NCBI GenBank assembly: GCA_018820855.1
Contig: JAHJNL010000029.1
Coordinates: forward strand, 62,001 to 126,000
DNA: 64,000 bases
Source of the DNA: Pseudomonadota bacterium
GTDB lineage: Bacteria; Desulfobacterota; Desulfobulbia; Desulfobulbales; Desulfocapsaceae
Reading direction: 5' to 3'
Part shown: piece after piece, positions 1 to 64,000 of the stretch
Numbering within the stretch: the stretch's first letter is position 1
How the letters are laid out: each line of letters starts with the position of its first letter
The notes under the pieces: generated by a model
The model's input: only the letters and a program-made list of their open reading frames with translations
The model's database searches: none
Told to the model about the DNA's origin: nothing
Translations under genes and position numbers: made by a program

Positions 1-2
1 CC

Positions 3-356
3 CTTGGTGATTTCGGTCCGGCTGCCCTGGCCTCGGAGCAGGAAATTCAGATCAACTCCATGTGTACGGTCTTTGCCGAATCTGAAGTTATTTCAATGAA
101 AAACAGGGGAATACCCAGGCAGCACATCGCCCGGGCGGTTCATTCCTCTGTGGCCGACCGTATCATTGCCATGCTGGGTCGTATCGGTTTTGGTGAACTC
201 ATTGCCTTTTCAGGAGGCGTGGCCAACAATCCCTGCATCGTGCAGATGGTCCGGATGAGACTGGAAAATGTGCAGGTGGTAGTCCCGGAAAACCCTAGCC
301 TCATTGGCGCCTTGGGCGCAGCCATCGAGGCAGCTAGGCGGGGTGGTCAGGTTTGA
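3..356 (+). CDS. 2-hydroxyacyl-CoA dehydratase-type activase (BadF/BcrA/HgdC family), C-terminal part
   Basis: The 5' end lies outside the window; about 117 C-terminal residues remain. The family is an ASKHA-fold ATPase that passes electrons to 2-hydroxyacyl-CoA dehydratases or benzoyl-CoA reductases from a [4Fe-4S] cluster at the dimer interface. Visible here are CTVFAESEVIS, which carries a cluster cysteine in HgdC-like proteins, the FSGGVANN ATPase segment and the C-terminal PENPSLIGALGAAI. The stop overlaps the next start (TTGA, 4 nt), so the two genes are probably translationally coupled. The partner dehydratase is not in view and the substrate cannot be inferred. Confidence 0.85.
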   Translation, partial: LGDFGPAALASEQEIQINSMCTVFAESEVISMKNRGIPRQHIARAVHSSVADRIIAMLGRIGFGELIAFSGGVANNPCIVQMVRMRLENVQVVVPENPSLIGALGAAIEAARRGGQV

Positions 357-838
357 CCCAGAACAGGCAACAAAAGAGAAATGCAGCAATCCCTGTTGCC
401 CTTACCTGGATGGCAAGAATTTCCCGTTGGCTCATCAGTGTGCCTTTTCTTTATGCCGGGATTACAAAACTTGCTGACCCGCAAAGCTTCGCAGTTGTCA
501 TCGCCGGTTTCGGCCTGCTGCCTGAGCCCCTGCTAATGCCTGCCGCCCTGCTGCTGCCTCTCCTGGAAATCATTGTCGCAGCCGGGCTTCTTTGCAATGT
601 CCGCATATGCCTCCCAGCTGCTGCCACCCTTATGATTCTCTTTATCGCTGTGCTCAGTTACGGAATCCGGCTAGGACTGGATGTGGACTGCGGCTGTTTT
701 GGCCCGGAAGATCCGGAACAGGCATACCACAACCTTTGGAGTGCACTTTTCAGAGATTTGGGATTTCTTATCCCGATCCTCTATTTATTCTGGTTTCAAT
801 ATATTACGGACCGAAAAAAAACGGTTCTATCTTTTTAA
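353..838 (+). CDS. MauE/DoxX-like redox-associated membrane protein
   Basis: 161 aa from a TTG start that overlaps the activase stop by 4 nt. Four hydrophobic segments are visible (about residues 25-45, 55-80, 82-105 and 130-150). Between the last two lies DVDCGCFGPEDPE, the CGC signature seen in MauE-type members of the DoxX superfamily. MauE proteins are linked to disulfide or electron transfer at the inner membrane, so a redox partner role is a family-level inference. Coupling to an Fe-S activase upstream and a secreted rhodanese downstream fits a sulfur or thiol redox context. Confidence 0.75.
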   Translation: MTQNRQQKRNAAIPVALTWMARISRWLISVPFLYAGITKLADPQSFAVVIAGFGLLPEPLLMPAALLLPLLEIIVAAGLLCNVRICLPAAATLMILFIAVLSYGIRLGLDVDCGCFGPEDPEQAYHNLWSALFRDLGFLIPILYLFWFQYITDRKKTVLSF

Positions 839-861
839 TCTTTTTTGAAAGGGAGTCAAAC

Positions 862-1398
862 ATGCAACTGAAAAAAATCATGCTCACAACACCTGTAGTC
901 CTTACCCTGCTTCTAGGATTCAGCCTATCCGCAATGGCCTTCGGTGCCAATAAATTTGAAAAAGAAGTGGAAATCGAGACAGGTGCAGTCAAGCTTGTCC
1001 GGGAAGTGCTCAGAGGTGACTATGGCGTGATCAGCACGGAGGAGCTGAAAAAGATGATCGACTCCGGCCAGGAAATTCTGGTTATCGACACGATGCCCTA
1101 CGAAGACAGCTATAAAAAAGGCCATATCCCCGGCGCCCAACAGTTTCTTTTCCCCATTCCGGAAATGACTACATGGGACAGCAAAGAGACTGATGGCAAA
1201 AGCCAGGAAGATTTTGCCGCCCTCCTCGGACCTGACAAGAATAAAACCATTGTTATCTATTGCGGCTTTGTAAAATGTACCAGGAGTCACAACGGCGCCA
1301 TGTGGGCCAGGAAACTTGGATACACAAACGTTCTTCGCCATCCCGGTGGAATTTTTGCGTGGAAGGGAGCCGGATACGAAGCGGAAGAAGTCAAATAA
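862..1398 (+). CDS. Secreted rhodanese-domain protein
   Basis: 178 aa. The ATG at 862 follows a GGGAG-type ribosome site at about 851-855; the same frame is open further upstream but would read through the previous gene. Residues 1-27 form a signal peptide ending in SAMAFG. The rhodanese domain follows: VIDTMPYEDSYKKGHIPGA, then the catalytic loop YCGFVKCTRS with Cys134 as the likely persulfide cysteine and a second Cys139 close by. Rhodaneses move sulfane sulfur; a periplasmic one could handle thiosulfate or polysulfide, but the donor and acceptor are unknown. It lies 23 nt after the MauE/DoxX-like gene. Confidence 0.85.
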   Translation: MQLKKIMLTTPVVLTLLLGFSLSAMAFGANKFEKEVEIETGAVKLVREVLRGDYGVISTEELKKMIDSGQEILVIDTMPYEDSYKKGHIPGAQQFLFPIPEMTTWDSKETDGKSQEDFAALLGPDKNKTIVIYCGFVKCTRSHNGAMWARKLGYTNVLRHPGGIFAWKGAGYEAEEVK

Positions 1399-1519
1399 GA
1401 CACAGAAGGTAACATAATGGTGACAGGTTTAAACACATATATTCATTTGCCTGCCATGTTAAAAAACAGCACCGCCACAGACGCACTTAACGTGCGAAAT
1501 AACAACTAGAGAAAAATAG

Positions 1520-2533
1520 ATGAAGAAATTATTACGCTTTTTACTGACTGTCACCTTTCTACTCATTCCTTTCTGGGCCTGGGCCGGCAACGAGAGTAGC
1601 GGAACTATCAGCATGGAATTTGACCTGTCAGGTCATAACCCCAATGAAGAGGCACAGCTCTGGATACCGTATCCCCTCTCTGACCGCGACCAGCTCATCA
1701 GCAAGGTAAAGGTTACCGGTGATTACGCAGAGTCGGCCGTTTACAGCGATCAGGTCTACTCCACCCCCATGCTCTACGCCCGCTGGGACAAAGGGAGTGC
1801 GACTCGTAAGCTGACCCTGTCTTTTCACGTTGTCCGCCAGGAAGTGATGCGCCGGGATTTCCCTTCCCAAGAAGTGGCCTGGGACCCTGCTGATTACGCC
1901 ATGTACCTCAAACCAACAAGTCTTGGTCCAATCGACGGTCAGGTCAAAGTGTTGGCCGACCAGATCACTCAAGGAAAAACAGGCGTACTGGAAAAGGCCA
2001 AGGCAATTTATGACTGGACCTGCGAAACCATGTACCGCGAGCCCAAAACTCGTGGGTGTGGGCCCGGTGATGTCTGTTCACTGCTGCTCACCCCGGGAGG
2101 GAAATGTACTGATATCCATTCTGTTTTTGTTGCCCTCTGTCGTGCCGCAGGCATTCCTGCCCGCGAGATCTTCGGTATTCGTCAGGGAAAAAAGGCAGAA
2201 GAAGACATCTCCTCCTGGCAACACTGCTGGGCGGAATTTTACCTGCCGGGATATGACTGGGTACCTGTTGACCCGGCGGATGTGCGCAAGATGATGCTGA
2301 AAGAGAAGTTAGAGCTTGTTGATGCCAAAACCACACATTACCGAGACTATTTCTGGGGCGGCTGGGACCAATACAGAGTAAAGCTGGCCATGGGCCGTGA
2401 TCTTCAGCTCAATCCGCCGCAGCAGGGAGATTCGCTGAACACATTCGGTTATCCCTATGCCCAGGTTGGCAACACAACTCTTGACTGGCTTGATCCAAAG
2501 ACTTTCAAGTATACATTCACGTTCCGTCAGTAA
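1520..2533 (+). CDS. Secreted transglutaminase-like (papain-fold) protein
   Basis: 337 aa with a signal peptide (residues 1-22, cleavage near AWAG). The N-terminal half resembles the beta-sandwich that precedes bacterial transglutaminase-like cores. The core has the papain-type triad: Cys196 in GGKCTDIHSVFVALCRAAG, His235 in WQHCWAEFY, and Asp near 251 in WVPVDPADV. Such proteins may be cysteine proteases, peptidases or cross-linkers acting in the periplasm; the substrate is not visible. A 13-bp stem-loop at 2586-2624 follows the stop. There is only a weak purine stretch upstream of the start. Confidence 0.8.
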   Translation: MKKLLRFLLTVTFLLIPFWAWAGNESSGTISMEFDLSGHNPNEEAQLWIPYPLSDRDQLISKVKVTGDYAESAVYSDQVYSTPMLYARWDKGSATRKLTLSFHVVRQEVMRRDFPSQEVAWDPADYAMYLKPTSLGPIDGQVKVLADQITQGKTGVLEKAKAIYDWTCETMYREPKTRGCGPGDVCSLLLTPGGKCTDIHSVFVALCRAAGIPAREIFGIRQGKKAEEDISSWQHCWAEFYLPGYDWVPVDPADVRKMMLKEKLELVDAKTTHYRDYFWGGWDQYRVKLAMGRDLQLNPPQQGDSLNTFGYPYAQVGNTTLDWLDPKTFKYTFTFRQ

Positions 2534-2585
2534 GAAGTCACTCTTTTCTAGCAGATATGCATGCATACCAGTAACTGTTGACCAA

Positions 2586-2624
2586 GGCTGTGGAGACACC
2601 TGACAACTATCTGTCTCCATAGCC
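2586..2624. terminator. Strong stem-loop between convergent genes
   Basis: Arms GGCTGTGGAGACA (2586-2598) and TGTCTCCATAGCC (2612-2624) pair over 13 bp with one G-T wobble, around a 13-nt loop. It lies 50 nt after the transglutaminase stop and 200 nt from the end of the convergent LysR gene. There is no T-run, so it may protect a 3' end or need a cofactor rather than act as a classical intrinsic terminator. Confidence 0.5.
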
Positions 2625-2823
2625 CGTTACTAACAGGAATGCACCCATAACTGGAAATGAATATCTGAAATTACGTCAAGGATACACTACGTGAACGAAC
2701 GAAGATCCCGGACGCATACAACAGAAGGCTCATTGTTTCTGTTTTCTCTATGAAACCTGCGCGTAGCACCAGGCTCCTCTCCAAGCCAATGCAATAGTAG
2801 CTTGTGAGGATGGGCTAACTTAT

Positions 2824-3804
2824 TCACCGGTTATGTTGTTTTTTTTCGATGAACTTGAGTACCAGGTCCTGAAAATTTTCTGGTGAAGAGAGACAGATGC
2901 GTCCTTCACGACATTCACTTAAGAGAAAACAAAAGTCGAGAAATTCATTCATCAAACGGGTTTTGGCCTTATTCTTGTGTTGAATAACATAGAGTTGTCG
3001 TTTCATGTCAACGCCCTCAAGACCGATCTTTTGCAGACTGCCCCGATTAATTGCCCGGCATACGGTCAAACTGGAAAGACAGGCAATGCCGGCACCCGCT
3101 TCAACTGCATTTTTGATGGCTTCAGTGTGACCCAGTTCCATCACCACATTGAGGTCTGTTACGTATTGACCAAGTTTACTTTTAAATATCTGAGCAGTTC
3201 TTGACCCAGCTTCGCGCATTATCCATTGATATTTTTTTATGTCGGTTGCAACATTACATACATTTTTTGATTCTTTGTTTTTTGTAGAACGGCTGATAAG
3301 AACAAGTTCATCCTGAAACCAGGACTTGGCCGTTACCTGCTCGTTATTTACCTCACCTTCAACAAAGCCAAGGTCAGCTGCCCGGTCAACGACAAGTCTC
3401 TCTGCTGTTTCAGTATCACATACCCGCATATTGAAATAAACATTGGGATGCATACTCTTAAAGGCAGTGAGCAGGTAAGGTAAGACATAGTTACCGATAG
3501 TAGAACTGGCAACCAGATCCAGCGAACCACCAAACTGGCCATCTTTTTCATTCATCAATCTATCCAGATTGTCTAACTTATCGAGAATCTCTCGGCTGAA
3601 AGGCAGAAAGAATCGGCCTCTATCGTTAAGTTCAAGACACCTGCCGGACCGATCAAACAAATCTCCACCCAGTTGATTCTCCATTTCATTCAAAGCTAAA
3701 CTGACCGCGGATTGGGTGATAGAGAGGCTTTGAGCTGCTCTTGTTACCTGACCACTTTCTACAACTGCATTAAAAATCTTAAGTTGACGTATTGTGACTG
3801 ACAT
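2824..3804 (-). CDS. LysR-family transcriptional regulator
   Basis: 326 aa. The N-terminal winged helix is clear: RQLKIFNAVVESGQVTRAAQ, then SITQSAVSLALNEMENQLG. A periplasmic-binding-protein-like effector domain starts near residue 90 (GSLDLVASSTIGNYVLPYLL), of the type seen in CysB/CbbR-like members. LysR proteins usually control a divergent neighbour and themselves. Here the upstream side is a 676-bp non-coding stretch before the divergent two-CW gene, which is therefore a candidate target. The effector is not predictable. Confidence 0.9.
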   Translation of the reverse strand: MSVTIRQLKIFNAVVESGQVTRAAQSLSITQSAVSLALNEMENQLGGDLFDRSGRCLELNDRGRFFLPFSREILDKLDNLDRLMNEKDGQFGGSLDLVASSTIGNYVLPYLLTAFKSMHPNVYFNMRVCDTETAERLVVDRAADLGFVEGEVNNEQVTAKSWFQDELVLISRSTKNKESKNVCNVATDIKKYQWIMREAGSRTAQIFKSKLGQYVTDLNVVMELGHTEAIKNAVEAGAGIACLSSLTVCRAINRGSLQKIGLEGVDMKRQLYVIQHKNKAKTRLMNEFLDFCFLLSECREGRICLSSPENFQDLVLKFIEKKQHNR

Positions 3805-4480
3805 AGAGCTCTCTTTTAGAGTTTTATATTTATTTTTTTGATGCTAATCATTTCTATTATAAATTTTACTATCTGGGAAGAATAAATTAGATATTGCTTT
3901 GTCATCTTCGCAGAAGAGCAGCTTTTTGTAATAAAATCCACACAGGCAGATTGATGAGCAGGTATCCTGGATGATGGATCAGTTAAAGAGTTGTTTGGCC
4001 TGTCAAAATTTTTCTTATTTCGCATAAAACTCAGCTACGCATATAGACGTTAACTACACAATGAGTAACGCTCCTACACTTAGACAATTGACGATTTGTG
4101 TTTTGTAGATTACGATTAGGAAATATATATTCTCCAAGCACATCGTTACTGGAATAGCACACGAGAATGTTTAACACATTGAAACATCAATCAATATTAA
4201 CTACTAAAAAAATCGTAACTAATTCGTGTCAATTCAATACGTAACCAGAAATACCTTAACGTGATTAAAAGATTCGGCTTTCCATTCAAAATCAGATAAA
4301 CTGATCTGCGAGACTCCGAGGCATGCAGAAGATGTTGCCGCAGTGGCCCCGCAAGAAATACAATTGTGGCATATCCTCCTAATGTTCAAAGGATAAAATT
4401 TTTCACATGCCGCAGAGAGTAGACGAAAAAGACAATTTTTCAAGGTATTATTAATTTGAGGTAGAGAGTAGGAGGAAACC
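3805..4480. other. Long AT-rich intergenic region between LysR and two-CW genes
   Basis: 676 bp without a credible gene. It must hold the promoters of the divergent LysR and two-CW genes. Short frames here lack ribosome sites and protein-like composition. I found no tRNA fold or strong hairpin. Confidence 0.5.
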
Positions 4481-4771
4481 GTGTCCATACAACACAAATT
4501 GCAATGTTGGGAAATCATCCAGTGTAACAGAAAGGACAAGTGTCTCTTGGCTGGAGATAAAAAAAAGCCATGCTGGGAACGGGTTAAGGAAGATGATGCC
4601 TGCTCATTTCATATTTGTATTGATTGCTTGGTCTACGTAGCAAAGCAAAAAAACTCCAGACTCAGTGAAGAAGAATTTGCTTCTATCCTGGCACACCGAA
4701 AAGGAAAGAGAACCAGGAGATACGAATGCAATCATTCACCTACGCTTCTTGAAGCATTGTACCCAGAGTGA
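4481..4771 (+). CDS. Small two-CW-type cysteine protein
   Basis: 96 aa from a GTG start, set by a perfect AGGAGG at 4470-4475 with 5-nt spacing. The layout is CWEIIQC...C...PCWERV followed by CSFHICIDCLVY, with two Cys-Trp pairs and eight cysteines in the first 60 residues. This matches the two-CW domain family common in Desulfobacterota. The cysteines probably bind metal or an Fe-S cluster (inference). No signal peptide, so cytoplasmic. It stands alone, divergent from the LysR gene. Function is unknown. Confidence 0.75.
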   Translation: MSIQHKLQCWEIIQCNRKDKCLLAGDKKKPCWERVKEDDACSFHICIDCLVYVAKQKNSRLSEEEFASILAHRKGKRTRRYECNHSPTLLEALYPE

Positions 4772-5078
4772 TTATCCAGTCATTTGTATCATTATAATTG
4801 TCGCGTTAAATATTTTCGTATACCGGGATGTTATCATAAATAACAACCTCCGTTACGAGCCTTCACGGCATCTCGCCTTTTTTTCTTCTCCTTCCAGCCC
4901 TAGCCAGTAGATTTCTTCCTTTAAAAAAAACCTGACGTATTTCTGTTTTCGTCCTATCCCCTTCAAACTCAATCTCAAAGAGTAAAAAATTGCAAAAAAC
5001 CTACCCTGCCCTGTGTAAACTTTGTCAGCCAGTAGGGTCTCCGAGCAGTTTTCAGGTTAGTTGTCTTTACCAGAAGAC
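4772..5078. other. Intergenic region between convergent genes
   Basis: 307 bp between the two-CW gene and the convergent secreted-protein gene. It is T-rich in its middle part. I see no convincing stem-loop terminator, RNA gene or coding frame. Confidence 0.4.
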
Positions 5079-5789
5079 TCAGTGGCTTTTATCGGGTTTC
5101 TGTAACGATCCTTCTTGTAAAAAGATCTTTCCGGTTTCTTCCGGACTCAAGCCGTAACTCTGAGCAATCTCTCCCCAGCTCATGTGCTGCTGTCTATACA
5201 TTTCCAGAATTTCGGCCGCATTTCTTTTTATCCCCCCATACCGTTCCAGATTGAAGAGAAGAGCAATTTCTCGATCACTTGCCCCTTTTTTACGCAACGC
5301 AATAATATCGTCTGTCAAAACCCCATAATATTCTTTTAACAATTGTCCAGTAACACGCCCAACCACTACCTCCTTTTTTTTATCGATATCAATATGATCG
5401 CCGAACACATCTTTAGAACATCCTTGTTTTAAAATACTCTCCGACTCAAGAATCTGCTGCCAGTTTCCACCATTGTCCAGGATAGCAAGCAGAACATTCA
5501 ACTTAACATGACAAGCCCGTGCAACATATAAGGCAATGAGGAGGTCATCCGGTTCAACTCCCCCTTTCATTTTCATCATCACAATCTGACTCTTTGAAAT
5601 ATGGAAATTTGCAGCAATAAATGAATTAAAATTAGTCGTAAGCAGGTAACTGTCAGCAGCATATTTGTTCTGCAAATCAAATGAGCGCTCCTGAAAACAG
5701 TGACAACGAGTGGCCGCTCCCGTGTCTTCCACGGCTGAAGCGATGGTGGCGTTGAATAACATACAAAAAAGACAGAAGAGTGTTTTCAT
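5079..5789 (-). CDS. Secreted protein of unknown function
   Basis: 236 aa. Residues 1-19 form a signal peptide (TIASA cleavage site), so it is probably periplasmic. Four cysteines occur in the mature part (CHCFQE near the start, ACHVK, QGCSKD), enough for disulfides. The C-terminal half is helical and contains two repeats resembling DDIIALRKKGASDREIALLF and YRQQHMSWGEIAQSYGLSPEE, a pattern seen in secreted proteins with short helix-turn-helix-like motifs. I do not recognise the family. It is transcribed alone, away from the SDR gene at 6070. Confidence 0.65.
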   Translation of the reverse strand: MKTLFCLFCMLFNATIASAVEDTGAATRCHCFQERSFDLQNKYAADSYLLTTNFNSFIAANFHISKSQIVMMKMKGGVEPDDLLIALYVARACHVKLNVLLAILDNGGNWQQILESESILKQGCSKDVFGDHIDIDKKKEVVVGRVTGQLLKEYYGVLTDDIIALRKKGASDREIALLFNLERYGGIKRNAAEILEMYRQQHMSWGEIAQSYGLSPEETGKIFLQEGSLQKPDKSH

Positions 5790-6037
5790 CTGGATACAGG
5801 GAGAATAGAAGGCTTACAATTAAACAAGAGTCCTTATTATAGATGGCTGCCTGCTTGCTGCCGATAACAATCACACCACAAATCAAGAGAACTATCAATC
5901 CATCTTTTTCCCAGGCAACAGGTCAACAGAGAGCAATCAGCTGTTATGTCGGGAACCCTCCCTGCTTGTTTTTGATATTTGTATTTGATATAAATAAGAA
6001 AAAAGACAATTTATTTATTCCTGTCAATTACCAGCTT

Positions 6038-6053
6038 AAACAGAATAAAATGT
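6038..6053 (+). repeat. 16-bp direct repeat, copy 1
   Basis: AAACAGAATAAAATGT occurs here, 16 nt before the SDR start, and again at 7401-7416 at the start of the MotB-like gene. The two copies are identical over 16 bp. Whether this is a shared translation or promoter element, or chance in AT-rich DNA, is open. Confidence 0.35.
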
Positions 6054-6069
6054 TTTTCCCCTGAACATT

Positions 6070-7251
6070 ATGATGCAAAAACCAACTAAAATCCGTGGTA
6101 TTATTGTGGGTGGGTCAGGAATGATTGGTGGTGCTCTGGTTCACTACTTCAGCAAGTGCTGTCTCAACAATATTGAAATCCTTTCCCCAAATTCAAAAAA
6201 AATGAGTCTGGCTGTTGCAGAAGACATAGAACGTTATACGAGTAAATGGAAACCTGATTTTATTATTAACGCTGCCATTGCAGCCATCGACAGCGACCCT
6301 CAACTTGCCTACACCATAAATTACATTGGTTCCATAAACCTTGCGAAAGTAGCACTTAGACTGCATATCCCCTATATATACATCAGTTCAGCTGCCGTCC
6401 TGCCTTCGGGTAACCGCCTCAGCGAAGAGCAGCAACTCAACCTTGATGCAGCTCTCTCCAATTATGCCAAATCCAAACTCATGAGTGAGTTGACGCTCCG
6501 ACATATGCATGAGCATGAAGGCCTTGATTTCACTGCCATCCGACTGGCAATTGTCTATGGCAAACATGATCACAAAACACAAGGATTTCACCGACTGCTC
6601 TATTCAGTAGCTGATCAGGCAATGCCCATATTCTTAACCGCAAAAGGAGTGAAACACTCCTATTCCAATGCAAAAAAGATTCCTCTCTTTGTTCATCATA
6701 TCCTTCATAATCGAGCGGAATTTTCCGGACAGATCTATCACTTTGTTGATCCTGAACCTGTTGAACTTGCCCACCTCATTCAAACAATCAAAAATCTCCT
6801 GGGAGTGAACAAACCCCGGAACATTTTCCTTCCTCTGGGCATTGCAAAATTTGGGGCACACTGCCTGAGCATTCTCCTGAAGACACTCTTGAGAATAGGG
6901 ATTACAGCAAAAATGCCGGCAGAGCTCATGTTCCTGGATCAGTTTTACGAAAGTCAGACGCTGGACGCAGGAAAACTCCAGAACTCATCTTTCAAAGATC
7001 CCTGGCCCGAGCAGACAATTTTCACAAAACTTCCTGAAATAATTGAGTATTACATATCAAGATGGGAACAACGGAATCTCATTTCAGGATTTAATGATGA
7101 ATTTTTCGTGCCGCGTGAAGATGTGCAACAGTTCATCAATAAACCACAAGACCTCCTGCAACAGATACATAAGGGGAATTTCACTCCATTTGGCAACTTT
7201 TCCGGATTTAAAAAAAACAAAACAACTCAAAAGAAGAGCCCCACACTTTAA
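6070..7251 (+). CDS. NAD-dependent epimerase/dehydratase-like extended SDR protein
   Basis: 393 aa. The N-terminal Rossmann motif is GGSGMIGG (about residues 14-21), and the catalytic YxxxK is present as YAKSK near residue 137. Thus a nucleotide-sugar or related epimerase/dehydratase/reductase is likely, but the substrate is not visible. The C-terminal 120 residues are less typical, with a hydrophobic stretch near residues 255-275. Two ATG codons start the frame; neither has a strong ribosome site. It stands alone between the secreted unknown and the motor-like pair. Confidence 0.7.
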   Translation: MMQKPTKIRGIIVGGSGMIGGALVHYFSKCCLNNIEILSPNSKKMSLAVAEDIERYTSKWKPDFIINAAIAAIDSDPQLAYTINYIGSINLAKVALRLHIPYIYISSAAVLPSGNRLSEEQQLNLDAALSNYAKSKLMSELTLRHMHEHEGLDFTAIRLAIVYGKHDHKTQGFHRLLYSVADQAMPIFLTAKGVKHSYSNAKKIPLFVHHILHNRAEFSGQIYHFVDPEPVELAHLIQTIKNLLGVNKPRNIFLPLGIAKFGAHCLSILLKTLLRIGITAKMPAELMFLDQFYESQTLDAGKLQNSSFKDPWPEQTIFTKLPEIIEYYISRWEQRNLISGFNDEFFVPREDVQQFINKPQDLLQQIHKGNFTPFGNFSGFKKNKTTQKKSPTL

Positions 7252-7400
7252 AAACCCTCTAACAAGGCTGCTGTCACTCAAAAGTTTCTGTCAATACTTG
7301 TTGCCAACGTAGCGCCCCCTGTTTTACTCTTGGCCTCTAACAAATATTTTCTTTTGATTTTCTACAATTATTCCGATATGACAATAAAGATCATTCGTTG

Positions 7401-7416
7401 AAACAGAATAAAATGT
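7401..7416 (+). repeat. 16-bp direct repeat, copy 2
   Basis: This is the second identical copy of AAACAGAATAAAATGT (first at 6038-6053). It overlaps the probable ATG of the MotB-like gene at 7413. Confidence 0.35.
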
Positions 7417-8600
7417 ATCCCGCTTTTCATATGAACCAGCAACCTGAGCCCTCTGAACATTCCAGTCCCTTGCCGAAAAATGCAGCCATTGCTCCGGTTC
7501 TCCCAGCCGCCGATCTGCTTATCGGGAAAAGACTTGTCTCCCCTGCTCCAGAGAATCGCTTCTATGAAAACAGTTTTGTCATAGAGGACTCCTTTTACCG
7601 TTCACGTCTGCCTAAGGGCACTCACTGGTCAATTGCTTGGTCCGATCTGATGATGACCATGTTTATCCTCTTTCTTTCCCTGTTTGTCTATCAGGCAGCC
7701 CATGAGGATTTTTTAGTCAGTCACACCCCGGAAGTTGTCGGAGGGAGTACCACTGAAGCCCTTGATATTGAAAAAGATGGTGATCTCATCGTTCCTATCA
7801 TCCCTCTGAGAAACAAGGCCCCCCTTGTCACCGCAGGAACCATCAAAAAGTTGGAAAAGGTGACAATTGATGCCATCGACGTCGACGACGTCTTCCAGGA
7901 AAATGCTGACCTTGTCCGCCAATCAACAGCGCCAGGGGCAGTACAGGAGACGGTTGAACCCGAAGCAGAACAGGCTCCTGACCTAACCGTCACGGAAGAT
8001 TCTGCTCCGTCAGTAAGTTTGCCAATACTCTCTTCAGCAGAGGATATTTTGCAGCCTGCACCTCTGCTCCCCGTCGAAGAGAAAGCTCCGCCCGGGGAAG
8101 AAAAATCAGATCGATTCAGCGGAATTTACGACAAAAGCGTGCTGTCGCTCAACACAAACAAGCTCAACGACTTTGCCTCAGTCGACCTGATTCCAGATAC
8201 TACCATGCGCATCATTCTTACCGGCGACCTGCTCTTTGCCACGGGGCAGGCAGATCTTTCGACTGAAGCCAGAGATTCGCTGAAGAAAATCGCGACCATC
8301 ATCAAAAACACACCCTATATGATCAACGTCATCGGCCATACCGACAACCTGCCCATGCATTCCGCCCTCTTTGCCACGAACTGGGAACTCTCTGTTGTCA
8401 GGGCCAGTCGCGTGGCCCGCTTTCTTATCGAAGAGATGGGGATGCAGCCTGATCAGTTTATTGTCAGCGGCTATGGGGCAAATCGTCCGCGCCAGCCCAA
8501 TACCAACGTTGTCAATCGGGCCGCGAACAGACGAGTGGAAATTATCATTTCCAAACGCATGCCACCTGCTGTCCAGGCCACACCTAAAAATCTTTATTAA
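7413..8600 (+). CDS. MotB-like stator protein with OmpA peptidoglycan-binding domain
   Basis: 395 aa from ATG 7413; a TTG at 7398 adds five residues. A single membrane segment WSDLMMTMFILFLSLFVY carries the conserved MotB/PomB proton- or sodium-binding aspartate. The N-terminal tail before it is unusually long (about 75 residues). A roughly 170-residue acidic, proline-rich linker follows, then an OmpA-like domain with VIGHTDNLP and ANRRVEI. It would anchor a stator to peptidoglycan and pair with the MotA-like protein encoded 13 nt downstream. No flagellar genes are near, so a second flagellar stator or another ion-driven machine is possible. Confidence 0.8.
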   Translation: MYPAFHMNQQPEPSEHSSPLPKNAAIAPVLPAADLLIGKRLVSPAPENRFYENSFVIEDSFYRSRLPKGTHWSIAWSDLMMTMFILFLSLFVYQAAHEDFLVSHTPEVVGGSTTEALDIEKDGDLIVPIIPLRNKAPLVTAGTIKKLEKVTIDAIDVDDVFQENADLVRQSTAPGAVQETVEPEAEQAPDLTVTEDSAPSVSLPILSSAEDILQPAPLLPVEEKAPPGEEKSDRFSGIYDKSVLSLNTNKLNDFASVDLIPDTTMRIILTGDLLFATGQADLSTEARDSLKKIATIIKNTPYMINVIGHTDNLPMHSALFATNWELSVVRASRVARFLIEEMGMQPDQFIVSGYGANRPRQPNTNVVNRAANRRVEIIISKRMPPAVQATPKNLY

Positions 8601-8613
8601 CGATAATATTGCT

Positions 8614-9417
8614 ATGAAAAACAAAAACATTATCGGCCTGCTGGCCTTTACCTTCCTCTTCTGCTTCGGCTTTACCATAAATGGTAATCTCAGTCTGTAC
8701 TTCAATATTTCCGGGCTGCTCATCGTCTTTGGCGGTACCTTTGCCGCAACACTGCTCAGTTTCAAAACCGAGCAACTTGGCATTGTCTTCAAAGTCCTAC
8801 GCACCGCCTACCGTTGTAGAATCAAAAAAGAGACCGAGATTGTTCAAATCCTGATTGACCTCTCTATCAAGTCCAGAATTCAAGGAATTCTCTCCTTGCA
8901 GGATGAGGAGAACGAGACCTCCATTCTCTTTCTCAGGAGGGCACTGGGCTGTCTGGTTGACGGCTACCAGAGCGACCAAATCCGAGATATTCTCAACACT
9001 GAAATGTATTTTTTCAAATTAAGAAGGGAGGATTCCGAACGGGTCCTTCGTGCCATAGCTGACTTTTTTCCGGCCTTTGGAATCACAGGGAGCGTCGTGG
9101 GTCTCATCTCCATGCTCGGCGGCATCGGTGACACATCGGTCATACTCAAAGCTGTGCCCATTGCCCTCACTTCAACACTATACGGTATTGTATTTTCAAA
9201 TTTCTTTTTCCTTCCCTTTGCGGCTTTTCTCAGAGAAAGAACAAACCAGGAATTACTGCTGCAGAAAATCATCATGGAAGGAGTTATTGCTATTGATTCC
9301 GAACTCAATTCAGTCATCCTCAAGACCAAACTGGAATCCTTTCTGACTCCCTCGGAACGCCAGGAGACAATGGTCTCTTATAATAAAATCAAGGAACGGT
9401 TCAATATTACTGCCTGA
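8614..9417 (+). CDS. MotA/PomA-like proton or sodium channel subunit
   Basis: 267 aa; ATG 8614 lies 13 nt after the MotB-like stop. Membrane segments are visible at about residues 7-27, 33-55, 155-177 and 185-207. The conserved MotA features are FPAFGITGSVVGLISML and the second pore helix PIALTSTLYGIVFSNFFFLP. With the MotB-like protein it should form a stator that couples ion flow to motion. The gene order (B before A) is reversed relative to the usual motAB. A 14-bp terminator hairpin follows 28 nt after the stop. Confidence 0.8.
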   Translation: MKNKNIIGLLAFTFLFCFGFTINGNLSLYFNISGLLIVFGGTFAATLLSFKTEQLGIVFKVLRTAYRCRIKKETEIVQILIDLSIKSRIQGILSLQDEENETSILFLRRALGCLVDGYQSDQIRDILNTEMYFFKLRREDSERVLRAIADFFPAFGITGSVVGLISMLGGIGDTSVILKAVPIALTSTLYGIVFSNFFFLPFAAFLRERTNQELLLQKIIMEGVIAIDSELNSVILKTKLESFLTPSERQETMVSYNKIKERFNITA

Positions 9418-9445
9418 GTTTTTTTCTTGAGTGTTTATCATCGGC

Positions 9446-9481
9446 AAAGCCGGATTCTTATCAAAAAAAGAATCCGGCTTT
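9446..9481 (+). terminator. Hairpin after the MotA-like gene
   Basis: Perfect 14-bp arms AAAGCCGGATTCTT (9446-9459) and AAGAATCCGGCTTT (9468-9481) enclose the 8-nt loop ATCAAAAA. Only TTT ends the right arm, so the U-tract is weak, but position and strength fit transcription termination of the two-gene unit. The 269 bp from here to the next gene hold no other clear element. Confidence 0.7.
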
Positions 9482-9750
9482 CAAAGTGCAATGATCATAT
9501 GAGTGTGGTATATTCACAAACCATAATATAGTGAAACGGATCGCCAAGGCTGCTGGCAATTGCACTAATCCTTTGTGCTGCAAAAAAAATTACCGAAAAT
9601 ACAGAGTGATCCGCCCATTGAACTTGGTTTTTTGAGTTATCAGGGGAGGGTATGAATCTAACGTCTGCTTTCACGAGCAGGCCCGAAGAGGCACTGAAGA
9701 GCTCTTACACTAAGCCTCTCCGCCACTGTCCTCTGCACAGGAGAAAAATT

Positions 9751-10695
9751 TTGAATAAAAAAACATTTATCCCACTGATTATTCTCGCTCTTCTTGTTCT
9801 TTCTGGCTGTGCCGCGTCATCCCTCAGCACCGCAGAAAATAAAGGAGCAACACCTCTCAATGCTGAAGAAATATTTAACCTTGTCAGCAATAACACCCTG
9901 CACATGGTAGCCTCTGACTTTGACGCATTTGTTTTTTGCGCTCAGGATGGTACCCTGTCTGCCAGATCGATGATCAACAATGTCAAGGACAACGGGGGCT
10001 GGGATATCAACAGCGATAACAAACTCTGTCTCAAATTCAGTGTCTGGTATTATGGTGATATGAACTGTTTTTCCGTCTATCAGGAGGCAGGAAAAGACCG
10101 TTATTTGCTTTTTACCAACAACGGTGCCCTGGCCTTTACCATTGCAGTCTCCGAGGGCAACTCTCAAGGCATTAAAATCATAACAAAAAAAGGGAAAGAA
10201 AAAACCTTTCTTCGCTCAAATCTTGAACGCGATCAGGGAACAAATCGTTCCCATCCTGCTCCTGTTGCTGCACCAGCATCTGCCCCCACACCAGCTCCTG
10301 CTCCGGATCCCGTTGCCACCAGCGGTCCTGGAGCCTCCTCTGAAGAAATCAGCCAAACAGTCAAGAGCATGGCCAAAGACTGTCCCGGCTGTAATCTTAG
10401 AGAGGCAGATCTTCGCAAAGCCGACCTGGTTGGCGCCAATTTAAAAGGGGCCGACCTGAGCGGGGCCGATCTCAGCAGAGCCAACCTGAGGCGGGCAAAC
10501 CTTGAAGGTGCCGATCTTTCAGGTGCCACTCTTCTCAGTGCGAACATGCCTGGAGCAAACCTTAAAGATGCTGATCTTAGGGGGGCTGACTTCACCGGAG
10601 CCAACCTGATTCATGCCGACTTCACTGATGCTAAAATGGACAACACCGTCCTTGAGAACACTCTCCGGGAAGGCACGAAGGGGCTGAAGCAATAA
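9751..10695 (+). CDS. Lipoprotein with pentapeptide repeats
   Basis: 314 aa from TTG 9751, which follows AGGAG at 9739-9743 and puts a textbook lipoprotein signal at the N-terminus (LVLSGC lipobox, Cys20). The in-frame ATG at 9652 would place 33 odd residues before that signal. After a globular part (residues 35-185) and an alanine/proline linker (about 195-220), residues 235-300 form a pentapeptide-repeat helix of A(D/N)LxxAxL units such as ADLSGADLSRANL. Such right-handed beta-helices are binding modules. Its stop lies 1 nt before dnaE, so the two are probably cotranscribed; no functional link is evident. Confidence 0.75.
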   Translation: MNKKTFIPLIILALLVLSGCAASSLSTAENKGATPLNAEEIFNLVSNNTLHMVASDFDAFVFCAQDGTLSARSMINNVKDNGGWDINSDNKLCLKFSVWYYGDMNCFSVYQEAGKDRYLLFTNNGALAFTIAVSEGNSQGIKIITKKGKEKTFLRSNLERDQGTNRSHPAPVAAPASAPTPAPAPDPVATSGPGASSEEISQTVKSMAKDCPGCNLREADLRKADLVGANLKGADLSGADLSRANLRRANLEGADLSGATLLSANMPGANLKDADLRGADFTGANLIHADFTDAKMDNTVLENTLREGTKGLKQ

Positions 10696-10696
10696 T

Positions 10697-13600
10697 ATGA
10701 GTGCCGGTTTTACACACCTTCATGTCCATACCCAGTACAGTTTACTGGATGGGGCAATCCGTATTCCCGACCTGCTGGCCAAATGCAAAGAATACGGAAT
10801 GGACTCCGTGGCCATGACAGATCATGGCGCCATGTATGGAGCCCTGGAATTTTATCTCAAGGCCAAGGCCAAAGGCATCAAACCCATTGTCGGCTGCGAA
10901 TTTTATATCGCCCCCGGCAATCGCGCTGACAAGGATGCAACTGCTCCCACCAAGGCTTATCATATCGTTCTCCTGGCTATGAATTATGCAGGGTATAAAA
11001 ACCTGATGAAGCTGGCAGGCATTGCCCAGTTTGAAGGATTTTATTCAAGACCTCGAATTGACCTGGAAGTGCTGGCTGAAAACAATGAGGGGTTGATCGC
11101 ACTTACCGCCTGTCTGCATGGAGAAATCCCCTGGCTGATAACCCATCATAATACTCTTGATGCAGCGCGAAAAAAGGCACAGCAATTTCATGACATCTTC
11201 GGCGACCGGCTCTACTTTGAGCTCCAGGAAAATTCCATCCCGGAACAGAAGAAAGTTAATGAAGGTCTCAAAAAGCTGGGAGCTGAAATGGGGGTCAAAG
11301 TCGTTGCCACCAACGATTGCCATTATCTGAACCGGCATGACGCTCATGCCCACGAAGTCCTGCTCTGCATCCAGACCGGCAAGACCATCAACGACCCCAA
11401 ACGCTTTCGTTTTTCTTCCGATGACTTTTACTTCAAATCGCCGGAAGAGATGAAAAAGAGCTTTGCTCATTCTCCGGAAGCCATTGCCAGCACCACAGAA
11501 ATAGCTGATCGCTGCAACCTCGATATTAATCTCGACGACTATCACTTTCCCGAGTTCTCCGTCCCCGAAGGTGAAACCCTGGAGTCATTATTCACTAAAG
11601 ACTGCCGGGAAGGACTCAAGGACCGTTTTGCCGCCATGCGCAAAGCAGGCACTTTCAGCAAGGAGATAGAAGAGCAGTATAAAAAACGACTGGAGTTTGA
11701 AATTGAAATCATCAACTCCATGGGATTCCCCGGCTACTTTCTCATTGTTGCAGATTTTATCAACTGGGCCAAGGATCACGACATCCCTGTAGGCCCTGGC
11801 CGTGGGTCAGGTGCCGGCAGCCTTGCAGCCTATGCCATGCGCATAACCAATATCGACCCTATCCCTTATGGTCTCATTTTTGAACGTTTCCTGAACCCTG
11901 AACGAGTGAGCATGCCTGACTTTGATGTGGATTTTTGTCAGGATCGACGTGGGGAAGTTATCGACTACGTAAGGCAGAAGTATGGCGGTGCTCCCCATGT
12001 GGCCCAGATTATCACCTATGGATCGATGAAGGCCAGAGGGGTTATCAGGGATGTTGGCAGGGCTCTTGATATTCCATTCAGTGAAGTGGACAAGATTGCC
12101 AAGCTCATTCCCGAGCAGCTGAAAATGACCATCGAAAAGGCTTTTGTCGAAGAACCACGCCTCCAGGATGCTGCTGACAGAGATCCGCGTATCGCCGAGC
12201 TCCTGAAAGTAGCCCAGACCCTTGAGGGACTCGCCAGACACACCTCGACCCATGCCGCAGGAGTTGTCGTCTCCCCGAAACCTATGGTGGAATACCTCCC
12301 CACCTGTAAGGGAAAAGAAGGCGAGACTCTGACTCAGTACGACATGAAGCATACCGAGAAAACCGGCCTCATCAAATTTGACTTTCTCGGTCTCAAAACA
12401 CTCACCGTCATTGACTATGCCCTCAAGCATATCAAGGCTGATATCGGTACCGATGTTGACATTGACGCCCTTCCCATGGACGATGTCAAAACCTTTAAGC
12501 TCCTCTGTTCCGGTGACGCCTTGGGAGTCTTCCAGCTGGAAAGTTCCGGCATGCGTGAGCTCCTGGTAAAGTTGGCTCCGGAACAGTTCAGCGACCTTAT
12601 CGCTCTGGTGGCCCTCTACCGTCCCGGCCCTCTGGATTCCGGAATGGTTGATGATTTTGTCGAGACCAAACATGGCCGGGCAACAGCCAACTACCCCCTG
12701 CCCCAGATCAAGCCGGTCCTTGAAGAAACCTACGGAGTTATAGTCTACCAGGAACAGGTGATGAAGATCGCCAACATCCTGGCCAGCTATACCTTAGGTG
12801 ATGCCGACATCCTGCGCCGGGCCATGGGCAAAAAAATTGTCGAGGTCATGGACGACGAGAAAGTCAAGTTCATGGCCGGGGCCAAAAAGAACAACATCGA
12901 TGAAAAGAAGGCAGAGGTTGTCTTTGACCTGATGGCCAAATTTGCCGGCTACGGTTTCAACAAGTCCCATTCCGCAGCCTACGCCCTCATCTCCTATCAA
13001 ACGGCCTATCTCAAGGCCCATTATCCGGCCCAGTTCATGGCAGCGCTACTCTCCTGCGACATGAACAATACCGACAAGATAGTGCTCTATATTAACGAGT
13101 GCAGGGAACACGATATCGAGGTTCTTCCTCCCGATATCAATGAATCCATCATCAACTTCAGTGTTCGCAATGATCGAATTCGTTTTGGCCTTGCAGCTGT
13201 CAAAAATGTCGGGAAATCCGCCCTGGAGTCGATCATCCAGGAACGTGAAGAAAATGGCAGGTACAGCTCTCTTGAAGATTTCTGCAACCGCGTAGATTCA
13301 AGAAAAGTCAACTCCCGGGTCATAGAGAGCCTGATCAAATCAGGTTCCTTTGATTCCCTTGGCTGCAAACGCTCCCAGCTTATGGCTATCCTTGAACAGG
13401 CCATGGACAAGGCCAAGGCTGTGCAGCGGGACAAACAGAGCGGCCAGATGTCCCTCTTTGCCCTGTCCCCCTCAACAGATACTGTTGACAAAAGTGCAAT
13501 CCTTCTTCCTGATATCCCCGAATGGGAGGAACGTGAAAAACTGGCCAATGAAAAGGAGACAGTAGGATTCTATATCACCGGCCATCCGCTGGATCAGGCC

Positions 13601-14215
13601 ATTCATGAAATAAAAACCGTGGCCGACACAGACATCGCCGGCCTTGCCGAATACGGAGAAGATCAGCCTGTAAGGGTAGGTGGCCTGATCCGCAGTTGCA
13701 AGCAACTGAAAAGTAAAAAAGGTGACCCCATGGCCTTTATCACCGTGGAGGATCTCCTTAACGCGGTGGAGGTGATTGTCTTCCCCGACACCTTTTCCCA
13801 ATGTTACCAGATTTTATCTTCTGTAGAGCCGATCATTGTCCAGGGAACAGTGCAGAACGACGAACGGGGTTCGAAGATCATTGCCGAATCCATTGAACTG
13901 CTGCCTGCTGCCCGGGAAAAGCATACAGAATCGATTAAAATTCAGCTGAAGAGCGACAAGGTAAGCAGAAAACGGCTGGAATCCCTGAAACAGGTTCTGT
14001 ATCAGTATCATGGAAACTGCCCCCTCCTTCTGACCATGCATTTTGCCGGGCAGGGAGAAGTGGATATAGAAATCATGAAAGATTTCACGGTACGACCTTG
14101 TCGGGAATTTACAGAAGAAACTGAAAAAATATTGGGATACAAGGCCCTTTCCTTCAAAAAGAAAGTACTTACAGGCAACCGCCGCAAGCGATGGGGACAG
14201 CCCGCAGCGCAGTAA
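10697..14215 (+). CDS. dnaE: DNA polymerase III alpha subunit
   Basis: 1172 aa, normal length for DnaE1. The N-terminal PHP domain begins FTHLHVHTQYSLLDGA. The polymerase active site aspartates are in MPDFDVDFCQDRR (near residues 405-415), with VGPGRGSGAGSLAAYA before it and HAAGVVV, YRPGPLDSGM and YQEQVM after it. A helix-hairpin-helix region and an OB fold (VRVGGLIRSCK near 990) follow. It is the catalytic subunit of the replicative polymerase. The gene is tightly packed between the lipoprotein gene (1 nt) and the GGDEF gene (6 nt). Confidence 0.98.
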   Translation: MSAGFTHLHVHTQYSLLDGAIRIPDLLAKCKEYGMDSVAMTDHGAMYGALEFYLKAKAKGIKPIVGCEFYIAPGNRADKDATAPTKAYHIVLLAMNYAGYKNLMKLAGIAQFEGFYSRPRIDLEVLAENNEGLIALTACLHGEIPWLITHHNTLDAARKKAQQFHDIFGDRLYFELQENSIPEQKKVNEGLKKLGAEMGVKVVATNDCHYLNRHDAHAHEVLLCIQTGKTINDPKRFRFSSDDFYFKSPEEMKKSFAHSPEAIASTTEIADRCNLDINLDDYHFPEFSVPEGETLESLFTKDCREGLKDRFAAMRKAGTFSKEIEEQYKKRLEFEIEIINSMGFPGYFLIVADFINWAKDHDIPVGPGRGSGAGSLAAYAMRITNIDPIPYGLIFERFLNPERVSMPDFDVDFCQDRRGEVIDYVRQKYGGAPHVAQIITYGSMKARGVIRDVGRALDIPFSEVDKIAKLIPEQLKMTIEKAFVEEPRLQDAADRDPRIAELLKVAQTLEGLARHTSTHAAGVVVSPKPMVEYLPTCKGKEGETLTQYDMKHTEKTGLIKFDFLGLKTLTVIDYALKHIKADIGTDVDIDALPMDDVKTFKLLCSGDALGVFQLESSGMRELLVKLAPEQFSDLIALVALYRPGPLDSGMVDDFVETKHGRATANYPLPQIKPVLEETYGVIVYQEQVMKIANILASYTLGDADILRRAMGKKIVEVMDDEKVKFMAGAKKNNIDEKKAEVVFDLMAKFAGYGFNKSHSAAYALISYQTAYLKAHYPAQFMAALLSCDMNNTDKIVLYINECREHDIEVLPPDINESIINFSVRNDRIRFGLAAVKNVGKSALESIIQEREENGRYSSLEDFCNRVDSRKVNSRVIESLIKSGSFDSLGCKRSQLMAILEQAMDKAKAVQRDKQSGQMSLFALSPSTDTVDKSAILLPDIPEWEEREKLANEKETVGFYITGHPLDQAIHEIKTVADTDIAGLAEYGEDQPVRVGGLIRSCKQLKSKKGDPMAFITVEDLLNAVEVIVFPDTFSQCYQILSSVEPIIVQGTVQNDERGSKIIAESIELLPAAREKHTESIKIQLKSDKVSRKRLESLKQVLYQYHGNCPLLLTMHFAGQGEVDIEIMKDFTVRPCREFTEETEKILGYKALSFKKKVLTGNRRKRWGQPAAQ

Positions 14216-14221
14216 AAAATC

Positions 14222-15706
14222 ATGATTACAAACCGATCAGACGACATACCGCCCTTGCAGAAAACAAATTGCTGCACAGGAAATACAGAGGTGAAGAACA
14301 GAGACGTCTTTCGTATTCTCTTTCTCAGTATGATCCTCTTCGGCCTCCTTATGGGTGTGGCCTTCCCTCCTCTGGTAAAGCTATATTTTAACGATACCAC
14401 CTCGATTTCCATCAGCTTCACCCTCATGTGTATTGCGGCAGGCATCACTGTGGGGATTGCAAATTATATCCTGTTTTCCATCTTTATCTCCAAGGAACTC
14501 AGCTATCTGGTGGAAGGGATGAACCGGGTCAACAATCACATCAGTGCCGCCCTGTTCAGCAGACATATTCAGACAGGGGCATTCGAGATTGAGGTCAAAT
14601 CCAATGACATGATCGGCCAGGTGACCATGGCCTTCAACACCATGGGCAGGACGGTGGAGCAGCGACTGCTCAATGAAACACGTTTCAGGAATCTGATCTC
14701 GGACCTCTCCGCCAACGTTGCCCTGGACAAGACTGCGGAAATCATCCTCAAATACTTTATTGAGGCCACCTGTATGACCTCAGGTCTCATTTATGGAAAG
14801 GTTGAAGAAGAGATGACCCTGCTCTCAAGCAAAGGTTTTGATACGGATGAGAAACTCCCTCGCAAACTGGAAAGCTGGCAGGGACCGATTGCTGATGCCA
14901 TTCAATCCGGGGAGCCATATACCATCGACACCGAGAGCAACTGTATAGATTGGATGACTACCACCACCCCATACGGCTGCATCAAACCGAAACTCATCCG
15001 AATTATCCCCTTGATTGCCGAGAAAAGTACGGTGGGACTGGTTATTGCTGCCTGCGGCCAGAGTGAGGTACCGGAAAGTATTCAGATGGAAACACTGAAA
15101 ACCTATTCTTCTTATATGGCACCCTATCTGCAAAATGCCCTCCTCCACAACAAAATACAGGAAATGGCCTCCTACGACTTCTTGACTCATGTCCTGAACC
15201 GTCGTTTCGGCCTGGTACGGCTACAGGAGGAATTTTCCACAGCCCTGCGTCACCGCAGCGATCTCAGCGTTATCATGATTGATATCGATAAATTTAAGAC
15301 CATTAATGACACGCACGGACACGAGGCTGGAGATCAGGTGTTGAAGACCGTGACCTCCAGCCTCTCCCTTCATCTTCGCAACGAGGAAATCATCTGCCGC
15401 TATGGCGGAGAAGAATTCCTGATCATCCTGCCCATGACCAACCTGAACAAGGCCGGGCTGGTTGCAGAGCGTTTAAGAGATCTGGTGGAACAGCAAACCT
15501 TCTATTACAAGGACAAGGTCATTCTGGTGACCATCAGTCTCGGTGTCAGCAGTCTTTCGTCTCTGGTAACCCAGAATGAAAACGACCTGATTAACTCTGC
15601 GGACACAGCCTTATATCATACCAAAAAGATGGGCCGCAATCAGGTCGCTATTTTCCGCAACAACGAAGCCGTTCTCCTTCCGAGAAACAAACCCACTCTG
15701 GCCTGA
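14222..15706 (+). CDS. Membrane GGDEF protein (HAMP-GAF-GGDEF), probable diguanylate cyclase
   Basis: 494 aa. Two membrane segments (about residues 32-55 and 65-88) are close together, leaving almost no periplasmic sensor. A HAMP-like linker, a GAF-like domain (about 165-310) and a GGDEF domain (about 325-480) follow. The signature is RYGGEEFLIILP, an active variant that makes c-di-GMP from GTP. The upstream I-site position reads RNEE rather than RxxD, so product inhibition may be lost. It starts 6 nt after dnaE. No phosphodiesterase domain is present. Confidence 0.88.
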   Translation: MITNRSDDIPPLQKTNCCTGNTEVKNRDVFRILFLSMILFGLLMGVAFPPLVKLYFNDTTSISISFTLMCIAAGITVGIANYILFSIFISKELSYLVEGMNRVNNHISAALFSRHIQTGAFEIEVKSNDMIGQVTMAFNTMGRTVEQRLLNETRFRNLISDLSANVALDKTAEIILKYFIEATCMTSGLIYGKVEEEMTLLSSKGFDTDEKLPRKLESWQGPIADAIQSGEPYTIDTESNCIDWMTTTTPYGCIKPKLIRIIPLIAEKSTVGLVIAACGQSEVPESIQMETLKTYSSYMAPYLQNALLHNKIQEMASYDFLTHVLNRRFGLVRLQEEFSTALRHRSDLSVIMIDIDKFKTINDTHGHEAGDQVLKTVTSSLSLHLRNEEIICRYGGEEFLIILPMTNLNKAGLVAERLRDLVEQQTFYYKDKVILVTISLGVSSLSSLVTQNENDLINSADTALYHTKKMGRNQVAIFRNNEAVLLPRNKPTLA

Positions 15707-15766
15707 ACCAAAAGAAGTCAAGCCCTTGAGACTTTGACACTTTAGGCTGCCTTCACGCGCTTTTTC

Positions 15767-16291
15767 TTAAAAACAAAGACCACAATCGGGACAGGTGCTG
15801 GAGTTTGTAGAAAAAGAAAAACCACAGGCAGGACAGGTTGTCTGTTCTGCGCCCCGATCATATACCGCGTGAATGTTACTCAGATCATGGGAATCCAGTG
15901 CCGTGGTTCTTTTGAACTCGTGGGCCAGGACAGCCATGGCCTCTTGTCCGTCTTCCATCCTGATCTGCAGATAGACATCGCCGCCGCCACAACAGCCTTT
16001 CCCGCAGCTCCCCTTTTCTCCGGCAATCAGAGAGGGAATTTTCTTAGCTGCAAGTATGGTCTGCAACTGTTTCATTTCACCTAGGGGCCCTTTTCTGATG
16101 TTAGCCAACTCATCATCAGCGGACAACTCCATGGATCTCGTGGCCAGCCTGTTGTTCTGCTCCTGTTCCACGGCCAGTTTTTCACTGCCCGTAATAAGTG
16201 CCACCTCACAGGAGACACAGGTTGTCATCTCAGCCCTGTATTCATCATCACAGCGTGGACAATATTTTAACTCCGGATCCGTATAGCGCAT
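15767..16291 (-). CDS. Zinc-ribbon protein with a glycine/cysteine-rich loop
   Basis: 174 aa. An N-terminal ribbon (CPRC...CVSC) and a C-terminal ribbon (CPACGFSF...CPDCG) flank a central alpha/beta part of the DUF2007 type. The centre holds KGSCGKGCCGGGD, which adds four cysteines and could bind a further metal. No signal peptide or membrane segment is seen. It lies downstream of hslU in the same direction but 238 nt away, so cotranscription is uncertain. Function is unknown; a metal-binding accessory or regulator is the simplest reading. Confidence 0.7.
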   Translation of the reverse strand: MRYTDPELKYCPRCDDEYRAEMTTCVSCEVALITGSEKLAVEQEQNNRLATRSMELSADDELANIRKGPLGEMKQLQTILAAKKIPSLIAGEKGSCGKGCCGGGDVYLQIRMEDGQEAMAVLAHEFKRTTALDSHDLSNIHAVYDRGAEQTTCPACGFSFSTNSSTCPDCGLCF

Positions 16292-16529
16292 AATATTTCT
16301 CGATTCTGTGTAGATTGGGTTTGCACCCTCAAGTCAACCTACTGTTAATTGTTTAAAATGCTACTTTCTACTCAAGAACGATAGCTAAGAAGTTAAAACT
16401 TCATGTGCGAGGCATAGTCATGCCCTGTTCTGGGTGCGAAGTTACAGAAATGCGATGTAACATACCGTACCCACCGCAATAACTTATCTTTTTCAGCACC
16501 GCAGCAAATGAAAAATTATAACAACACCA

Positions 16530-17948
16530 TCACAGTATAAAACGGCTGAGATCCCTGTCCTCAACCACATCATGAAGCTGTTTCTGCACATAGTCGGCAG
16601 TGACCACAAAGCTATCACCCTCCCGCTCACAGGCATCAAAGGAGAGTTCATCGAGTACCCGTTCCAAAACGGTATGAAGCCGCCTTGCTCCGATCTCCTC
16701 GGTATTCTCATTTACCTCAACAGCAATAGCGGCAAGCTCCTCTATGGCTTCCGGCTCAAAAGAAAGTGTTACACCCTCTGTTGCCATCAAGGCGGTATAC
16801 TGTTTGACCAGAGCACTCTCCGGCTCTGTCAGAATACGGACGAACTCATCTTTCCCCAATGAGCTCAACTCAACACGTATGGGAAATCGTCCCTGAAGTT
16901 CCGGAATCAAATCGGATGGTTTGCACAGATGGAAGGCTCCACTGGCAATAAAGAGGATATGATCGGTCTTTACCATCCCATGTTTCGTGGTGACTGTGGA
17001 TCCTTCGACTATGGGCAGGAGGTCGCGCTGGACACCTTCCCGTGAGACTTCGGGGCCGTGATTACCGGAGCTGCGCGATGCCACCTTGTCAATTTCATCG
17101 AGAAAGATAATGCCTGACTCTTCCGTCCGCTGCAGGGCCTCCTTGATAACTTTATCCATATCAACCAGGCGTTCCATTTCCTCCTGGGTCAAGGCCCCCA
17201 AGGCATCCTGAATTTTTATCTTCCGTTTCTTTTTCTTCTTGGGAAAAATCTTACTGAAGGCGTCTTGCAGATTTGACTGCATATCCTCCATACCCGAGGT
17301 GGTCATAATTTCCACCATGGGTGTAGAGCGGGAATCATCCAGGTCGAGTTCGACCTCACGGTCATCGAGTTTGCCCTGGCGCAGCATCTCTCGGAATTTC
17401 TCCCGAGTAGTATATTCTTCCTTGGTTTTTTCCGGTGAACCTGCTGATATAGAGTTCATATCACCCAGCAGCAACGCTTGCGAACCCGTCCCCCCTTCAT
17501 AAGGAGTGGAAACTGTGCTCCTTTTTGGTGGTAAAAGGATATCCAGGATACGCTCCTCGGCATTTGCGGCAGCCAGCCCTTCCAACCGCTCCTTTTCCTC
17601 TGCCTTCACCATGCTGACAGCAATCTCAACCAGGTCACGGATCATGGATTCCACATCCCTGCCCACATAGCCGACTTCTGTAAATTTTGAGGCCTCGACC
17701 TTATAAAAAGGCGACTGGGCAAGAGTTGCCAGCCGTCTGGCAATTTCGGTCTTCCCCACCCCGGTGGGGCCGATCATAATAATATTCTTAGGTGCTATTT
17801 CCTCACGCAGGGGTGATGGAACCTGTCGCCTTCTCCAGCGGTTTCTAAGAGCAATAGCCACTGAACGCTTGGCAGCAGCTTGACCTACGATATACTTATC
17901 AAGCTCTGCGACAATTTCTTTAGGGGTAAGGGACTGTATAGCACTCAT
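16530..17948 (-). CDS. hslU: ATP-dependent protease ATPase subunit HslU
   Basis: 472 aa, normal length. Motifs are Walker A GPTGVGKT (residues 60-67), the family box [14 protein letters not shown], Walker [11 protein letters not shown], and the C-terminal tail DLSRFIL that docks into HslV pockets and activates it. The hexamer unfolds substrates and feeds them to the HslV chamber in the cytoplasm. The start overlaps the hslV stop by 4 nt, giving coupled, balanced synthesis. Confidence 0.98.
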
Positions 17949-18475
17949 ATTTTTTCTATCACAATAGAATGGTTTGTAAAAACACAGATATCAGCGGCAA
18001 TATCCATGGCAGCACGACAGATGCTTTCGGCATCAAGATCACTGTTACCCACCAGCGCCAGGGCGGCAGCCTGGGCATAAGGTCCTCCGGAACCAATGGC
18101 GAGCACACCGTTATCCGCCTCGATAACATCTCCCGTTCCGGTAAGCAGCAATGAGTAATCCTTATCCACGGCTACCAACATGGCCTCAAGCCTGCGCAGC
18201 ATTTTATCCGTTCGCCATTCTTTGGCTAACTCCACAGCAGCCCGCATAAGATTACCTTTATACTGTTCCAGTTTCTGCTCCAGCAGATCAAAGAGGGTAA
18301 AGGCATCGGCAGTGGCACCGGCAAAACCGGTGATAACCTGGCCATTATAGAGACGCCTCACCTTACGCGCCTGATGCTTCATCACCGTATTTCCTAAAGA
18401 GACCTGCCCGTCACCGGCAACGGCCACTTCACCCTTGTGGCGTACGGCAAGTATTGTTGTTGATCGTACTTTCAT
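17945..18475 (-). CDS. hslV: ATP-dependent protease peptidase subunit HslV
   Basis: 176 aa. The mature protein probably starts at a threonine in [10 protein letters not shown] (Thr6), exposing the catalytic N-terminal Thr of this proteasome-beta-like family after removal of a short propeptide. GDGQVSLG and [12 protein letters not shown] are family hallmarks. It forms a dodecamer capped by HslU. The upstream neighbour is xerC, the same order as codV-clpQ-clpY of Bacillus. Confidence 0.97.
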
Positions 18476-18484
18476 GTTTTCCTG

Positions 18485-18718
18485 TTATTTGTGTAATTTT
18501 CTGATTAGTTTCCTGAAAGCGTTTACAGGTGTTGCTGCTCTGAGCAGGTTCAAACGTGATTGATCAAACCATTTCTTAATTACAGACCACAGTGATAACG
18601 CCAACTCATTATGATACCGAACTTTGTAAAAAACAAGCAAAAGACTGGCTGTAAGCATGCTCCAGCGCAACGCAATTTGGTCCAGATACGGCAATATGGT
18701 GTACCTGAGCCTAATCAC
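18485..18718 (-). CDS. Possible small protein coupled to xerC
   Basis: A 77-aa frame whose GTG overlaps the xerC stop (GTGA, 4 nt) and which ends 9 nt before hslV. It contains one hydrophobic stretch (near residues 20-30) and a basic C-terminus, and matches no family I know. There is no clear ribosome site, but coupling to xerC could replace one. The alternative is that this is simply the 239-bp leader of hslVU. Confidence 0.25.
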   Translation of the reverse strand: MIRLRYTILPYLDQIALRWSMLTASLLLVFYKVRYHNELALSLWSVIKKWFDQSRLNLLRAATPVNAFRKLIRKLHK

Positions 18719-19629
18719 TTATTTTTTGCCATGGGATGGGCCTTATCATATACCTCTGACAGGTGGTCAAGGGTCAAGTGAGTATAGCGCTGTGTCGTGG
18801 ACAGGCTTGCATGTCCCAGCAGTTCCTGAACCGATCGCATGTCAGCACCCATTTCCAGAAGATGAGTGGCAAAGGAGTGGCGCAGGGCATGAGGAGTTAC
18901 GGTTTGTGGAATCCCTGCACGTTCACCGTAGTTTTTCACCATTCTTTCCACACTGCGGCTGGTCAACCGGCCTCCCTGACCATTCAAAAACAGGGCTTCT
19001 CTCTCTGTCTTGCGTCCCCTGCGGGCTCGATCCAGAATAAGCTGTTCTCGAAGAGGCAACCAGCCGCGCACAGCCTCAAGAGCGGGCCTTCCCACCGGCA
19101 CCAGTCGCTCCTTGTTTCCTTTGCCAGTCACCCTAAGCATTTCCGTTTCAAAATCAAGGTTCAAGATATCCCGTGACACCAGTTCAGCTACACGCATACC
19201 GGTGGAATAGAGCAGCTCAAGAATCGCCAGGTCACGAAGCATGAAACGATCCTTCCGGTCAGGTGTTTCCAGCAGACGAAACATCTCATCAACGGTAAGA
19301 AAAACAGGAATATATTTTCCCACTTTGGGTCCGGCAATACCTATAATCGGATCAGTTTCTATGAATCCTTCTCTGAGAAGAAACCTAAAAAACGTCCGTA
19401 GTGCAGAAAGTTTACGTCCCACAGTGGCTGCGCTGTTGTGACCGTAAAGGGCCACAACAAAACGACGGATATGAATTGCCTCTATGGCTTTCACATCAAG
19501 ATCCTTGGGAAGCCCTGCCCTGAATTCGCGCAGATCATGACCGTACCCTTCCACGGTATGAGAGGAATACCCTCTTTCCACTTCCAGCCATCGTAAGAAT
19601 AATCTAAAAGCCTTATCCATCGTATTCAT
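18715..19629 (-). CDS. xerC: Tyrosine recombinase XerC
   Basis: 304 aa from ATG 19629, the usual length; the frame is open a further 38 codons upstream but those residues are unlike the family. A SAM-like core-binding domain (residues 5-85) is followed by the catalytic domain with Arg in TGMRVAEL, Lys in GKGNKERLVP, HALRHSFATHLL, LGHASLSTTQRY and the catalytic Tyr in YTHL. It resolves chromosome dimers at dif with XerD. Its position before hslVU is a conserved gene order. Confidence 0.93.
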   Translation of the reverse strand: MNTMDKAFRLFLRWLEVERGYSSHTVEGYGHDLREFRAGLPKDLDVKAIEAIHIRRFVVALYGHNSAATVGRKLSALRTFFRFLLREGFIETDPIIGIAGPKVGKYIPVFLTVDEMFRLLETPDRKDRFMLRDLAILELLYSTGMRVAELVSRDILNLDFETEMLRVTGKGNKERLVPVGRPALEAVRGWLPLREQLILDRARRGRKTEREALFLNGQGGRLTSRSVERMVKNYGERAGIPQTVTPHALRHSFATHLLEMGADMRSVQELLGHASLSTTQRYTHLTLDHLSEVYDKAHPMAKNK

Positions 19630-19991
19630 TATTTTCACTTTCGAGAGAATATTTGTGCAACTATTCAGGTTGGGTAAAACACTTTCGCAAACCACCATAT
19701 CGTAACTGTTCAGTTCCCTATTTTCTTCTCGACTTCTCTCCAATCTGTGAATATAAAGAGGTCTTACCCTGAAGAGTTATCACTGATACTGATGGTCACA
19801 ACATACTGGATATGGTCTTTTTTTTTTACAGTCATTTACAGCAAAACTCATTTTTTTCTTTAGGATAGATATTAATAGTATTGTTACGTATTATGATGAC
19901 GTCATCACAGCGAAGCAGGTGAAGAGTTTTCGACGTCTTCGCATATCCACAATGCCATTTCACAATTTGACCTTCTGCGAGTCTATCACTT
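19630..19991. other. Divergent promoter region xerC/xseB
   Basis: 362 bp between the divergent xerC-hslVU and xseB-ispA units. It holds a 14-bp perfect palindrome (19894-19907) and AT-rich stretches with possible -10 boxes. No gene or RNA is recognised. Confidence 0.5.
19894..19907. promoter_or_regulatory. 14-bp perfect palindrome upstream of xseB
   Basis: TGATGACGTCATCA is a perfect two-fold palindrome 85 nt before the xseB start. Its size and symmetry fit the binding site of a dimeric regulator. No matching regulator is evident in the window. Confidence 0.4.
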
Positions 19992-20240
19992 ATGGCAAAA
20001 CGAACATTTGAAAATGCACTGACCAGACTGGAACAGATCACCGAGGAACTGGAAGACGGCGATCTCAGTCTGGAAAAGAGTCTGAAAAAATTTGATGAAG
20101 GGATAGGCCTGGTTGAATACTGCAACAACACCCTGACTGAGGCAAAAGCCAAGGTGGAGCTGCTCCTGGAGAAAAAAGGCGAACTGACTGCAACCCCCTT
20201 TGATGAGTTAGAAGATGGAGATCAAGAGTTATCTGAATAA
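19992..20240 (+). CDS. xseB: Exodeoxyribonuclease VII small subunit
   Basis: 82 aa, typical size. [20 protein letters not shown] followed by [13 protein letters not shown] is the XseB helical-hairpin signature. Several copies bind one XseA to make exonuclease VII, which degrades single-stranded DNA; xseA is not in the window. The 3' end overlaps ispA by 26 nt, a conserved xseB-ispA-dxs arrangement. Confidence 0.95.
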
Positions 20241-21111
20241 ACAGAGGGAGTTGGTTGAACGGGCCTTTGACAGCTACATTCCTGCTGCCGAAGGCGTTTT
20301 TCGTACCCATATCGAGGCCCTGCGCTACTCACTTTTTGCCGGGGGAAAACGAGTACGTCCCATTCTCTGTCTGGCAGCCGCAAGTGCAGTTGGCAGTGAC
20401 ACTGTAGCAGAAAGTGATCTCCTTCCCATTGCCTGTGCGCTGGAATGCATTCACACCTATTCACTGATCCATGACGACCTTCCGGCCATGGATAACGACG
20501 AACTGCGCAGGGGGAAACCTACCAACCACATACTTTATGGCGAGGCCGGTGCAATCCTGGCCGGTGACGGACTCCTGACCTGGGCCTTTGACCTGCTCAG
20601 TGACACAACATATGGCAATCTGAATCCTGAAAAGAGGCTGCGTATCATTCATGTTATAGCCAGGGCTGCCGGTTCACTAGGAATGGTTGGGGGCCAGGCC
20701 TTGGATATTGCGCACGAAAACACAACTTACCCTTTTGAGACTCTGCAGACCATCCACCGCAGTAAGACCGGTGCCTTGATTACCGCCTCAGTACTCGCAG
20801 GGGGGATTGGAGCAGGAGCCGATGCACGTCAACTTGATGCCTTAAAGCGTTACGGTGACCAGATCGGTCTTGCCTTCCAGATCGTGGACGACCTCCTCAA
20901 TGCCACAGGCACCACGGAACAACTTGGAAAAGCGGCGGGTAGTGATGCCGAACTTGGCAAAGCCACATATCCCGCTTATTTTGGTGTAGAGGAAACGCGT
21001 GTCCGGGCTCTGGCCGCAGTAGAAAAGGCAACAACGGCACTGACCGAATTTGACAATAAGGCCGAACCGTTGCGACTGCTTGCAGATTACGTTTATACAC
21101 GCTCGCATTAA
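20215..21111 (+). CDS. ispA: Polyprenyl (farnesyl/geranylgeranyl) diphosphate synthase
   Basis: 298 aa. The first aspartate-rich motif is in [10 protein letters not shown] (about residues 86-95) with RRGKPTNH after it; the second is VDDLLN near 223. GGKRVRPIL binds the allylic substrate. It condenses DMAPP/IPP to farnesyl diphosphate for quinones, undecaprenyl phosphate and other isoprenoids. The start lies inside the xseB end, so translation is coupled; dxs, the first enzyme of the same pathway, follows 250 nt later. Exact chain length cannot be read with certainty. Confidence 0.93.
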
Positions 21112-21361
21112 TTAATAACTGAGAGGATATCTTCCGGTTAATAGATAAAGGTAGTCTGAAGACAGAAGGCTGTTACCTGAAAACTTGAACACCTGAAGAA
21201 TTACAGCCAAGCTTGACAACGGCATACGATCTAAAGAATTAAGATGTCTTTAAGTAAAAAGCTTCACCAGCACCCCAGATAAGCGAGTACCGTGAAACTC
21301 ATATTGAAGATGCTGGCAATCTATTACAACAAGAGTCCCAGCCCCATTCAGGACAAATGAT

Positions 21362-23266
21362 ATGCTGACAACCAACAGTACCGAATGTGCAGGTCCAAGG
21401 CTCAAAGACATTCAATCTCCTAAGGATCTTCGCACGCTCTCCATTGACGAATTGAATGTGATTGCTGAAGATCTGCGTCAAACCATCATCAGCACCGTTT
21501 CCGAAACCGGAGGCCATCTGGCCCCAAGTCTTGGAGTTGTGGAGCTGACCCTGGCCCTCCATTATGTCTTCAACACCCCCGATGATAAGTTGGTCTGGGA
21601 TGTAGGGCACCAGACCTATGCCCATAAGCTCCTCACCGGCAGACAAAAACAGTTCCACACTCTGCGCCAGTACAAGGGACTGAGCGGTTTCCCCAAGTTT
21701 AAAGAAAGCGAATATGACGCCTTTGAGACCGGACATTCTTCCACCTCCATCTCCGCTGCCCTGGGGATGACCCTGGCCAAAGATCTCAAAGGCGACAAAA
21801 ACCGGGTTGTGGCCATTATCGGTGATGGTTCCATGACCGCCGGACTGGCTTTTGAGGCACTGAATCAGGCAGGACACCTGGATAAAGACCTCATTGTTAT
21901 TCTCAATGACAATGAAATGTCAATTTCGGAAAACGTGGGTGCCATGTCCAGTTTTCTTTCTCGGCAACTCACCAGTAAGACCGTCCGCCATCTGCGCAAA
22001 CACATATCGATCCGCCTCAAAGAACTACACGGTGTCGGAGATCGCTTTCTCAATGTCCTGAAAAAGAGCGAGGAGAACATCAAGAGTTTCTTTACTCCCG
22101 CCATGCTTTTCGAGGCCCTGAAATTTTACTACATAGGCCCCATTCCCGGCCATGAACTGACTGACCTCATCCCCACCCTGGAAAACATCCGGGACAATGT
22201 GGATGGCCCGGTCCTGGTTCATGTCATCACCCAGAAAGGAAAAGGTTATGGCCCTGCTGAGAAGAACCCCGGCAACTATCACGGTCTCGGTCCCTTCGAT
22301 GTCGCCACAGGTGTGCCCAAACCCTCTTCCGGATCAATCAGTTACACCCAGGTCTTTGGAGAGACTCTCTGTAAGATAGCCCGCAGCAACCCTAACGTTA
22401 CAGCTATCTCTGCAGCCATGCCTGCAGGAACCGGACTTACCGCCTTTTCCAAAGAATTTCCTGAACGGTTCTTTGATGTTGGAATTGCCGAACAGCATGC
22501 TGTCACCTTTGCCGCAGGCCTGGCCGTTGAAGGAATGCGCCCGGTGGTCGCCATCTACTCCTCCTTCTTTCAAAGAGCTCTGGATCAGATTATCCATGAT
22601 GTCTGCCTTCCCAATTTACCGGTGACCCTGGCCATAGACAGGGCCGGTGTGGTGGGTGATGACGGCCCCACTCATCATGGAGTCTTTGACATCTCCTTCC
22701 TTCGTTTCATACCCAATCTCATTTACATGGCACCAAAAGATGAAAATGAGCTGCAGCACATGCTCCATACCGCAGTCTCTCTGCCGGGACCGACAGCAAT
22801 CAGGTATCCACGTGGATCAGGAGAAGATGTGGTCATAGACCAGGAATTTCAACTCCTGGAACCCGGTAAGGGAGAATTGCTGCGCGAAGGAAAAGATATC
22901 CTCATCCTGCCCGTTGGTAACAGGGTTTACCCGGCACTCAGGGCAGCAGAAGGTTTGGAAAAAATTGGTATTGAGGCAGCTGTTATTAACCCTCGCTTTA
23001 TCAATCCCCTGGACAAAGAACTCATCTGCCACTGGGCGCAGAAAACAGGGAGACTGTTGACGGTGGAAGACAATATCCACCATGGCGGATTCGGCAGCCT
23101 GGTCCTGGAACTCCTCTCTGAAAACAGACTGTACAATATCAAAACAACCTTACTTGCCCACCCGGACCAATTCATCGAACATGGTCCGCAAAAGACGCTT
23201 TGGAAAAACTCACACCTGGATTCCCCCTCTATTATTCATGCAGCCATGGAGCTGATGAAGGAATAA
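21362..23266 (+). CDS. dxs: 1-deoxy-D-xylulose-5-phosphate synthase
   Basis: 634 aa, usual length. It joins pyruvate and glyceraldehyde-3-phosphate in the first step of the MEP isoprenoid pathway, using thiamine diphosphate. WDVGHQTYAHKLLTGR, the thiamine-binding GDGSMTAGLAFEALN (about residues 153-167), the catalytic glutamate region GIAEQHAVTFAAG (about 374) and DRAGVVGDDGPTHHG are all present. It shares direction with xseB and ispA; the 250-bp gap before it may carry its own promoter. Confidence 0.97.
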   Translation: MLTTNSTECAGPRLKDIQSPKDLRTLSIDELNVIAEDLRQTIISTVSETGGHLAPSLGVVELTLALHYVFNTPDDKLVWDVGHQTYAHKLLTGRQKQFHTLRQYKGLSGFPKFKESEYDAFETGHSSTSISAALGMTLAKDLKGDKNRVVAIIGDGSMTAGLAFEALNQAGHLDKDLIVILNDNEMSISENVGAMSSFLSRQLTSKTVRHLRKHISIRLKELHGVGDRFLNVLKKSEENIKSFFTPAMLFEALKFYYIGPIPGHELTDLIPTLENIRDNVDGPVLVHVITQKGKGYGPAEKNPGNYHGLGPFDVATGVPKPSSGSISYTQVFGETLCKIARSNPNVTAISAAMPAGTGLTAFSKEFPERFFDVGIAEQHAVTFAAGLAVEGMRPVVAIYSSFFQRALDQIIHDVCLPNLPVTLAIDRAGVVGDDGPTHHGVFDISFLRFIPNLIYMAPKDENELQHMLHTAVSLPGPTAIRYPRGSGEDVVIDQEFQLLEPGKGELLREGKDILILPVGNRVYPALRAAEGLEKIGIEAAVINPRFINPLDKELICHWAQKTGRLLTVEDNIHHGGFGSLVLELLSENRLYNIKTTLLAHPDQFIEHGPQKTLWKNSHLDSPSIIHAAMELMKE

Positions 23267-23458
23267 AGAGAGATTGGCCAGGCAGGGAAAGGCAGAAGAA
23301 GCTGTTTTTTCCCCAGGAGCGGCTTCAGGTGCGGACAGGCTTGATTTCTCTCCGCTTGTCTGCTTTAGCTGTGTGTGGGGGACTGTTCGCGGATAAACCC
23401 GCTCTACCTGTACAGAGAATCACTCCCATGGAAAGCGTATGCACTACCTGTTCAGCAC

Positions 23459-24457
23459 CTATAGTTTCCAGCCATAAAACTTTAAAAATCCGGCAAAATC
23501 ATTCATATCCGAAATCTTCCGGTTCCAGGGTTTGAGGCTGGTGTAGAAAGGATTGCCGCTTTCTGCCGTATTGCCGTACTCCTTATCCATCCCCACGTAC
23601 AGATCGAGACTGACAAGACTGAGCAGAAGACTCTCCCAGGGCTTAATCGCCCCCTTGACATGCCCTTTGAGGGGCCACTGGTCATAATACATACTGGTGG
23701 TCCGCCCTGCCGTAAGCGGCAAGGACTTCAAGATTGACAATGGTTGCAGTTCCGCTACCACCTCCAGAGAAGGACAAGAACTGTTCACAGGCATAACCTG
23801 AACATCCTTGACCCTGTGTACCGATGGACCGATTGTGACCAGCAGGCCCTCGCTGAGCACGGTCATCTCCAGACGTGCAGGCAGGATTTCGCCATAAATA
23901 GGTTGTTCCTTTTCTGGCCATTCGTCGGGATAGGCCTCGGCATCAAGATAACTGGTCGGGATAATTGCCACATAGCAGCCACAGGTATTCACCGTTGTGA
24001 CAAGAATCGGCTTCTCTTTTCCATCCAGAGTGATAATCACCAAAACGCCAGGATTGTTGCCTGCCGTGAGATGAAAAGGAATCAGGCTGAAAGGAGTTTC
24101 AGAAAAATGTACCCTGTACACCAGATTTGTATAGGCTGCGCGCTCGGTGGTAAACCCTTGCCTCTCATAATAGATCACGGCCTGCTCCGCATCCACAAAA
24201 ACTCGTGCAGAGCCATCGTTCTCCTCTGCCTGAACCTTACCGATGCGGTTATACGGTTGCTGCCATTCAGAGACCAGGAAGGAAAGAAGCGGATGGCCTC
24301 TTTTTTCCGGCAGGTCGGAAGCGGTGACAAGACGGACATCCTCTGCTCGGTTCCGAATCGGTGCCGCGCAACCGACAAGGGAAACAACCAGCACACTGGA
24401 CAATACAAGATTGGTTAGTGTGTTATAAACGACTTGAAACCGAGGTCTCTTCATCAT
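23459..24457 (-). CDS. Lipoprotein of unknown function
   Basis: 332 aa with a lipoprotein signal (VVSLVGCAAP, Cys30). The mature part has several beta-rich stretches and a pair of cysteines in NTCGCYVA that could bind metal or form a disulfide. I recognise no family. The start overlaps the fumC stop by 4 nt, so it is cotranscribed with acnA-fumC. That coupling is curious because a lipoprotein has no obvious role in the TCA cycle. Confidence 0.7.
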   Translation of the reverse strand: MMKRPRFQVVYNTLTNLVLSSVLVVSLVGCAAPIRNRAEDVRLVTASDLPEKRGHPLLSFLVSEWQQPYNRIGKVQAEENDGSARVFVDAEQAVIYYERQGFTTERAAYTNLVYRVHFSETPFSLIPFHLTAGNNPGVLVIITLDGKEKPILVTTVNTCGCYVAIIPTSYLDAEAYPDEWPEKEQPIYGEILPARLEMTVLSEGLLVTIGPSVHRVKDVQVMPVNSSCPSLEVVAELQPLSILKSLPLTAGRTTSMYYDQWPLKGHVKGAIKPWESLLLSLVSLDLYVGMDKEYGNTAESGNPFYTSLKPWNRKISDMNDFAGFLKFYGWKL

Positions 24458-25830
24458 ACTAAATTTTTCGGGTCCAGCAATTGCGCAAGGTAGGCCTGGT
24501 CGAGACCGGTCATCTCTTTTGCCACGTCCAGAATAGGACGTTTCTCCTGGTAGGCACGGTTAGCAATATCAGCTGCCATACTGTAACCAATTTCTCGGTT
24601 GAGCGCAGTGACAAGGATAGGGTTCCGCTCTAAATTTTTGCCGATGGTTTCCGGGTTGACCACAAAATCCGCTATTGCGGTTTCTGCAAGAGCCGTGCAG
24701 CTGTTTGCCAGCAGAGTGATGCTTTGCAGCAGGTTATAGGCAATCACCGGCAACATCACGTTGAGCTGGAAATTACCGGACTGACCAGCGATGGTTACAG
24801 TAGCGTCGTTTCCAATTACCTGGGCCGCTGCCATGGCTACGGCTTCCGGCACCACGGGGTTCACCTTACCCGGCATAATACTGCTGCCCGGCTGCAGAGC
24901 CTTGATGCTGATTTCTCCCAATCCTGACAAAGGTCCGCTGTTCATCCAGCGCAGATCGTTGGCAATTTTTATCAGTGCCACAGCCAGAGTCTTCAACTGA
25001 CCGGAAAGCTCGACAGCTGTATCCTGACTGCTGATCGCCGCAAACAGATTCTCGGCAGGAGTAAAGACCAGACCGGTGATGTCCGTCAGGTACCTGGCAA
25101 AAAGAGAGCCAAAATTCGGAGCTGCGTTGACACCAGTACCGATCGCCGTACCACCCTGAGCCAGTTGACAGAGTCTTTCTCGGGTGTCAACAATGCGTTC
25201 TTCCGCAAGCATAAGCTGTGCCCGCCAGCCCGATAACTCCTGGGCAAAGCTGATGGGCAGGGCATCCATTAAATGGGTACGCCCGGTTTTGATCTGATCT
25301 GTCAGTTCATCTTCGCGAACAGAAATGACCACCTGTAGCCGGTGTAATGCCGGCAACAGTTGATTCTCAAGAGCCAGATTGGCACTGACATGGATTGCGG
25401 TGGGGATGACATCGTTGCTGCTCTGACTGCAATTAACATGATCATTGGGATGAACATCACGTGAGAGCTGCTCACCGGCCAGCTTGGCGATCACCTCATT
25501 GACATTCATGTTGGTGCTGGTCCCTGAGCCGGTCTGAAAGACATCCACTGGAAATTGCTCCAGATGCTCTCCGTCACCAATGCAGAGGGCCGCAGCGTAA
25601 ATAGCGTCAGCCAGTTTACCATCAAGCATACCAAGCTGTCTATTAGCCTTGGCGGCCGCAGCCTTGATCAGGCCCAGGCTGCGGATAAAACTTTCAGGCA
25701 TGGGAATGCCACTGATAGCAACGTTGTTCAGCGCACGTTGGGTTTCCGCACCATATAATGCCTGTACGGGCACTTTGACTTCACCCATACTGTCCTTCTC
25801 AATCCGATAATGTTCACTCATCACAGCCAC
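24454..25830 (-). CDS. fumC: Class II fumarate hydratase
   Basis: 458 aa. It interconverts fumarate and malate without an Fe-S cluster. Family signatures are SSNDVIPTAIHVSA, TGRTHLMDALPIS and GSSIMPGKVNPV (near residues 313-325). It lies 3 nt after acnA and overlaps the lipoprotein gene, forming a three-gene unit. The class II type is oxygen-tolerant, which differs from the class I fumarases frequent in strict anaerobes. Confidence 0.96.
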   Translation of the reverse strand: MAVMSEHYRIEKDSMGEVKVPVQALYGAETQRALNNVAISGIPMPESFIRSLGLIKAAAAKANRQLGMLDGKLADAIYAAALCIGDGEHLEQFPVDVFQTGSGTSTNMNVNEVIAKLAGEQLSRDVHPNDHVNCSQSSNDVIPTAIHVSANLALENQLLPALHRLQVVISVREDELTDQIKTGRTHLMDALPISFAQELSGWRAQLMLAEERIVDTRERLCQLAQGGTAIGTGVNAAPNFGSLFARYLTDITGLVFTPAENLFAAISSQDTAVELSGQLKTLAVALIKIANDLRWMNSGPLSGLGEISIKALQPGSSIMPGKVNPVVPEAVAMAAAQVIGNDATVTIAGQSGNFQLNVMLPVIAYNLLQSITLLANSCTALAETAIADFVVNPETIGKNLERNPILVTALNREIGYSMAADIANRAYQEKRPILDVAKEMTGLDQAYLAQLLDPKNLV

Positions 25831-25833
25831 CTT

Positions 25834-28503
25834 TTAATCATTGTCGACAATGCGGTTCAGCACATAGTTGAGCACACCACCGGCGCGGTAATAGTCCACT
25901 TCCACTGCGGTATCCAAGCGTGATTGCATCTGAATTCGACGTTTGTCACCAGAGGGATAATGAATCAATGCAGATAGATTCTGGTTAGGTTGCAGATCTC
26001 TATCAAGACCCAAAATATCAATATGTTCGTCGCCGGTAAGTCCCAGCGTTTTCCGATTTTCACCCTTCATAAATTGCAGAGGCAACACCCCCATACCCAC
26101 CAGATTAGAGCGGTGGATCCTTTCGAAACTCTCCACAATCACCACCTTAACGCCAAGAAGCAATGTGCCTTTGGCCGCCCAGTCACGGCTGGAACCGGTA
26201 CCGTATTCCCTGCCCCCTACCACCACCGTATCTATCCCTCTGGACTGGTATTCCATGGCTGCATCATATATGAACATAGCCTTGTTTTCACCGGTCAGAC
26301 GCGTGTACCCCCCTTCCAGTTCAGGGGTCATCTCATTACGGATACGGATGTTGCCAAAAGTACCGCGCATCATGATTTCGTGATTGCCGCGCCGTGAGCC
26401 ATAGGAATTAAAGTCCGTTTCGGACACACCACGATTTCGCAGGTACTGTGCCGCCGGACTGTCTGCCGGGATCGCCCCGGCCGGTGATATATGGTCGGTG
26501 GTAACCGAGTCCCCAAGCATGGCCAGGATGGGAGCACCAATAATGTTATCTTTATTCCCGCTGTACTTTTTATCAAAAAAAGGCGGCAGCTGAATATAGG
26601 TGGAATCAGTCGAAAACGCATAGGCTGCGCCACTGGGACAATCAAGTCCTTTCCAGGCGGCATCCCCCTGAAATATCCTGCTGTATTCCTTTGTAAACAT
26701 GTCTCTGCTGAGGGTCTGTAACAGTTCAGCAATCTCACCATTGCTCGGCCAGATATCCTGCAGATATACAGGTTGGCCATCCGCGCCTGTGCCGATGGAG
26801 TCACGGCTGAGATCGACACGGGTGGTACCTGCCAGGGCATAGGCCACGACCAAGGGCGGCGAAGCCAGCCAACTTGCTTTCACTTGCGGGTGGATACGGC
26901 CTTCAAAGTTACGATTCCCTGACAGGACTGCACACACCAGCAGATCATTTGCCTCGACGGTCTCTTGTACCTCTTGCGGCAATGGCCCGGAATTGCCGAT
27001 ACAGGTGGTGCAGCCATAGGCGACAAGATTAAAACCAAGACCGTCAAGTGCTTTCTGCAGCCCAGTTTTATGCAGATATTCCGTGACTACCCTGGAGCCC
27101 GGCGCCAGGGAGGACTTCACCCAGGGTTTGCACCTTAGCCCTTTTGCCAGCGCCTTTTGGGCAAGCAAGCCGGCACCCAGCATAACTGCCGGGTTAGAGG
27201 TATTTGTACAGGAAGTGATAGCCGCAATCACCACATCGCCATGGTGCATATCCTGAGTGCTGCCCGTTACGGGGAAACCGGTATGAAGCTGATCGCCCTT
27301 GCCATCCAACTCGATAAATTTATCTATAGCGGATTTTAGCTCCCTGACAGCCACACGATCCTGCGGACGATTGGGTCCGGCCAGGCTTGCCTCCACCGTG
27401 CACATATCCAGATGCAGGGTGTCGGCAAAATCAGGCGTCTGGTAATTCTCATCACGCCACATGCCTTGCGCCCTGCAATAGGCCTCCACCAGGCCAATAC
27501 TCTCTTCGTTACGTCCACTCAAACGTAAATAATTAATCGTTTGACCATCTACTGGAAAGAAACCGCAGGTTGCACCGTATTCCGGAGCCATATTGGCGAT
27601 GGTGGCACGCTCTGCAAGGGGCAAGTGATCCAGGCCAGGACCATAAAACTCCACAAACTTCCCCACCACGCCATGCTTGCGCAGCATCTGCACAACCTTC
27701 AGCACCAGATCGGTGGCGGTGATACCTTCCGGCAACTGCCCGCTTAACTCAAAACCGATAACATCAGGAATGAGCATGGAAATCGGCTGACCGAGCATCG
27801 CCGCTTCCGCCTCAATACCGCCCACACCCCAGCCCAGCACGCCCAGACAATTAATCATGGTGGTGTGGCTATCGGTACCTACCAACGTATCGGGATACGC
27901 GAGGAACTCACAATCCACGCCTTGATCCAATACAACAGTGGCCAGATATTCGAGATTAATCTGGTGACAGATACCGGTACCTGGCGGCATCACACTGAAA
28001 TTGTCAAAAGCAGACTGGCCCCATTTCAAAAATTGATAACGCTCCCGGTTGCGCTCCATTTCGATTGCCACATTTTCTGCAAAAGCAGTTTTGCTAGCGA
28101 AGGTATCGACACTGACCGAGTGGTCAATAACCAAATCTACCCGAGACAGCGGGTTAATCTTCTGCGGATCAATACCCCGCTTGACCAGGGCATCTCGCAT
28201 AGCGGCCAGATCCACAATCGCCGGCACACCGGTAAAATCCTGCATCAGTACACGCGCCGGAAAATATGCAATCTCCTGGTCACTTCCGCGGCCAGCACTG
28301 ATCGCCAGGGCCTCTATATCAGCACGGGAACAACTCCGGTCATCCTGATGACGCAGCAGGTTTTCGAGCAGGATCTTTATGGAAATCGGCAAACGTGCAA
28401 TTGATGAATAAGATGACAGTTCGCCACCGTTAACGGCATAGTAGGTAACCTGCTTACCCTCGACCTCCAGTGTACTTTTTGTATCAAAAAAACAATTCGA
28501 CAT
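25834..28503 (-). CDS. acnA: Aconitate hydratase A
   Basis: 889 aa from ATG 28503, preceded by GAGAG; a TTG at 28539 would add 12 residues. The [4Fe-4S] cysteines are in ITSCTNTSNP and GCTTCIGNSGPL; DSHTTMINCLGVLGWGVGGIEAE and the C-terminal swivel domain SYGSRRGNHEIM are typical of the AcnA/IRP1 branch. It isomerises citrate to isocitrate in the TCA cycle. It heads the acnA-fumC-lipoprotein operon. Confidence 0.97.
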   Translation of the reverse strand: MSNCFFDTKSTLEVEGKQVTYYAVNGGELSSYSSIARLPISIKILLENLLRHQDDRSCSRADIEALAISAGRGSDQEIAYFPARVLMQDFTGVPAIVDLAAMRDALVKRGIDPQKINPLSRVDLVIDHSVSVDTFASKTAFAENVAIEMERNRERYQFLKWGQSAFDNFSVMPPGTGICHQINLEYLATVVLDQGVDCEFLAYPDTLVGTDSHTTMINCLGVLGWGVGGIEAEAAMLGQPISMLIPDVIGFELSGQLPEGITATDLVLKVVQMLRKHGVVGKFVEFYGPGLDHLPLAERATIANMAPEYGATCGFFPVDGQTINYLRLSGRNEESIGLVEAYCRAQGMWRDENYQTPDFADTLHLDMCTVEASLAGPNRPQDRVAVRELKSAIDKFIELDGKGDQLHTGFPVTGSTQDMHHGDVVIAAITSCTNTSNPAVMLGAGLLAQKALAKGLRCKPWVKSSLAPGSRVVTEYLHKTGLQKALDGLGFNLVAYGCTTCIGNSGPLPQEVQETVEANDLLVCAVLSGNRNFEGRIHPQVKASWLASPPLVVAYALAGTTRVDLSRDSIGTGADGQPVYLQDIWPSNGEIAELLQTLSRDMFTKEYSRIFQGDAAWKGLDCPSGAAYAFSTDSTYIQLPPFFDKKYSGNKDNIIGAPILAMLGDSVTTDHISPAGAIPADSPAAQYLRNRGVSETDFNSYGSRRGNHEIMMRGTFGNIRIRNEMTPELEGGYTRLTGENKAMFIYDAAMEYQSRGIDTVVVGGREYGTGSSRDWAAKGTLLLGVKVVIVESFERIHRSNLVGMGVLPLQFMKGENRKTLGLTGDEHIDILGLDRDLQPNQNLSALIHYPSGDKRRIQMQSRLDTAVEVDYYRAGGVLNYVLNRIVDND

Positions 28504-29121
28504 AGTTACACTCTCGTTCCCTACCAGATATTCAGCCAATCAGAATATAAAGAGAAAAATACCATTTTTGATCTGTCGCAATCACGTATTTGAACTCGGC
28601 GATCTCACTTTTAAGAAATATCTAACCTATCAAGATATAATATAATTTTATCATTGGCTACAAAGAATGTACCGAACTAACACTTTCCCTTTGTCTCGTA
28701 GCAAAAAAGTGGCAACCATTTCAATACCACAAGAGAGTACATGGAATAGTTAACATGCTGCGGTAATGTACTTATAGATCTTGACTTAAATGAGACAACG
28801 ACAGCCAAGCTGCAATCTCCGAGAAAGTGCGGTGGATATCAGGATCTCATAAAGTGCTGCCAAAAGTGTCTTGTGGTGCACTTACAACTTAAAACTCTCC
28901 TCTTCGATACAAATTTCACAACAATTAAGTTCCAGATCAGCCTTGACATATTGTGGCTGCTTCTCATAGAGTTCTAACAAGGTCCTTACAAAATCCAAAC
29001 AGAAGCAAGACAGTCGGATAACACTTTCGAAAACATATATCATTTTTTTTTGATATGGCAGAGGCATTATAACGTTATAGTGCTATTTACTAACTGAAAC
29101 CAAATCATAGAGGAGCAAACA
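28504..29121. other. Divergent intergenic region acnA/Cache gene
   Basis: 618 bp with no credible gene. It must carry the acnA operon promoter and the Cache-protein promoter. A 12-bp palindrome TATAACGTTATA at 29068-29079 lies 42 nt before the Cache gene start. Nothing else stands out. Confidence 0.45.
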
Positions 29122-29682
29122 ATGCGTAAATTCTTAACACTCGCCGTCATCAGCCTGTTTTTCATGTTTAACGTTACTACCAGTTTTGCTGAGGAAGCAT
29201 CTCAGGCTGTCAAGGAGCTTGCCCAATCAACTCTTGCCGGATACGGTTCCGACCCTGTTATAGTAAATGCTGTTAAAAAACAAAACAGTATGGGAAAAAC
29301 ACTTGATGAAATCAAAGCCACAGATAAAAAGTGGCAGGATACAGCCGGTATTGATTCATTCATGAAATCAACAATGGATTCAGAATGTGGGCGACATCTG
29401 AGTTCCCTTCTTGAATCAACAAACTACTTAGCTGAAATTTTCGTGATGGATAATCAGGGTGCCAACGTGGCAATGACCGGTAAAACTTCTGATTACTGGC
29501 AGGGTGATGAAGCAAAATTCCAAAAGTCATTTGCAGATGGGAATGGCGCAGTTTTCGTCGATGAAGTGAAGTTTGATGACAGCTCACAGGCCTATCTTGT
29601 CCAGATATCTGTGCCGGTAATGGATGCTGGCAAGGCAATTGGTGCGATAACCTTTGGTGTTGACGTCGAGGCCGTTAAATAG
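29122..29682 (+). CDS. Periplasmic Cache/PDC-type sensor domain protein
   Basis: 186 aa; ATG follows GAGGAG at about 29110-29115. A signal peptide (residues 1-23, SFAEE) leads to a single domain with EIFVMDNQGANVAMTGKTSD, YWQGDEAKFQKSF and VPVMDAGKAIGAITFGVD, the pattern of Cache-like sensor domains. It has no membrane anchor or output domain, so it may bind a ligand and pass it to a receptor. The chemoreceptor 160 nt downstream is the obvious partner. A strong GAAA-loop hairpin separates the two genes. Confidence 0.75.
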   Translation: MRKFLTLAVISLFFMFNVTTSFAEEASQAVKELAQSTLAGYGSDPVIVNAVKKQNSMGKTLDEIKATDKKWQDTAGIDSFMKSTMDSECGRHLSSLLESTNYLAEIFVMDNQGANVAMTGKTSDYWQGDEAKFQKSFADGNGAVFVDEVKFDDSSQAYLVQISVPVMDAGKAIGAITFGVDVEAVK

Positions 29683-29740
29683 ATTCAGGCTTGCCGAGTG
29701 TTCTCCCCTGTCATGTGACTGGATCAATATCTGAGGAATT

Positions 29741-29774
29741 TGCTGACTCGTCTGTGAAAACAGACGGGTCAGCA
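29741..29774 (+). terminator. 15-bp GAAA-tetraloop hairpin
   Basis: Arms TGCTGACTCGTCTGT (29741-29755) and ACAGACGGGTCAGCA (29760-29774) pair over 15 bp with one T-G wobble, closed by a GAAA tetraloop. It has no T-tract. It sits between the Cache gene and the chemoreceptor gene and may set unequal expression by attenuation or mRNA 3'-end protection. Confidence 0.6.
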
Positions 29775-29841
29775 AAGGAATCATTGTATAGAACAGCAAA
29801 AGCAAATTTCTTCAGGATTTACTACTCAAGGAGTCAGATCT

Positions 29842-31533
29842 ATGGATTTTCTTCGTAATTTAAAAATTCGCTCAAAGTTGCTGATCGGTTTCGGGGTAAT
29901 GATATTAATTATCTGTATATCTGGCCTTACAAGTTACAAAAGTATCGGAAACATAAAACATCAATTGGATGATATCTTTTCCATCAGAATGCCGGCCATC
30001 AATTTGCTCCTGGAAATCGACAGGGACCTGCAGCAGTTGCTCGTTGCAGAGCGGTCGATGATCTTTGCCACCGTTAAATCAGAAACTTTCAACACCCTGG
30101 TAAAAGAATATGAAGAAAACTATGAACAGGCGAAGGAAAGATGGGATAAGTACAAAAGCATAGAAGGTTTGTCTGCCAAAGAAGTAGAGTTTATTAATGA
30201 ATATGACAATGCTCACCAAGAGTGGAGCGCCATATCTCGACAAGTTGTAGACGGAAGAATTGAAGATACCAGAGAGGGCAGACGATTGGCCCTTGACCTT
30301 TCCTTGGGAGAAGCAAGCAGAAAATTTGAAACAATGAGGGACCAGATAAACAAACTCACTGAATTAACACAAGAGGTTGCCACCGATTCACACCAGCAAT
30401 CAATTATAATTGATCAGCGTGCGATAACAATAACCATCATCATTGCCATTATCGGTATCCTGTTTGGCTTAATTGCGGCATTTCTTACCGCCAAAGGAAT
30501 TACAGGACCGTTACAAGGAGCTATAAAGGGTCTCAGAGATGTTGCAGAAGGTGAAGGTGATCTTACCAAACGTCTTAAAATAACATCTGAAGATGAAGTC
30601 GGTGAACTGGCAAAATGGTTCAATATATTCATGGAAAGGCTGCAGGGTGTCATTCGTCAGGTGGCAACAAACACACAATCTGTTAAAGACTCATCAGACG
30701 AACTGACCAATATTTCCACCTCACTTTTTAATAATTCAAACGAAACCTCCAAACGCTCAGAAAATGTGGCTGTTGCTGCCGAGGAGATGACTGCCAATCT
30801 CAATAGCGTAGCTGCGGTTATGGAGGAATCAGCAACGAATACAGCAATGGTGGCAAGTGCCGCTGAGGAAATGACAGCGACAATAAATGAGATAGCTTCC
30901 AATTCCGGCAAGGCACATACCATCTCAGAAGATGCGGTCCAAAAGGCAGAGAGTGCATCCATTCAAATGAATTCGCTTGGTGTGGCAGCTGATGCCATAG
31001 GCAAAGTGACCGAGACAATTACGGAGATTTCAGAACAGACAAATCTCCTTGCCCTCAATGCCACAATAGAAGCAGCTCGCGCCGGAGAGGCAGGAAAAGG
31101 ATTTGCTGTAGTTGCAAATGAGATCAAGGAATTGGCAAAGCAAACTGCAGAAGCCACTCTTAATATCAAAGGCCAAATCGATGAAGTACAACGTACAACG
31201 ACCACTACAGTAGCAGACATTAAGGATATCACTAAAGTCATTATCAATGTCAACGAAATTATCTCTACTATTTCATCTGCCATTACCCAACAACTGTCAG
31301 CGACAGAAGAGATTTCTCAAAACATATCTCAGGCTTCCCAAGGTCTTGGTGAAGTGAATGAAAATGTAAATCAGAGTACAGCCGTTGCCAGCTCCATCGC
31401 GGAAGATATCTCGGGTGTAAACAATGCCTCAAATGATATCGCAAAAGGGAGCAATGATGTAAAAATGAAGGCGGAGCAACTCCAACATTTATCGGCCGAA
31501 CTCAGCAAGCTGGTGGGTAATTTTAAAGTATAA
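29842..31533 (+). CDS. Methyl-accepting chemotaxis protein (4HB-HAMP-MCP)
   Basis: 563 aa; start preceded by AAGGAG. A membrane segment at about residues 12-32, a periplasmic four-helix-bundle sensor (33-190), a second membrane segment (192-213), HAMP (214-268) and the signalling coiled coil follow. The hairpin tip contains [21 protein letters not shown], slightly varied from consensus only outside the core. It would sense an external ligand and control CheA via CheW. There is no C-terminal CheR-docking pentapeptide (it ends NFKV). The adjacent Cache protein may be its ligand carrier. Confidence 0.93.
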
Positions 31534-31604
31534 CGTCCGGAATGCTCCGCTTTCTCGACTCGTACATTTGAATGGGGTTTGAATTGATAACCTTGGAGTT
31601 TTTT

Positions 31605-31643
31605 AAAAAAAAGGCTGAGCCACCTGGTTCAGCCTTTTTTTTT
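31605..31643. terminator. Bidirectional rho-independent terminator
   Basis: GGCTGA (31613-31618) pairs with TCAGCC (31629-31634), flanked by an eight-base A-run before and a nine-base T-run after. It lies between the convergent chemoreceptor and carbonic anhydrase genes and should work in both directions. Confidence 0.85.
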
Positions 31644-31677
31644 AAACTAGCTCAAAACGAGAAGACTTATACTGCTC

Positions 31678-32469
31678 TTAATGAGCATCAGCCATGGCAT
31701 TCATAGCACGGGCAGGATTATTTTCTACCTTATTCAGAATATCCATTGTTTTGGCTTCTGGGAGCCAGTCAATTTTCCCTGTGCCCACATCATAGATTGC
31801 ACCAACAACTTTAACCTTTCCACTTTTCACCATATCTCTTGATGAAGGACTGCTCATAAAAAGGTCCTCTATACCCTGCCAGATGTTTTCCTCAATACCA
31901 AAAGGAATGACATCAGCCCCTTGGACATCTGGATTGTCGGCAATGGCCTTCTTCACGGCAGGGATGATATTATCCACCAAGGGCGGGATGTTACGTTCAA
32001 GGGCATGGCCATGTCCCTGAACAACTCCAGTTACTGCTGTTACCGCACCACACTGGGTATGTCCCAGAACAACGAGAACTGGTGTGTTCACATGGGCTAA
32101 CCCATATTCAATTGATCCTGCCTCATCGACATCAATCACATTACCTGCCACTCTGATGACAAAAATATCCATCACTCCGGCGTCAAAAAGTATTTCTACA
32201 GGCACACGAGAATCTGAACAAGCAATTACTGTGGCATAAGCATGGTCGCCCTGGTTCTCGCTTCCGGCCTGGATCAGGCGTGCAACATCAGTATGGGGCT
32301 GTTTGGGCTGACCTGCAACAAAGCGCTGGTTACCGTCTTTCAGCATTTGAATAGCAGCGTCAGGACTTGGTTTTTCGGCCTTCTGTCCATGACCACTGGC
32401 AAAAACGGGTGCGGCGGTAAGAGCAAGCAAAGAGATTGCTATTGCGATTACTTTCATCTTTTTCTTCAT
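31678..32469 (-). CDS. Periplasmic beta-class carbonic anhydrase
   Basis: 263 aa with a signal peptide (residues 1-25, PVFASG). Zinc ligands and catalytic dyad of beta-carbonic anhydrase are present: Cys84, Asp86 and Arg88 in ACSDSRVP, and His137 and Cys140 in GHTQCGAV. It interconverts CO2 and bicarbonate. Secretion is unusual for the beta class, which is mostly cytoplasmic; it may supply bicarbonate or buffer pH outside the inner membrane. A TetR-like operator palindrome lies about 153 nt upstream. Confidence 0.93.
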   Translation of the reverse strand: MKKKMKVIAIAISLLALTAAPVFASGHGQKAEKPSPDAAIQMLKDGNQRFVAGQPKQPHTDVARLIQAGSENQGDHAYATVIACSDSRVPVEILFDAGVMDIFVIRVAGNVIDVDEAGSIEYGLAHVNTPVLVVLGHTQCGAVTAVTGVVQGHGHALERNIPPLVDNIIPAVKKAIADNPDVQGADVIPFGIEENIWQGIEDLFMSSPSSRDMVKSGKVKVVGAIYDVGTGKIDWLPEAKTMDILNKVENNPARAMNAMADAH

Positions 32470-33177
32470 TACCTATTCTCCTTTAAAACTGATTCATGAA
32501 TCATCACGTAACCTTTCCCCAATGGCCATTCACCTGCTTTAACATAGAAAAAACAATAGCAAAAACGAATAATCACTAACACATAATGACCACAAGGAAA
32601 AATCCACCATGAAACGCTGAATGAATGATCATTCAGTATCTCATGGTATGTATTGACATGACGTGCTGGGTTTTGTCAAGAAAATCTATCGATCAATCAA
32701 AGGTTTTTCATGGTCAGGATTTAGGTAAAAAAAGGAAAGAAGAACAGGAACAGGCCTATACCTTTGCCACAACAACCCGCTAAGCAAAGAGATTAGAATT
32801 GCATTATTGTGTTATTCATACGGAGAAAGCAATAAAAGGAAAAATAAAAATAATACTTATATAAAGCCCACATATGAAGACACAGGTCATCCAACTGAAC
32901 ACAAAAAAACAAATCAGATAACAGAGGGTGCTCTCTCAATTTTATAATCACCCAATGAAAATAGTAATCTTGTTTAACACTTCCTATTCAAGGAATGACA
33001 AGGAATTGATCCCCTTTTCGAAAAGGTCCTATGCCCCACGGCAGCCAAGATAATATAAAGATAATACTTTTGAATAAAGTCTTTTATCGTTTGATCCTTT
33101 TTGCTCATTATTACAGGTACCCCCTTATAGGGGGAGGAATCAAACGCACCCATGTTCACGGAAACTAAGTCATTTAG
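32470..33177. other. Intergenic region upstream of carbonic anhydrase
   Basis: 708 bp, AT-rich. It holds a 14-bp operator-like palindrome (32622-32635) and a short GC-rich hairpin (33120-33134, CCCCCT/AGGGGG around TAT). A 61-codon minus frame at 32974-33159 has no ribosome site or family match and is not accepted. Confidence 0.45.
32622..32635. promoter_or_regulatory. TetR-type operator palindrome
   Basis: TGAATGATCATTCA is a perfect 14-bp palindrome of the TGAATGA/TCATTCA type bound by many TetR-family repressors. It lies 153 nt before the carbonic anhydrase start. No TetR gene is in the window. Confidence 0.55.
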
Positions 33178-34107
33178 CTACTCCGATTCACATACTCCTT
33201 GGCCTTTTTCAAAAACGGTTATGGCCTCCATCATCTCTTTAAACTGTGGGTTCTGTTTTTCCAAAGGTTCGCCGCTCTTTAGAATGGGATCTTTCAAAAC
33301 CAGGCTGGCATGAGATACGCCAAAATGTTTCTGAATTCTGTAAAAGTAAAATCGATTCGGAACTGATACATTTTGTAATCTTTCAATTCCCGAGATATCT
33401 GCTGTTGCATCACACTCTGAATGGGCAGCAAAAACTCTTTTAAGAAACTGATCTTTTCGGCTGTATCTCTCAAGGATGGAATCCGTTTCCTTGATCAGTA
33501 ACGCTAATTCCTGGGCTCCGTCCTTGTCTATGCAGCCGTATCTGTATGGATTATCACCAATTAACGGCTTATTTCTATCCAGAACATCGGCTAAGAAGGT
33601 GCGTAGCAGCCTTTCTTTCAACTCACCCAAAAATCCACAAGGGCCACCTGCGAGATCAAGAGCTGCAGAAAAGAGATAGAGTGCGCCGTTAATCTTAGGG
33701 TTATTCGCTGCCATATAAAAACTCAGGGTTCCGCCCGTGGATAATCCGCCAACGGATATCTGTTCGGATTTGGCTGCGGCTGACTCTATGGCAAACCCCA
33801 CATTGGCCTTCCACTCTTCCAGCTTAACGCCTTCCATTCCCTTTGGATCTTTAAGGCCATGACCATGGAGCAGAGGCATATAAACATTGTAGCCCAGGCC
33901 CTTAAAGAAATGGTCTCCGATTGCAGTCATGAAATACGGTGAGTCGGAGAGGCCGTGAACCAGCACGATTGCTTTTTCCGGCGATTCGGCGTGTTCCATG
34001 ATTCTTGGATGACAGCCATGGCGAATTTTCTCAGGTGAAAAATAGCTGAAGCTATCATAGTATCCCAGCCATTCATGATCGCGTATTTCTTGAGCAAACT
34101 GTATCAT
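33178..34107 (-). CDS. Alpha/beta-hydrolase (serine hydrolase)
   Basis: 309 aa. LVHGLSDSPYF gives the oxyanion-hole region and GLSTGG (Ser123) the nucleophile elbow; HGHGLKDP resembles monoacylglycerol-lipase-like proteins. The catalytic His is probably in FGVSHASLVL near residue 271. No signal peptide, so cytoplasmic. It likely cleaves an ester or lipid substrate, which cannot be named. It is followed 169 nt upstream by the ferredoxin-nitroreductase gene in the same direction. Confidence 0.8.
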   Translation of the reverse strand: MIQFAQEIRDHEWLGYYDSFSYFSPEKIRHGCHPRIMEHAESPEKAIVLVHGLSDSPYFMTAIGDHFFKGLGYNVYMPLLHGHGLKDPKGMEGVKLEEWKANVGFAIESAAAKSEQISVGGLSTGGTLSFYMAANNPKINGALYLFSAALDLAGGPCGFLGELKERLLRTFLADVLDRNKPLIGDNPYRYGCIDKDGAQELALLIKETDSILERYSRKDQFLKRVFAAHSECDATADISGIERLQNVSVPNRFYFYRIQKHFGVSHASLVLKDPILKSGEPLEKQNPQFKEMMEAITVFEKGQGVCESE

Positions 34108-34276
34108 GTTTTATCCTCGTTCATTGATTGATACTACTTGTTGACAACCACATATCAATCAGACAAAGAAATGGTACGTATATTTCCGGTGGTGGATCTT
34201 TTTGTGATTATCATAACTAGTTAATGTCCCGATTCTACAAGTCAACATTTCTTCCTGATAAGATAACTATTCACAT

Positions 34277-35143
34277 TTACTCAAAAGAGACCCTGTTTAT
34301 AGCTGCCGGTCTCATTGGCACTGTCCTGCGGTATTCCACTGCCGGTTTACCAAAAGCCATGACATAACCAATGGTATGGTCTGCAGGGATTCCCAGTTTT
34401 TCAGAAAACTCTGGCATCAATTGGGTAAACGCCAATCTTGCCAGGCCATCCCAGACAGTGCCCAGTCCCAAGCTTTGAGCAAACAACTCAAAATAGGATA
34501 GCGCTATCACGCAGTCTTGTTCAGGGCAGGGACAGTTTTTCGGTGCGGATGTGATGATTATATGGGGTGCTCCACGGAACAGGATATCGATTCCCTGTTC
34601 TTCCCAAAGCCTGACGAACCCGGCAAAGAATTCAAGTTGTTCAGGGAGGTTATCATCACGGACGAGCTCGGCCAGCCTGCTCAGGACTGCGATGCGAAGT
34701 CTGTCCATGATTTCCTTGTCGTCAACCACGGTAAAAAGTACACCTCTTGCATTCACACCGGTGGGTGCCTGCCAGGATACTTGCAGGAGTCGCTCCATCA
34801 CTGCCGATTCAATATTTTCATCCTGATACTTGCGAACCGAACGCCGCCCTCGTATCAAGGCCTCCATTTTTTCTGCCTCGGGAAACATATTCTCTGTAAT
34901 CAGACAGTCATCCGGGTTGAATCCGCCTACGGATACAGCGCCAGTGGGACAGACAGTTAAGCAGTGCAGACATTTGATACACATGGATTCCCGATCGGCA
35001 ATCACCACAGGAATGTCCCCTTCCATGGTCAGTACAAGATATGGACAATCCGAAATACAAGATTCACAACTTATGCAGAGCTCTTTATCCACTAAAAAAT
35101 TAATTGAATCCACTCCGTCTCCTTTTGAACTATCTGTTTTCAT
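34277..35143 (-). CDS. Ferredoxin-nitroreductase fusion protein
   Basis: 288 aa. The N-terminus is a 2x[4Fe-4S] ferredoxin: Cys23, 26, 29 and 33 and Cys55, 58, 61 and 65 (both CxxCxxCxxxCP). From residue 95 a nitroreductase fold begins with IRGRRSVRKYQDE, the FMN-binding signature, and continues with SWQAPTGVNARG and LGLGTVWDGLA. The fusion lets Fe-S electrons reach flavin directly in the cytoplasm. Such fusions are frequent in anaerobes, but the natural substrate is unknown. Confidence 0.9.
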   Translation of the reverse strand: MKTDSSKGDGVDSINFLVDKELCISCESCISDCPYLVLTMEGDIPVVIADRESMCIKCLHCLTVCPTGAVSVGGFNPDDCLITENMFPEAEKMEALIRGRRSVRKYQDENIESAVMERLLQVSWQAPTGVNARGVLFTVVDDKEIMDRLRIAVLSRLAELVRDDNLPEQLEFFAGFVRLWEEQGIDILFRGAPHIIITSAPKNCPCPEQDCVIALSYFELFAQSLGLGTVWDGLARLAFTQLMPEFSEKLGIPADHTIGYVMAFGKPAVEYRRTVPMRPAAINRVSFE

Positions 35144-36033
35144 GTTTTTTATTTTGCTAGTTACGTTAGATGCCGATGATTTACTTTTTTAGTTAATCAA
35201 TCAGAGGCGTCAGAACATGTATTTCAACTGGTAATCTTTTTTATGATAGAGGTTGTCATTACAATCAGATTACGTGCGTAGAAACTCTTTCCGCTCTGTT
35301 GTTTCAAACAACAGAATCAGAATCAACAACATTTTAATGTATAACTCCACGTGACCAGAGATTACCACATACGTGCGTAGCCATTTTGACACGCACAGGA
35401 TTGCCCTCAATATACCACATGGATGCTGATATATTCGAACCTGATTATTTCTAAAGTCTATGATCGGGTATACGTCTTTTCGCTTCTTTGAGTTATGAGA
35501 GAAAAAAACATAAGGGTAAAACACAGAGCAAAAACAAAAGCAAAACAGCCAATATCAAGGCAGCCATTTCAAATCAAAAAAGCCCGCACGACCGTTAAGC
35601 TAATTGTAGATAAAATCGTATCATGAATAACCATGTCTTACAAGACCTTATAACACGCAGTCCAAAACCATATGTATCTGTATACATTAAATATATTGCC
35701 AGACGTATGCAGCAGGATGACAAGGGACCGTTATCTGGAACGAGTCACGTCTGTCATCTGTTTTCAAAACAGATGACAGACGAAATCATCATGCGGAAAC
35801 AGAGGTACTCAATCTGTTATTCATTTTAGGCTCAATTCATGACCATGCCGACCTGTTACAGAACTCACCTGCCTCATTTCCATAGACTTCCTGCAGAGCA
35901 GCAGGCCAGATTTTTATGCTATCAAAATGATAGTTGATTTGCCTTGTTGTGTTTCCTGCAAAAGAGAAGTAACTTTAACAGGTTGAAAGTCATATAAGCC
36001 TTATCTTCGTTTTTAAAGAAAAGGAGTCTGAGA
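35144..36033. other. 890-bp intergenic region with a 35-bp palindrome
   Basis: It holds no accepted gene. An 11-bp direct repeat TACGTGCGTAG occurs near 35272 and near 35371, about 100 bp apart. A near-perfect 35-bp palindrome lies at 35748-35782. A 68-codon plus frame at 35623-35829 spans the palindrome and has no ribosome site or family match. Confidence 0.5.
35748..35782. repeat. 35-bp palindrome (17-bp arms, 1-nt centre)
   Basis: Every base from 35748 to 35764 pairs with 35766 to 35782 around the central C at 35765. The left arm begins CGTCTGTCATC and ends in TTTT; the right arm begins AAAAC. There is no T-tract, so it is not a plain terminator. It may be a regulator site, a cruciform or a recombination remnant. 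Confidence 0.75.
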
Positions 36034-37050
36034 ATGGAGTTTAGATATATCGGTCAAAGTGGTCTGCGGGTAAGTCCTATCTGTCTTGGCACCATGATGT
36101 TTGGTTCCATGTGTGACAAAAAAACAGCCTTTGCCATCATGGATAAGGCGTATAACGCCGGGATTAATTTCTTTGATACGGCTGAAGTATACCCGGTGCC
36201 GCCACGTGCTGAGTCTGTCGGCATTACGGAAGAAATTGTCGGGGAATGGCTGCAAGGAAAGTCCCGAGATTCTCTGATCATCGCGACAAAGGTCGTCGGC
36301 GCCGCTTCAGGCTGGTTTGTCCCCCCGGTACGCTCCGGTCTTACCGCCATTGACGCCCACCATATAATAAAGGGAGTAGAGGGCAGTCTCCGTCGCCTGA
36401 AGTGTGAGTATATCGACCTCTATCAGATGCACTGGCCGGACACTGTTGTCCCCAGGGAAGAATCCATGGAGGCCTTTGACAGTCTGGTACGTTCAGGAAA
36501 GGTACGTTATCTTGGGACATCCAACGATACCGCCTACGGGACAACAAAATCCAATATGATCTCAAGATACCAAGGCTATAAACGCTTCGAATCCATCCAG
36601 AATAATTTTTCTTTGTTGAATCGTAGATTCCTCGATGAGATGGTCGAGATGTGCAGGATTGAAAAAATATCGCTGCTGCCCTATTCTCCAATGGCAGGTG
36701 GAGTATTGACTGGGAAATACAATACGGATCAGAAAGTGACAGCCCGCTTTACTCATTATGCCGCGTCGGATGACCCAAGAATCAAGGCAATGGCCAGCCG
36801 TTTTTTAAATGAAAAAACTCTTGCTTCCACCGCTCGTTACATGAAGATAGCAAAAGAGGCTGGAATCTCGCCGGCAACACTGGCTGTTGCCTGGAGTAAA
36901 CAGTTTGACATTGTTGCCTCAACAATTATTGGAGTAACAACTGCAGAACAGCTTGACGACTCGCTGGCAGCGATGGATCTTGAGTTATCTCAGGATGTGT
37001 TACGTAAATGTAATGAAGTGCATAACGAAATCTTATACCCCATGGGATAA
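36034..37050 (+). CDS. NADP-dependent aldo/keto reductase, Tas-like
   Basis: 338 aa; start preceded by AAAGGAG. The catalytic tetrad of the family is visible: Asp48 and Tyr53 in DTAEVYPVPP, Lys86 in IIATKVVG and His133 in QMHWPD. The stretch DTAEVYPVPPRAESVGITEE closely resembles E. coli Tas. It reduces aldehydes or ketones in the cytoplasm; the true substrate is unknown. It is a single gene, with a possible gene remnant downstream. Confidence 0.9.
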   Translation: MEFRYIGQSGLRVSPICLGTMMFGSMCDKKTAFAIMDKAYNAGINFFDTAEVYPVPPRAESVGITEEIVGEWLQGKSRDSLIIATKVVGAASGWFVPPVRSGLTAIDAHHIIKGVEGSLRRLKCEYIDLYQMHWPDTVVPREESMEAFDSLVRSGKVRYLGTSNDTAYGTTKSNMISRYQGYKRFESIQNNFSLLNRRFLDEMVEMCRIEKISLLPYSPMAGGVLTGKYNTDQKVTARFTHYAASDDPRIKAMASRFLNEKTLASTARYMKIAKEAGISPATLAVAWSKQFDIVASTIIGVTTAEQLDDSLAAMDLELSQDVLRKCNEVHNEILYPMG

Positions 37051-37467
37051 TCATATTTCTCACAAGAGGCTGGCAGAAAAGAGGTGCCATAGCTACAGCC
37101 GGGAGATACCAATCGTTGAACTGAGCTACTTGGAAAATTCATAGCAGCAGTTGAAACACCCTTAGCCCAAGACTTTGCAAAAATATTCAATCCCTCTTTT
37201 TCTGAACTGGCCAAACTTTTTCCCCCGGCACTTTCAGTGATGCAACAGCCGGAAATATGGCTATTATGGCAATCTAAAAATCAGAATCGCTTCACAATTG
37301 CTAAGCAGAACGGAATAATTTAGTTGTAATTACATATTTGTTTTTGATACTATTGTTCCTATCGAACATTCCGATATAATTGGTTCCTTGTCAGCCCCAA
37401 GCAGTGCTCCAGCAAAATGTTTTTACCATGAATTTGTCAGGGTAACTTGCTGCGACAGATAATAGGA
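37051..37467. other. Intergenic region with a possible gene remnant
   Basis: 417 bp. A plus frame of 67 codons (37120-37323, stop TAG) has protein-like composition, with stretches such as PLAQDFAKIFNPSFSELAK, but no start codon near its 5' end. It could be a decayed gene fragment. No family is recognised. Confidence 0.3.
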
Positions 37468-38220
37468 ATGCAAAGCATTCTCTATTTATTCTCTAATCTT
37501 GAAATGAATGTCATGGCCGGAAAAAAACGCTTAGGTGCTGTTGCTGATATTGCCAAGAACAGGTTGTATATCACAATTGCAGGCAAACTCAGCAAACAGA
37601 AACTGGACAGCCTCTATACCGATATCAGATTCTGTGTGGCTGATTTAAGACCTGGTTTTGATGTAATAAATGATATCTCCGAATGTACGCTGGCAGCACT
37701 CAGCGGAATACCGACATTTAAAAAAATAACCAACCACCTCATCACCAATAGAGTTGGAAAAGTAGTTCGGGTTATAGATAAAAACAAAATAATTTTTAAG
37801 CAAATATTGAACATTGCAGCAAGGATGCAAGGGTACCGTGCCACTTATGTTTCCACTCTTGAAGAGGCTGAAACTGAACTTGAAAACGCTCAGCACTATG
37901 AAGGGTTACGTTTTTGTCTCTATCAACAGCCTGTAGAGTTCAAAACAGACAGTAAGCAGGGCAAAGGGTATATCATTGATATATCAACAAGTGGATGCGC
38001 CATTAATTCAACAATTATGCAACCAGCCGTTGATGAAAAGGTTTCACTTAGCATTTCATTTAATAAACACGATGACCTCTTAAACGTGTTCAGCAACAAT
38101 GCAACAGTTGTCTCAACAGAAAAAAACAGATTTGCTGTCCAGTTTGAAGAAATTGATGATAACCAGAAAGAACAATTATGGGATCGCCTGGTCCATGAAT
38201 CTCGATGTGAGATAACTTAA
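37468..38220 (+). CDS. PilZ-domain protein, probable c-di-GMP effector
   Basis: 250 aa from ATG 37468; the start is uncertain (TTG 37447, ATG 37504 or 37513 also in frame, none with a good ribosome site). Residues about 20-140 look like a STAS/SpoIIAA-like alpha/beta domain (RLYITIAGKLSKQKLD, VINDISEC). The C-terminal part has KGYIIDISTSGCAINS and the FAVQFEEID end of a PilZ domain; an RxxxR motif before it is not clear, so c-di-GMP binding is likely but unproven. It may read signals from proteins such as the GGDEF enzyme at 14222. Confidence 0.7.
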   Translation: MQSILYLFSNLEMNVMAGKKRLGAVADIAKNRLYITIAGKLSKQKLDSLYTDIRFCVADLRPGFDVINDISECTLAALSGIPTFKKITNHLITNRVGKVVRVIDKNKIIFKQILNIAARMQGYRATYVSTLEEAETELENAQHYEGLRFCLYQQPVEFKTDSKQGKGYIIDISTSGCAINSTIMQPAVDEKVSLSISFNKHDDLLNVFSNNATVVSTEKNRFAVQFEEIDDNQKEQLWDRLVHESRCEIT

Positions 38221-38252
38221 AGAGGTCTTTGCACCTCTCAGGAGCTTTTTTT
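38221..38252 (+). terminator. Weak terminator after the PilZ gene
   Basis: AGAGGT (38221-38226) pairs with ACCTCT (38233-38238) around a 6-nt loop, and a T7 tract follows at 38246-38252. The seven bases between stem and T-tract make it suboptimal. Confidence 0.4.
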
Positions 38253-38553
38253 CAAGTCCCAAAAACCATTCCGAAATAGTCATCATACAAAAACCAAGAC
38301 AACAGAATTCAACCACGTTCCGTTTGTTTTTTTCAACTCGCTCCTGCCAATTTCAATGATTTCCTAAAGACAAAACTATTAGAGTATGTACTTCATAACC
38401 TAAAACTTATGATATACTACAATCACCGAGATCGAATTGGGCCGTTCGAATTGACTGATTGACAAAAGCAACCTGTCTGAAAAAAGGTCTGAGATGTACC
38501 TGGAAGCCCAGTTTGCAATGAGACAAAAACAATAGACGGATACAAAATTCACC
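38253..38553. other. Intergenic region before the diadenylate cyclase
   Basis: 301 bp, AT-rich. A -10-like TATACT near 38412 and a TTGACA near 38459 could serve the diadenylate cyclase gene, but no full promoter is convincing. No coding frame or RNA is seen. Confidence 0.35.
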
Positions 38554-39447
38554 ATGAAAGCTGAAGAACAGGCAAACATTTTAATCAATAATGCATTACA
38601 GATTGCCAAAGATACTGATAGTGATAAAGTTTTTCTTTTTCTCAACAGTGAACAATCATGTAGAGCTGTCAGCACTATCAATTCCATTAAAGATGACGTA
38701 ATTGTCCTTGTCATCCCCAAAAATCAAAAAATCCCTGACTGTATCGCCGACAATAAAACTGTCATTCAAACCTGGTCCGGCAACCAGACCCGTTTTTCCA
38801 GAGTCAAATATGCCTTTATGCAAGCTGTACTGCAGCAGGTTATCCAACCCGACTATAAAGTCGTCTGTGTTCTTGGCCCATGGGGAAAAGATCACCTTGA
38901 CACCATTACCGTTCACGACCTGAGCCTCTCCTGGAGTGAGGAATTTCCTTTTGATCCCCGCTCACTGATCACTAAGAATTTTTTCCAGACTGTCATCGCC
39001 GTAGTTGATATTGCCCTAGACATAGGAGCGCTTGGCAGAGAGGGAAAACCTGTCGGCACCACATTTATTGTCGGCAATGTGGAAGAGATAATGCAATCGT
39101 CCCACCAGGCAATATTTAACCCGTTCAAAGGATATCCTGAGAACATGAGAGAAATAAACTCCTCAGAGGTGGTTGAAAGTATCAAAGAGCTTGCCCAGCT
39201 TGATGGTGCTTTTGTTATTTCCGGGAAAGGAATTGTCGAGGCCGCCGGTCGGCACCTTGATGCTGTCAGCTCCGTGACACGACAATTCAAAGGCTTTGGC
39301 TCCCGTCACAGGGCCGCAGCAAGCATCACAATGCACAGTGAAGCGATCGCGGTTGTTGTTTCACAGAGCACCGGCAGGGTAACAATTTTCGATGAGGGCA
39401 AAATTATTGCCGCACTTGACCCTGTCATAAGTAATCGGATGGTTTAA
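38554..39447 (+). CDS. DisA-domain diadenylate cyclase with an N-terminal pyruvate-kinase-like domain (DacZ/CdaZ type)
   Basis: 297 aa. The C-terminal DAC domain has both catalytic motifs, DGA (217-219) and RHR (251-253), within LAQLDGAFVISGKG and GFGSRHRAAASITMHSEA; it should make c-di-AMP from two ATP. The N-terminal 130 residues look like the C-terminal domain of pyruvate kinase (EEQANILINNALQIAKDTDS). That architecture is that of DacZ/CdaZ, best known from archaea, rather than membrane-bound CdaA or DisA; the assignment rests on reading, not on alignment. A small membrane protein follows 11 nt later. c-di-AMP usually governs potassium and osmotic balance. Confidence 0.78.
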   Translation: MKAEEQANILINNALQIAKDTDSDKVFLFLNSEQSCRAVSTINSIKDDVIVLVIPKNQKIPDCIADNKTVIQTWSGNQTRFSRVKYAFMQAVLQQVIQPDYKVVCVLGPWGKDHLDTITVHDLSLSWSEEFPFDPRSLITKNFFQTVIAVVDIALDIGALGREGKPVGTTFIVGNVEEIMQSSHQAIFNPFKGYPENMREINSSEVVESIKELAQLDGAFVISGKGIVEAAGRHLDAVSSVTRQFKGFGSRHRAAASITMHSEAIAVVVSQSTGRVTIFDEGKIIAALDPVISNRMV

Positions 39448-39458
39448 CTCACTCAAAT

Positions 39459-39809
39459 ATGAATTATAATAGTACCATGCCTAGAAAGAAAATATTTTTC
39501 ATCTGGTTGTTTGGAAGTGTTCTGTTAATGCTGATAACAGCCAGTATTTCAATGGTAATATGGAATTTTTTTTATCAGGCGGAAGGGAACATAACCCGGG
39601 AACCGATCAATCATGTTTTTGGTATGATGTTTTTAGTTCCAGTTGGCTGGTTGTTATCATTTATGACGCCTTTCGGCTGGGCAAGTATTCTTTTCCTGTG
39701 CATAAGTCTTTGGAAAAAATCACCTTACATACTCATAGGATCTGCCATCGCCACACTCTTGTCAGGAGCATGGTGGCCAACAATTTATATGACAATGCTT
39801 GACAGGTAA
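39459..39809 (+). CDS. Small membrane protein linked to the diadenylate cyclase
   Basis: 116 aa with three to four membrane segments (about residues 12-35, 50-64, 66-85 and 92-110). It matches no family that I know. It begins 11 nt after the diadenylate cyclase stop, so the two are probably cotranscribed. A role tied to c-di-AMP or to envelope stress is only inference. Confidence 0.6.
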   Translation: MNYNSTMPRKKIFFIWLFGSVLLMLITASISMVIWNFFYQAEGNITREPINHVFGMMFLVPVGWLLSFMTPFGWASILFLCISLWKKSPYILIGSAIATLLSGAWWPTIYMTMLDR

Positions 39810-39957
39810 CGAGAGAACAGGTTGCTGCGGAATATCCTGCCTTCGGCAGTTTTCGTTCATTGCAAAACTCCTCAGCAGGTACGTCCAGGACTATCGTCCC
39901 ATAGCACTCCGTTTCATAACCTTAAAGGAGTATGAAAAAATTCCGGTCGCACTGAAC

Positions 39958-40710
39958 TTATCGAGGACTTTCTCTTTCCAGTTCTTGACTGATCCTGCTG
40001 TGAATGGCAACGACGGCCGTATCCACCTTCAATATTCTTGGCCCCAGAGAAAAAGAGACCATCCCGGCAGCCAGAAGTTTTTCCACCTCAAAATCCACCC
40101 ACCCTCCTTCCGGGCCGACCGCGCAAAGCACTCTTTCCGCACTGCCGTCCAGACATTGAGAAAGATTTTTTTCCACGAGAGGATGCGCCAGCAGGAGATG
40201 GCTGTATTTTGTCACCAGACGAGGCAACACATCTTCAACAAAGGGACGAAACTGACGATAAATCTTGATATTCGGCAACCGTGTATCAACAGCCTGTTCC
40301 AAACCATGTATGAGATGGGGCCGATATTCTTTCTCTTCCAGCAAACCGGCATCCCAAAAACTTTTTTCCACCCGGTTGGCGTTAACCAGGTAAATGGTGC
40401 CGATCCCAAGGGCCGTCACCTGGCTGAGAATCCGTTTCAGCATGATGGGCCGAGGTAGAGCCAGGAGAAGATCAATGACAGGCGGCGGTCCAGGGGAAGT
40501 GATCAAACCCACAGACAGTTCAACAACAAAAGGAAATTTTCGATGAACTGCAGTCACTGTTGCCTCGCCCCTGTCGCCGTCCAATATCCCCAGGCGTAAA
40601 CAATCACCGACCTCACTCTTCAAGACCTTAATGATGTGTTTTGCCCGGCAGTCGGAGAGAATGACACGGTTCCCGAACAGTTCCTTTTTTTCGATCAGGA
40701 TAATATTCAT
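39958..40710 (-). CDS. rsmE: 16S rRNA m3U1498 methyltransferase
   Basis: 250 aa. SPOUT-class features are visible: the N-terminal PUA-like domain (RAKHIIKVLKSEVGD), then LALPRPIMLKRILSQVTALG, and the SAM-binding knot AVGPEGGW...SLGPRILKVDTAV. It methylates U1498 of 16S rRNA in the 30S subunit with SAM. It is a single gene convergent with the small membrane protein. Confidence 0.93.
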   Translation of the reverse strand: MNIILIEKKELFGNRVILSDCRAKHIIKVLKSEVGDCLRLGILDGDRGEATVTAVHRKFPFVVELSVGLITSPGPPPVIDLLLALPRPIMLKRILSQVTALGIGTIYLVNANRVEKSFWDAGLLEEKEYRPHLIHGLEQAVDTRLPNIKIYRQFRPFVEDVLPRLVTKYSHLLLAHPLVEKNLSQCLDGSAERVLCAVGPEGGWVDFEVEKLLAAGMVSFSLGPRILKVDTAVVAIHSRISQELERESPR

Positions 40711-40897
40711 TGTCTCTTTTGAGCTGATCCTCTATACATTTAAACCTCTTTTATTATATCGTTATACCCTTTGGCCAAGGATGAATTACTTTTTCATTTA
40801 CCCTTCAACACAGTAACAGGTTACCCGTGCCTTTATCATATCCAGCCGAAGCAATTTGTGGTACAGTTATTTTCAAATCAAAAACAAACCGTTACCA

Positions 40898-42163
40898 ATG
40901 ATTACCCTATACAATATCCTCCAGCTCCTGCTCTTGCCCATCCTGTTTCTGCCCCTGGCCGTCTTTGTTATGCTGGTTCGCAAATATCGATTGCGCACCC
41001 TGCGTCGCCTGGGCTTCGACCTGCCTCATACCAGAAGCAGTCAACAGAAAAAAACTCTCTGGATCCATGCCCTGTCCGTAGGGGAAGTGACCTCTGCCCT
41101 GCCCCTGGTCTCCGGGCTTCGCAAAAAGATGCCCGACGTCCGCCTGGTCTTCTCTGCCTCTACCAGAGCCGGTGCCCAGGTGGCAGAAAAGCTGTTGCAT
41201 GACAAAGTGGACTGTTTTCTTCCCTTTCCCCTGGATATCCTGCCGGTGGTAAATCGTTTTCTTACTGTAATCCGGCCCGACCTCTTTATCCTCGTGGAAA
41301 CGGATTTCTGGCCCAATATCCTGACCACACTCAGACGAAAAAAGATTCCGACCCTGCTGGTTAATGGCCGGATTTCCGAAAAATCCATGCGCTCGTACCA
41401 ACGCTTCTCCTTCTTTTTCAAACCACTTTTCAGCAGCTTTCAGGCCCTGTCCATGCAGACTGAAAAGGACCGGCAAAACCTTATCCTGCTGGGAGTCGAT
41501 CAGCGCCAGATTCACACCTTCGGCAATCTCAAATATGATACTGCCCTCTATAACTCACCCGGATGCACTCCCTCCCTGTCTTTCAGCCTGCCGAAACATC
41601 AACTTCTTCTGGTCGCCGGCTCTACTCACGAAGGCGAAGAAAAAATTTTGCTGCAAAGTTATGTAACGCTAAAAAAACAAATCCCCGGACTCTATCTGAT
41701 CATTGCCCCGCGCGATATTGATCGTGGCAGGGATCTCCAGGCCCTTGCCTCCACAATGGACCTGATGGCAAACTGCCGTAGTATTATAAATGCAGGCGGC
41801 AAGGATCTCTTTATTTTAGATACCATTGGAGAACTAAACAGTGCATACAGCCATGCCAACCTGGCCTTTGTCGGTGGCAGTCTGGTAGCCAAAGGAGGAC
41901 ACAATCCCATTGAACCGGCAGTTGTCGGGATCCCTGTCCTCTATGGGCCACATATGGAAGATTTTTCAGAAATCAGTGCTGAATTAGTCATAGCAGGTGG
42001 TGCCACCGTGGTTCAGAATAAAGACGATTTGACAGGCACCCTCCTACGATTTCTGCAGGACAGTCAGCTCCGAAAAGACAGTGGAGAAGCCGCCCGCGCC
42101 TGTATTGCCCGGCAACAGGGAGTTATCGACCGTCACATCAAACTCATCAACGAAATGTTGTGA
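40898..42163 (+). CDS. waaA: 3-deoxy-D-manno-octulosonic acid transferase
   Basis: 421 aa from ATG 40898; the frame is open to TTG 40856. An N-terminal membrane helix (residues 5-27) is followed by WIHALSVGEVTSALPLV, RPDLFILVETDFWPN and GSTHEGEE, all WaaA/KdtA signatures, and a C-terminal nucleotide-sugar half with VGGSLVAKGGHNPIEPA. It adds Kdo from CMP-Kdo to lipid IVA in LPS synthesis at the inner membrane. Its stop overlaps comEC by 4 nt. Confidence 0.95.
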   Translation: MITLYNILQLLLLPILFLPLAVFVMLVRKYRLRTLRRLGFDLPHTRSSQQKKTLWIHALSVGEVTSALPLVSGLRKKMPDVRLVFSASTRAGAQVAEKLLHDKVDCFLPFPLDILPVVNRFLTVIRPDLFILVETDFWPNILTTLRRKKIPTLLVNGRISEKSMRSYQRFSFFFKPLFSSFQALSMQTEKDRQNLILLGVDQRQIHTFGNLKYDTALYNSPGCTPSLSFSLPKHQLLLVAGSTHEGEEKILLQSYVTLKKQIPGLYLIIAPRDIDRGRDLQALASTMDLMANCRSIINAGGKDLFILDTIGELNSAYSHANLAFVGGSLVAKGGHNPIEPAVVGIPVLYGPHMEDFSEISAELVIAGGATVVQNKDDLTGTLLRFLQDSQLRKDSGEAARACIARQQGVIDRHIKLINEML

Positions 42164-44652
42164 ATCGGCTTTTTCTCCTGCTCAGCCACTATCAACTGGC
42201 AGCCCTGACCCTGGCTTTTGCTGCCGGCATCCTCCTCCACGACTATTTTTCACTCGCTCTCCGGACGTACATTAGCTTTACCGCCCTGCTCCTCACGGCC
42301 GCACTCTTTTGTTTCAGGAAAGATCAAGCACAGAGGACACTCTTTTTTCTTCTTCTCTCCGCCACTACACTCGGCCTTTTCCATGCAGGTCATTTTGCTG
42401 ACACCCCTCTTCGAACAGGACATATTTACAGCCAAATCACCCAGGAAGAAGATGCTGTCCTCACCGGGACTCTGCACAGCATGCCGCTTTTTGACGGTAG
42501 TGACAGCACGCTCCTGGTGGACAGTCACACCCTGCGCCGCCATGATCAAAACAACTTCTCTTCCATCCATGGCCTGGTACGTCTCCAGATGAAAGGATCG
42601 TGGCCCACAGAGTTATTACCCGGAGAGGAACTGGTGATTAGGACAGAGCTTTCCCGTCCCTATCGCTTCGGCAATACGGGAAGTTTTGACTATCCCTCGT
42701 TTCTCGCAAGCAGAGATATCCGGGTTATTGGCAGAATCCAGTCTCCTGCCCATATCCACCCCCTTGAAACAGAGAGTTCCTGGCCCCACTCCCTGCGTTA
42801 TCTTCCGGAAAGAACACGACTCGCGGTAAGAGAACTACTGGACAAGACATTTCCCCCACAGCAGGCCGGGATTTACCGCGCCCTGCTCATCGGAGACCGC
42901 TCGGCTATTGACCCCAAAACGCTGGAAGACTTCAAGGCCTCGGGCTGCATGCATATCCTGGCTATCTCAGGACTTCACCTCTCTCTGCTTGCCTCTGCAC
43001 TCTTTATTATCTGTTACTGGCTGGCAAGACGCTCGCAATATCTCATGCTCCGGTTTTCTGCCAGAAAACTTGCCCTGCTGGCCACTATTCCCCCTCTCTG
43101 CAGCTATGCCCTGCTGGCCGGAGCACAGACCCCGGTACTGCGTTCCCTGATCATGGTACTGATCTTTATCCTGGCCTTCTGCGTTAACCGGCAACGCTCA
43201 CTCTTCACTGCCCTGGCCTGTGCAGCGCTTATCATCCTTCTCTGGAACCCACTCAGCCTGACCACTGTCTCTTTTCAACTTTCCTTCATGGCCGTGGCAT
43301 CCCTGATCCTCATCCTGCCAGGACTCACAGCACTGGTGCAGCAGAAAACCGTTCCTGACAGGAATTCACTGCAACGTTTTGCAGCAGCTATTATGGGCTG
43401 GGTCTGCGCAGCACTGCTCGTCTCAGTCGCTGCCACCATTGGTACAGCCCCCCTCCTCATCCACGCCTTTAATCGTCTTTCCACAGTTGGACCTGTAGCA
43501 AATCTTTTTCTCGAACCCCTGCTCTGTCTCTGGAGCCTCCCCCTTGGCCTGCTTGCCATCCCCCTTCTCTTTATCAGTCCGCAAGGGGCAGAATGGATAC
43601 TGCACCTTGGAGGGTATGGTATTTCAACAGCCATTGAGCTGGCTTCTGTCTTTGGCAACACCGGTTTTTCAAATGTGTGGCTGCCGACACCACCCATACT
43701 TATTATTCTCCTTTATTACCTTACCCTGGCACTCTGTTTCACCGGGCTACCGCAAAAAAAGACCATTCCTCTTTTTCTTGCAGTCTGTGCTCTCTTCTTC
43801 TTCCCTTTACAAGCACTGACTGAACGATTTGCCACTGATTCCGAAATCACCTTTCTTGACGTGGGCCAGGGAAGTTCATCTCTTCTCTCTTTTCCAGGCG
43901 GGAAAAAAATACTCATTGACGGAGGAGGAGCCTCTTCTGCCAAATTCAATGTGGGTGAACAACTCATCGCCCCCTATCTCTGGCACAGAGGAATCACCAA
44001 CCTGGAAGCCATTGTCATTACGCACGCCGATACGGACCACTACAGCGGCATTCCCTTTCTCCTGCAACGATTCCATCCCAAGACCCTCTGGGTCAACGGT
44101 TCAAGCGGACATGACCAGGGATATGACAACCTGCTCTCTCTTGCTCACGATCTCAACATTACAATCAAAACCCCTGATAGAAATGAGGTGCTCCTGGAAA
44201 ACGGAGAGACAAAACTGGTCAATCTGGAAAACCCGTTCCTGAACAAGAATAGACTTCTTCCTCCTCACTCATTAAGTTCCAACGACAAAAGTCTGATCCT
44301 GCAGTTCAGGGGGCAGAATCTCTCCTGTCTATTTCCCGGAGACATCAGTCAACAGCTGGAACACAAGCTGATCGCTGCAAAAACCGCACTCCGTTCTTCC
44401 ATCCTTCTCTCTCCTCATCATGGCTCAAAAAATTCCAATTCCGGTAAATTCATGGAGGCAGTTCATCCCGATCACATCATAGTTTCCGCCGGACGCTTCC
44501 GCCCCCTGCTCTTTCCATCGTTACAGGTTCGTGAATATTGCCGGGACCGGAAAATCCCTCTTTTGAACACAGCAGAGATCGGAGCAGTCACTGTTATAGA
44601 ACAAGAGGGACGTGTAAAAATCAGCAGTTTCTTCACAAACACCAAGAAATAG
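42160..44652 (+). CDS. comEC: ComEC/Rec2-type DNA-uptake channel
   Basis: 830 aa from GTG 42160, overlapping the waaA stop (GTGA). An N-terminal membrane part with an OB-like region (about residues 90-190) leads to the ComEC core with LAISGLHLSLLAS and about eight membrane helices (250-530). The C-terminal metallo-beta-lactamase domain begins FLDVGQGSSSLL and has the metal motif THADTDHYSG and SPHHGS. It carries single-stranded DNA across the inner membrane in competence. All three parts are present, so it is probably functional; pilT at 60.4 kb would fit a type IV pilus system. Confidence 0.92.
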   Translation: MNRLFLLLSHYQLAALTLAFAAGILLHDYFSLALRTYISFTALLLTAALFCFRKDQAQRTLFFLLLSATTLGLFHAGHFADTPLRTGHIYSQITQEEDAVLTGTLHSMPLFDGSDSTLLVDSHTLRRHDQNNFSSIHGLVRLQMKGSWPTELLPGEELVIRTELSRPYRFGNTGSFDYPSFLASRDIRVIGRIQSPAHIHPLETESSWPHSLRYLPERTRLAVRELLDKTFPPQQAGIYRALLIGDRSAIDPKTLEDFKASGCMHILAISGLHLSLLASALFIICYWLARRSQYLMLRFSARKLALLATIPPLCSYALLAGAQTPVLRSLIMVLIFILAFCVNRQRSLFTALACAALIILLWNPLSLTTVSFQLSFMAVASLILILPGLTALVQQKTVPDRNSLQRFAAAIMGWVCAALLVSVAATIGTAPLLIHAFNRLSTVGPVANLFLEPLLCLWSLPLGLLAIPLLFISPQGAEWILHLGGYGISTAIELASVFGNTGFSNVWLPTPPILIILLYYLTLALCFTGLPQKKTIPLFLAVCALFFFPLQALTERFATDSEITFLDVGQGSSSLLSFPGGKKILIDGGGASSAKFNVGEQLIAPYLWHRGITNLEAIVITHADTDHYSGIPFLLQRFHPKTLWVNGSSGHDQGYDNLLSLAHDLNITIKTPDRNEVLLENGETKLVNLENPFLNKNRLLPPHSLSSNDKSLILQFRGQNLSCLFPGDISQQLEHKLIAAKTALRSSILLSPHHGSKNSNSGKFMEAVHPDHIIVSAGRFRPLLFPSLQVREYCRDRKIPLLNTAEIGAVTVIEQEGRVKISSFFTNTKK

Positions 44653-44655
44653 AAT

Positions 44656-45546
44656 TTATTCCAATGAAAGCAGGTAGGTGCGCAAGTTCCTCGAACGATC
44701 CTGCAACCCCAGCTTGCTGCGCAGATTTTTTCGATGAAAACTGATGGTGCTGAGGGAAACGGACATCAGCTCGGCAAGTTCCTGACTGCTTTTTCCCTGG
44801 CGAACCAAAGTAGCCACTTCCAGCTCCTGCGGGGTCAAGAGAAGGTGAAGGGACGAAAGACGATTAAGAAAAGGGGTGACAATGTCATTGAGATGAGACT
44901 CCACAATGTCTAGCAGTGCCTGCTCTCTGGATTTTTTTCTGGTACTGCTTTTTAATTTTTCCACATAGGGCAGCACAAGTTCTCGAATATTTGCCGTCAT
45001 TCGCTGTTCCAAGGCCACAAGATCCCGGTCACGATGTTCAAGCAATATCTTGAGAGCAATATTTGTCTCCTCCAGCTGTTCACTTTTCTCTCGAAGCTCT
45101 TCCTCCTTGCTGCGCAATTCCTCCTGACTCAGTATGATGGGCGTGATATCTTCATGGACCACAATGACCCTATGTTCCTTTTCAGAAAGATAGGGGAGAA
45201 TCCGAAGGTTAAACCACCTGTGCCTGGTCGGCGAATGGCAGGGATATTGGGTTACGAATTCCAGAAGTTCGCCAGCCAGTACTTTTTGTATACCGATGAT
45301 GACCAGTTCCCCTTCCTCTTCACCGCCTGCCATGGCAGTTTCACAAACAGCAAGATAATTCGTGCCAATGGAGTCACGTCCGCCCTGCAGTCCGTTTTCC
45401 GCACCATACTGTCGCCAGGCCCTATTGGTTTCAATAATAATCCCCCTGCTGTCAAGCAATGCCACATGAGCGGAAAGAGAATTAACAATTACTTCGTATA
45501 TGCTGCTCTTCATTATTTCGCTGCCTATGATAGGTTTTACTCTCAT
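44656..45546 (-). CDS. PAS-domain LuxR-type regulator
   Basis: 296 aa (ATG 45513 is an alternative start, 285 aa). A PAS domain (about 15-130; VALLDSRGIIIETNRAW) with a PAC-like tail is followed by a coiled coil (about 140-180) and a C-terminal GerE/LuxR HTH (LLTPQELEVATLVRQGKSSQ then ELAELMSVSLSTISFHRKNL). No receiver domain, so signal input is through PAS. It is divergent from the small-protein cluster at 45.6 kb, which it may control. Confidence 0.88.
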   Translation of the reverse strand: MRVKPIIGSEIMKSSIYEVIVNSLSAHVALLDSRGIIIETNRAWRQYGAENGLQGGRDSIGTNYLAVCETAMAGGEEEGELVIIGIQKVLAGELLEFVTQYPCHSPTRHRWFNLRILPYLSEKEHRVIVVHEDITPIILSQEELRSKEEELREKSEQLEETNIALKILLEHRDRDLVALEQRMTANIRELVLPYVEKLKSSTRKKSREQALLDIVESHLNDIVTPFLNRLSSLHLLLTPQELEVATLVRQGKSSQELAELMSVSLSTISFHRKNLRSKLGLQDRSRNLRTYLLSLE

Positions 45547-45651
45547 AATTCTATTATTTGTCTACCATTGTTTTAGGGTAAACAAGGTCTTAAAGTCAAG
45601 AGTAATGAGGCAATACGCCTGTGAAGATAAATAGAACCTATGGAGGCTGTC

Positions 45652-45834
45652 ATGGCTGAAAATATACAGGGTGGATTTAGAAATTTGGTATGGGTACGTG
45701 ATAAAAACGGAAAAGAGTATGTATGCTCTGTCGCTTCCCTGAAGGGAGACATCAGAACAAAAGAAGAGCTCTCGAGCGAAGAAAGGGCCAGTTGTGCTGA
45801 TGTAAGTATCATTGTCGGTACCGAAAGGTGGTAA
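45652..45834 (+). CDS. Small conserved-looking protein
   Basis: 60 aa. ATG 45652 is set by GGAGG at 45642-45646 with 5-nt spacing; the ATG at 45640 has no site. The sequence has a beta-rich core (FRNLVWVRDKNGKEYVCSVA) and one cysteine, and no membrane segment. It heads a run of five plus-strand genes of small proteins. Function is unknown. Confidence 0.65.
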   Translation: MAENIQGGFRNLVWVRDKNGKEYVCSVASLKGDIRTKEELSSEERASCADVSIIVGTERW

Positions 45835-45842
45835 GATTAATC

Positions 45843-45882
45843 TGTCAGGTGTTCTTTATTTATCACGGCAGAGCACCTGACA
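45843..45882 (+). promoter_or_regulatory. 13-bp stem-loop in front of the 73-aa gene
   Basis: TGTCAGGTGTTCT (45843-45855) pairs with AGAGCACCTGACA (45870-45882) over 13 bp with one T-G wobble, around a 14-nt loop. It begins 9 nt after the previous stop and ends about 10 nt before the next ribosome site. No T-tract follows, so an mRNA-processing or translation-control role is as likely as termination. Confidence 0.55.
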
Positions 45883-45903
45883 ATTATTATACAGGAGAAG
45901 GTC

Positions 45904-46125
45904 ATGAAACAGTGCAGCCTGAATCATTTTACCGAAAGTCTTGCGCCCTGGTTGAACAGTAATTACATAAACACCGTCACCTTGAGCAAGGAGCATCGGG
46001 TAACATTTTCTTTTAACGATGGAGTCAGCGATACTTTTGAGATTACTGACTGTGACACCAAACAGATTGAACAGGTATGTCGGGATCTTGCAGCAAGTGG
46101 AATTGTAGTCAGGGGGCTGCTCTAA
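45904..46125 (+). CDS. Small protein of unknown function
   Basis: 73 aa; a strong AGGAGAAGG site precedes the ATG. A short alpha-beta fold is likely (VTLSKEHRVTFSFNDGVSDT then KQIEQVCRDLAASG). No signal, membrane or metal motif beyond three cysteines. It follows a 13-bp stem-loop and precedes the PNPOx-like gene by 81 nt. Confidence 0.65.
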   Translation: MKQCSLNHFTESLAPWLNSNYINTVTLSKEHRVTFSFNDGVSDTFEITDCDTKQIEQVCRDLAASGIVVRGLL

Positions 46126-46206
46126 TCATACGTGGATATAGTAGCTAACGAAATAGTATGATGAAATTATAGTTAATATGGAAGGCTATCACAGGGAGAA
46201 AAATCT

Positions 46207-46602
46207 ATGAATCTGGAAACATATTTCAAAGACAGCAAAGGTGTTGGGATAGTGGCCACCAGCGACAAAAAAGGTGTAGTGGACACAGCAATTTATTCAA
46301 AACCCCATATTTTAAGCAATGATGAAATCGCCTTTATCATGCGTGATCGCTTGACCCATACAAATCTGCAGGAGAACAAACATGCCAATTATCTTTTCCT
46401 GGAGGAGGGACGCGGCTATAGGGGAGTGCGTCTTTTTTTGACCAAACTGGATGAAAGCAGCGATAGTGAACTGATCGCCTCCATGACCAGACGCCACCTG
46501 ACTGCCGAAGAAGACCTGGCAAAGGGTGATAAGTTTCTGGTCCGCTTCAAGGTGAACAGGATTCTCTCTCTTATTGGCGGTGAAGAAATACCTGCTGACT
46601 GA
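46207..46602 (+). CDS. Pyridoxamine-5'-phosphate-oxidase-like flavin-fold protein
   Basis: 131 aa; start preceded by AGGGAG. The split-barrel signature is visible in VGIVATSDKKGVVDTAIYSKP, LSNDEIAFIMRDRLTHTNLQ and HANYLFLEEG. Such small members bind FMN, F420 or heme and are often oxidoreductases or stress proteins; the true cofactor cannot be read. It is part of the plus-strand small-gene run. Confidence 0.78.
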   Translation: MNLETYFKDSKGVGIVATSDKKGVVDTAIYSKPHILSNDEIAFIMRDRLTHTNLQENKHANYLFLEEGRGYRGVRLFLTKLDESSDSELIASMTRRHLTAEEDLAKGDKFLVRFKVNRILSLIGGEEIPAD

Positions 46603-46769
46603 TACGACAACAAATTTCTTTTATTGGGATAGAGGAAAATAACGAATATCAGATAAGTGAGTTCCATGCTGGGAAGGAGAAGGATAGGCTGACTGCCAGG
46701 CGCTTCCTGTTTATAGACAAAAATATCCTATCACTTGCTTTGCTTGAAAAAAATGCTCGGAGGATGGAT

Positions 46770-47177
46770 ATGAATGAGTTGCCCCCCTTACAGCTTATTA
46801 CGGACAGTGGACTTTTTGTCCTCATCTGGCTTGTCCAGCTGATTATCTATCCTTCCTTTACCTATACTGAAAAGAAATGTTTTAACAGCTGGCATAGAAA
46901 ATACACTGGCTTAATGGGACTGATCGTCAGCCCACTGATGCTCACTCAGGTTGGAATAGAGGTACTTCTATTACCAGATGAAATGCATCGGGTGCGTATC
47001 CTGTTGATTGGCCTTGTCTGGCTTGCCACCTTCAGCCTGTCCGTACCCTGCCATCACAAGCTGCATCGAGAAGGATATAATGATGTAACGATCAGACACC
47101 TGATCGCCACCAACTGGATTCGCACCTTGCTCTGGAGTTTTCTTTTTCTGGAGACCGTGTTTACAGTGTTTTATTAA
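46770..47177 (+). CDS. Small membrane protein
   Basis: 135 aa from ATG 46770, set by GGAGG at 46759-46763 (spacing 6); the frame is open upstream to 46740. Four membrane segments are likely (about 10-30, 45-70, 75-95 and 115-133), with polar HKLHREGYND between the third and fourth. No family is recognised. It precedes the DUF523/DUF1722 gene by 21 nt and may be cotranscribed. Confidence 0.65.
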   Translation: MNELPPLQLITDSGLFVLIWLVQLIIYPSFTYTEKKCFNSWHRKYTGLMGLIVSPLMLTQVGIEVLLLPDEMHRVRILLIGLVWLATFSLSVPCHHKLHREGYNDVTIRHLIATNWIRTLLWSFLFLETVFTVFY

Positions 47178-47198
47178 AAATTCACAAGGGACTACACC

Positions 47199-48173
47199 AT
47201 GAAGCAGCAATTCCCCAGGCCAAAGATTCTCGTCAGTCGCTGTCTTGGTTTTGCTGCCTGTCGTTACGATGGCCAGCAGCTTTGCTCAAGAATAATCGAC
47301 CTGTTGAGAGACCATGTTGATTTTGTTGCTGTCTGCCCTGAAGTTGAAGCGGGTTTGGGTGTACCACGTCCCCCCGTCCGTCTCTGTCAGGAAAAAGATA
47401 CACTGGAAATTTGGCAGCAGGCCCATGCCCGGACCGTGACCGCTGAGCTGCAGGATGCTGCTGCACGTCTTGTCTCATATCTCGCAGACTGTGACGGCGC
47501 TATTTTAAAAGCAAAATCACCCTCCTGCGCACCTCGTGATGCCAAGGTCTACAAAGGGATTGACCACCCTCAATTCCTGCGCTGGGACAGCGGGATCTTT
47601 GCATCCTTTGTTCTCAGGGAAATCGGGGTAAAGGCCGTGGAGGACGAGCAGCGGTTGACAAACCTTATTCTCCGGGAACATTTTCTGGTTAAGCTCTATG
47701 CATGGGCACGTTTCCGTAGCATTGCCGCCAAACCGCGTATGGGTGATCTGGTGGCCTTTCACTCTGGCTACAAACTGCTCTTTCTCGCCTACAATCAGAG
47801 CAGATTCAGAATATGCGGCAAAATTGTCGCCAATCATGAGCGACTTCCTGTAAACGAGGTCTTTCAACTCTATGAGAAGGAAATGGGCCAGATCCTCAAA
47901 CACCCGTTTCGCAGACAATCCATGGTCAACACCTTGTACCACGCCTTCGGCTGGGTTGCAGAAAACATGAGTTCTGCGGAAAAAGAATACACCATTAACA
48001 CAATGGAAGAGTACCGCGACGAACGGATACCGCTACAGGCTGTCACTCGGATGATCGAAGCCCAGGCCATCCGCTTTTCCCAGAAAAATCTCCTTGGCCA
48101 GGTTCTTCTTCACCCTTTTCCCTCTCAGCTGTCTGATCTTTCAGACTCTGGAAACGGAAGGGAAATGACATGA
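47199..48173 (+). CDS. DUF523-DUF1722 fusion (TudS-like desulfidase plus YbgA domain)
   Basis: 324 aa. The N-terminal DUF523 part has CLGFAACRYDG, CPEVEAGLGVPRPPVRL and LKAKSPSC, holding the cysteines that bind a [4Fe-4S] cluster in TudS, a thiouracil desulfidase. The C-terminal DUF1722 part (about 190-300) starts GDLVAFHSGYKLLFLAYNQ. This fusion occurs widely and, in other bacteria, near photolyase and LitR-type regulon genes. Substrate is unknown. Confidence 0.9.
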   Translation: MKQQFPRPKILVSRCLGFAACRYDGQQLCSRIIDLLRDHVDFVAVCPEVEAGLGVPRPPVRLCQEKDTLEIWQQAHARTVTAELQDAAARLVSYLADCDGAILKAKSPSCAPRDAKVYKGIDHPQFLRWDSGIFASFVLREIGVKAVEDEQRLTNLILREHFLVKLYAWARFRSIAAKPRMGDLVAFHSGYKLLFLAYNQSRFRICGKIVANHERLPVNEVFQLYEKEMGQILKHPFRRQSMVNTLYHAFGWVAENMSSAEKEYTINTMEEYRDERIPLQAVTRMIEAQAIRFSQKNLLGQVLLHPFPSQLSDLSDSGNGREMT

Positions 48174-48281
48174 TGGTAAAACAATGGAAATGTCCGCGGG
48201 ATAACATCAGGTTCTCTGCTTTCACAATAACCTATCCAGGATGCCTCTGAAAAGCAGATGACAAAGTGACAGTCGATACAA

Positions 48282-49097
48282 TCACCAGAGGAAGGCGCTT
48301 ACTTTTTTTTCCATTATGTTGCCATCAAAAACAAGTTTTGCCGGAGAACGAGATAGCCCATAACAGACATGCAGTGGCAATAAATGGTCCTCCCGGGGAT
48401 GGCAATAGCGGGCAAAAGGTGCATCACTCCACTCAATGAGTCTTTTCTCTCGTTCATCTGAAGAGAGTGTGGGATTGGTACATGTATCAATAAGCCAATG
48501 CTCAAAGGCCTCATTTCTGGAATCAGGCCCCCCTCCACTGTTAAACAGTAATGCCTTCAGGTTATGAAACGAGAACCCTGAACCGAGTATCAGGATATTT
48601 TCTTTGCACAGGGCCGACAATGCCTTGCCCATACGGATGTGAGCTTCCGGGTCAAAACTCCTCAAGAGCGACACCTGAACACAGGGGATGGCAGCCTTTG
48701 GGTACATCAATTTTAAAGGGATAAATAAGCCATGATCAAAAGGACGTTGATCATCTAATCTTGCCTCAATACCGCCCTCCAGCAAAAGATGATGTATTTT
48801 ATCGGCTAAAACAGGATCACCTGCTGCAGGATATTCGATTTGATATGCGTCAGCAGGAAAACCGGAATAATCATAGAGTAAGGGAGGTGCCGCGCCACTG
48901 GTTATTGTTGCCTTATCCTCCTGCCAGTGCGCACTGATTACAACTATGGCAGACGGTTCAACAAATGTTTGTGGAATTTCAGTCAGAAAGGAGACCAGAC
49001 CCTGGTGACTTTTTTCTCCGAGTAAGGGTAAGGGGCCGCCACCATGGGGAATATACAAAACAGAACCAAGTTGTTTCCCTGTAACTTCACTTTTCAT
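48282..49097 (-). CDS. LigB/DODA-type class III extradiol dioxygenase-like protein
   Basis: 271 aa from ATG 49097, set by AGGAGG with 5-nt spacing; an upstream ATG at 49127 lacks one. YIPHGGGPLP, VVISAHWQED, the PFDHGLFIPLKLMYP core and HPREDHLLPLHV carry the histidines that bind Fe or Zn in YgiD/DODA proteins (4,5-DOPA dioxygenase family). It may open a catechol ring or act on another aromatic. This is unexpected in a presumed anaerobe because the reaction needs O2. Confidence 0.82.
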   Translation of the reverse strand: MKSEVTGKQLGSVLYIPHGGGPLPLLGEKSHQGLVSFLTEIPQTFVEPSAIVVISAHWQEDKATITSGAAPPLLYDYSGFPADAYQIEYPAAGDPVLADKIHHLLLEGGIEARLDDQRPFDHGLFIPLKLMYPKAAIPCVQVSLLRSFDPEAHIRMGKALSALCKENILILGSGFSFHNLKALLFNSGGGPDSRNEAFEHWLIDTCTNPTLSSDEREKRLIEWSDAPFARYCHPREDHLLPLHVCYGLSRSPAKLVFDGNIMEKKVSAFLW

Positions 49098-49270
49098 CAC
49101 AACCTCCTCATCAATGTAGTGTTCCATACATCAAAGCATTTACAATGAAGTGACTTCAATGGTATATTTCCTTCAGCGACAGACAATCGGGAAGATACGA
49201 ATCTCCCGTACTTCCATGTCACAATGGAACTCTTACCTTTTTACATTCTCCATCTTGATGGCATTGACCA

Positions 49271-49792
49271 GTGAAAACCCTGCTCAGAATAACCTTGTTC
49301 CTTGCACTGCTTGCAGCTCCTCTGGTTGCCGGGTGCAGTGACAACAATCAGGAAGTAAACCTGGAAATGACACCATCACAACAAAACAATGGCGTTGACA
49401 GCGAACACCTGTCACCCTGTCCTGCACGCCCCAACTGCGTATCCAGTGAAGCGCCCCCTGGTCCGGACCACATTGCTCCGCTAAGATTTTCAGGAGCCGC
49501 CTCCGCAGCATGGCAAGCCCTGCAGAATATTCTCGTTGACATGGGCGGGCAAGTTGAAAAGGTGGATGACCACTTTCTCCATGTCACTTTTCGCAGCAGG
49601 ATCTTTCGTTTTGTCGATGACCTCACCTGCCGACTGGACCGTACCAACAACCTTATCCAGATCCGCTCCGCCGCTAGAGTTGGCTATTCCGATTTCGGCG
49701 TGAATCGAAAACGGGTGGAACGTCTGCGGCTGACTTTCGATGAAAGGGTTCAGAATTCATCTGATAACAGCCCGACACAAGGTCTTCAATAA
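49271..49792 (+). CDS. DUF1499 lipoprotein
   Basis: 173 aa from GTG 49271. A lipoprotein signal (LVAGC, Cys22) is followed by a DUF1499 domain with CPARPNCVSSEAPP, then FLHVTFRSRIFRFVDDLTCR and VGYSDFGVNRKRVE. DUF1499 proteins are of unknown function. It is divergent from the dioxygenase-like gene and convergent with the CarH-like operon. Confidence 0.82.
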   Translation: MKTLLRITLFLALLAAPLVAGCSDNNQEVNLEMTPSQQNNGVDSEHLSPCPARPNCVSSEAPPGPDHIAPLRFSGAASAAWQALQNILVDMGGQVEKVDDHFLHVTFRSRIFRFVDDLTCRLDRTNNLIQIRSAARVGYSDFGVNRKRVERLRLTFDERVQNSSDNSPTQGLQ

Positions 49793-49822
49793 CATTTCCC
49801 TAGAACCCTGCCCCTGGGCCGA

Positions 49823-50761
49823 TTAGAATCGTCCTTTCAATGTAACACCAACAAAAGGCGCTGTGTCGTAGTCTGTTTCACCCAACTTATTGCCATTTTT
49901 ATCCTCGATGGTTATGTCACCGGCAAAGAGCATACCACCATTAATATCAAAACGATAACTCTCTCCCAGGCGCCAGCCCACCCGTACAAAATATGCCCAA
50001 AAATCCACTTCACCAATCCCATCTGCGACTGAACTGCTATCATCCAGCCGAAAACGATACGAACGGTAGGCGCTTCCCATGCCAAGTTCCCAACTGTTCT
50101 TCGAGTTGTAGACCACTTCCAGCCCTGCCGGACCCACCGGCCCTGCAGGAAAAGGATTAGTGAGCAAAAACTTTTCATTTATCTTCCAGTTAATGATCAC
50201 ATAGGGAAAAAACTCTGCCTGATCCAGGCGATCATAAATACCAGCCCCAAAGCCCAGCATCAAATCCGGTCCAAAGACATGGGCCGCCGACACCACTGCC
50301 CCATAGGACAGGGATTCACTGACTTTAGCACCAGAGGCACCTGAAAAATCTACGGAAGGAATAAAACCAAAACGCCAATCAGTTGTGGTACTATAAAAAA
50401 TGGGTACCCTGATGCCCGGCCTGAAAATCTCGTCCCACGTATCAACGGAAGCCAAACGCTCGATGCCGGAAAAATTCCAGCGCTCATAATCAAAGCTCAA
50501 GCCAAGACCCACGGTCCAACGCTTCTCAATGGATCTGGAAATATTAAAGCGAAGCAAGTGACGCTGAACATCAAATTGCCCCCCCTTGCCCATATCAGTC
50601 TCGAACTGATAAATGGGGGTATAGGATAAGCTATAGCCTGTCTTCGAGCTGCCGCCCTTTTCCGTACTATTTGATTGTGCCTCTGCATGACCGGAAAACA
50701 ACAGTGCTGTAAAAAAGAAAAAAAACACGATCATGGTTGAGAATGACTGGTTTGGATTCAT
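49823..50761 (-). CDS. Probable outer-membrane beta-barrel protein
   Basis: 312 aa from ATG 50761 (AGAGAG at a suitable distance; frame open upstream). A signal peptide (SGHAEAQS) is followed by alternating hydrophobic strands rich in Tyr, Trp and Phe, ending FVGVTLKGRF with a C-terminal phenylalanine, the outer-membrane sorting signature. The channel or adhesin role is unknown. It is last in the minus-strand operon after the FKBP-methyltransferase, B12 regulator and thioesterase genes, 44 nt after the last. Confidence 0.7.
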   Translation of the reverse strand: MNPNQSFSTMIVFFFFFTALLFSGHAEAQSNSTEKGGSSKTGYSLSYTPIYQFETDMGKGGQFDVQRHLLRFNISRSIEKRWTVGLGLSFDYERWNFSGIERLASVDTWDEIFRPGIRVPIFYSTTTDWRFGFIPSVDFSGASGAKVSESLSYGAVVSAAHVFGPDLMLGFGAGIYDRLDQAEFFPYVIINWKINEKFLLTNPFPAGPVGPAGLEVVYNSKNSWELGMGSAYRSYRFRLDDSSSVADGIGEVDFWAYFVRVGWRLGESYRFDINGGMLFAGDITIEDKNGNKLGETDYDTAPFVGVTLKGRF

Positions 50762-50804
50762 TGTATGTCTCTCTATAGTTTTCATAAGCATAAGTTGCTT
50801 CAAT

Positions 50805-51233
50805 CTACGACGTTTCATGCTCACTGGCCAGATAGGGCATAAAACCGTCTCGTACCCGTGAGTCAAGGGCTTTTGGCTGATGACTCACACTGTCGATAAA
50901 GAGCCCTGTCTGCCGACCATCTGCAGTCAACTCACCCTTTCCGTTATAAAAACGGAACTCCATAATTGCCGAAACATTTTTCAACTTCGATAACCAGACC
51001 TCTATGCGAACCTTGTCACCAAGAAAAAGCTGTTTTCGATAACGAATTTCAGTGTTAATTAATGTGGGAAACAGACCAAGCCGTTCCACCACCTCCTGAA
51101 CAGGCATACCTACACGTTCAAGGAGCTTGAGACGACCGATCTCCATCCACTGAATATAGATAATATTACTGACATGACCGGCAAAATCAATATGATAGGT
51201 ATAAATGTTTTCTTCAATAATGATCTTTTTCAT
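50805..51233 (-). CDS. Acyl-CoA thioesterase (hotdog fold, 4HBT family)
   Basis: 142 aa. YTYHIDFAGHVSNIIYIQWMEIGR is the YbgC/4HBT signature, although the usual catalytic Asp-His-x-G is replaced by DFAGHVSN (family members vary here). It probably hydrolyses acyl-CoA or acyl-ACP thioesters in the cytoplasm. Its start overlaps the B12-regulator stop by 4 nt, so the two are translated together. The regulator may thus control fatty-acyl supply. Confidence 0.85.
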   Translation of the reverse strand: MKKIIIEENIYTYHIDFAGHVSNIIYIQWMEIGRLKLLERVGMPVQEVVERLGLFPTLINTEIRYRKQLFLGDKVRIEVWLSKLKNVSAIMEFRFYNGKGELTADGRQTGLFIDSVSHQPKALDSRVRDGFMPYLASEHETS

Positions 51234-52186
51234 TTATCCTCCAGATTAAGCAGCTGATAAATATCTGCCGGCAGCTGTAACAACGGAGACATGAGTTTAC
51301 ATCCCACCCCCAGCAAGAGTGGGTCATCTGTACGAACTCCCTGGCCACCCACCACAAATAAATTGGAATTCCGTCTGATCAGCGCAGCCAACTGAGAGCG
51401 ATTATTCCTGTATATGCTCTGGCTGGTCACAGAAAGCCAGACGCTTGTCGGCCGCAGCTTTATAATAGTATGTTGCAAAGCATCCAGCGGCAGAGCCGCA
51501 CCAAGGTAGACAACATTATATCCCTGTCGAGCCAGGGCATAGGAAACAGCAAGCACCCCAAGCCTATGCTCTTCTCCTGGAAAACAGCAGCAAAGAACAG
51601 GTGAAATCCTCTTCTCCATTGTTGCCGTGCGGGCCTGATCCAGACAGTTACGCAGATACTGTTCGACCATGCTGCTGACGAGATGTTCTCCGGCTACGCC
51701 GATCCTTCCGGAAAGATACAATTCCCCCACTCTGGCCATGACCGGAAGAAGGACTTCGTACACCAACCTGTCTGGACTGAGTTCCAGCATGGCGTGCTGG
51801 AGCTCAGTCCCTAACTGTTTCAGATCAACGGTTTCCGCGGCAGAAACAAGTGGTTTGATATAGCTCTCCAGTCCATTACCGCGCTCTCCCTTCTCTGTTT
51901 CACTTGCAACTCCTTCCTCTCCTGCTTCCTTCTTTGTGCGGACCTGTTTTAAAAGCTGCTCCCTGCCCAGAGCTGCAAGCTCGCCAATACGATGTCCGCC
52001 TGCAATGCTCTCAGCAATATGGCATATCAGGAACATATCCTCCTGGCTGTAGAGGCGCTGTCCGCCCGGACCTCGTTCAGGAATCCAGAGAGCGTAACGC
52101 TTTTCCCAGGCGCGCAGCAAAGTAGGAGTGACACCGCTTTCACGGGCCAATGTTCCGATTTTGTAGAATGATTTATCCCCAGCCAT
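51230..52186 (-). CDS. MerR-family B12-binding regulator (CarH/LitR-like)
   Basis: 318 aa from ATG 52186; the frame is open upstream but homology begins here. A MerR HTH (YKIGTLARESGVTPTLLRAW) is followed by a helix-bundle and a B12-binding fold. Lower-ligand histidine is His207 in PGEEHRLG, the ExHxxG motif. CarH uses a Trp-x9-Glu-His motif in the helix bundle; here it reads Tyr157-x9-Glu167-His168, so the tryptophan is replaced. CarH/LitR proteins repress as tetramers in the dark with adenosylcobalamin and release DNA in light. 11-bp repeats that match its operator type lie at the promoter region 53.5 kb. Confidence 0.9.
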   Translation of the reverse strand: MAGDKSFYKIGTLARESGVTPTLLRAWEKRYALWIPERGPGGQRLYSQEDMFLICHIAESIAGGHRIGELAALGREQLLKQVRTKKEAGEEGVASETEKGERGNGLESYIKPLVSAAETVDLKQLGTELQHAMLELSPDRLVYEVLLPVMARVGELYLSGRIGVAGEHLVSSMVEQYLRNCLDQARTATMEKRISPVLCCCFPGEEHRLGVLAVSYALARQGYNVVYLGAALPLDALQHTIIKLRPTSVWLSVTSQSIYRNNRSQLAALIRRNSNLFVVGGQGVRTDDPLLLGVGCKLMSPLLQLPADIYQLLNLEDK

Positions 52187-52187
52187 C

Positions 52188-53396
52188 TTATTCTTTTCTT
52201 CCCCAGGCCATGTAAACCGGGTCACTGAAGGGTAATTCCCAGTGCGGATCATCATCCGGACGTGGTAAACCACGTCTGCTCAAGGCCGCAAGATCTTGAA
52301 AACCAGGAGTTCTGTGAAACATCTCCAAAACCATAGCCAGCCTTTCGAATTCGTGCAGTCTCGTCCATATCTTGATTGCCTTGGGCGGAAACCAGCGATT
52401 GGAAAAGGCCAGGGCCAGAACACCGCCAGGCTGCAGCACCCGATGTATCTCTTGAAACACAAGTAAAGGATTAATGAGATATTCAATTGAGGCCGTACAC
52501 ATTATAGCGTCAAAACTGTTGTCAGCAAAGGGCAATAAGGGATTTTGATTTAGATCGTGCACTACTCTTTCAGTGGCCATTGTATTGGCAGCCAACTCTT
52601 CCTTGTTCATTCCCAAGACAATGAGCTGCTGCAAATCCAGATTTCGGGGAAGATGCGATTCCCAACTTCCCATAAGATCAAGACCCCGGGAACCTTGTGT
52701 AATGATCCGTCCATACTGTTCTGTGATAGCAGTGCGAGCGGTGGAGTCAAGATGATGCACCATTCTCTGCCCTTGGTAGAACAGTGTATCGGACGATCCA
52801 TCGGCACGATCAAATGGTTGCGAAGCAAAAAAGGCAGATGACTGACCGTGATAACGGGCCTGCATGCCCGGACCATCGGCACACAGTCTTTCCAACCAAT
52901 CTTCACAACGTCCTCCCCGCTCCAGCTGAGTATCATATATTTCAACTATGGAGGCGCTGAGGCTCAGATCATGGCCGGCAAGGGGGTGGTTCAAATCAAA
53001 AAGGTGATATCCCTTTTCCTGTCCCACGTACCGGGCCGGAGAAAAGGTGTCAGAAAACACGCCACTTACACCATGCAAATAGCCCTGGGGGTAATAGCGG
53101 CCATACTCCAGGTCCAGGGTTTCCTGATGTTTTTCAGGATGATACACCTGATCCGACCGTACTCGAACCAGCCTGTTCGTTTGATACGGTGCATGGAAGG
53201 AGTTCGCAGGTACAGGTACCGTAACATGCTCCCCCTGATTTTTACCAGCAAGTGCTGCTGCAAGATCCGGCAGCAAAGAATCACGCCACAGATTCACCGG
53301 ATCGGCCCAGAGACTGTCTTTGTATTGGACGCCACCATTCTGCCACTCCACTGTAAATTCTATTACTGCCCGGCCTTCTTTATCAAGTGTTTTCAT
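52188..53396 (-). CDS. FKBP-like domain fused to a SAM-dependent methyltransferase
   Basis: 402 aa from ATG 53396, preceded by GAGAGGG (a TTG at 53411 is also in frame). The N-terminal half has the SlyD/FkpB hallmark DLNHPLAGHDLSLSASIVEI near residue 140, and an upstream FKBP-like segment. The C-terminal half is a class I methyltransferase (GLDLMGSWESHLP, LPFADNSFDAIMCTASIEY, RVLQPGGVLALAFSNRW). The fusion of proline isomerase and methyltransferase is uncommon; the substrate is unknown. One nucleotide separates it from the B12 regulator gene. Confidence 0.82.
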   Translation of the reverse strand: MKTLDKEGRAVIEFTVEWQNGGVQYKDSLWADPVNLWRDSLLPDLAAALAGKNQGEHVTVPVPANSFHAPYQTNRLVRVRSDQVYHPEKHQETLDLEYGRYYPQGYLHGVSGVFSDTFSPARYVGQEKGYHLFDLNHPLAGHDLSLSASIVEIYDTQLERGGRCEDWLERLCADGPGMQARYHGQSSAFFASQPFDRADGSSDTLFYQGQRMVHHLDSTARTAITEQYGRIITQGSRGLDLMGSWESHLPRNLDLQQLIVLGMNKEELAANTMATERVVHDLNQNPLLPFADNSFDAIMCTASIEYLINPLLVFQEIHRVLQPGGVLALAFSNRWFPPKAIKIWTRLHEFERLAMVLEMFHRTPGFQDLAALSRRGLPRPDDDPHWELPFSDPVYMAWGRKE

Positions 53397-53480
53397 TTCA
53401 TTCCCTCTCAATCAGAATTACCGACTCAAACAACCTTTCTATTGCCTGACTGTAATTTTTCCCCAGAGCGTCAAAAGAAT

Positions 53481-53546
53481 AAACATAGACAAAACATAGA
53501 CACAACCCAAGTAAAGTCAACAGAAGAAACAGACAAAACATTGACA
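53481..53546. promoter_or_regulatory. CarH-type operator: 11-bp direct repeats
   Basis: AAACATAGACA occurs as exact tandem copies at 53481-53491 and 53492-53502. AAACATTGACA (one change) lies at 53536-53546, exactly 44 bp (four units) from copy two; the unit before it (53525-53535, AGAAACAGACA) keeps the ACA. All fit a TnnACA core with 11-bp phasing, the pattern of known CarH operators. The first pair overlaps the -10 of the fusion-operon promoter and the third copy holds the yfcH -35. Confidence 0.75.
53493..53520 (-). promoter_or_regulatory. Promoter of the FKBP-methyltransferase/B12-regulator operon
   Basis: On the minus strand, TTGACT (53520-53515) and TATGTT (53498-53493) are separated by 16 bp. 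Transcription would begin near 53486, leaving a leader of about 90 nt. The -10 lies inside the second 11-bp repeat, so binding there should repress. Confidence 0.6.
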
Positions 53547-53569
53547 AACAACATTACACACCTTATTTT
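53541..53569 (+). promoter_or_regulatory. Promoter of the YfcH-like gene
   Basis: TTGACA (53541-53546) and TATTTT (53564-53569) with a 17-bp spacer form a near-consensus sigma-70 promoter. The -35 is part of the third 11-bp repeat, so a regulator bound there would block polymerase. Start near 53576, 42 nt before the ATG. Confidence 0.7.
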
Positions 53570-53617
53570 CAAAGTACGGCAGAGAAAAGAACATGTCATT
53601 TTCCTGGAGGAAACAAC

Positions 53618-54508
53618 ATGAAAGCACTGATCACAGGCGGAACAGGTTTCGTAGGACGACATCTTGCAGCAAGGATACCAGAGTCTATTATTGGAGGACG
53701 CAACGTTAAAAAAATCCACCACCTCTTTGGCAACAGAGAAGCTCGACAGTGGGATGGCTCAAAGAATACAGACCCCTCTTTTCTGGATGATGTAGACACC
53801 GTATTCCATCTGGCTGGTGAATCAATATTTCAAGGGCGCTGGAATGAAGAAAAAAAGGAACGGATCCGAGCCAGTCGGATTGAGGGAACGCGTCATCTGG
53901 TGGACGCCATTGCCAAGGCAGAAAACAGGCCAACGACTCTCATCTGTTCTTCCGCCATTGGCTTTTACGGTGAAAAAGGAGAAGAGACAATAACGGAAAA
54001 GGACCCAGCCGGAAATGACTTTTTGGCCCAAGTGTGCATGGATTGGGAAAAAGAAGCCATGCGGGCCGAAAAGTATGGGGTGCGAGTCGTGTCGATTCGC
54101 ACCGGTGTCGTACTCGGGGCCGACGGTGGTGCCCTGGCACAAATGCTTTTGCCTTTTAAACTAGGATTAGGTGGAAGATTGGGCAGTGGTCACCAGTATA
54201 TGTCCTGGATTCATATCCAGGACCTGACGGGTATCATGATTCATGCCATGAAAAATACAGCTCTGCAAGGGCCTGTAAATGCTGTCGCACCTACCCCAAT
54301 CACTAACAGGGAATTCACCCGTGCCCTGGCACATGCCCTGCACCGACCGGCCCTTCTGCCTGTGCCTGGATTTATTCTTCAGGCAGCATTAGGAGAATTT
54401 GCCACTGTACTGCTCAGTTCTCAGCGCGTTGTACCAGATGTCCTGAAACAGACAGACTTCAACTTTACCTTTCCGGATATTGGATCTGCCCTCAGAGATC
54501 TTGTCTAG
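53618..54508 (+). CDS. YfcH/SDR39U1-type NAD(P)-binding oxidoreductase (TIGR01777 family)
   Basis: 296 aa; GGAGG at 53606-53610 gives a 7-nt spacing. Features are the N-terminal GGTGFVGRHLA, VFHLAGESI, SSAIGFYG, SGHQYMSWIHI and the C-terminal domain found in YfcH (LSSQRVVPDVL). The family binds NADPH; its role is poorly known. It is divergent from the B12-regulator operon and shares its operator region. The same gene often occurs with LitR/CarH-type regulators in other bacteria (from memory, not searched). Confidence 0.93.
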   Translation: MKALITGGTGFVGRHLAARIPESIIGGRNVKKIHHLFGNREARQWDGSKNTDPSFLDDVDTVFHLAGESIFQGRWNEEKKERIRASRIEGTRHLVDAIAKAENRPTTLICSSAIGFYGEKGEETITEKDPAGNDFLAQVCMDWEKEAMRAEKYGVRVVSIRTGVVLGADGGALAQMLLPFKLGLGGRLGSGHQYMSWIHIQDLTGIMIHAMKNTALQGPVNAVAPTPITNREFTRALAHALHRPALLPVPGFILQAALGEFATVLLSSQRVVPDVLKQTDFNFTFPDIGSALRDLV

Positions 54509-54662
54509 GCACCATGGATGAAAAGCATTGGCATGCTGACAACAAACACAAATTGTTTTATGAAGGTTGGATAGTTTTGACATTTATAGACAGAAAGGAC
54601 CATATCTAACCTGATATCGTTCTTTCTGTCTTCAAATAATAATAGCAGTTAAAGATCACATG

Positions 54663-57275
54663 TTATGCAAGCATGGCCTCCAATGCTCTGTAATCGGTTT
54701 TCCCGGTTCCCAGTAATGGAATTGTTTCCACCTGCACCGTACGCCTGATATTGTGCAGAGGAGAAAAACCGTGCTCACGAAGGATATTGTTAACCTCTTC
54801 CCGTGACAGCTCACTGGTGACGAAGAGAACAATTTCCGGATGATCATCCCCTGGCGTTGCTGATACTGCCAGAACCGGTTCATTGTCTCCCTTAAACTGA
54901 TTAGTCAGAACCTCTTCAATAGCTGGCAGCGAAATCATCTCTCCGCCAAGCTTGACAAAACGCTTGAGACGACCGGCAAAGGTGAGCACTCCACCCTTTT
55001 CCTGAACGAGATCGCCACTGTTGTACCACTGTTGTCCGCCATATTCGATAAAGGGAGACTTGCCATGATAATTGATGTACCCCGCAAAGATATTAGGGCC
55101 GCGAAGAAGAAGAGTCCCGCTTTCCCCCTCTGCAACCAAAGCCCCGGTCTCCGGATGAAGGAGAACATATTCCACGGAAGGTAGAACCCTGCCGATGGTC
55201 CCGGGAAAGGGCGTATCAGGATCATTGATACTGACCACCGGGGAACATTCTGTAATCCCATAGCCCTCACAGACAGTTACATTGGGAAAATTCCTTCCCA
55301 TGGCTTCGTACACATAAGGCTGACATTTTTCTGCCCCGGTAAAGGCAATACGTATGGCATCGAGTTTCTTTTCACCCACTGCACCTGCTATCCCATTGAG
55401 AAAAGTAGGTGTGCCGATAAGCAACGAAACCTTATAGGCAGCTGCTGTTGCGGCTAGCAACGCTCCTTCTGTGGGATTAGGTGAGTAAACGGTGGGCAGC
55501 CCCATGGCCAGGGGCATGATAAGCGTACCCGTAAGCCCCAGCGAGTGAAACGGGGGAAGCATCCCCAGAAGCCGATCTCCCTCCTGCAGAGTAAGGACTC
55601 CGCTGAAATCAGAGATATTGGCAAGCAAATTGCCATGACTCAGTGGTACTGCCTTGGGGTGCGCCTCTGAACCCGAAGTAAAAAGGATGGATGCTGTATC
55701 CTGAATTGAAATTTTTTTCAAACTGTTCAAAGAAAAGCGGGCCTGAAACAAGGCCTTAATTTTGGCAGGAGCAGTAATTGCTGCAGCCATGTCTTCCAGA
55801 AAAAGAAACGTGACGCCTGTTGCCTCAAGATCAACGCCCTGCCCTCTTATTTTCTCATAAAGGGCCTTTGCCGTGATAACATGTTTGACTCCTGTATTGG
55901 CGAGGCAGTAACTCATATTCGCTGCCCCCGCAGTCCAGTTGACCATGACGGGAACTTTACCCGCGAACATGACAGTGAGGTAAGAGAGTGCTGCGCTGAC
56001 TGTGGCAGGGAGCATAATCCCCACGTTCGCTTCAGGCAGCTGTACAATTGACTGTCGCAGGGCGAAAATACCGGTTAACAACTCTCTATAGGTTTTGGGA
56101 CCGCTGATCTGATCTGCAACAATGACCTTGTCCGGATTCCTTTCGGCCTGCTCTAAAAAAAGCTGCGCTACAGTATCGCCTTGAGGCAGAGTGAGCGAAC
56201 GGCTGCTGCCCTCTCCCTTGAACCAGCGATTGTCAACAAGGATCTCATTACCATTTTCCTGCGAGCTGAATTCTCCAGCCGCTGCCATCATGCAGTGGGC
56301 CACACTTTGCAGGCCATCCAGGTTCGTAAGAGAAACCCCGAACTCCTGTTCCAGCCAGGCCACAAATTCTACCAACACCAGAGAGTCTATCCCCAGATCC
56401 TGAGCAAGCTTGTCACTCTGGTTAATATTCGCAACCCCAGTCAATTCCTGTAATTTCCCCATTACCAATTCTTTGGTAGCAGCAGGAATATGGCTGGTAT
56501 CGTTGCTGAGACTTGTCCGCAGAGGTTCCGGCAGCTGACGAGCCTGACTTCCCTGCCACCAGTAATAAGGAACGACACTATTAAATTGAGGAACACCGTT
56601 ATAAAATTCTTCGAGATACCTGTTTATTTGTAACTTATCAAAGTTGCGCGGGAAGGAGTCCGGTTCCACCACTTCGATAGTCACTTTCCGTTTCGGCAGA
56701 AAAAAGAACCCGGCCGTTAACAGGGCCCGAATATACAGACGCCGTTTGTTTAAAAGAGATGGTATGCCATTAGCGCGACTGAAGCTGCTTCCCCAGAGTC
56801 CGGTAGTGCGGAGCAGCACAACCCGTACCTTTGGCACCCTTTTCAAAATCAGATCAACTGAGCTGTTAGCGCCAAGGGATTCATGACGACTGCGATACAG
56901 CCTCCCCGCCGGATAAAGCAGGATGTTATCCCCCTGCTCCAGCCCATCTATAATTCCCTGTACGCCGTCAATGACCGCCAACCGCCCCTCTTTTCCGCTC
57001 TTACTGAGATCAGGAATAACAACTGCCCGAAGCATCTTCATCATTGGCCGGACAAAGGTTCTGTCGACCTGACTCTCATCGGCCAGGGGACGCGGGGAAA
57101 AATTCTTATAAAGCCTGGACATCACAATAACCGGATCTATGAGTGCCGGATGATTGGGCAGGAAGAGGATGGAATCTGTTCCTTTACTCAGGACCGCATC
57201 AAGTCCTTTTACTTCCACACGATAACGAAGATTGAGAAGAAAACGCATAAGAAGATGCAAGAGTGTATTAAGCAT
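54663..57275 (-). CDS. Acyltransferase-ACP-AMP ligase fusion (Aas-like)
   Basis: 870 aa from ATG 57275, set by AAGGAGG; the frame is open upstream but that part lies in the transporter gene. Domains: a PlsC-type acyltransferase (1-250; NHPALID at 41-47, YPAGRLYRS), an acyl carrier protein (270-335; GIDSL with phosphopantetheine Ser298) and an AMP-dependent acyl ligase (365-870; ILFTSGSEAHPKAV). E. coli Aas has acyltransferase and ligase but no built-in ACP. It would activate fatty acid, load it on its own ACP and re-acylate lysophospholipid. It overlaps the LplT-like gene by 8 nt. Confidence 0.9.
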   Translation of the reverse strand: MLNTLLHLLMRFLLNLRYRVEVKGLDAVLSKGTDSILFLPNHPALIDPVIVMSRLYKNFSPRPLADESQVDRTFVRPMMKMLRAVVIPDLSKSGKEGRLAVIDGVQGIIDGLEQGDNILLYPAGRLYRSRHESLGANSSVDLILKRVPKVRVVLLRTTGLWGSSFSRANGIPSLLNKRRLYIRALLTAGFFFLPKRKVTIEVVEPDSFPRNFDKLQINRYLEEFYNGVPQFNSVVPYYWWQGSQARQLPEPLRTSLSNDTSHIPAATKELVMGKLQELTGVANINQSDKLAQDLGIDSLVLVEFVAWLEQEFGVSLTNLDGLQSVAHCMMAAAGEFSSQENGNEILVDNRWFKGEGSSRSLTLPQGDTVAQLFLEQAERNPDKVIVADQISGPKTYRELLTGIFALRQSIVQLPEANVGIMLPATVSAALSYLTVMFAGKVPVMVNWTAGAANMSYCLANTGVKHVITAKALYEKIRGQGVDLEATGVTFLFLEDMAAAITAPAKIKALFQARFSLNSLKKISIQDTASILFTSGSEAHPKAVPLSHGNLLANISDFSGVLTLQEGDRLLGMLPPFHSLGLTGTLIMPLAMGLPTVYSPNPTEGALLAATAAAYKVSLLIGTPTFLNGIAGAVGEKKLDAIRIAFTGAEKCQPYVYEAMGRNFPNVTVCEGYGITECSPVVSINDPDTPFPGTIGRVLPSVEYVLLHPETGALVAEGESGTLLLRGPNIFAGYINYHGKSPFIEYGGQQWYNSGDLVQEKGGVLTFAGRLKRFVKLGGEMISLPAIEEVLTNQFKGDNEPVLAVSATPGDDHPEIVLFVTSELSREEVNNILREHGFSPLHNIRRTVQVETIPLLGTGKTDYRALEAMLA

Positions 57276-58560
57276 GGCTTTCCTCCTTGATACCCTGTTT
57301 TTCTCTCCTGTGTGCCGCAACAGCCCCTCCATAAAAAAGAACGGCGCTCCCCATCCCAACGCCCCCAAGAAAAAGCATGTTGGTGGAAGGGAGAAAGCTT
57401 GAATCAAACAGGGTAAAAATCTGCCCGGCAATCAACATTCCGCTAAAAGCACAGAAATTGGCGGCGGCAATAACCTTGCCCTTCTGCTGAGCTTCCGGCC
57501 GCACCTGAATAAAACTGGTGAGCGGGATGAGAAAGATACCGCCGCAGATTCCTGCACCGGTCAAAGACAACAACAATAACGGCCACTGCATATCAAGTTC
57601 TGATTGAGCAAAAATACCGGTTGCCAGCAGACAAAGTCCCATGCCGAAACTTGCAGGACCAAGGACATGAGACCAGCGCTCGGAGCTGGTAATACGTGCT
57701 GCCACAAGTGCACCGATACAGACACCCACCATGAGAGAAACAGCCAACAGACTGGTGGCCGTCTTCGACATATGGAGCTGACTGATTCCAAGAGTATTGA
57801 TAACCATTACAGCAAGGAGAGAAAGAAAATAAAAATAGGTATCACCAATCACAGCCAGGAAAAGAGATGCATCGTGACGAAGCTTGATACTGTCTTTTAA
57901 TGAGGCCAGAGGACCTGTCCAGGGAAAGGGCGACTGACTACCGGAACTCTTCATTTTCTTGATACCAAAGGCAGCAGCCTGCCCCAAGAGGGCAACAGCC
58001 AGAATGATCACACAGACCAGAATCCGCCCAAAAGGAATTTCGGTATTTAGCCACTGCTGGTCAAGGGCGATTCCGGCAGTAGCCATCCCCAGAAGAATGG
58101 CTACTGTAGTCACCAGTTTCAACAGGGCATTGGCCTTGATTACATACCAGGAAGGATAAATCTCAGGGATGGACCCATTCAAGGCTGGTCCGAAAAAAGT
58201 GGATTGCAGTCCCATGAGAAAGACCATGCCCAGTATCCATGTCCAGTTCATGGTCAGGATTCCGTATGCCCCCATCACCATGGCAAGCACTTCAAGAAAT
58301 TTTACTCCGATAATCACCTGCCGTTTTGAAAAACGATCAGCCAGCCATCCTCCATATGCTGAAAAAAGGATAAAGGGCAAAGAGAATAGCGCCGTGGCAG
58401 TCCCCTGACGGCCGCTCTGGCCGGCAGCAACAGCAAGGAGCAACGCGGCCTGCTTAAAAAAATTATCATTAAAAACCCCAAGAAAGTAGGTGGCAGCCAT
58501 GGCCAGAAATCGTATTCTGGCCGCCCGCACCTCTTTCATACCGTTTTTATTGTCCGTCAT
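57268..58560 (-). CDS. LplT-like MFS transporter (lysophospholipid flippase type)
   Basis: 430 aa; ATG preceded by GAGG. Twelve membrane helices are likely; the signature AATYFLGVFNDNFFKQ and GGWLADRFSKRQVI fit the LplT/MFS branch. LplT moves lysophospholipid across the inner membrane. Gene order matches E. coli lplT-aas, and its stop overlaps the Aas-like start by 8 nt. Divergent from the sigma-54-type activator at 58.8 kb. Confidence 0.85.
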   Translation of the reverse strand: MTDNKNGMKEVRAARIRFLAMAATYFLGVFNDNFFKQAALLLAVAAGQSGRQGTATALFSLPFILFSAYGGWLADRFSKRQVIIGVKFLEVLAMVMGAYGILTMNWTWILGMVFLMGLQSTFFGPALNGSIPEIYPSWYVIKANALLKLVTTVAILLGMATAGIALDQQWLNTEIPFGRILVCVIILAVALLGQAAAFGIKKMKSSGSQSPFPWTGPLASLKDSIKLRHDASLFLAVIGDTYFYFLSLLAVMVINTLGISQLHMSKTATSLLAVSLMVGVCIGALVAARITSSERWSHVLGPASFGMGLCLLATGIFAQSELDMQWPLLLLSLTGAGICGGIFLIPLTSFIQVRPEAQQKGKVIAAANFCAFSGMLIAGQIFTLFDSSFLPSTNMLFLGGVGMGSAVLFYGGAVAAHRREKQGIKEESHA

Positions 58561-58752
58561 TTTTTCCTCATTCTGGTATCAATGAATCTATAGGTATAAT
58601 GTTGTCACTATTCAGGTGAACCCCCAAACATACAACAGACCACGAAATGCTATCGTTCAGCATTAGGTCTTCTCTATATCAGATAACGTGCCAGATCCAC
58701 TAAACGCGCCTAACATACTAAAACAAAAAGAAAACAACAAACAATTCGTTTC

Positions 58753-58796
58753 GCTTTTACAAAGAACATTGACATTAAACGTACACATGATATTCA
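58753..58796 (+). promoter_or_regulatory. Promoter with 11-bp-phased CarH-like repeats
   Basis: GAACATTGACA (58764-58774) matches the repeat at 53536 in 10 of 11 positions. The next 11-bp unit (58775-58785, TTAAACGTACA) keeps the ACA at the same phase and the preceding unit (58753-58763) keeps the T. They span the -35 TTGACA (58769-58774) of a promoter with -10 TATTCA (58791-58796), 16-bp spacer. Transcription would start near 58803. Confidence 0.55.
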
Positions 58797-58839
58797 TTAT
58801 ATGTACATCACACTGCAACCTAACTTTTCTGACTTCTCT

Positions 58840-60330
58840 ATGAACAACACACTGACAGAACATGAGCGGAAACTCTTTGAGCTTTTTTCCAGGGCCATCT
58901 ACGATAATCCCTTTACCCCGCAAAGACGTCAGACAGACTGCAAGATCAGCGGACTAAAGGAGACCTCTCCTAATGACATTATTCTGGACCGGGTAATCAA
59001 CGAGGCAGCAGAACAAGTGGCCAACCTCAGAAATACAGGTCGAATCGCTCTCGCCTCGTATACGCTGGAGACAGACAGGCAACTGGCCAGGAACCTTTTC
59101 CTTTTTCATGTGTTCCACCGCTACTCCGGGTCATTAGACAAACATATCATGGAGCAGTCAGCAAACAAAACGAGTCTGGTGCCCATGCAGGAAGCCAACG
59201 ACGCCTTGCAACTTCTGGACAGCTATGGTTTCTCTCCGGCAGACGCCTTGCATTACTTTGCTCTCTTCTTCCAGATGCGACGGGCCTACTTTTTTATTCA
59301 TCACGGCCTGATAGGGTGCAGCCCGTCCATACAGGAGTTACGGGCCCAGCTCTGGAATAATATTTTCACCCACGATATCAATCGCTATGCCCATGGGCTC
59401 TGGCAGCGCATGGAAGACTTCTCCACCCTGCTTCTTGGAGAAACAGGCACCGGCAAGAGTCTTGCTGCCGCTGCCATCGGCCGCTCAGGATTCATCCCGT
59501 TTTCCTCAAAGACCAGCACCTTTTATGAAAATTTCACCACAGCCTTTGTCTCTCGCAATCTCTCACAATTCTCCTCCCAACTCATCGAATCAGAACTGTT
59601 CGGTCACAATAAAGGAGCATTCACCGGCGCCCTCTACGCCCACAAGGGTATTTTTGCAGTCTGCTCACCTTACGGAGCCATTTTTTTAGATGAAATAGGA
59701 GATGCCGACATCCCAATCCAGATCAAACTCTTGCGGGTACTTCAGGATCGAACGTTTTCACCGGTGGGAAGTCAGGACGAACAACGTTTTTCCGGCAGGG
59801 TCATTGCAGCCACCAATCGCCCTCTTGATGAAATGCGCAAGCAGGGAACGTTCCGTAATGATTTTTATTTCAGGCTGAGTTCAGACAGGATCCATATCCC
59901 GCCATTACGCAGAAGAATTGAAGAAGATCCGCGGGAGCTGAAACTTTTACTCGATGTCCTTGTAAGAAAGATAACAGGATATGAAGATGCAGAGTTATCG
60001 ATCAGGATTCAGAAAGTAATTGAGCAGGAAATGGGCAGAAACTACCCATGGCTTGGCAATGTCAGAGAGTTGGAACAGTGCATCAGACAGATCCTGCTCA
60101 ACAACCGTTGCAGCAGCGCCTCCACTTACAAAAATACGAATCTGCAAGGACAACAGCTCCACCAAACCATTGAGGCAGGGACGTATAACGTGACCGAGCT
60201 TACGGCCTATTACTGCAACATGCTTTACCGAAAACACGGAACCTATCAGGCCGTGGCGCGGGTGACCGGACTCGACCGACGAACGGTAAAAAAATATCTC
60301 GATATCTCAGAAGAGTCCGGTGATCAATAA
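58840..60330 (+). CDS. Sigma-54-type (AAA+) transcriptional activator without receiver
   Basis: 496 aa from ATG 58840, which fits the predicted start of transcription (58801 is the upstream option, 509 aa). A novel N-terminal region of about 185 residues is followed by the AAA+ domain: Walker A GETGTGKS (200-207), sigma-54 loop GAFTGA (259-264), Walker B GAIFLDEIGD and the RNDFYFRLS box. The C-terminus holds an HTH (AVARVTGLDRRTVKKYL). It should open sigma-54 promoters. Input signal is unknown. Confidence 0.9.
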   Translation: MNNTLTEHERKLFELFSRAIYDNPFTPQRRQTDCKISGLKETSPNDIILDRVINEAAEQVANLRNTGRIALASYTLETDRQLARNLFLFHVFHRYSGSLDKHIMEQSANKTSLVPMQEANDALQLLDSYGFSPADALHYFALFFQMRRAYFFIHHGLIGCSPSIQELRAQLWNNIFTHDINRYAHGLWQRMEDFSTLLLGETGTGKSLAAAAIGRSGFIPFSSKTSTFYENFTTAFVSRNLSQFSSQLIESELFGHNKGAFTGALYAHKGIFAVCSPYGAIFLDEIGDADIPIQIKLLRVLQDRTFSPVGSQDEQRFSGRVIAATNRPLDEMRKQGTFRNDFYFRLSSDRIHIPPLRRRIEEDPRELKLLLDVLVRKITGYEDAELSIRIQKVIEQEMGRNYPWLGNVRELEQCIRQILLNNRCSSASTYKNTNLQGQQLHQTIEAGTYNVTELTAYYCNMLYRKHGTYQAVARVTGLDRRTVKKYLDISEESGDQ

Positions 60331-60415
60331 TACCAAAGCTGATAGAGATCCCTCGCAATCGGCTGAAAAATACAGGCACCGAGAGAGATGAAGAGTTTTT
60401 ACAGCATCAGCAAAC

Positions 60416-61498
60416 TTAAATCTCGGTAAAATCAGAGGGCGGCTTTTTCAGAAACTTGAGAAATTTTGATTTCTCAACTGCATTGGAATAGGCATCATCA
60501 GCAGTGATCATCCTCTTTTCCAGGAAGCCCATAATGGCATCGTCCAAGGTCTGCATGCCGTATTTCTTCCCTGTCTGCATAACTGAAGCAATCTGATAGG
60601 TTTTACCTTCTCGAATCAGGTTTCGGACTGCAGGTGTCGCAATGAGAACCTCCAGAGCGGCACAGCGTCCCTTCACATCAACACGTTTAAACAAAGTCTG
60701 AGAGACGACGGCCTTCAGTGCATCTGATAAGGTTGAGCGAACCTGGCCCTGCTGGTTTGCCGGAAAAATTTCGACAACACGGTCTACTGTTTTCATGGCA
60801 TTCAGGGTATGCAGGGTTCCGAACACCAGATGACCGGTCATGGCAGCTTCCATGGCCAGCGAAATCGTTTCCAGATCACGCATCTCACCAACCATGATGA
60901 TGTCGGGATCCTCACGCAGAGCGCCACGCAGGGCTGCTCCAAAACTTTTGGTATGCTGCCCGACCTCCCGGTGATTGATAATACACTTCTGACTGCGATG
61001 AACAAACTCGATGGGATCTTCTATGGTCAGGATATGATCTTTTCTATTTCTGTTTGCCTCATCAACAATGGCAGCCAGAGTTGTTGACTTTCCTGAACCG
61101 GTTGGCCCTGTTACCAGGACCATTCCCTTGGGAAGATAGGCAAGGCGGGAGATAACTTTAGGCAGTCCCAGCTGTTCACAGGTAAGAATTTCACTGGGGA
61201 TCTCACGAAAAACCGCACCAATCCCAAACTTTTGCCGAAAAAAATTGCATCGATAGCGGGCAAGGCCAGGAATCTCATAACCAAAATCCACATCCCCGCT
61301 TTCTTCAAAGATTTTGATTTTATCTTCGGGGCAGATCTCATAGAGCATAGCTCTCAGCTCTTCATTCATCATACGCTTAAACTTGACACGTTCCATATCA
61401 CCCCTGATACGGAGAATGGGCTGCTGCTCTGCGACCATATGCAAATCCGAGGCACCCTCATCATTCATCAATTTAAAAAACGCATCAATCTGAGCCAT
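60416..61498 (-). CDS. pilT: Type IV pilus retraction ATPase PilT
   Basis: 360 aa. N-terminal domain (1-100), Walker A GPTGSGKS (131-138), Asp box ILTIEDPIEFVH, Walker B IIMVGEMRDLET and the His box HLVFGTLHT are all present. The C-terminal PAVRNLIREGKTYQI is the PilT AIRNLIRE-type motif. The hexamer pulls pili back for twitching and DNA uptake, which fits the comEC at 42.2 kb. It is upstream of no other pil gene here. PilU is an alternative name for close relatives. Confidence 0.92.
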   Translation of the reverse strand: MAQIDAFFKLMNDEGASDLHMVAEQQPILRIRGDMERVKFKRMMNEELRAMLYEICPEDKIKIFEESGDVDFGYEIPGLARYRCNFFRQKFGIGAVFREIPSEILTCEQLGLPKVISRLAYLPKGMVLVTGPTGSGKSTTLAAIVDEANRNRKDHILTIEDPIEFVHRSQKCIINHREVGQHTKSFGAALRGALREDPDIIMVGEMRDLETISLAMEAAMTGHLVFGTLHTLNAMKTVDRVVEIFPANQQGQVRSTLSDALKAVVSQTLFKRVDVKGRCAALEVLIATPAVRNLIREGKTYQIASVMQTGKKYGMQTLDDAIMGFLEKRMITADDAYSNAVEKSKFLKFLKKPPSDFTEI

Positions 61499-61581
61499 TC
61501 ATTTACTCCCTTAACAAGTTACCGCCCATACAGGAATTTTTAATCCCCTGTCCTATATTTCCGACAAAGAAAATTCAGCCC

Positions 61582-62265
61582 TTACAACACAACAGTTTTT
61601 TTGATAAAATTAACAACTTCATCAGGATCATCCATGACATGGATCAGATTAAGGTCATCCTCGCTGATGGTACCGTTTGTAATAAACTGATCCTTGAGCC
61701 AGTCAATCAATCCTCCCCAGAACTCACCGCCAACCAGGACAATAGGAAAAGGTTTGATTCGTTCTGTCTGTATCAGAGTCACGGATTCAAAAAGTTCATC
61801 CAGCGAACCAAAGCCACCGGGCATGCAGATAAACGCCATTGAATACTTCAAGAACATTACTTTTCGTACAAAGAAGTATTTAAATTGTAAAGGAAAATTT
61901 ATATATTGATTGGGAGCCTGCTCATGCGGGAGGGCTATATTCAAACCAACAGAAACCCCGCCTGCCTCGATGGCACCTTTGTTGGCAGCTTCCATAATTC
62001 CCGGACCACCACCAGTGATAACCCCGTAGCCCTCCAGAGCAAGATCTCTGGCAATTGTTTCTGCCATCTTATAATAGGGATGATCAGAAGGCGTCCTGGC
62101 AGAACCGTAAATGGTCACTGCAGGAACATTAATGGCCGACATGACATCAAAACCGTCGACAAATTCCCCCATAATTCGAAACATCCGCCAGGAATCACCA
62201 ATAACATCATTTTCAAGGCAATATTTCGGCTCCCTACTGACACGTCTACGTTCTCTCGTAACCAT
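61582..62265 (-). CDS. LOG-family protein (nucleotide 5'-monophosphate phosphoribohydrolase, TIGR00730)
   Basis: 227 aa. GGGPGIMEAANKGAIEAGG and PGGFGSLDELFE are the LOG signatures (formerly annotated as lysine decarboxylase). These enzymes cleave cytokinin riboside or purine 5'-monophosphates to base and ribose-5-phosphate. The usual PGGxGT is PGGFGS here. It lies between pilT and the GGDEF/TPR gene, 83 nt after pilT in the minus direction. Confidence 0.88.
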   Translation of the reverse strand: MVTRERRRVSREPKYCLENDVIGDSWRMFRIMGEFVDGFDVMSAINVPAVTIYGSARTPSDHPYYKMAETIARDLALEGYGVITGGGPGIMEAANKGAIEAGGVSVGLNIALPHEQAPNQYINFPLQFKYFFVRKVMFLKYSMAFICMPGGFGSLDELFESVTLIQTERIKPFPIVLVGGEFWGGLIDWLKDQFITNGTISEDDLNLIHVMDDPDEVVNFIKKTVVL

Positions 62266-62318
62266 ATTTTTCCTTACTTCATAACTAAACAGATTTATAC
62301 CACAATGCTACTGGTACC

Positions 62319-64000
62319 TTACTTTTTCAATTTATTCAAATAGTGACGGGCCTGCTTCACTATTCCCGAATCAGCACCTGCACAAGACGCTGCTTTGGCA
62401 AACCACTTCTGGGCCGCTACAAGATCTCCCTGCTCCAAGGATAAAACTCCCCTTTGCAAGAGAGCTGCGGGTCGAACTTTCCTGTTCCGGAGACAAGGAT
62501 GCAAATTTCGTATGGCGGCTTGAAAATCTCCACAGTGGATCTGCGCCTTGGACAGTCTCAATTTCAAACTGAACGAATGAGGGCTCAGTTCAACACTCTT
62601 TTCGCAAAATCTCAATGCAATATCGTCCCCCTCATTCTCCTTCAGATAGATCTCTCCAAGAAGTCCCAGGACCTCGGCATCATATTCATCATAGCGCATG
62701 GCACGCTGCAGCCAAGTCATCGCCTCTCGATACTTGCCAAGATGATAATAAGATTCTCCGAGATAACGGGCTGCCCTCCCACTTCCGGAACCACCACTTT
62801 CTGAATTACACCAAGATATTAAGAGCTCCAAGCCTTTTTCGTATTGACATTCCTCAACACAAAGCACGGCCAGCTGAAAGAGTATATCCTTTCTTGCCGT
62901 CTCCTCTCTGTCTTCTTGCCTTGGGAGAGCAAGTGCCTTGGTAAAAGAATCAATAGCCTGCAAATTCTCCATTTGCAGCTGCTGTTCCAGACCGAGATTA
63001 TAGAGGGCCATAAATTGATCTTCTTTGCTCGCACAGGCCTTACTGAAGCAGTCAACGGCCTCCTTGCGCCGATTCATCTGAGCATAACAGACTCCGAGAC
63101 TGTTCAGCAGATTGCCATTGTCCGGATCAAGAAGCAATCCCCTGCGATACTCCTTGACGGCCCGAACAAGATCTCCTTCTCCGTAATAGACATCACCGCT
63201 GATATTGAGGCTCACAGCATCAAAGAGAACTACGCTACCCGGTTCGAGAAAACTTCCATGCAGAAGCGCCTTTCGACAGTTGAGCAAGAGTTCGGATTTC
63301 CGGAAATCAAGAGAAGGATACGAACTGACCCCTGCCTTCACAGACTGTACTTCCTTATCCGGCCCGCCAAGGAGAAAGAGGATATTCTCCCCAACTTTTC
63401 CTGCACTCTGCCCATCTTTTCCAGGCAGAATTAGAAAAAGCGCATCACTATCGACAAAGTATTCCACTCCCCCATCCGAAAGCTTAGCCACTACATCTAT
63501 CAAAGCCTGGCCTGCCCAATCAAACTGAATCAGGGAAAAATTTTCAACATTGTGCGTGGCTTTCTGCAACCAACGAGACAGCCGAAGAGCAGGCGAGACA
63601 AAGGGGTGCTTCCCGGCATCCTCTATAGAGGTATAATTACAAAAAGCAAAAGGTCCACGGTTACTGGCAACATGCAAGGCTGCCCAGGCCTTTTTCATTA
63701 CCTCTTCAGAAGAAAGCAATTCTTCGGAATGAGAATAATCCTCCAACTCGCAATCTATGGCAGCACTACCAACATGGACACGATAACAACGTTCTCTTTT
63801 TAAATAATTAACCAAAGAGGGAACAAAACCGGAGACAAATTCAGGATCACAGTTCTCACACACTATCCCGAAACAGGATTGGCCAAGATAATAGAGGGGA
63901 AAACGACTTTCTATAAAACTCTTCAGGAGCGAAACGGTTCGGTACTGGTATTTCTTTGCCTGTAACGAATTTAAACCTTTAGGATAGACTGCCACGAGAA
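62319..64000 (-). CDS. Degenerate GGDEF plus TPR protein, N-terminus outside the window
   Basis: The frame is open to the window edge; a GTG at 63995 is possible but the gene probably continues. Residues after about 10 resemble a GGDEF-type cyclase fold (FVDSDALFLILPG, VKAGVSSYPSLD), but the GGDEF signature is replaced, so cyclase activity is unlikely. From about residue 265 several tetratricopeptide repeats follow (GDLVRAVKEYRRGLLLDPDN, QAIDSFTKALALP, YREAMTWLQRAMRYDEYD). It could be a c-di-GMP-sensing or scaffolding protein. It ends 53 nt before the LOG gene. Confidence 0.75.
   Translation of the reverse strand, partial: LVAVYPKGLNSLQAKKYQYRTVSLLKSFIESRFPLYYLGQSCFGIVCENCDPEFVSGFVPSLVNYLKRERCYRVHVGSAAIDCELEDYSHSEELLSSEEVMKKAWAALHVASNRGPFAFCNYTSIEDAGKHPFVSPALRLSRWLQKATHNVENFSLIQFDWAGQALIDVVAKLSDGGVEYFVDSDALFLILPGKDGQSAGKVGENILFLLGGPDKEVQSVKAGVSSYPSLDFRKSELLLNCRKALLHGSFLEPGSVVLFDAVSLNISGDVYYGEGDLVRAVKEYRRGLLLDPDNGNLLNSLGVCYAQMNRRKEAVDCFSKACASKEDQFMALYNLGLEQQLQMENLQAIDSFTKALALPRQEDREETARKDILFQLAVLCVEECQYEKGLELLISWCNSESGGSGSGRAARYLGESYYHLGKYREAMTWLQRAMRYDEYDAEVLGLLGEIYLKENEGDDIALRFCEKSVELSPHSFSLKLRLSKAQIHCGDFQAAIRNLHPCLRNRKVRPAALLQRGVLSLEQGDLVAAQKWFAKAASCAGADSGIVKQARHYLNKLKK

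Follow-up and report, generated by a model that had tools for sequence, protein, structure and literature searches.

A predicted CarH-type operator, split into two tandem pairs, beside a Trp-less CarH-like B12-binding regulator in Desulfocapsa-type anaerobes

Introduction

Short tandem repeats lie between the operon of a putative B12-binding regulator and a divergent yfcH-like gene in the 64-kb stretch of DNA analysed here (the window), and they raise the question of whether they form an operator and, if so, to what signal its repressor would respond. CarH operators are built of tandem 11-bp direct repeats of the form nnnnTnnACAn, with a -35 element inside a repeat, and contain three repeats in Thermus and four in Bacillus megaterium (PMC9304148). 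The CarH proteins of Thermus thermophilus and B. megaterium are adenosylcobalamin (AdoCbl) photoreceptor repressors that act on carotenoid synthesis. The window comes from a genome of the Desulfocapsa group, sulfur bacteria that are strict anaerobes, and the sequence-only reading of the locus, which had presumed an anaerobic host, agrees here with the habit of the genus.

Results

Four repeat units in two pairs over divergent promoters

The features of the locus are as follows.
49823..50866, - strand: protein of the DUF6268 family, likely in the outer membrane and perhaps the fourth gene of the regulator operon; its start is uncertain
50805..51233, - strand: acyl-CoA thioesterase of the 4HBT type, probably third in the operon
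51230..52186, - strand: CarH/LitR-like regulator (MerR HTH, B12-binding_2 and B12-binding), with Yx9EH (Y157, E167, H168) and lower-ligand H207
52188..53396, - strand: SAM-dependent methyltransferase, first gene of the regulator operon, with Methyltransf_11 in its C-terminal part
53482..53492, + strand: DR1, AACATAGACAA, nnnnTnnACAn unit (repeat match, published register)
53493..53503, + strand: DR2, AACATAGACAC, with the -10 of the leftward promoter (TATGTT on the - strand) inside
53504..53525, no strand: gap of 22 bp, equal to two repeat units without a core; the leftward -35 lies within
53515-53520, - strand: -35 (TTGACT) of the leftward promoter, in the gap (promoter scan)
53526..53536, + strand: dr5, GAAACAGACAA, a degenerate unit with C in place of the core T
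53537..53547, + strand: DR6, AACATTGACAA, with the rightward -35 TTGACA (53541-53546) inside
53564..53569, + strand: -10 (TATTTT) of the rightward promoter (promoter scan)
53618..54508, + strand: TIGR01777/yfcH-type SDR oxidoreductase (Epimerase and DUF1731), the divergent target

The sequence-only reading had described two exact tandem 11-bp repeats and a third near-copy four units away. All three copies are present: 53481-53491 and 53492-53502 are exact copies of AAACATAGACA, and AAACATTGACA, with one mismatch to it, lies at 53536-53546, 44 bp past the second copy; that inventory missed the degenerate unit at 53526-53536, right before the third copy. In the register nnnnTnnACAn, which was taken from the literature for the unit calls (PMC9304148), the repeats resolve into two tandem pairs, 53482-53503 and 53526-53547, with exactly two empty units between them, so that the site reads AACATAGACAA AACATAGACAC, 22-bp gap, GAAACAGACAA AACATTGACAA. 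The DR1-DR2 pair follows the pattern strictly and the dr5-DR6 pair has one core mismatch. The layout is thus two plus two rather than three or four contiguous repeats, in four Desulfocapsa-group genomes, and it consists of 11-bp direct repeats, not of the TGTACA-N12-TGTACA sites of class II LitR proteins.

Two sigma-70-type promoters were found by the promoter scan against 0.6 expected: a rightward one, TTGACA-17-TATTTT (+ strand, 53541-53569), whose -35 is within the last repeat, and a leftward one, TTGACT-16-TATGTT (- strand, 53520-53493), whose -10 is within the second repeat. The overlap that had been proposed with the -10 of the regulator operon and the -35 of the yfcH-like gene is thereby borne out. 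As for the first gene of that operon, the N-terminal half of the methyltransferase (52188-53396) has no Pfam match, and its homologues in the genomes of the order mostly stand without a regulator.

Judged from the window alone, the repeats are suggestive but statistically weak, and not decisive. The 11-mer with up to two mismatches occurs 19 times in the 64-kb window against 18.8 expected, which is no enrichment; only two strict TnnACA-N5-TnnACA pairs exist in the window, and the probability of one in the repeat region is about 0.04 (dinucleotide shuffle).

The repeats accompany the regulator in related genomes

The regulator is patchily distributed: of 258 genomes in the order, 11 have it, and 46 have the methyltransferase gene that precedes it. 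We scored a strict pair in the 320 bp upstream of the 24 best methyltransferase loci of Desulfobulbales. The pair is present in the methyltransferase promoter at 9/9 loci with an intact regulator and at 0/14 without a regulator (Fisher p = 1e-6, or 8e-6 with the 24th locus counted against; kinship is ignored, so both values are optimistic). At that 24th locus, in G078, the pair persists although the regulator is broken, which suggests that the regulator was lost recently; what is left of the gene (L112, 1188-1495) follows an intact methyltransferase gene and is a pseudogene from which the middle is missing. The repeats are thus retained in all nine cases in which the regulator is intact; their loss from such relatives is what the sequence-only reading had said would count against it. 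The congener G006 (L096 / L131) retains only a regulator stub (residues 168-204) near the yfcH-like gene, the methyltransferase is gone, and the site has decayed to single units 46 bp apart and out of register, as would follow if it is the regulator that maintains the repeats. A regulator fragment with an internal stop also occurs in a genome of another family (L042, G119) and groups with the Desulfocapsa type, possibly through horizontal transfer followed by decay.

Three congeners (L048/G018, L049/G005, L039/G008) share with the window the two-plus-two layout and its exact 44-bp offset; the search of related genomes for 11-bp phasing that had been suggested therefore finds both register and offset kept in four Desulfocapsa-group genomes. 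Among these, 15 of 16 core columns are invariant, as are 8 of 22 gap columns, chiefly those of the leftward -35, with GTCAA the same in all four species. Identity to the window is 68-86% for the repeat pairs and 23-38% for the flanks, with the exception of 60% on one side in the nearest species. At the place of dr5, L038 and L039 have a full TnnACA. In another family (L051-L054) the units are contiguous, L051 having three full units, and a divergent PNPOx-like gene adjoins them in several of these loci. A different arrangement is seen at L050 2863-2937 (G076), where two operator pairs lie on opposite strands, as against two plus two on one strand.

The notion that the repeats arose by chance, or are no more than promoter elements made up of TTGACA-like hexamers in AT-rich DNA, draws on the weak window-only statistics; it is opposed by the co-occurrence with the regulator, by the exact 44-bp register in four species and by the conservation of the pairs above their flanks, and we regard it as extremely improbable. 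Conservation is decisive for the reality of the repeats: the comparison shows tandem nnnnTnnACAn units to accompany an intact regulator, to be absent without one and to lie on both divergent promoters. It is very probable that they constitute a CarH-type operator of the adjacent B12-binding repressor, and repeat register, promoter overlap and co-occurrence all uphold the sequence-only reading on this point.

Neither the window nor a pattern search of the genome yielded another good operator. A candidate at 58765-58790, upstream of a sigma-54-type activator at 58801, consists of AACATTGACA with TACACA 13 bp later; it was rejected as a further operator since this TTGACA/TACACA spacing is 13 bp and not 11, and the sister species, which keeps the TTGACA, has no pair. 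Genome matches with three mismatches were likewise set aside, as they adjoin unrelated genes or fall inside reading frames. In G008 a large gene is preceded, at a distance of about 110 bp, by a second tandem-like site, AAGTTATACAA GAAACAGACAA (L039, 15057-15078), and is a possible further target there.

A CarH-like regulator without the adenosyl-capping Trp

The regulator has the Pfam domains MerR_1, B12-binding_2 and B12-binding in the order expected of the family. Its best PDB sequence matches are TtCarH, the T. thermophilus protein (3whp, 5e-23; 5c8d, 6e-23), and an AlphaFold2 model (pLDDT 80.5) has 5c8d as its best Foldseek match (5e-18). As modelled, it is of the CarH fold, and the earlier description of an adjacent CarH-like regulator holds on domains, PDB matches and model. 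The lower axial motif E/DxHx2Gx41SxT/Vx22-27GG is present in its strict form (EEHRLG...x41...SVT...x25...GG), and with this ExHx2Gx41SxTx25GG motif intact B12 binding is likely; we consider the regulator probably corrinoid-bound.

The departures from CarH lie elsewhere. Where Wx9EH should cover the adenosyl group the regulator has GELYLSGRIGVAGEH, in which EH is kept and Trp is Tyr, and the alignment to TtCarH, gapless here, gives Trp131 to Tyr and His132 to Leu. At the residue numbers that we take to be those of the TtCarH Arg-Asp interface pair, Glu and Ala are found. That pair is important for the CarH dimer interface (PMC9304148), and Wx9EH is absolutely conserved in, and defining for, the CarH proteins that have been studied (PMC8156234). 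Light-responsive signatures include GxxW, EH, GxxH and GxxxP (PMC11796333), of which only the W fails here. The NCBIfam CarH equivalog NF052513 is the best-scoring family, at 116 bits against a cut-off of 400. A Rossmann domain is present, unlike in class II LitR, which has the four-helix B12 subdomain only, and the combination of B12 motif and EH kept with Trp lost is that of CarA. We would accordingly file the regulator, on these traits, as CarH-like rather than strictly CarH, with a split CarH-type operator.

At the Trp position G005, G008 and G119 have Tyr, G018 has Asn and G076 has Cys, whereas the sister-clade loci L051-L054 and L070 keep Trp, as do more distant members of the phylum; from the tree, the loss looks derived in the Desulfocapsaceae clade. 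EH and the lower-ligand motif are invariant among the relatives, and dN/dS against three of them is 0.13-0.21, so that the regulator gene is maintained by purifying selection.

Cofactor supply and light-related genes

AdoCbl should be available, since a BtuR/CobO adenosyltransferase is present in 7/7 genomes tested; the PF01923-type adenosyltransferase is absent from all of them. A class II photolyase (TIGR00591) lies in the relatives' cluster in G008 and elsewhere in G018 and G076, where a yfcH-like gene follows, and the cluster also includes genes for a CrtD-like desaturase, DUF523/DUF1722, PNPOx-like, LigB and DUF1499 proteins. No good tandem pair was found upstream of the photolyase, desaturase, PNPOx-like, LigB or DUF523/DUF1722 genes. 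Pseudomonas class II LitR regions contain genes for a photolyase, a short-chain dehydrogenase and an FAD oxidoreductase (PMC9758184); this likeness, and the photolyase and CrtD-like neighbours, favour a role in light stress. The window genome has no PF00875 match that would indicate a photolyase. Carotenoid synthesis was dismissed as the target, as no phytoene/squalene synthase (PF00494) is found in any of eight genomes, that of the window included.

Discussion

The whole is, we think, rather more likely than otherwise to be best explained by an autoregulatory operator with paired repression, bound in the dark with AdoCbl and released by light. Because the units overlap both promoters, repression of both together with autoregulation is the natural reading, and the repeats would then be the operator of a CarH-like repressor encoded by the second gene of the leftward operon. 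Head-to-tail regulator dimers, one for each tandem pair, would lie in register across the gap; one would block the methyltransferase-regulator-thioesterase operon at its -10 and the other the yfcH-like gene at its -35. Both transcription units would then be repressed together, perhaps through a bridged tetramer. With less assurance, the repressor may bind DNA with AdoCbl in the dark, and light, perhaps with oxygen in exposed sediment, may break the Co-C bond and release it, switching on a photo-oxidative stress set. The light-release step may have changed, however, as the adenosyl-capping Trp is gone in the lineage. The replacement of Trp by Tyr (Asn or Cys in sisters), that of His132 by Leu, the lost Arg-Asp pair and the O2 requirement of TtCarH all count against this explanation, as do a window genome in which neither a photolyase nor a phytoene synthase is found and the searches that yielded no second good operator; classical light control, though plausible, seems to us about evenly balanced.

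Compared with CarH of T. thermophilus and B. megaterium, the regulator has in common the domain order, fold, lower-ligand motif and EH, and its site the 11-bp direct repeats, the TnnACA core and a repeat holding the -35. It differs in the Trp to Tyr and His132 to Leu changes and in the absent Arg-Asp interface pair; in an operator of two plus two units split by two empty ones instead of three or four contiguous ones; and in an anaerobic host with methyltransferase and SDR targets instead of carotenoid synthesis. In Cystobacter fuscus CarH is of the dimer type, and every dimer requires a tandem pair of repeats. Such a mode would suit the operator here, but in that species the two sites overlap and are contiguous, and Trp is present. 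The class II LitR proteins of Pseudomonas (PplR/PmlR) are likewise MerR-type repressors, and the light-induced genes under their control include those for photolyase, short-chain dehydrogenase and FAD-dependent oxidoreductase, but they lack the Rossmann B12 domain, use TGTACA-N12-TGTACA sites and have a LOV protein partner.

The B12-independent paralogue CarA of Myxococcus xanthus, whose antirepressor is CarS, resembles the regulator in keeping EH and the B12-binding motif without the Trp and, as predicted here, in recognizing the same direct repeats, although lineage and targets are different. CarA, which lacks that Trp, is B12-independent, and the loss has been given as the explanation (PMC8156234, PMC9304148). 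The operator could accordingly be real and the regulator CarA-like, binding independently of AdoCbl, not itself a photoreceptor and relieved by some other signal or partner. The loss of Trp across the Desulfocapsaceae clade (Y, Y, Y, N, C) but not in the sister clade and outer CarH-like proteins, the retention of EH and the lower B12 motif in exactly the CarA pattern (PMC9304148), the Leu at His132, the anaerobic host group and the window genome without a photolyase would all fit; yet the invariant lower-ligand motif and EH and the purifying selection on the B12 domain argue that corrinoid binding is probably still used, and the class II photolyase and CrtD-like neighbours in relatives speak for a light role. 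We therefore hold a CarA-like regulator to be possible but unlikely.

A further alternative is that the signal is the upper ligand or the oxidation state of cobalt and not light, with methyl or adenosyl cobalamin, for example, set against oxidised cobalamin on exposure to oxygen. The Trp that helps adenosyl specificity is lost while the lower-ligand motif is intact, and oxygen is a major stress for the host group. TtCarH itself does not convert fully unless O2 is present, and its response already combines light and oxygen by way of the Co redox state (PMC10442372). His132 is needed for its light-driven disassembly, H132A remaining mostly tetrameric after light (PMC10442372), and CtMerR, with Arg at this position, does not monomerise under anaerobic light (PMC11796333). 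Given the association with photolyase in relatives, which suggests light, a switch of this kind without light seems improbable. The wider proposal, which we put forward tentatively and with doubt, is that Desulfocapsa-type anaerobes have a CarH-like repressor that has lost the Trp and the disassembly His, has kept the cobalamin pocket and a split operator paired for dimers, and would be a switch that reads oxygen/redox state or the form of the corrinoid, whether or not light also plays a part, and not a classical green-light photoreceptor.

Under the preferred reading of a CarH-like repressor at its own operator, what appears to be new is that, in anaerobes, a CarH-like repressor lacking the Trp goes together with an operator that is split. 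A CarH-like switch in such hosts would test the mechanism of the family without O2, since the photochemistry of TtCarH depends on O2 to run to completion. The natural series of Trp loss, from Trp in the sister clade to Tyr, Asn and Cys here with the operator kept, may separate DNA recognition from adenosyl and light sensing. Finally, the preserved register of a two-plus-two operator leads one to ask if dimers of the CarH type are able to act as independent binding units where two promoters diverge.
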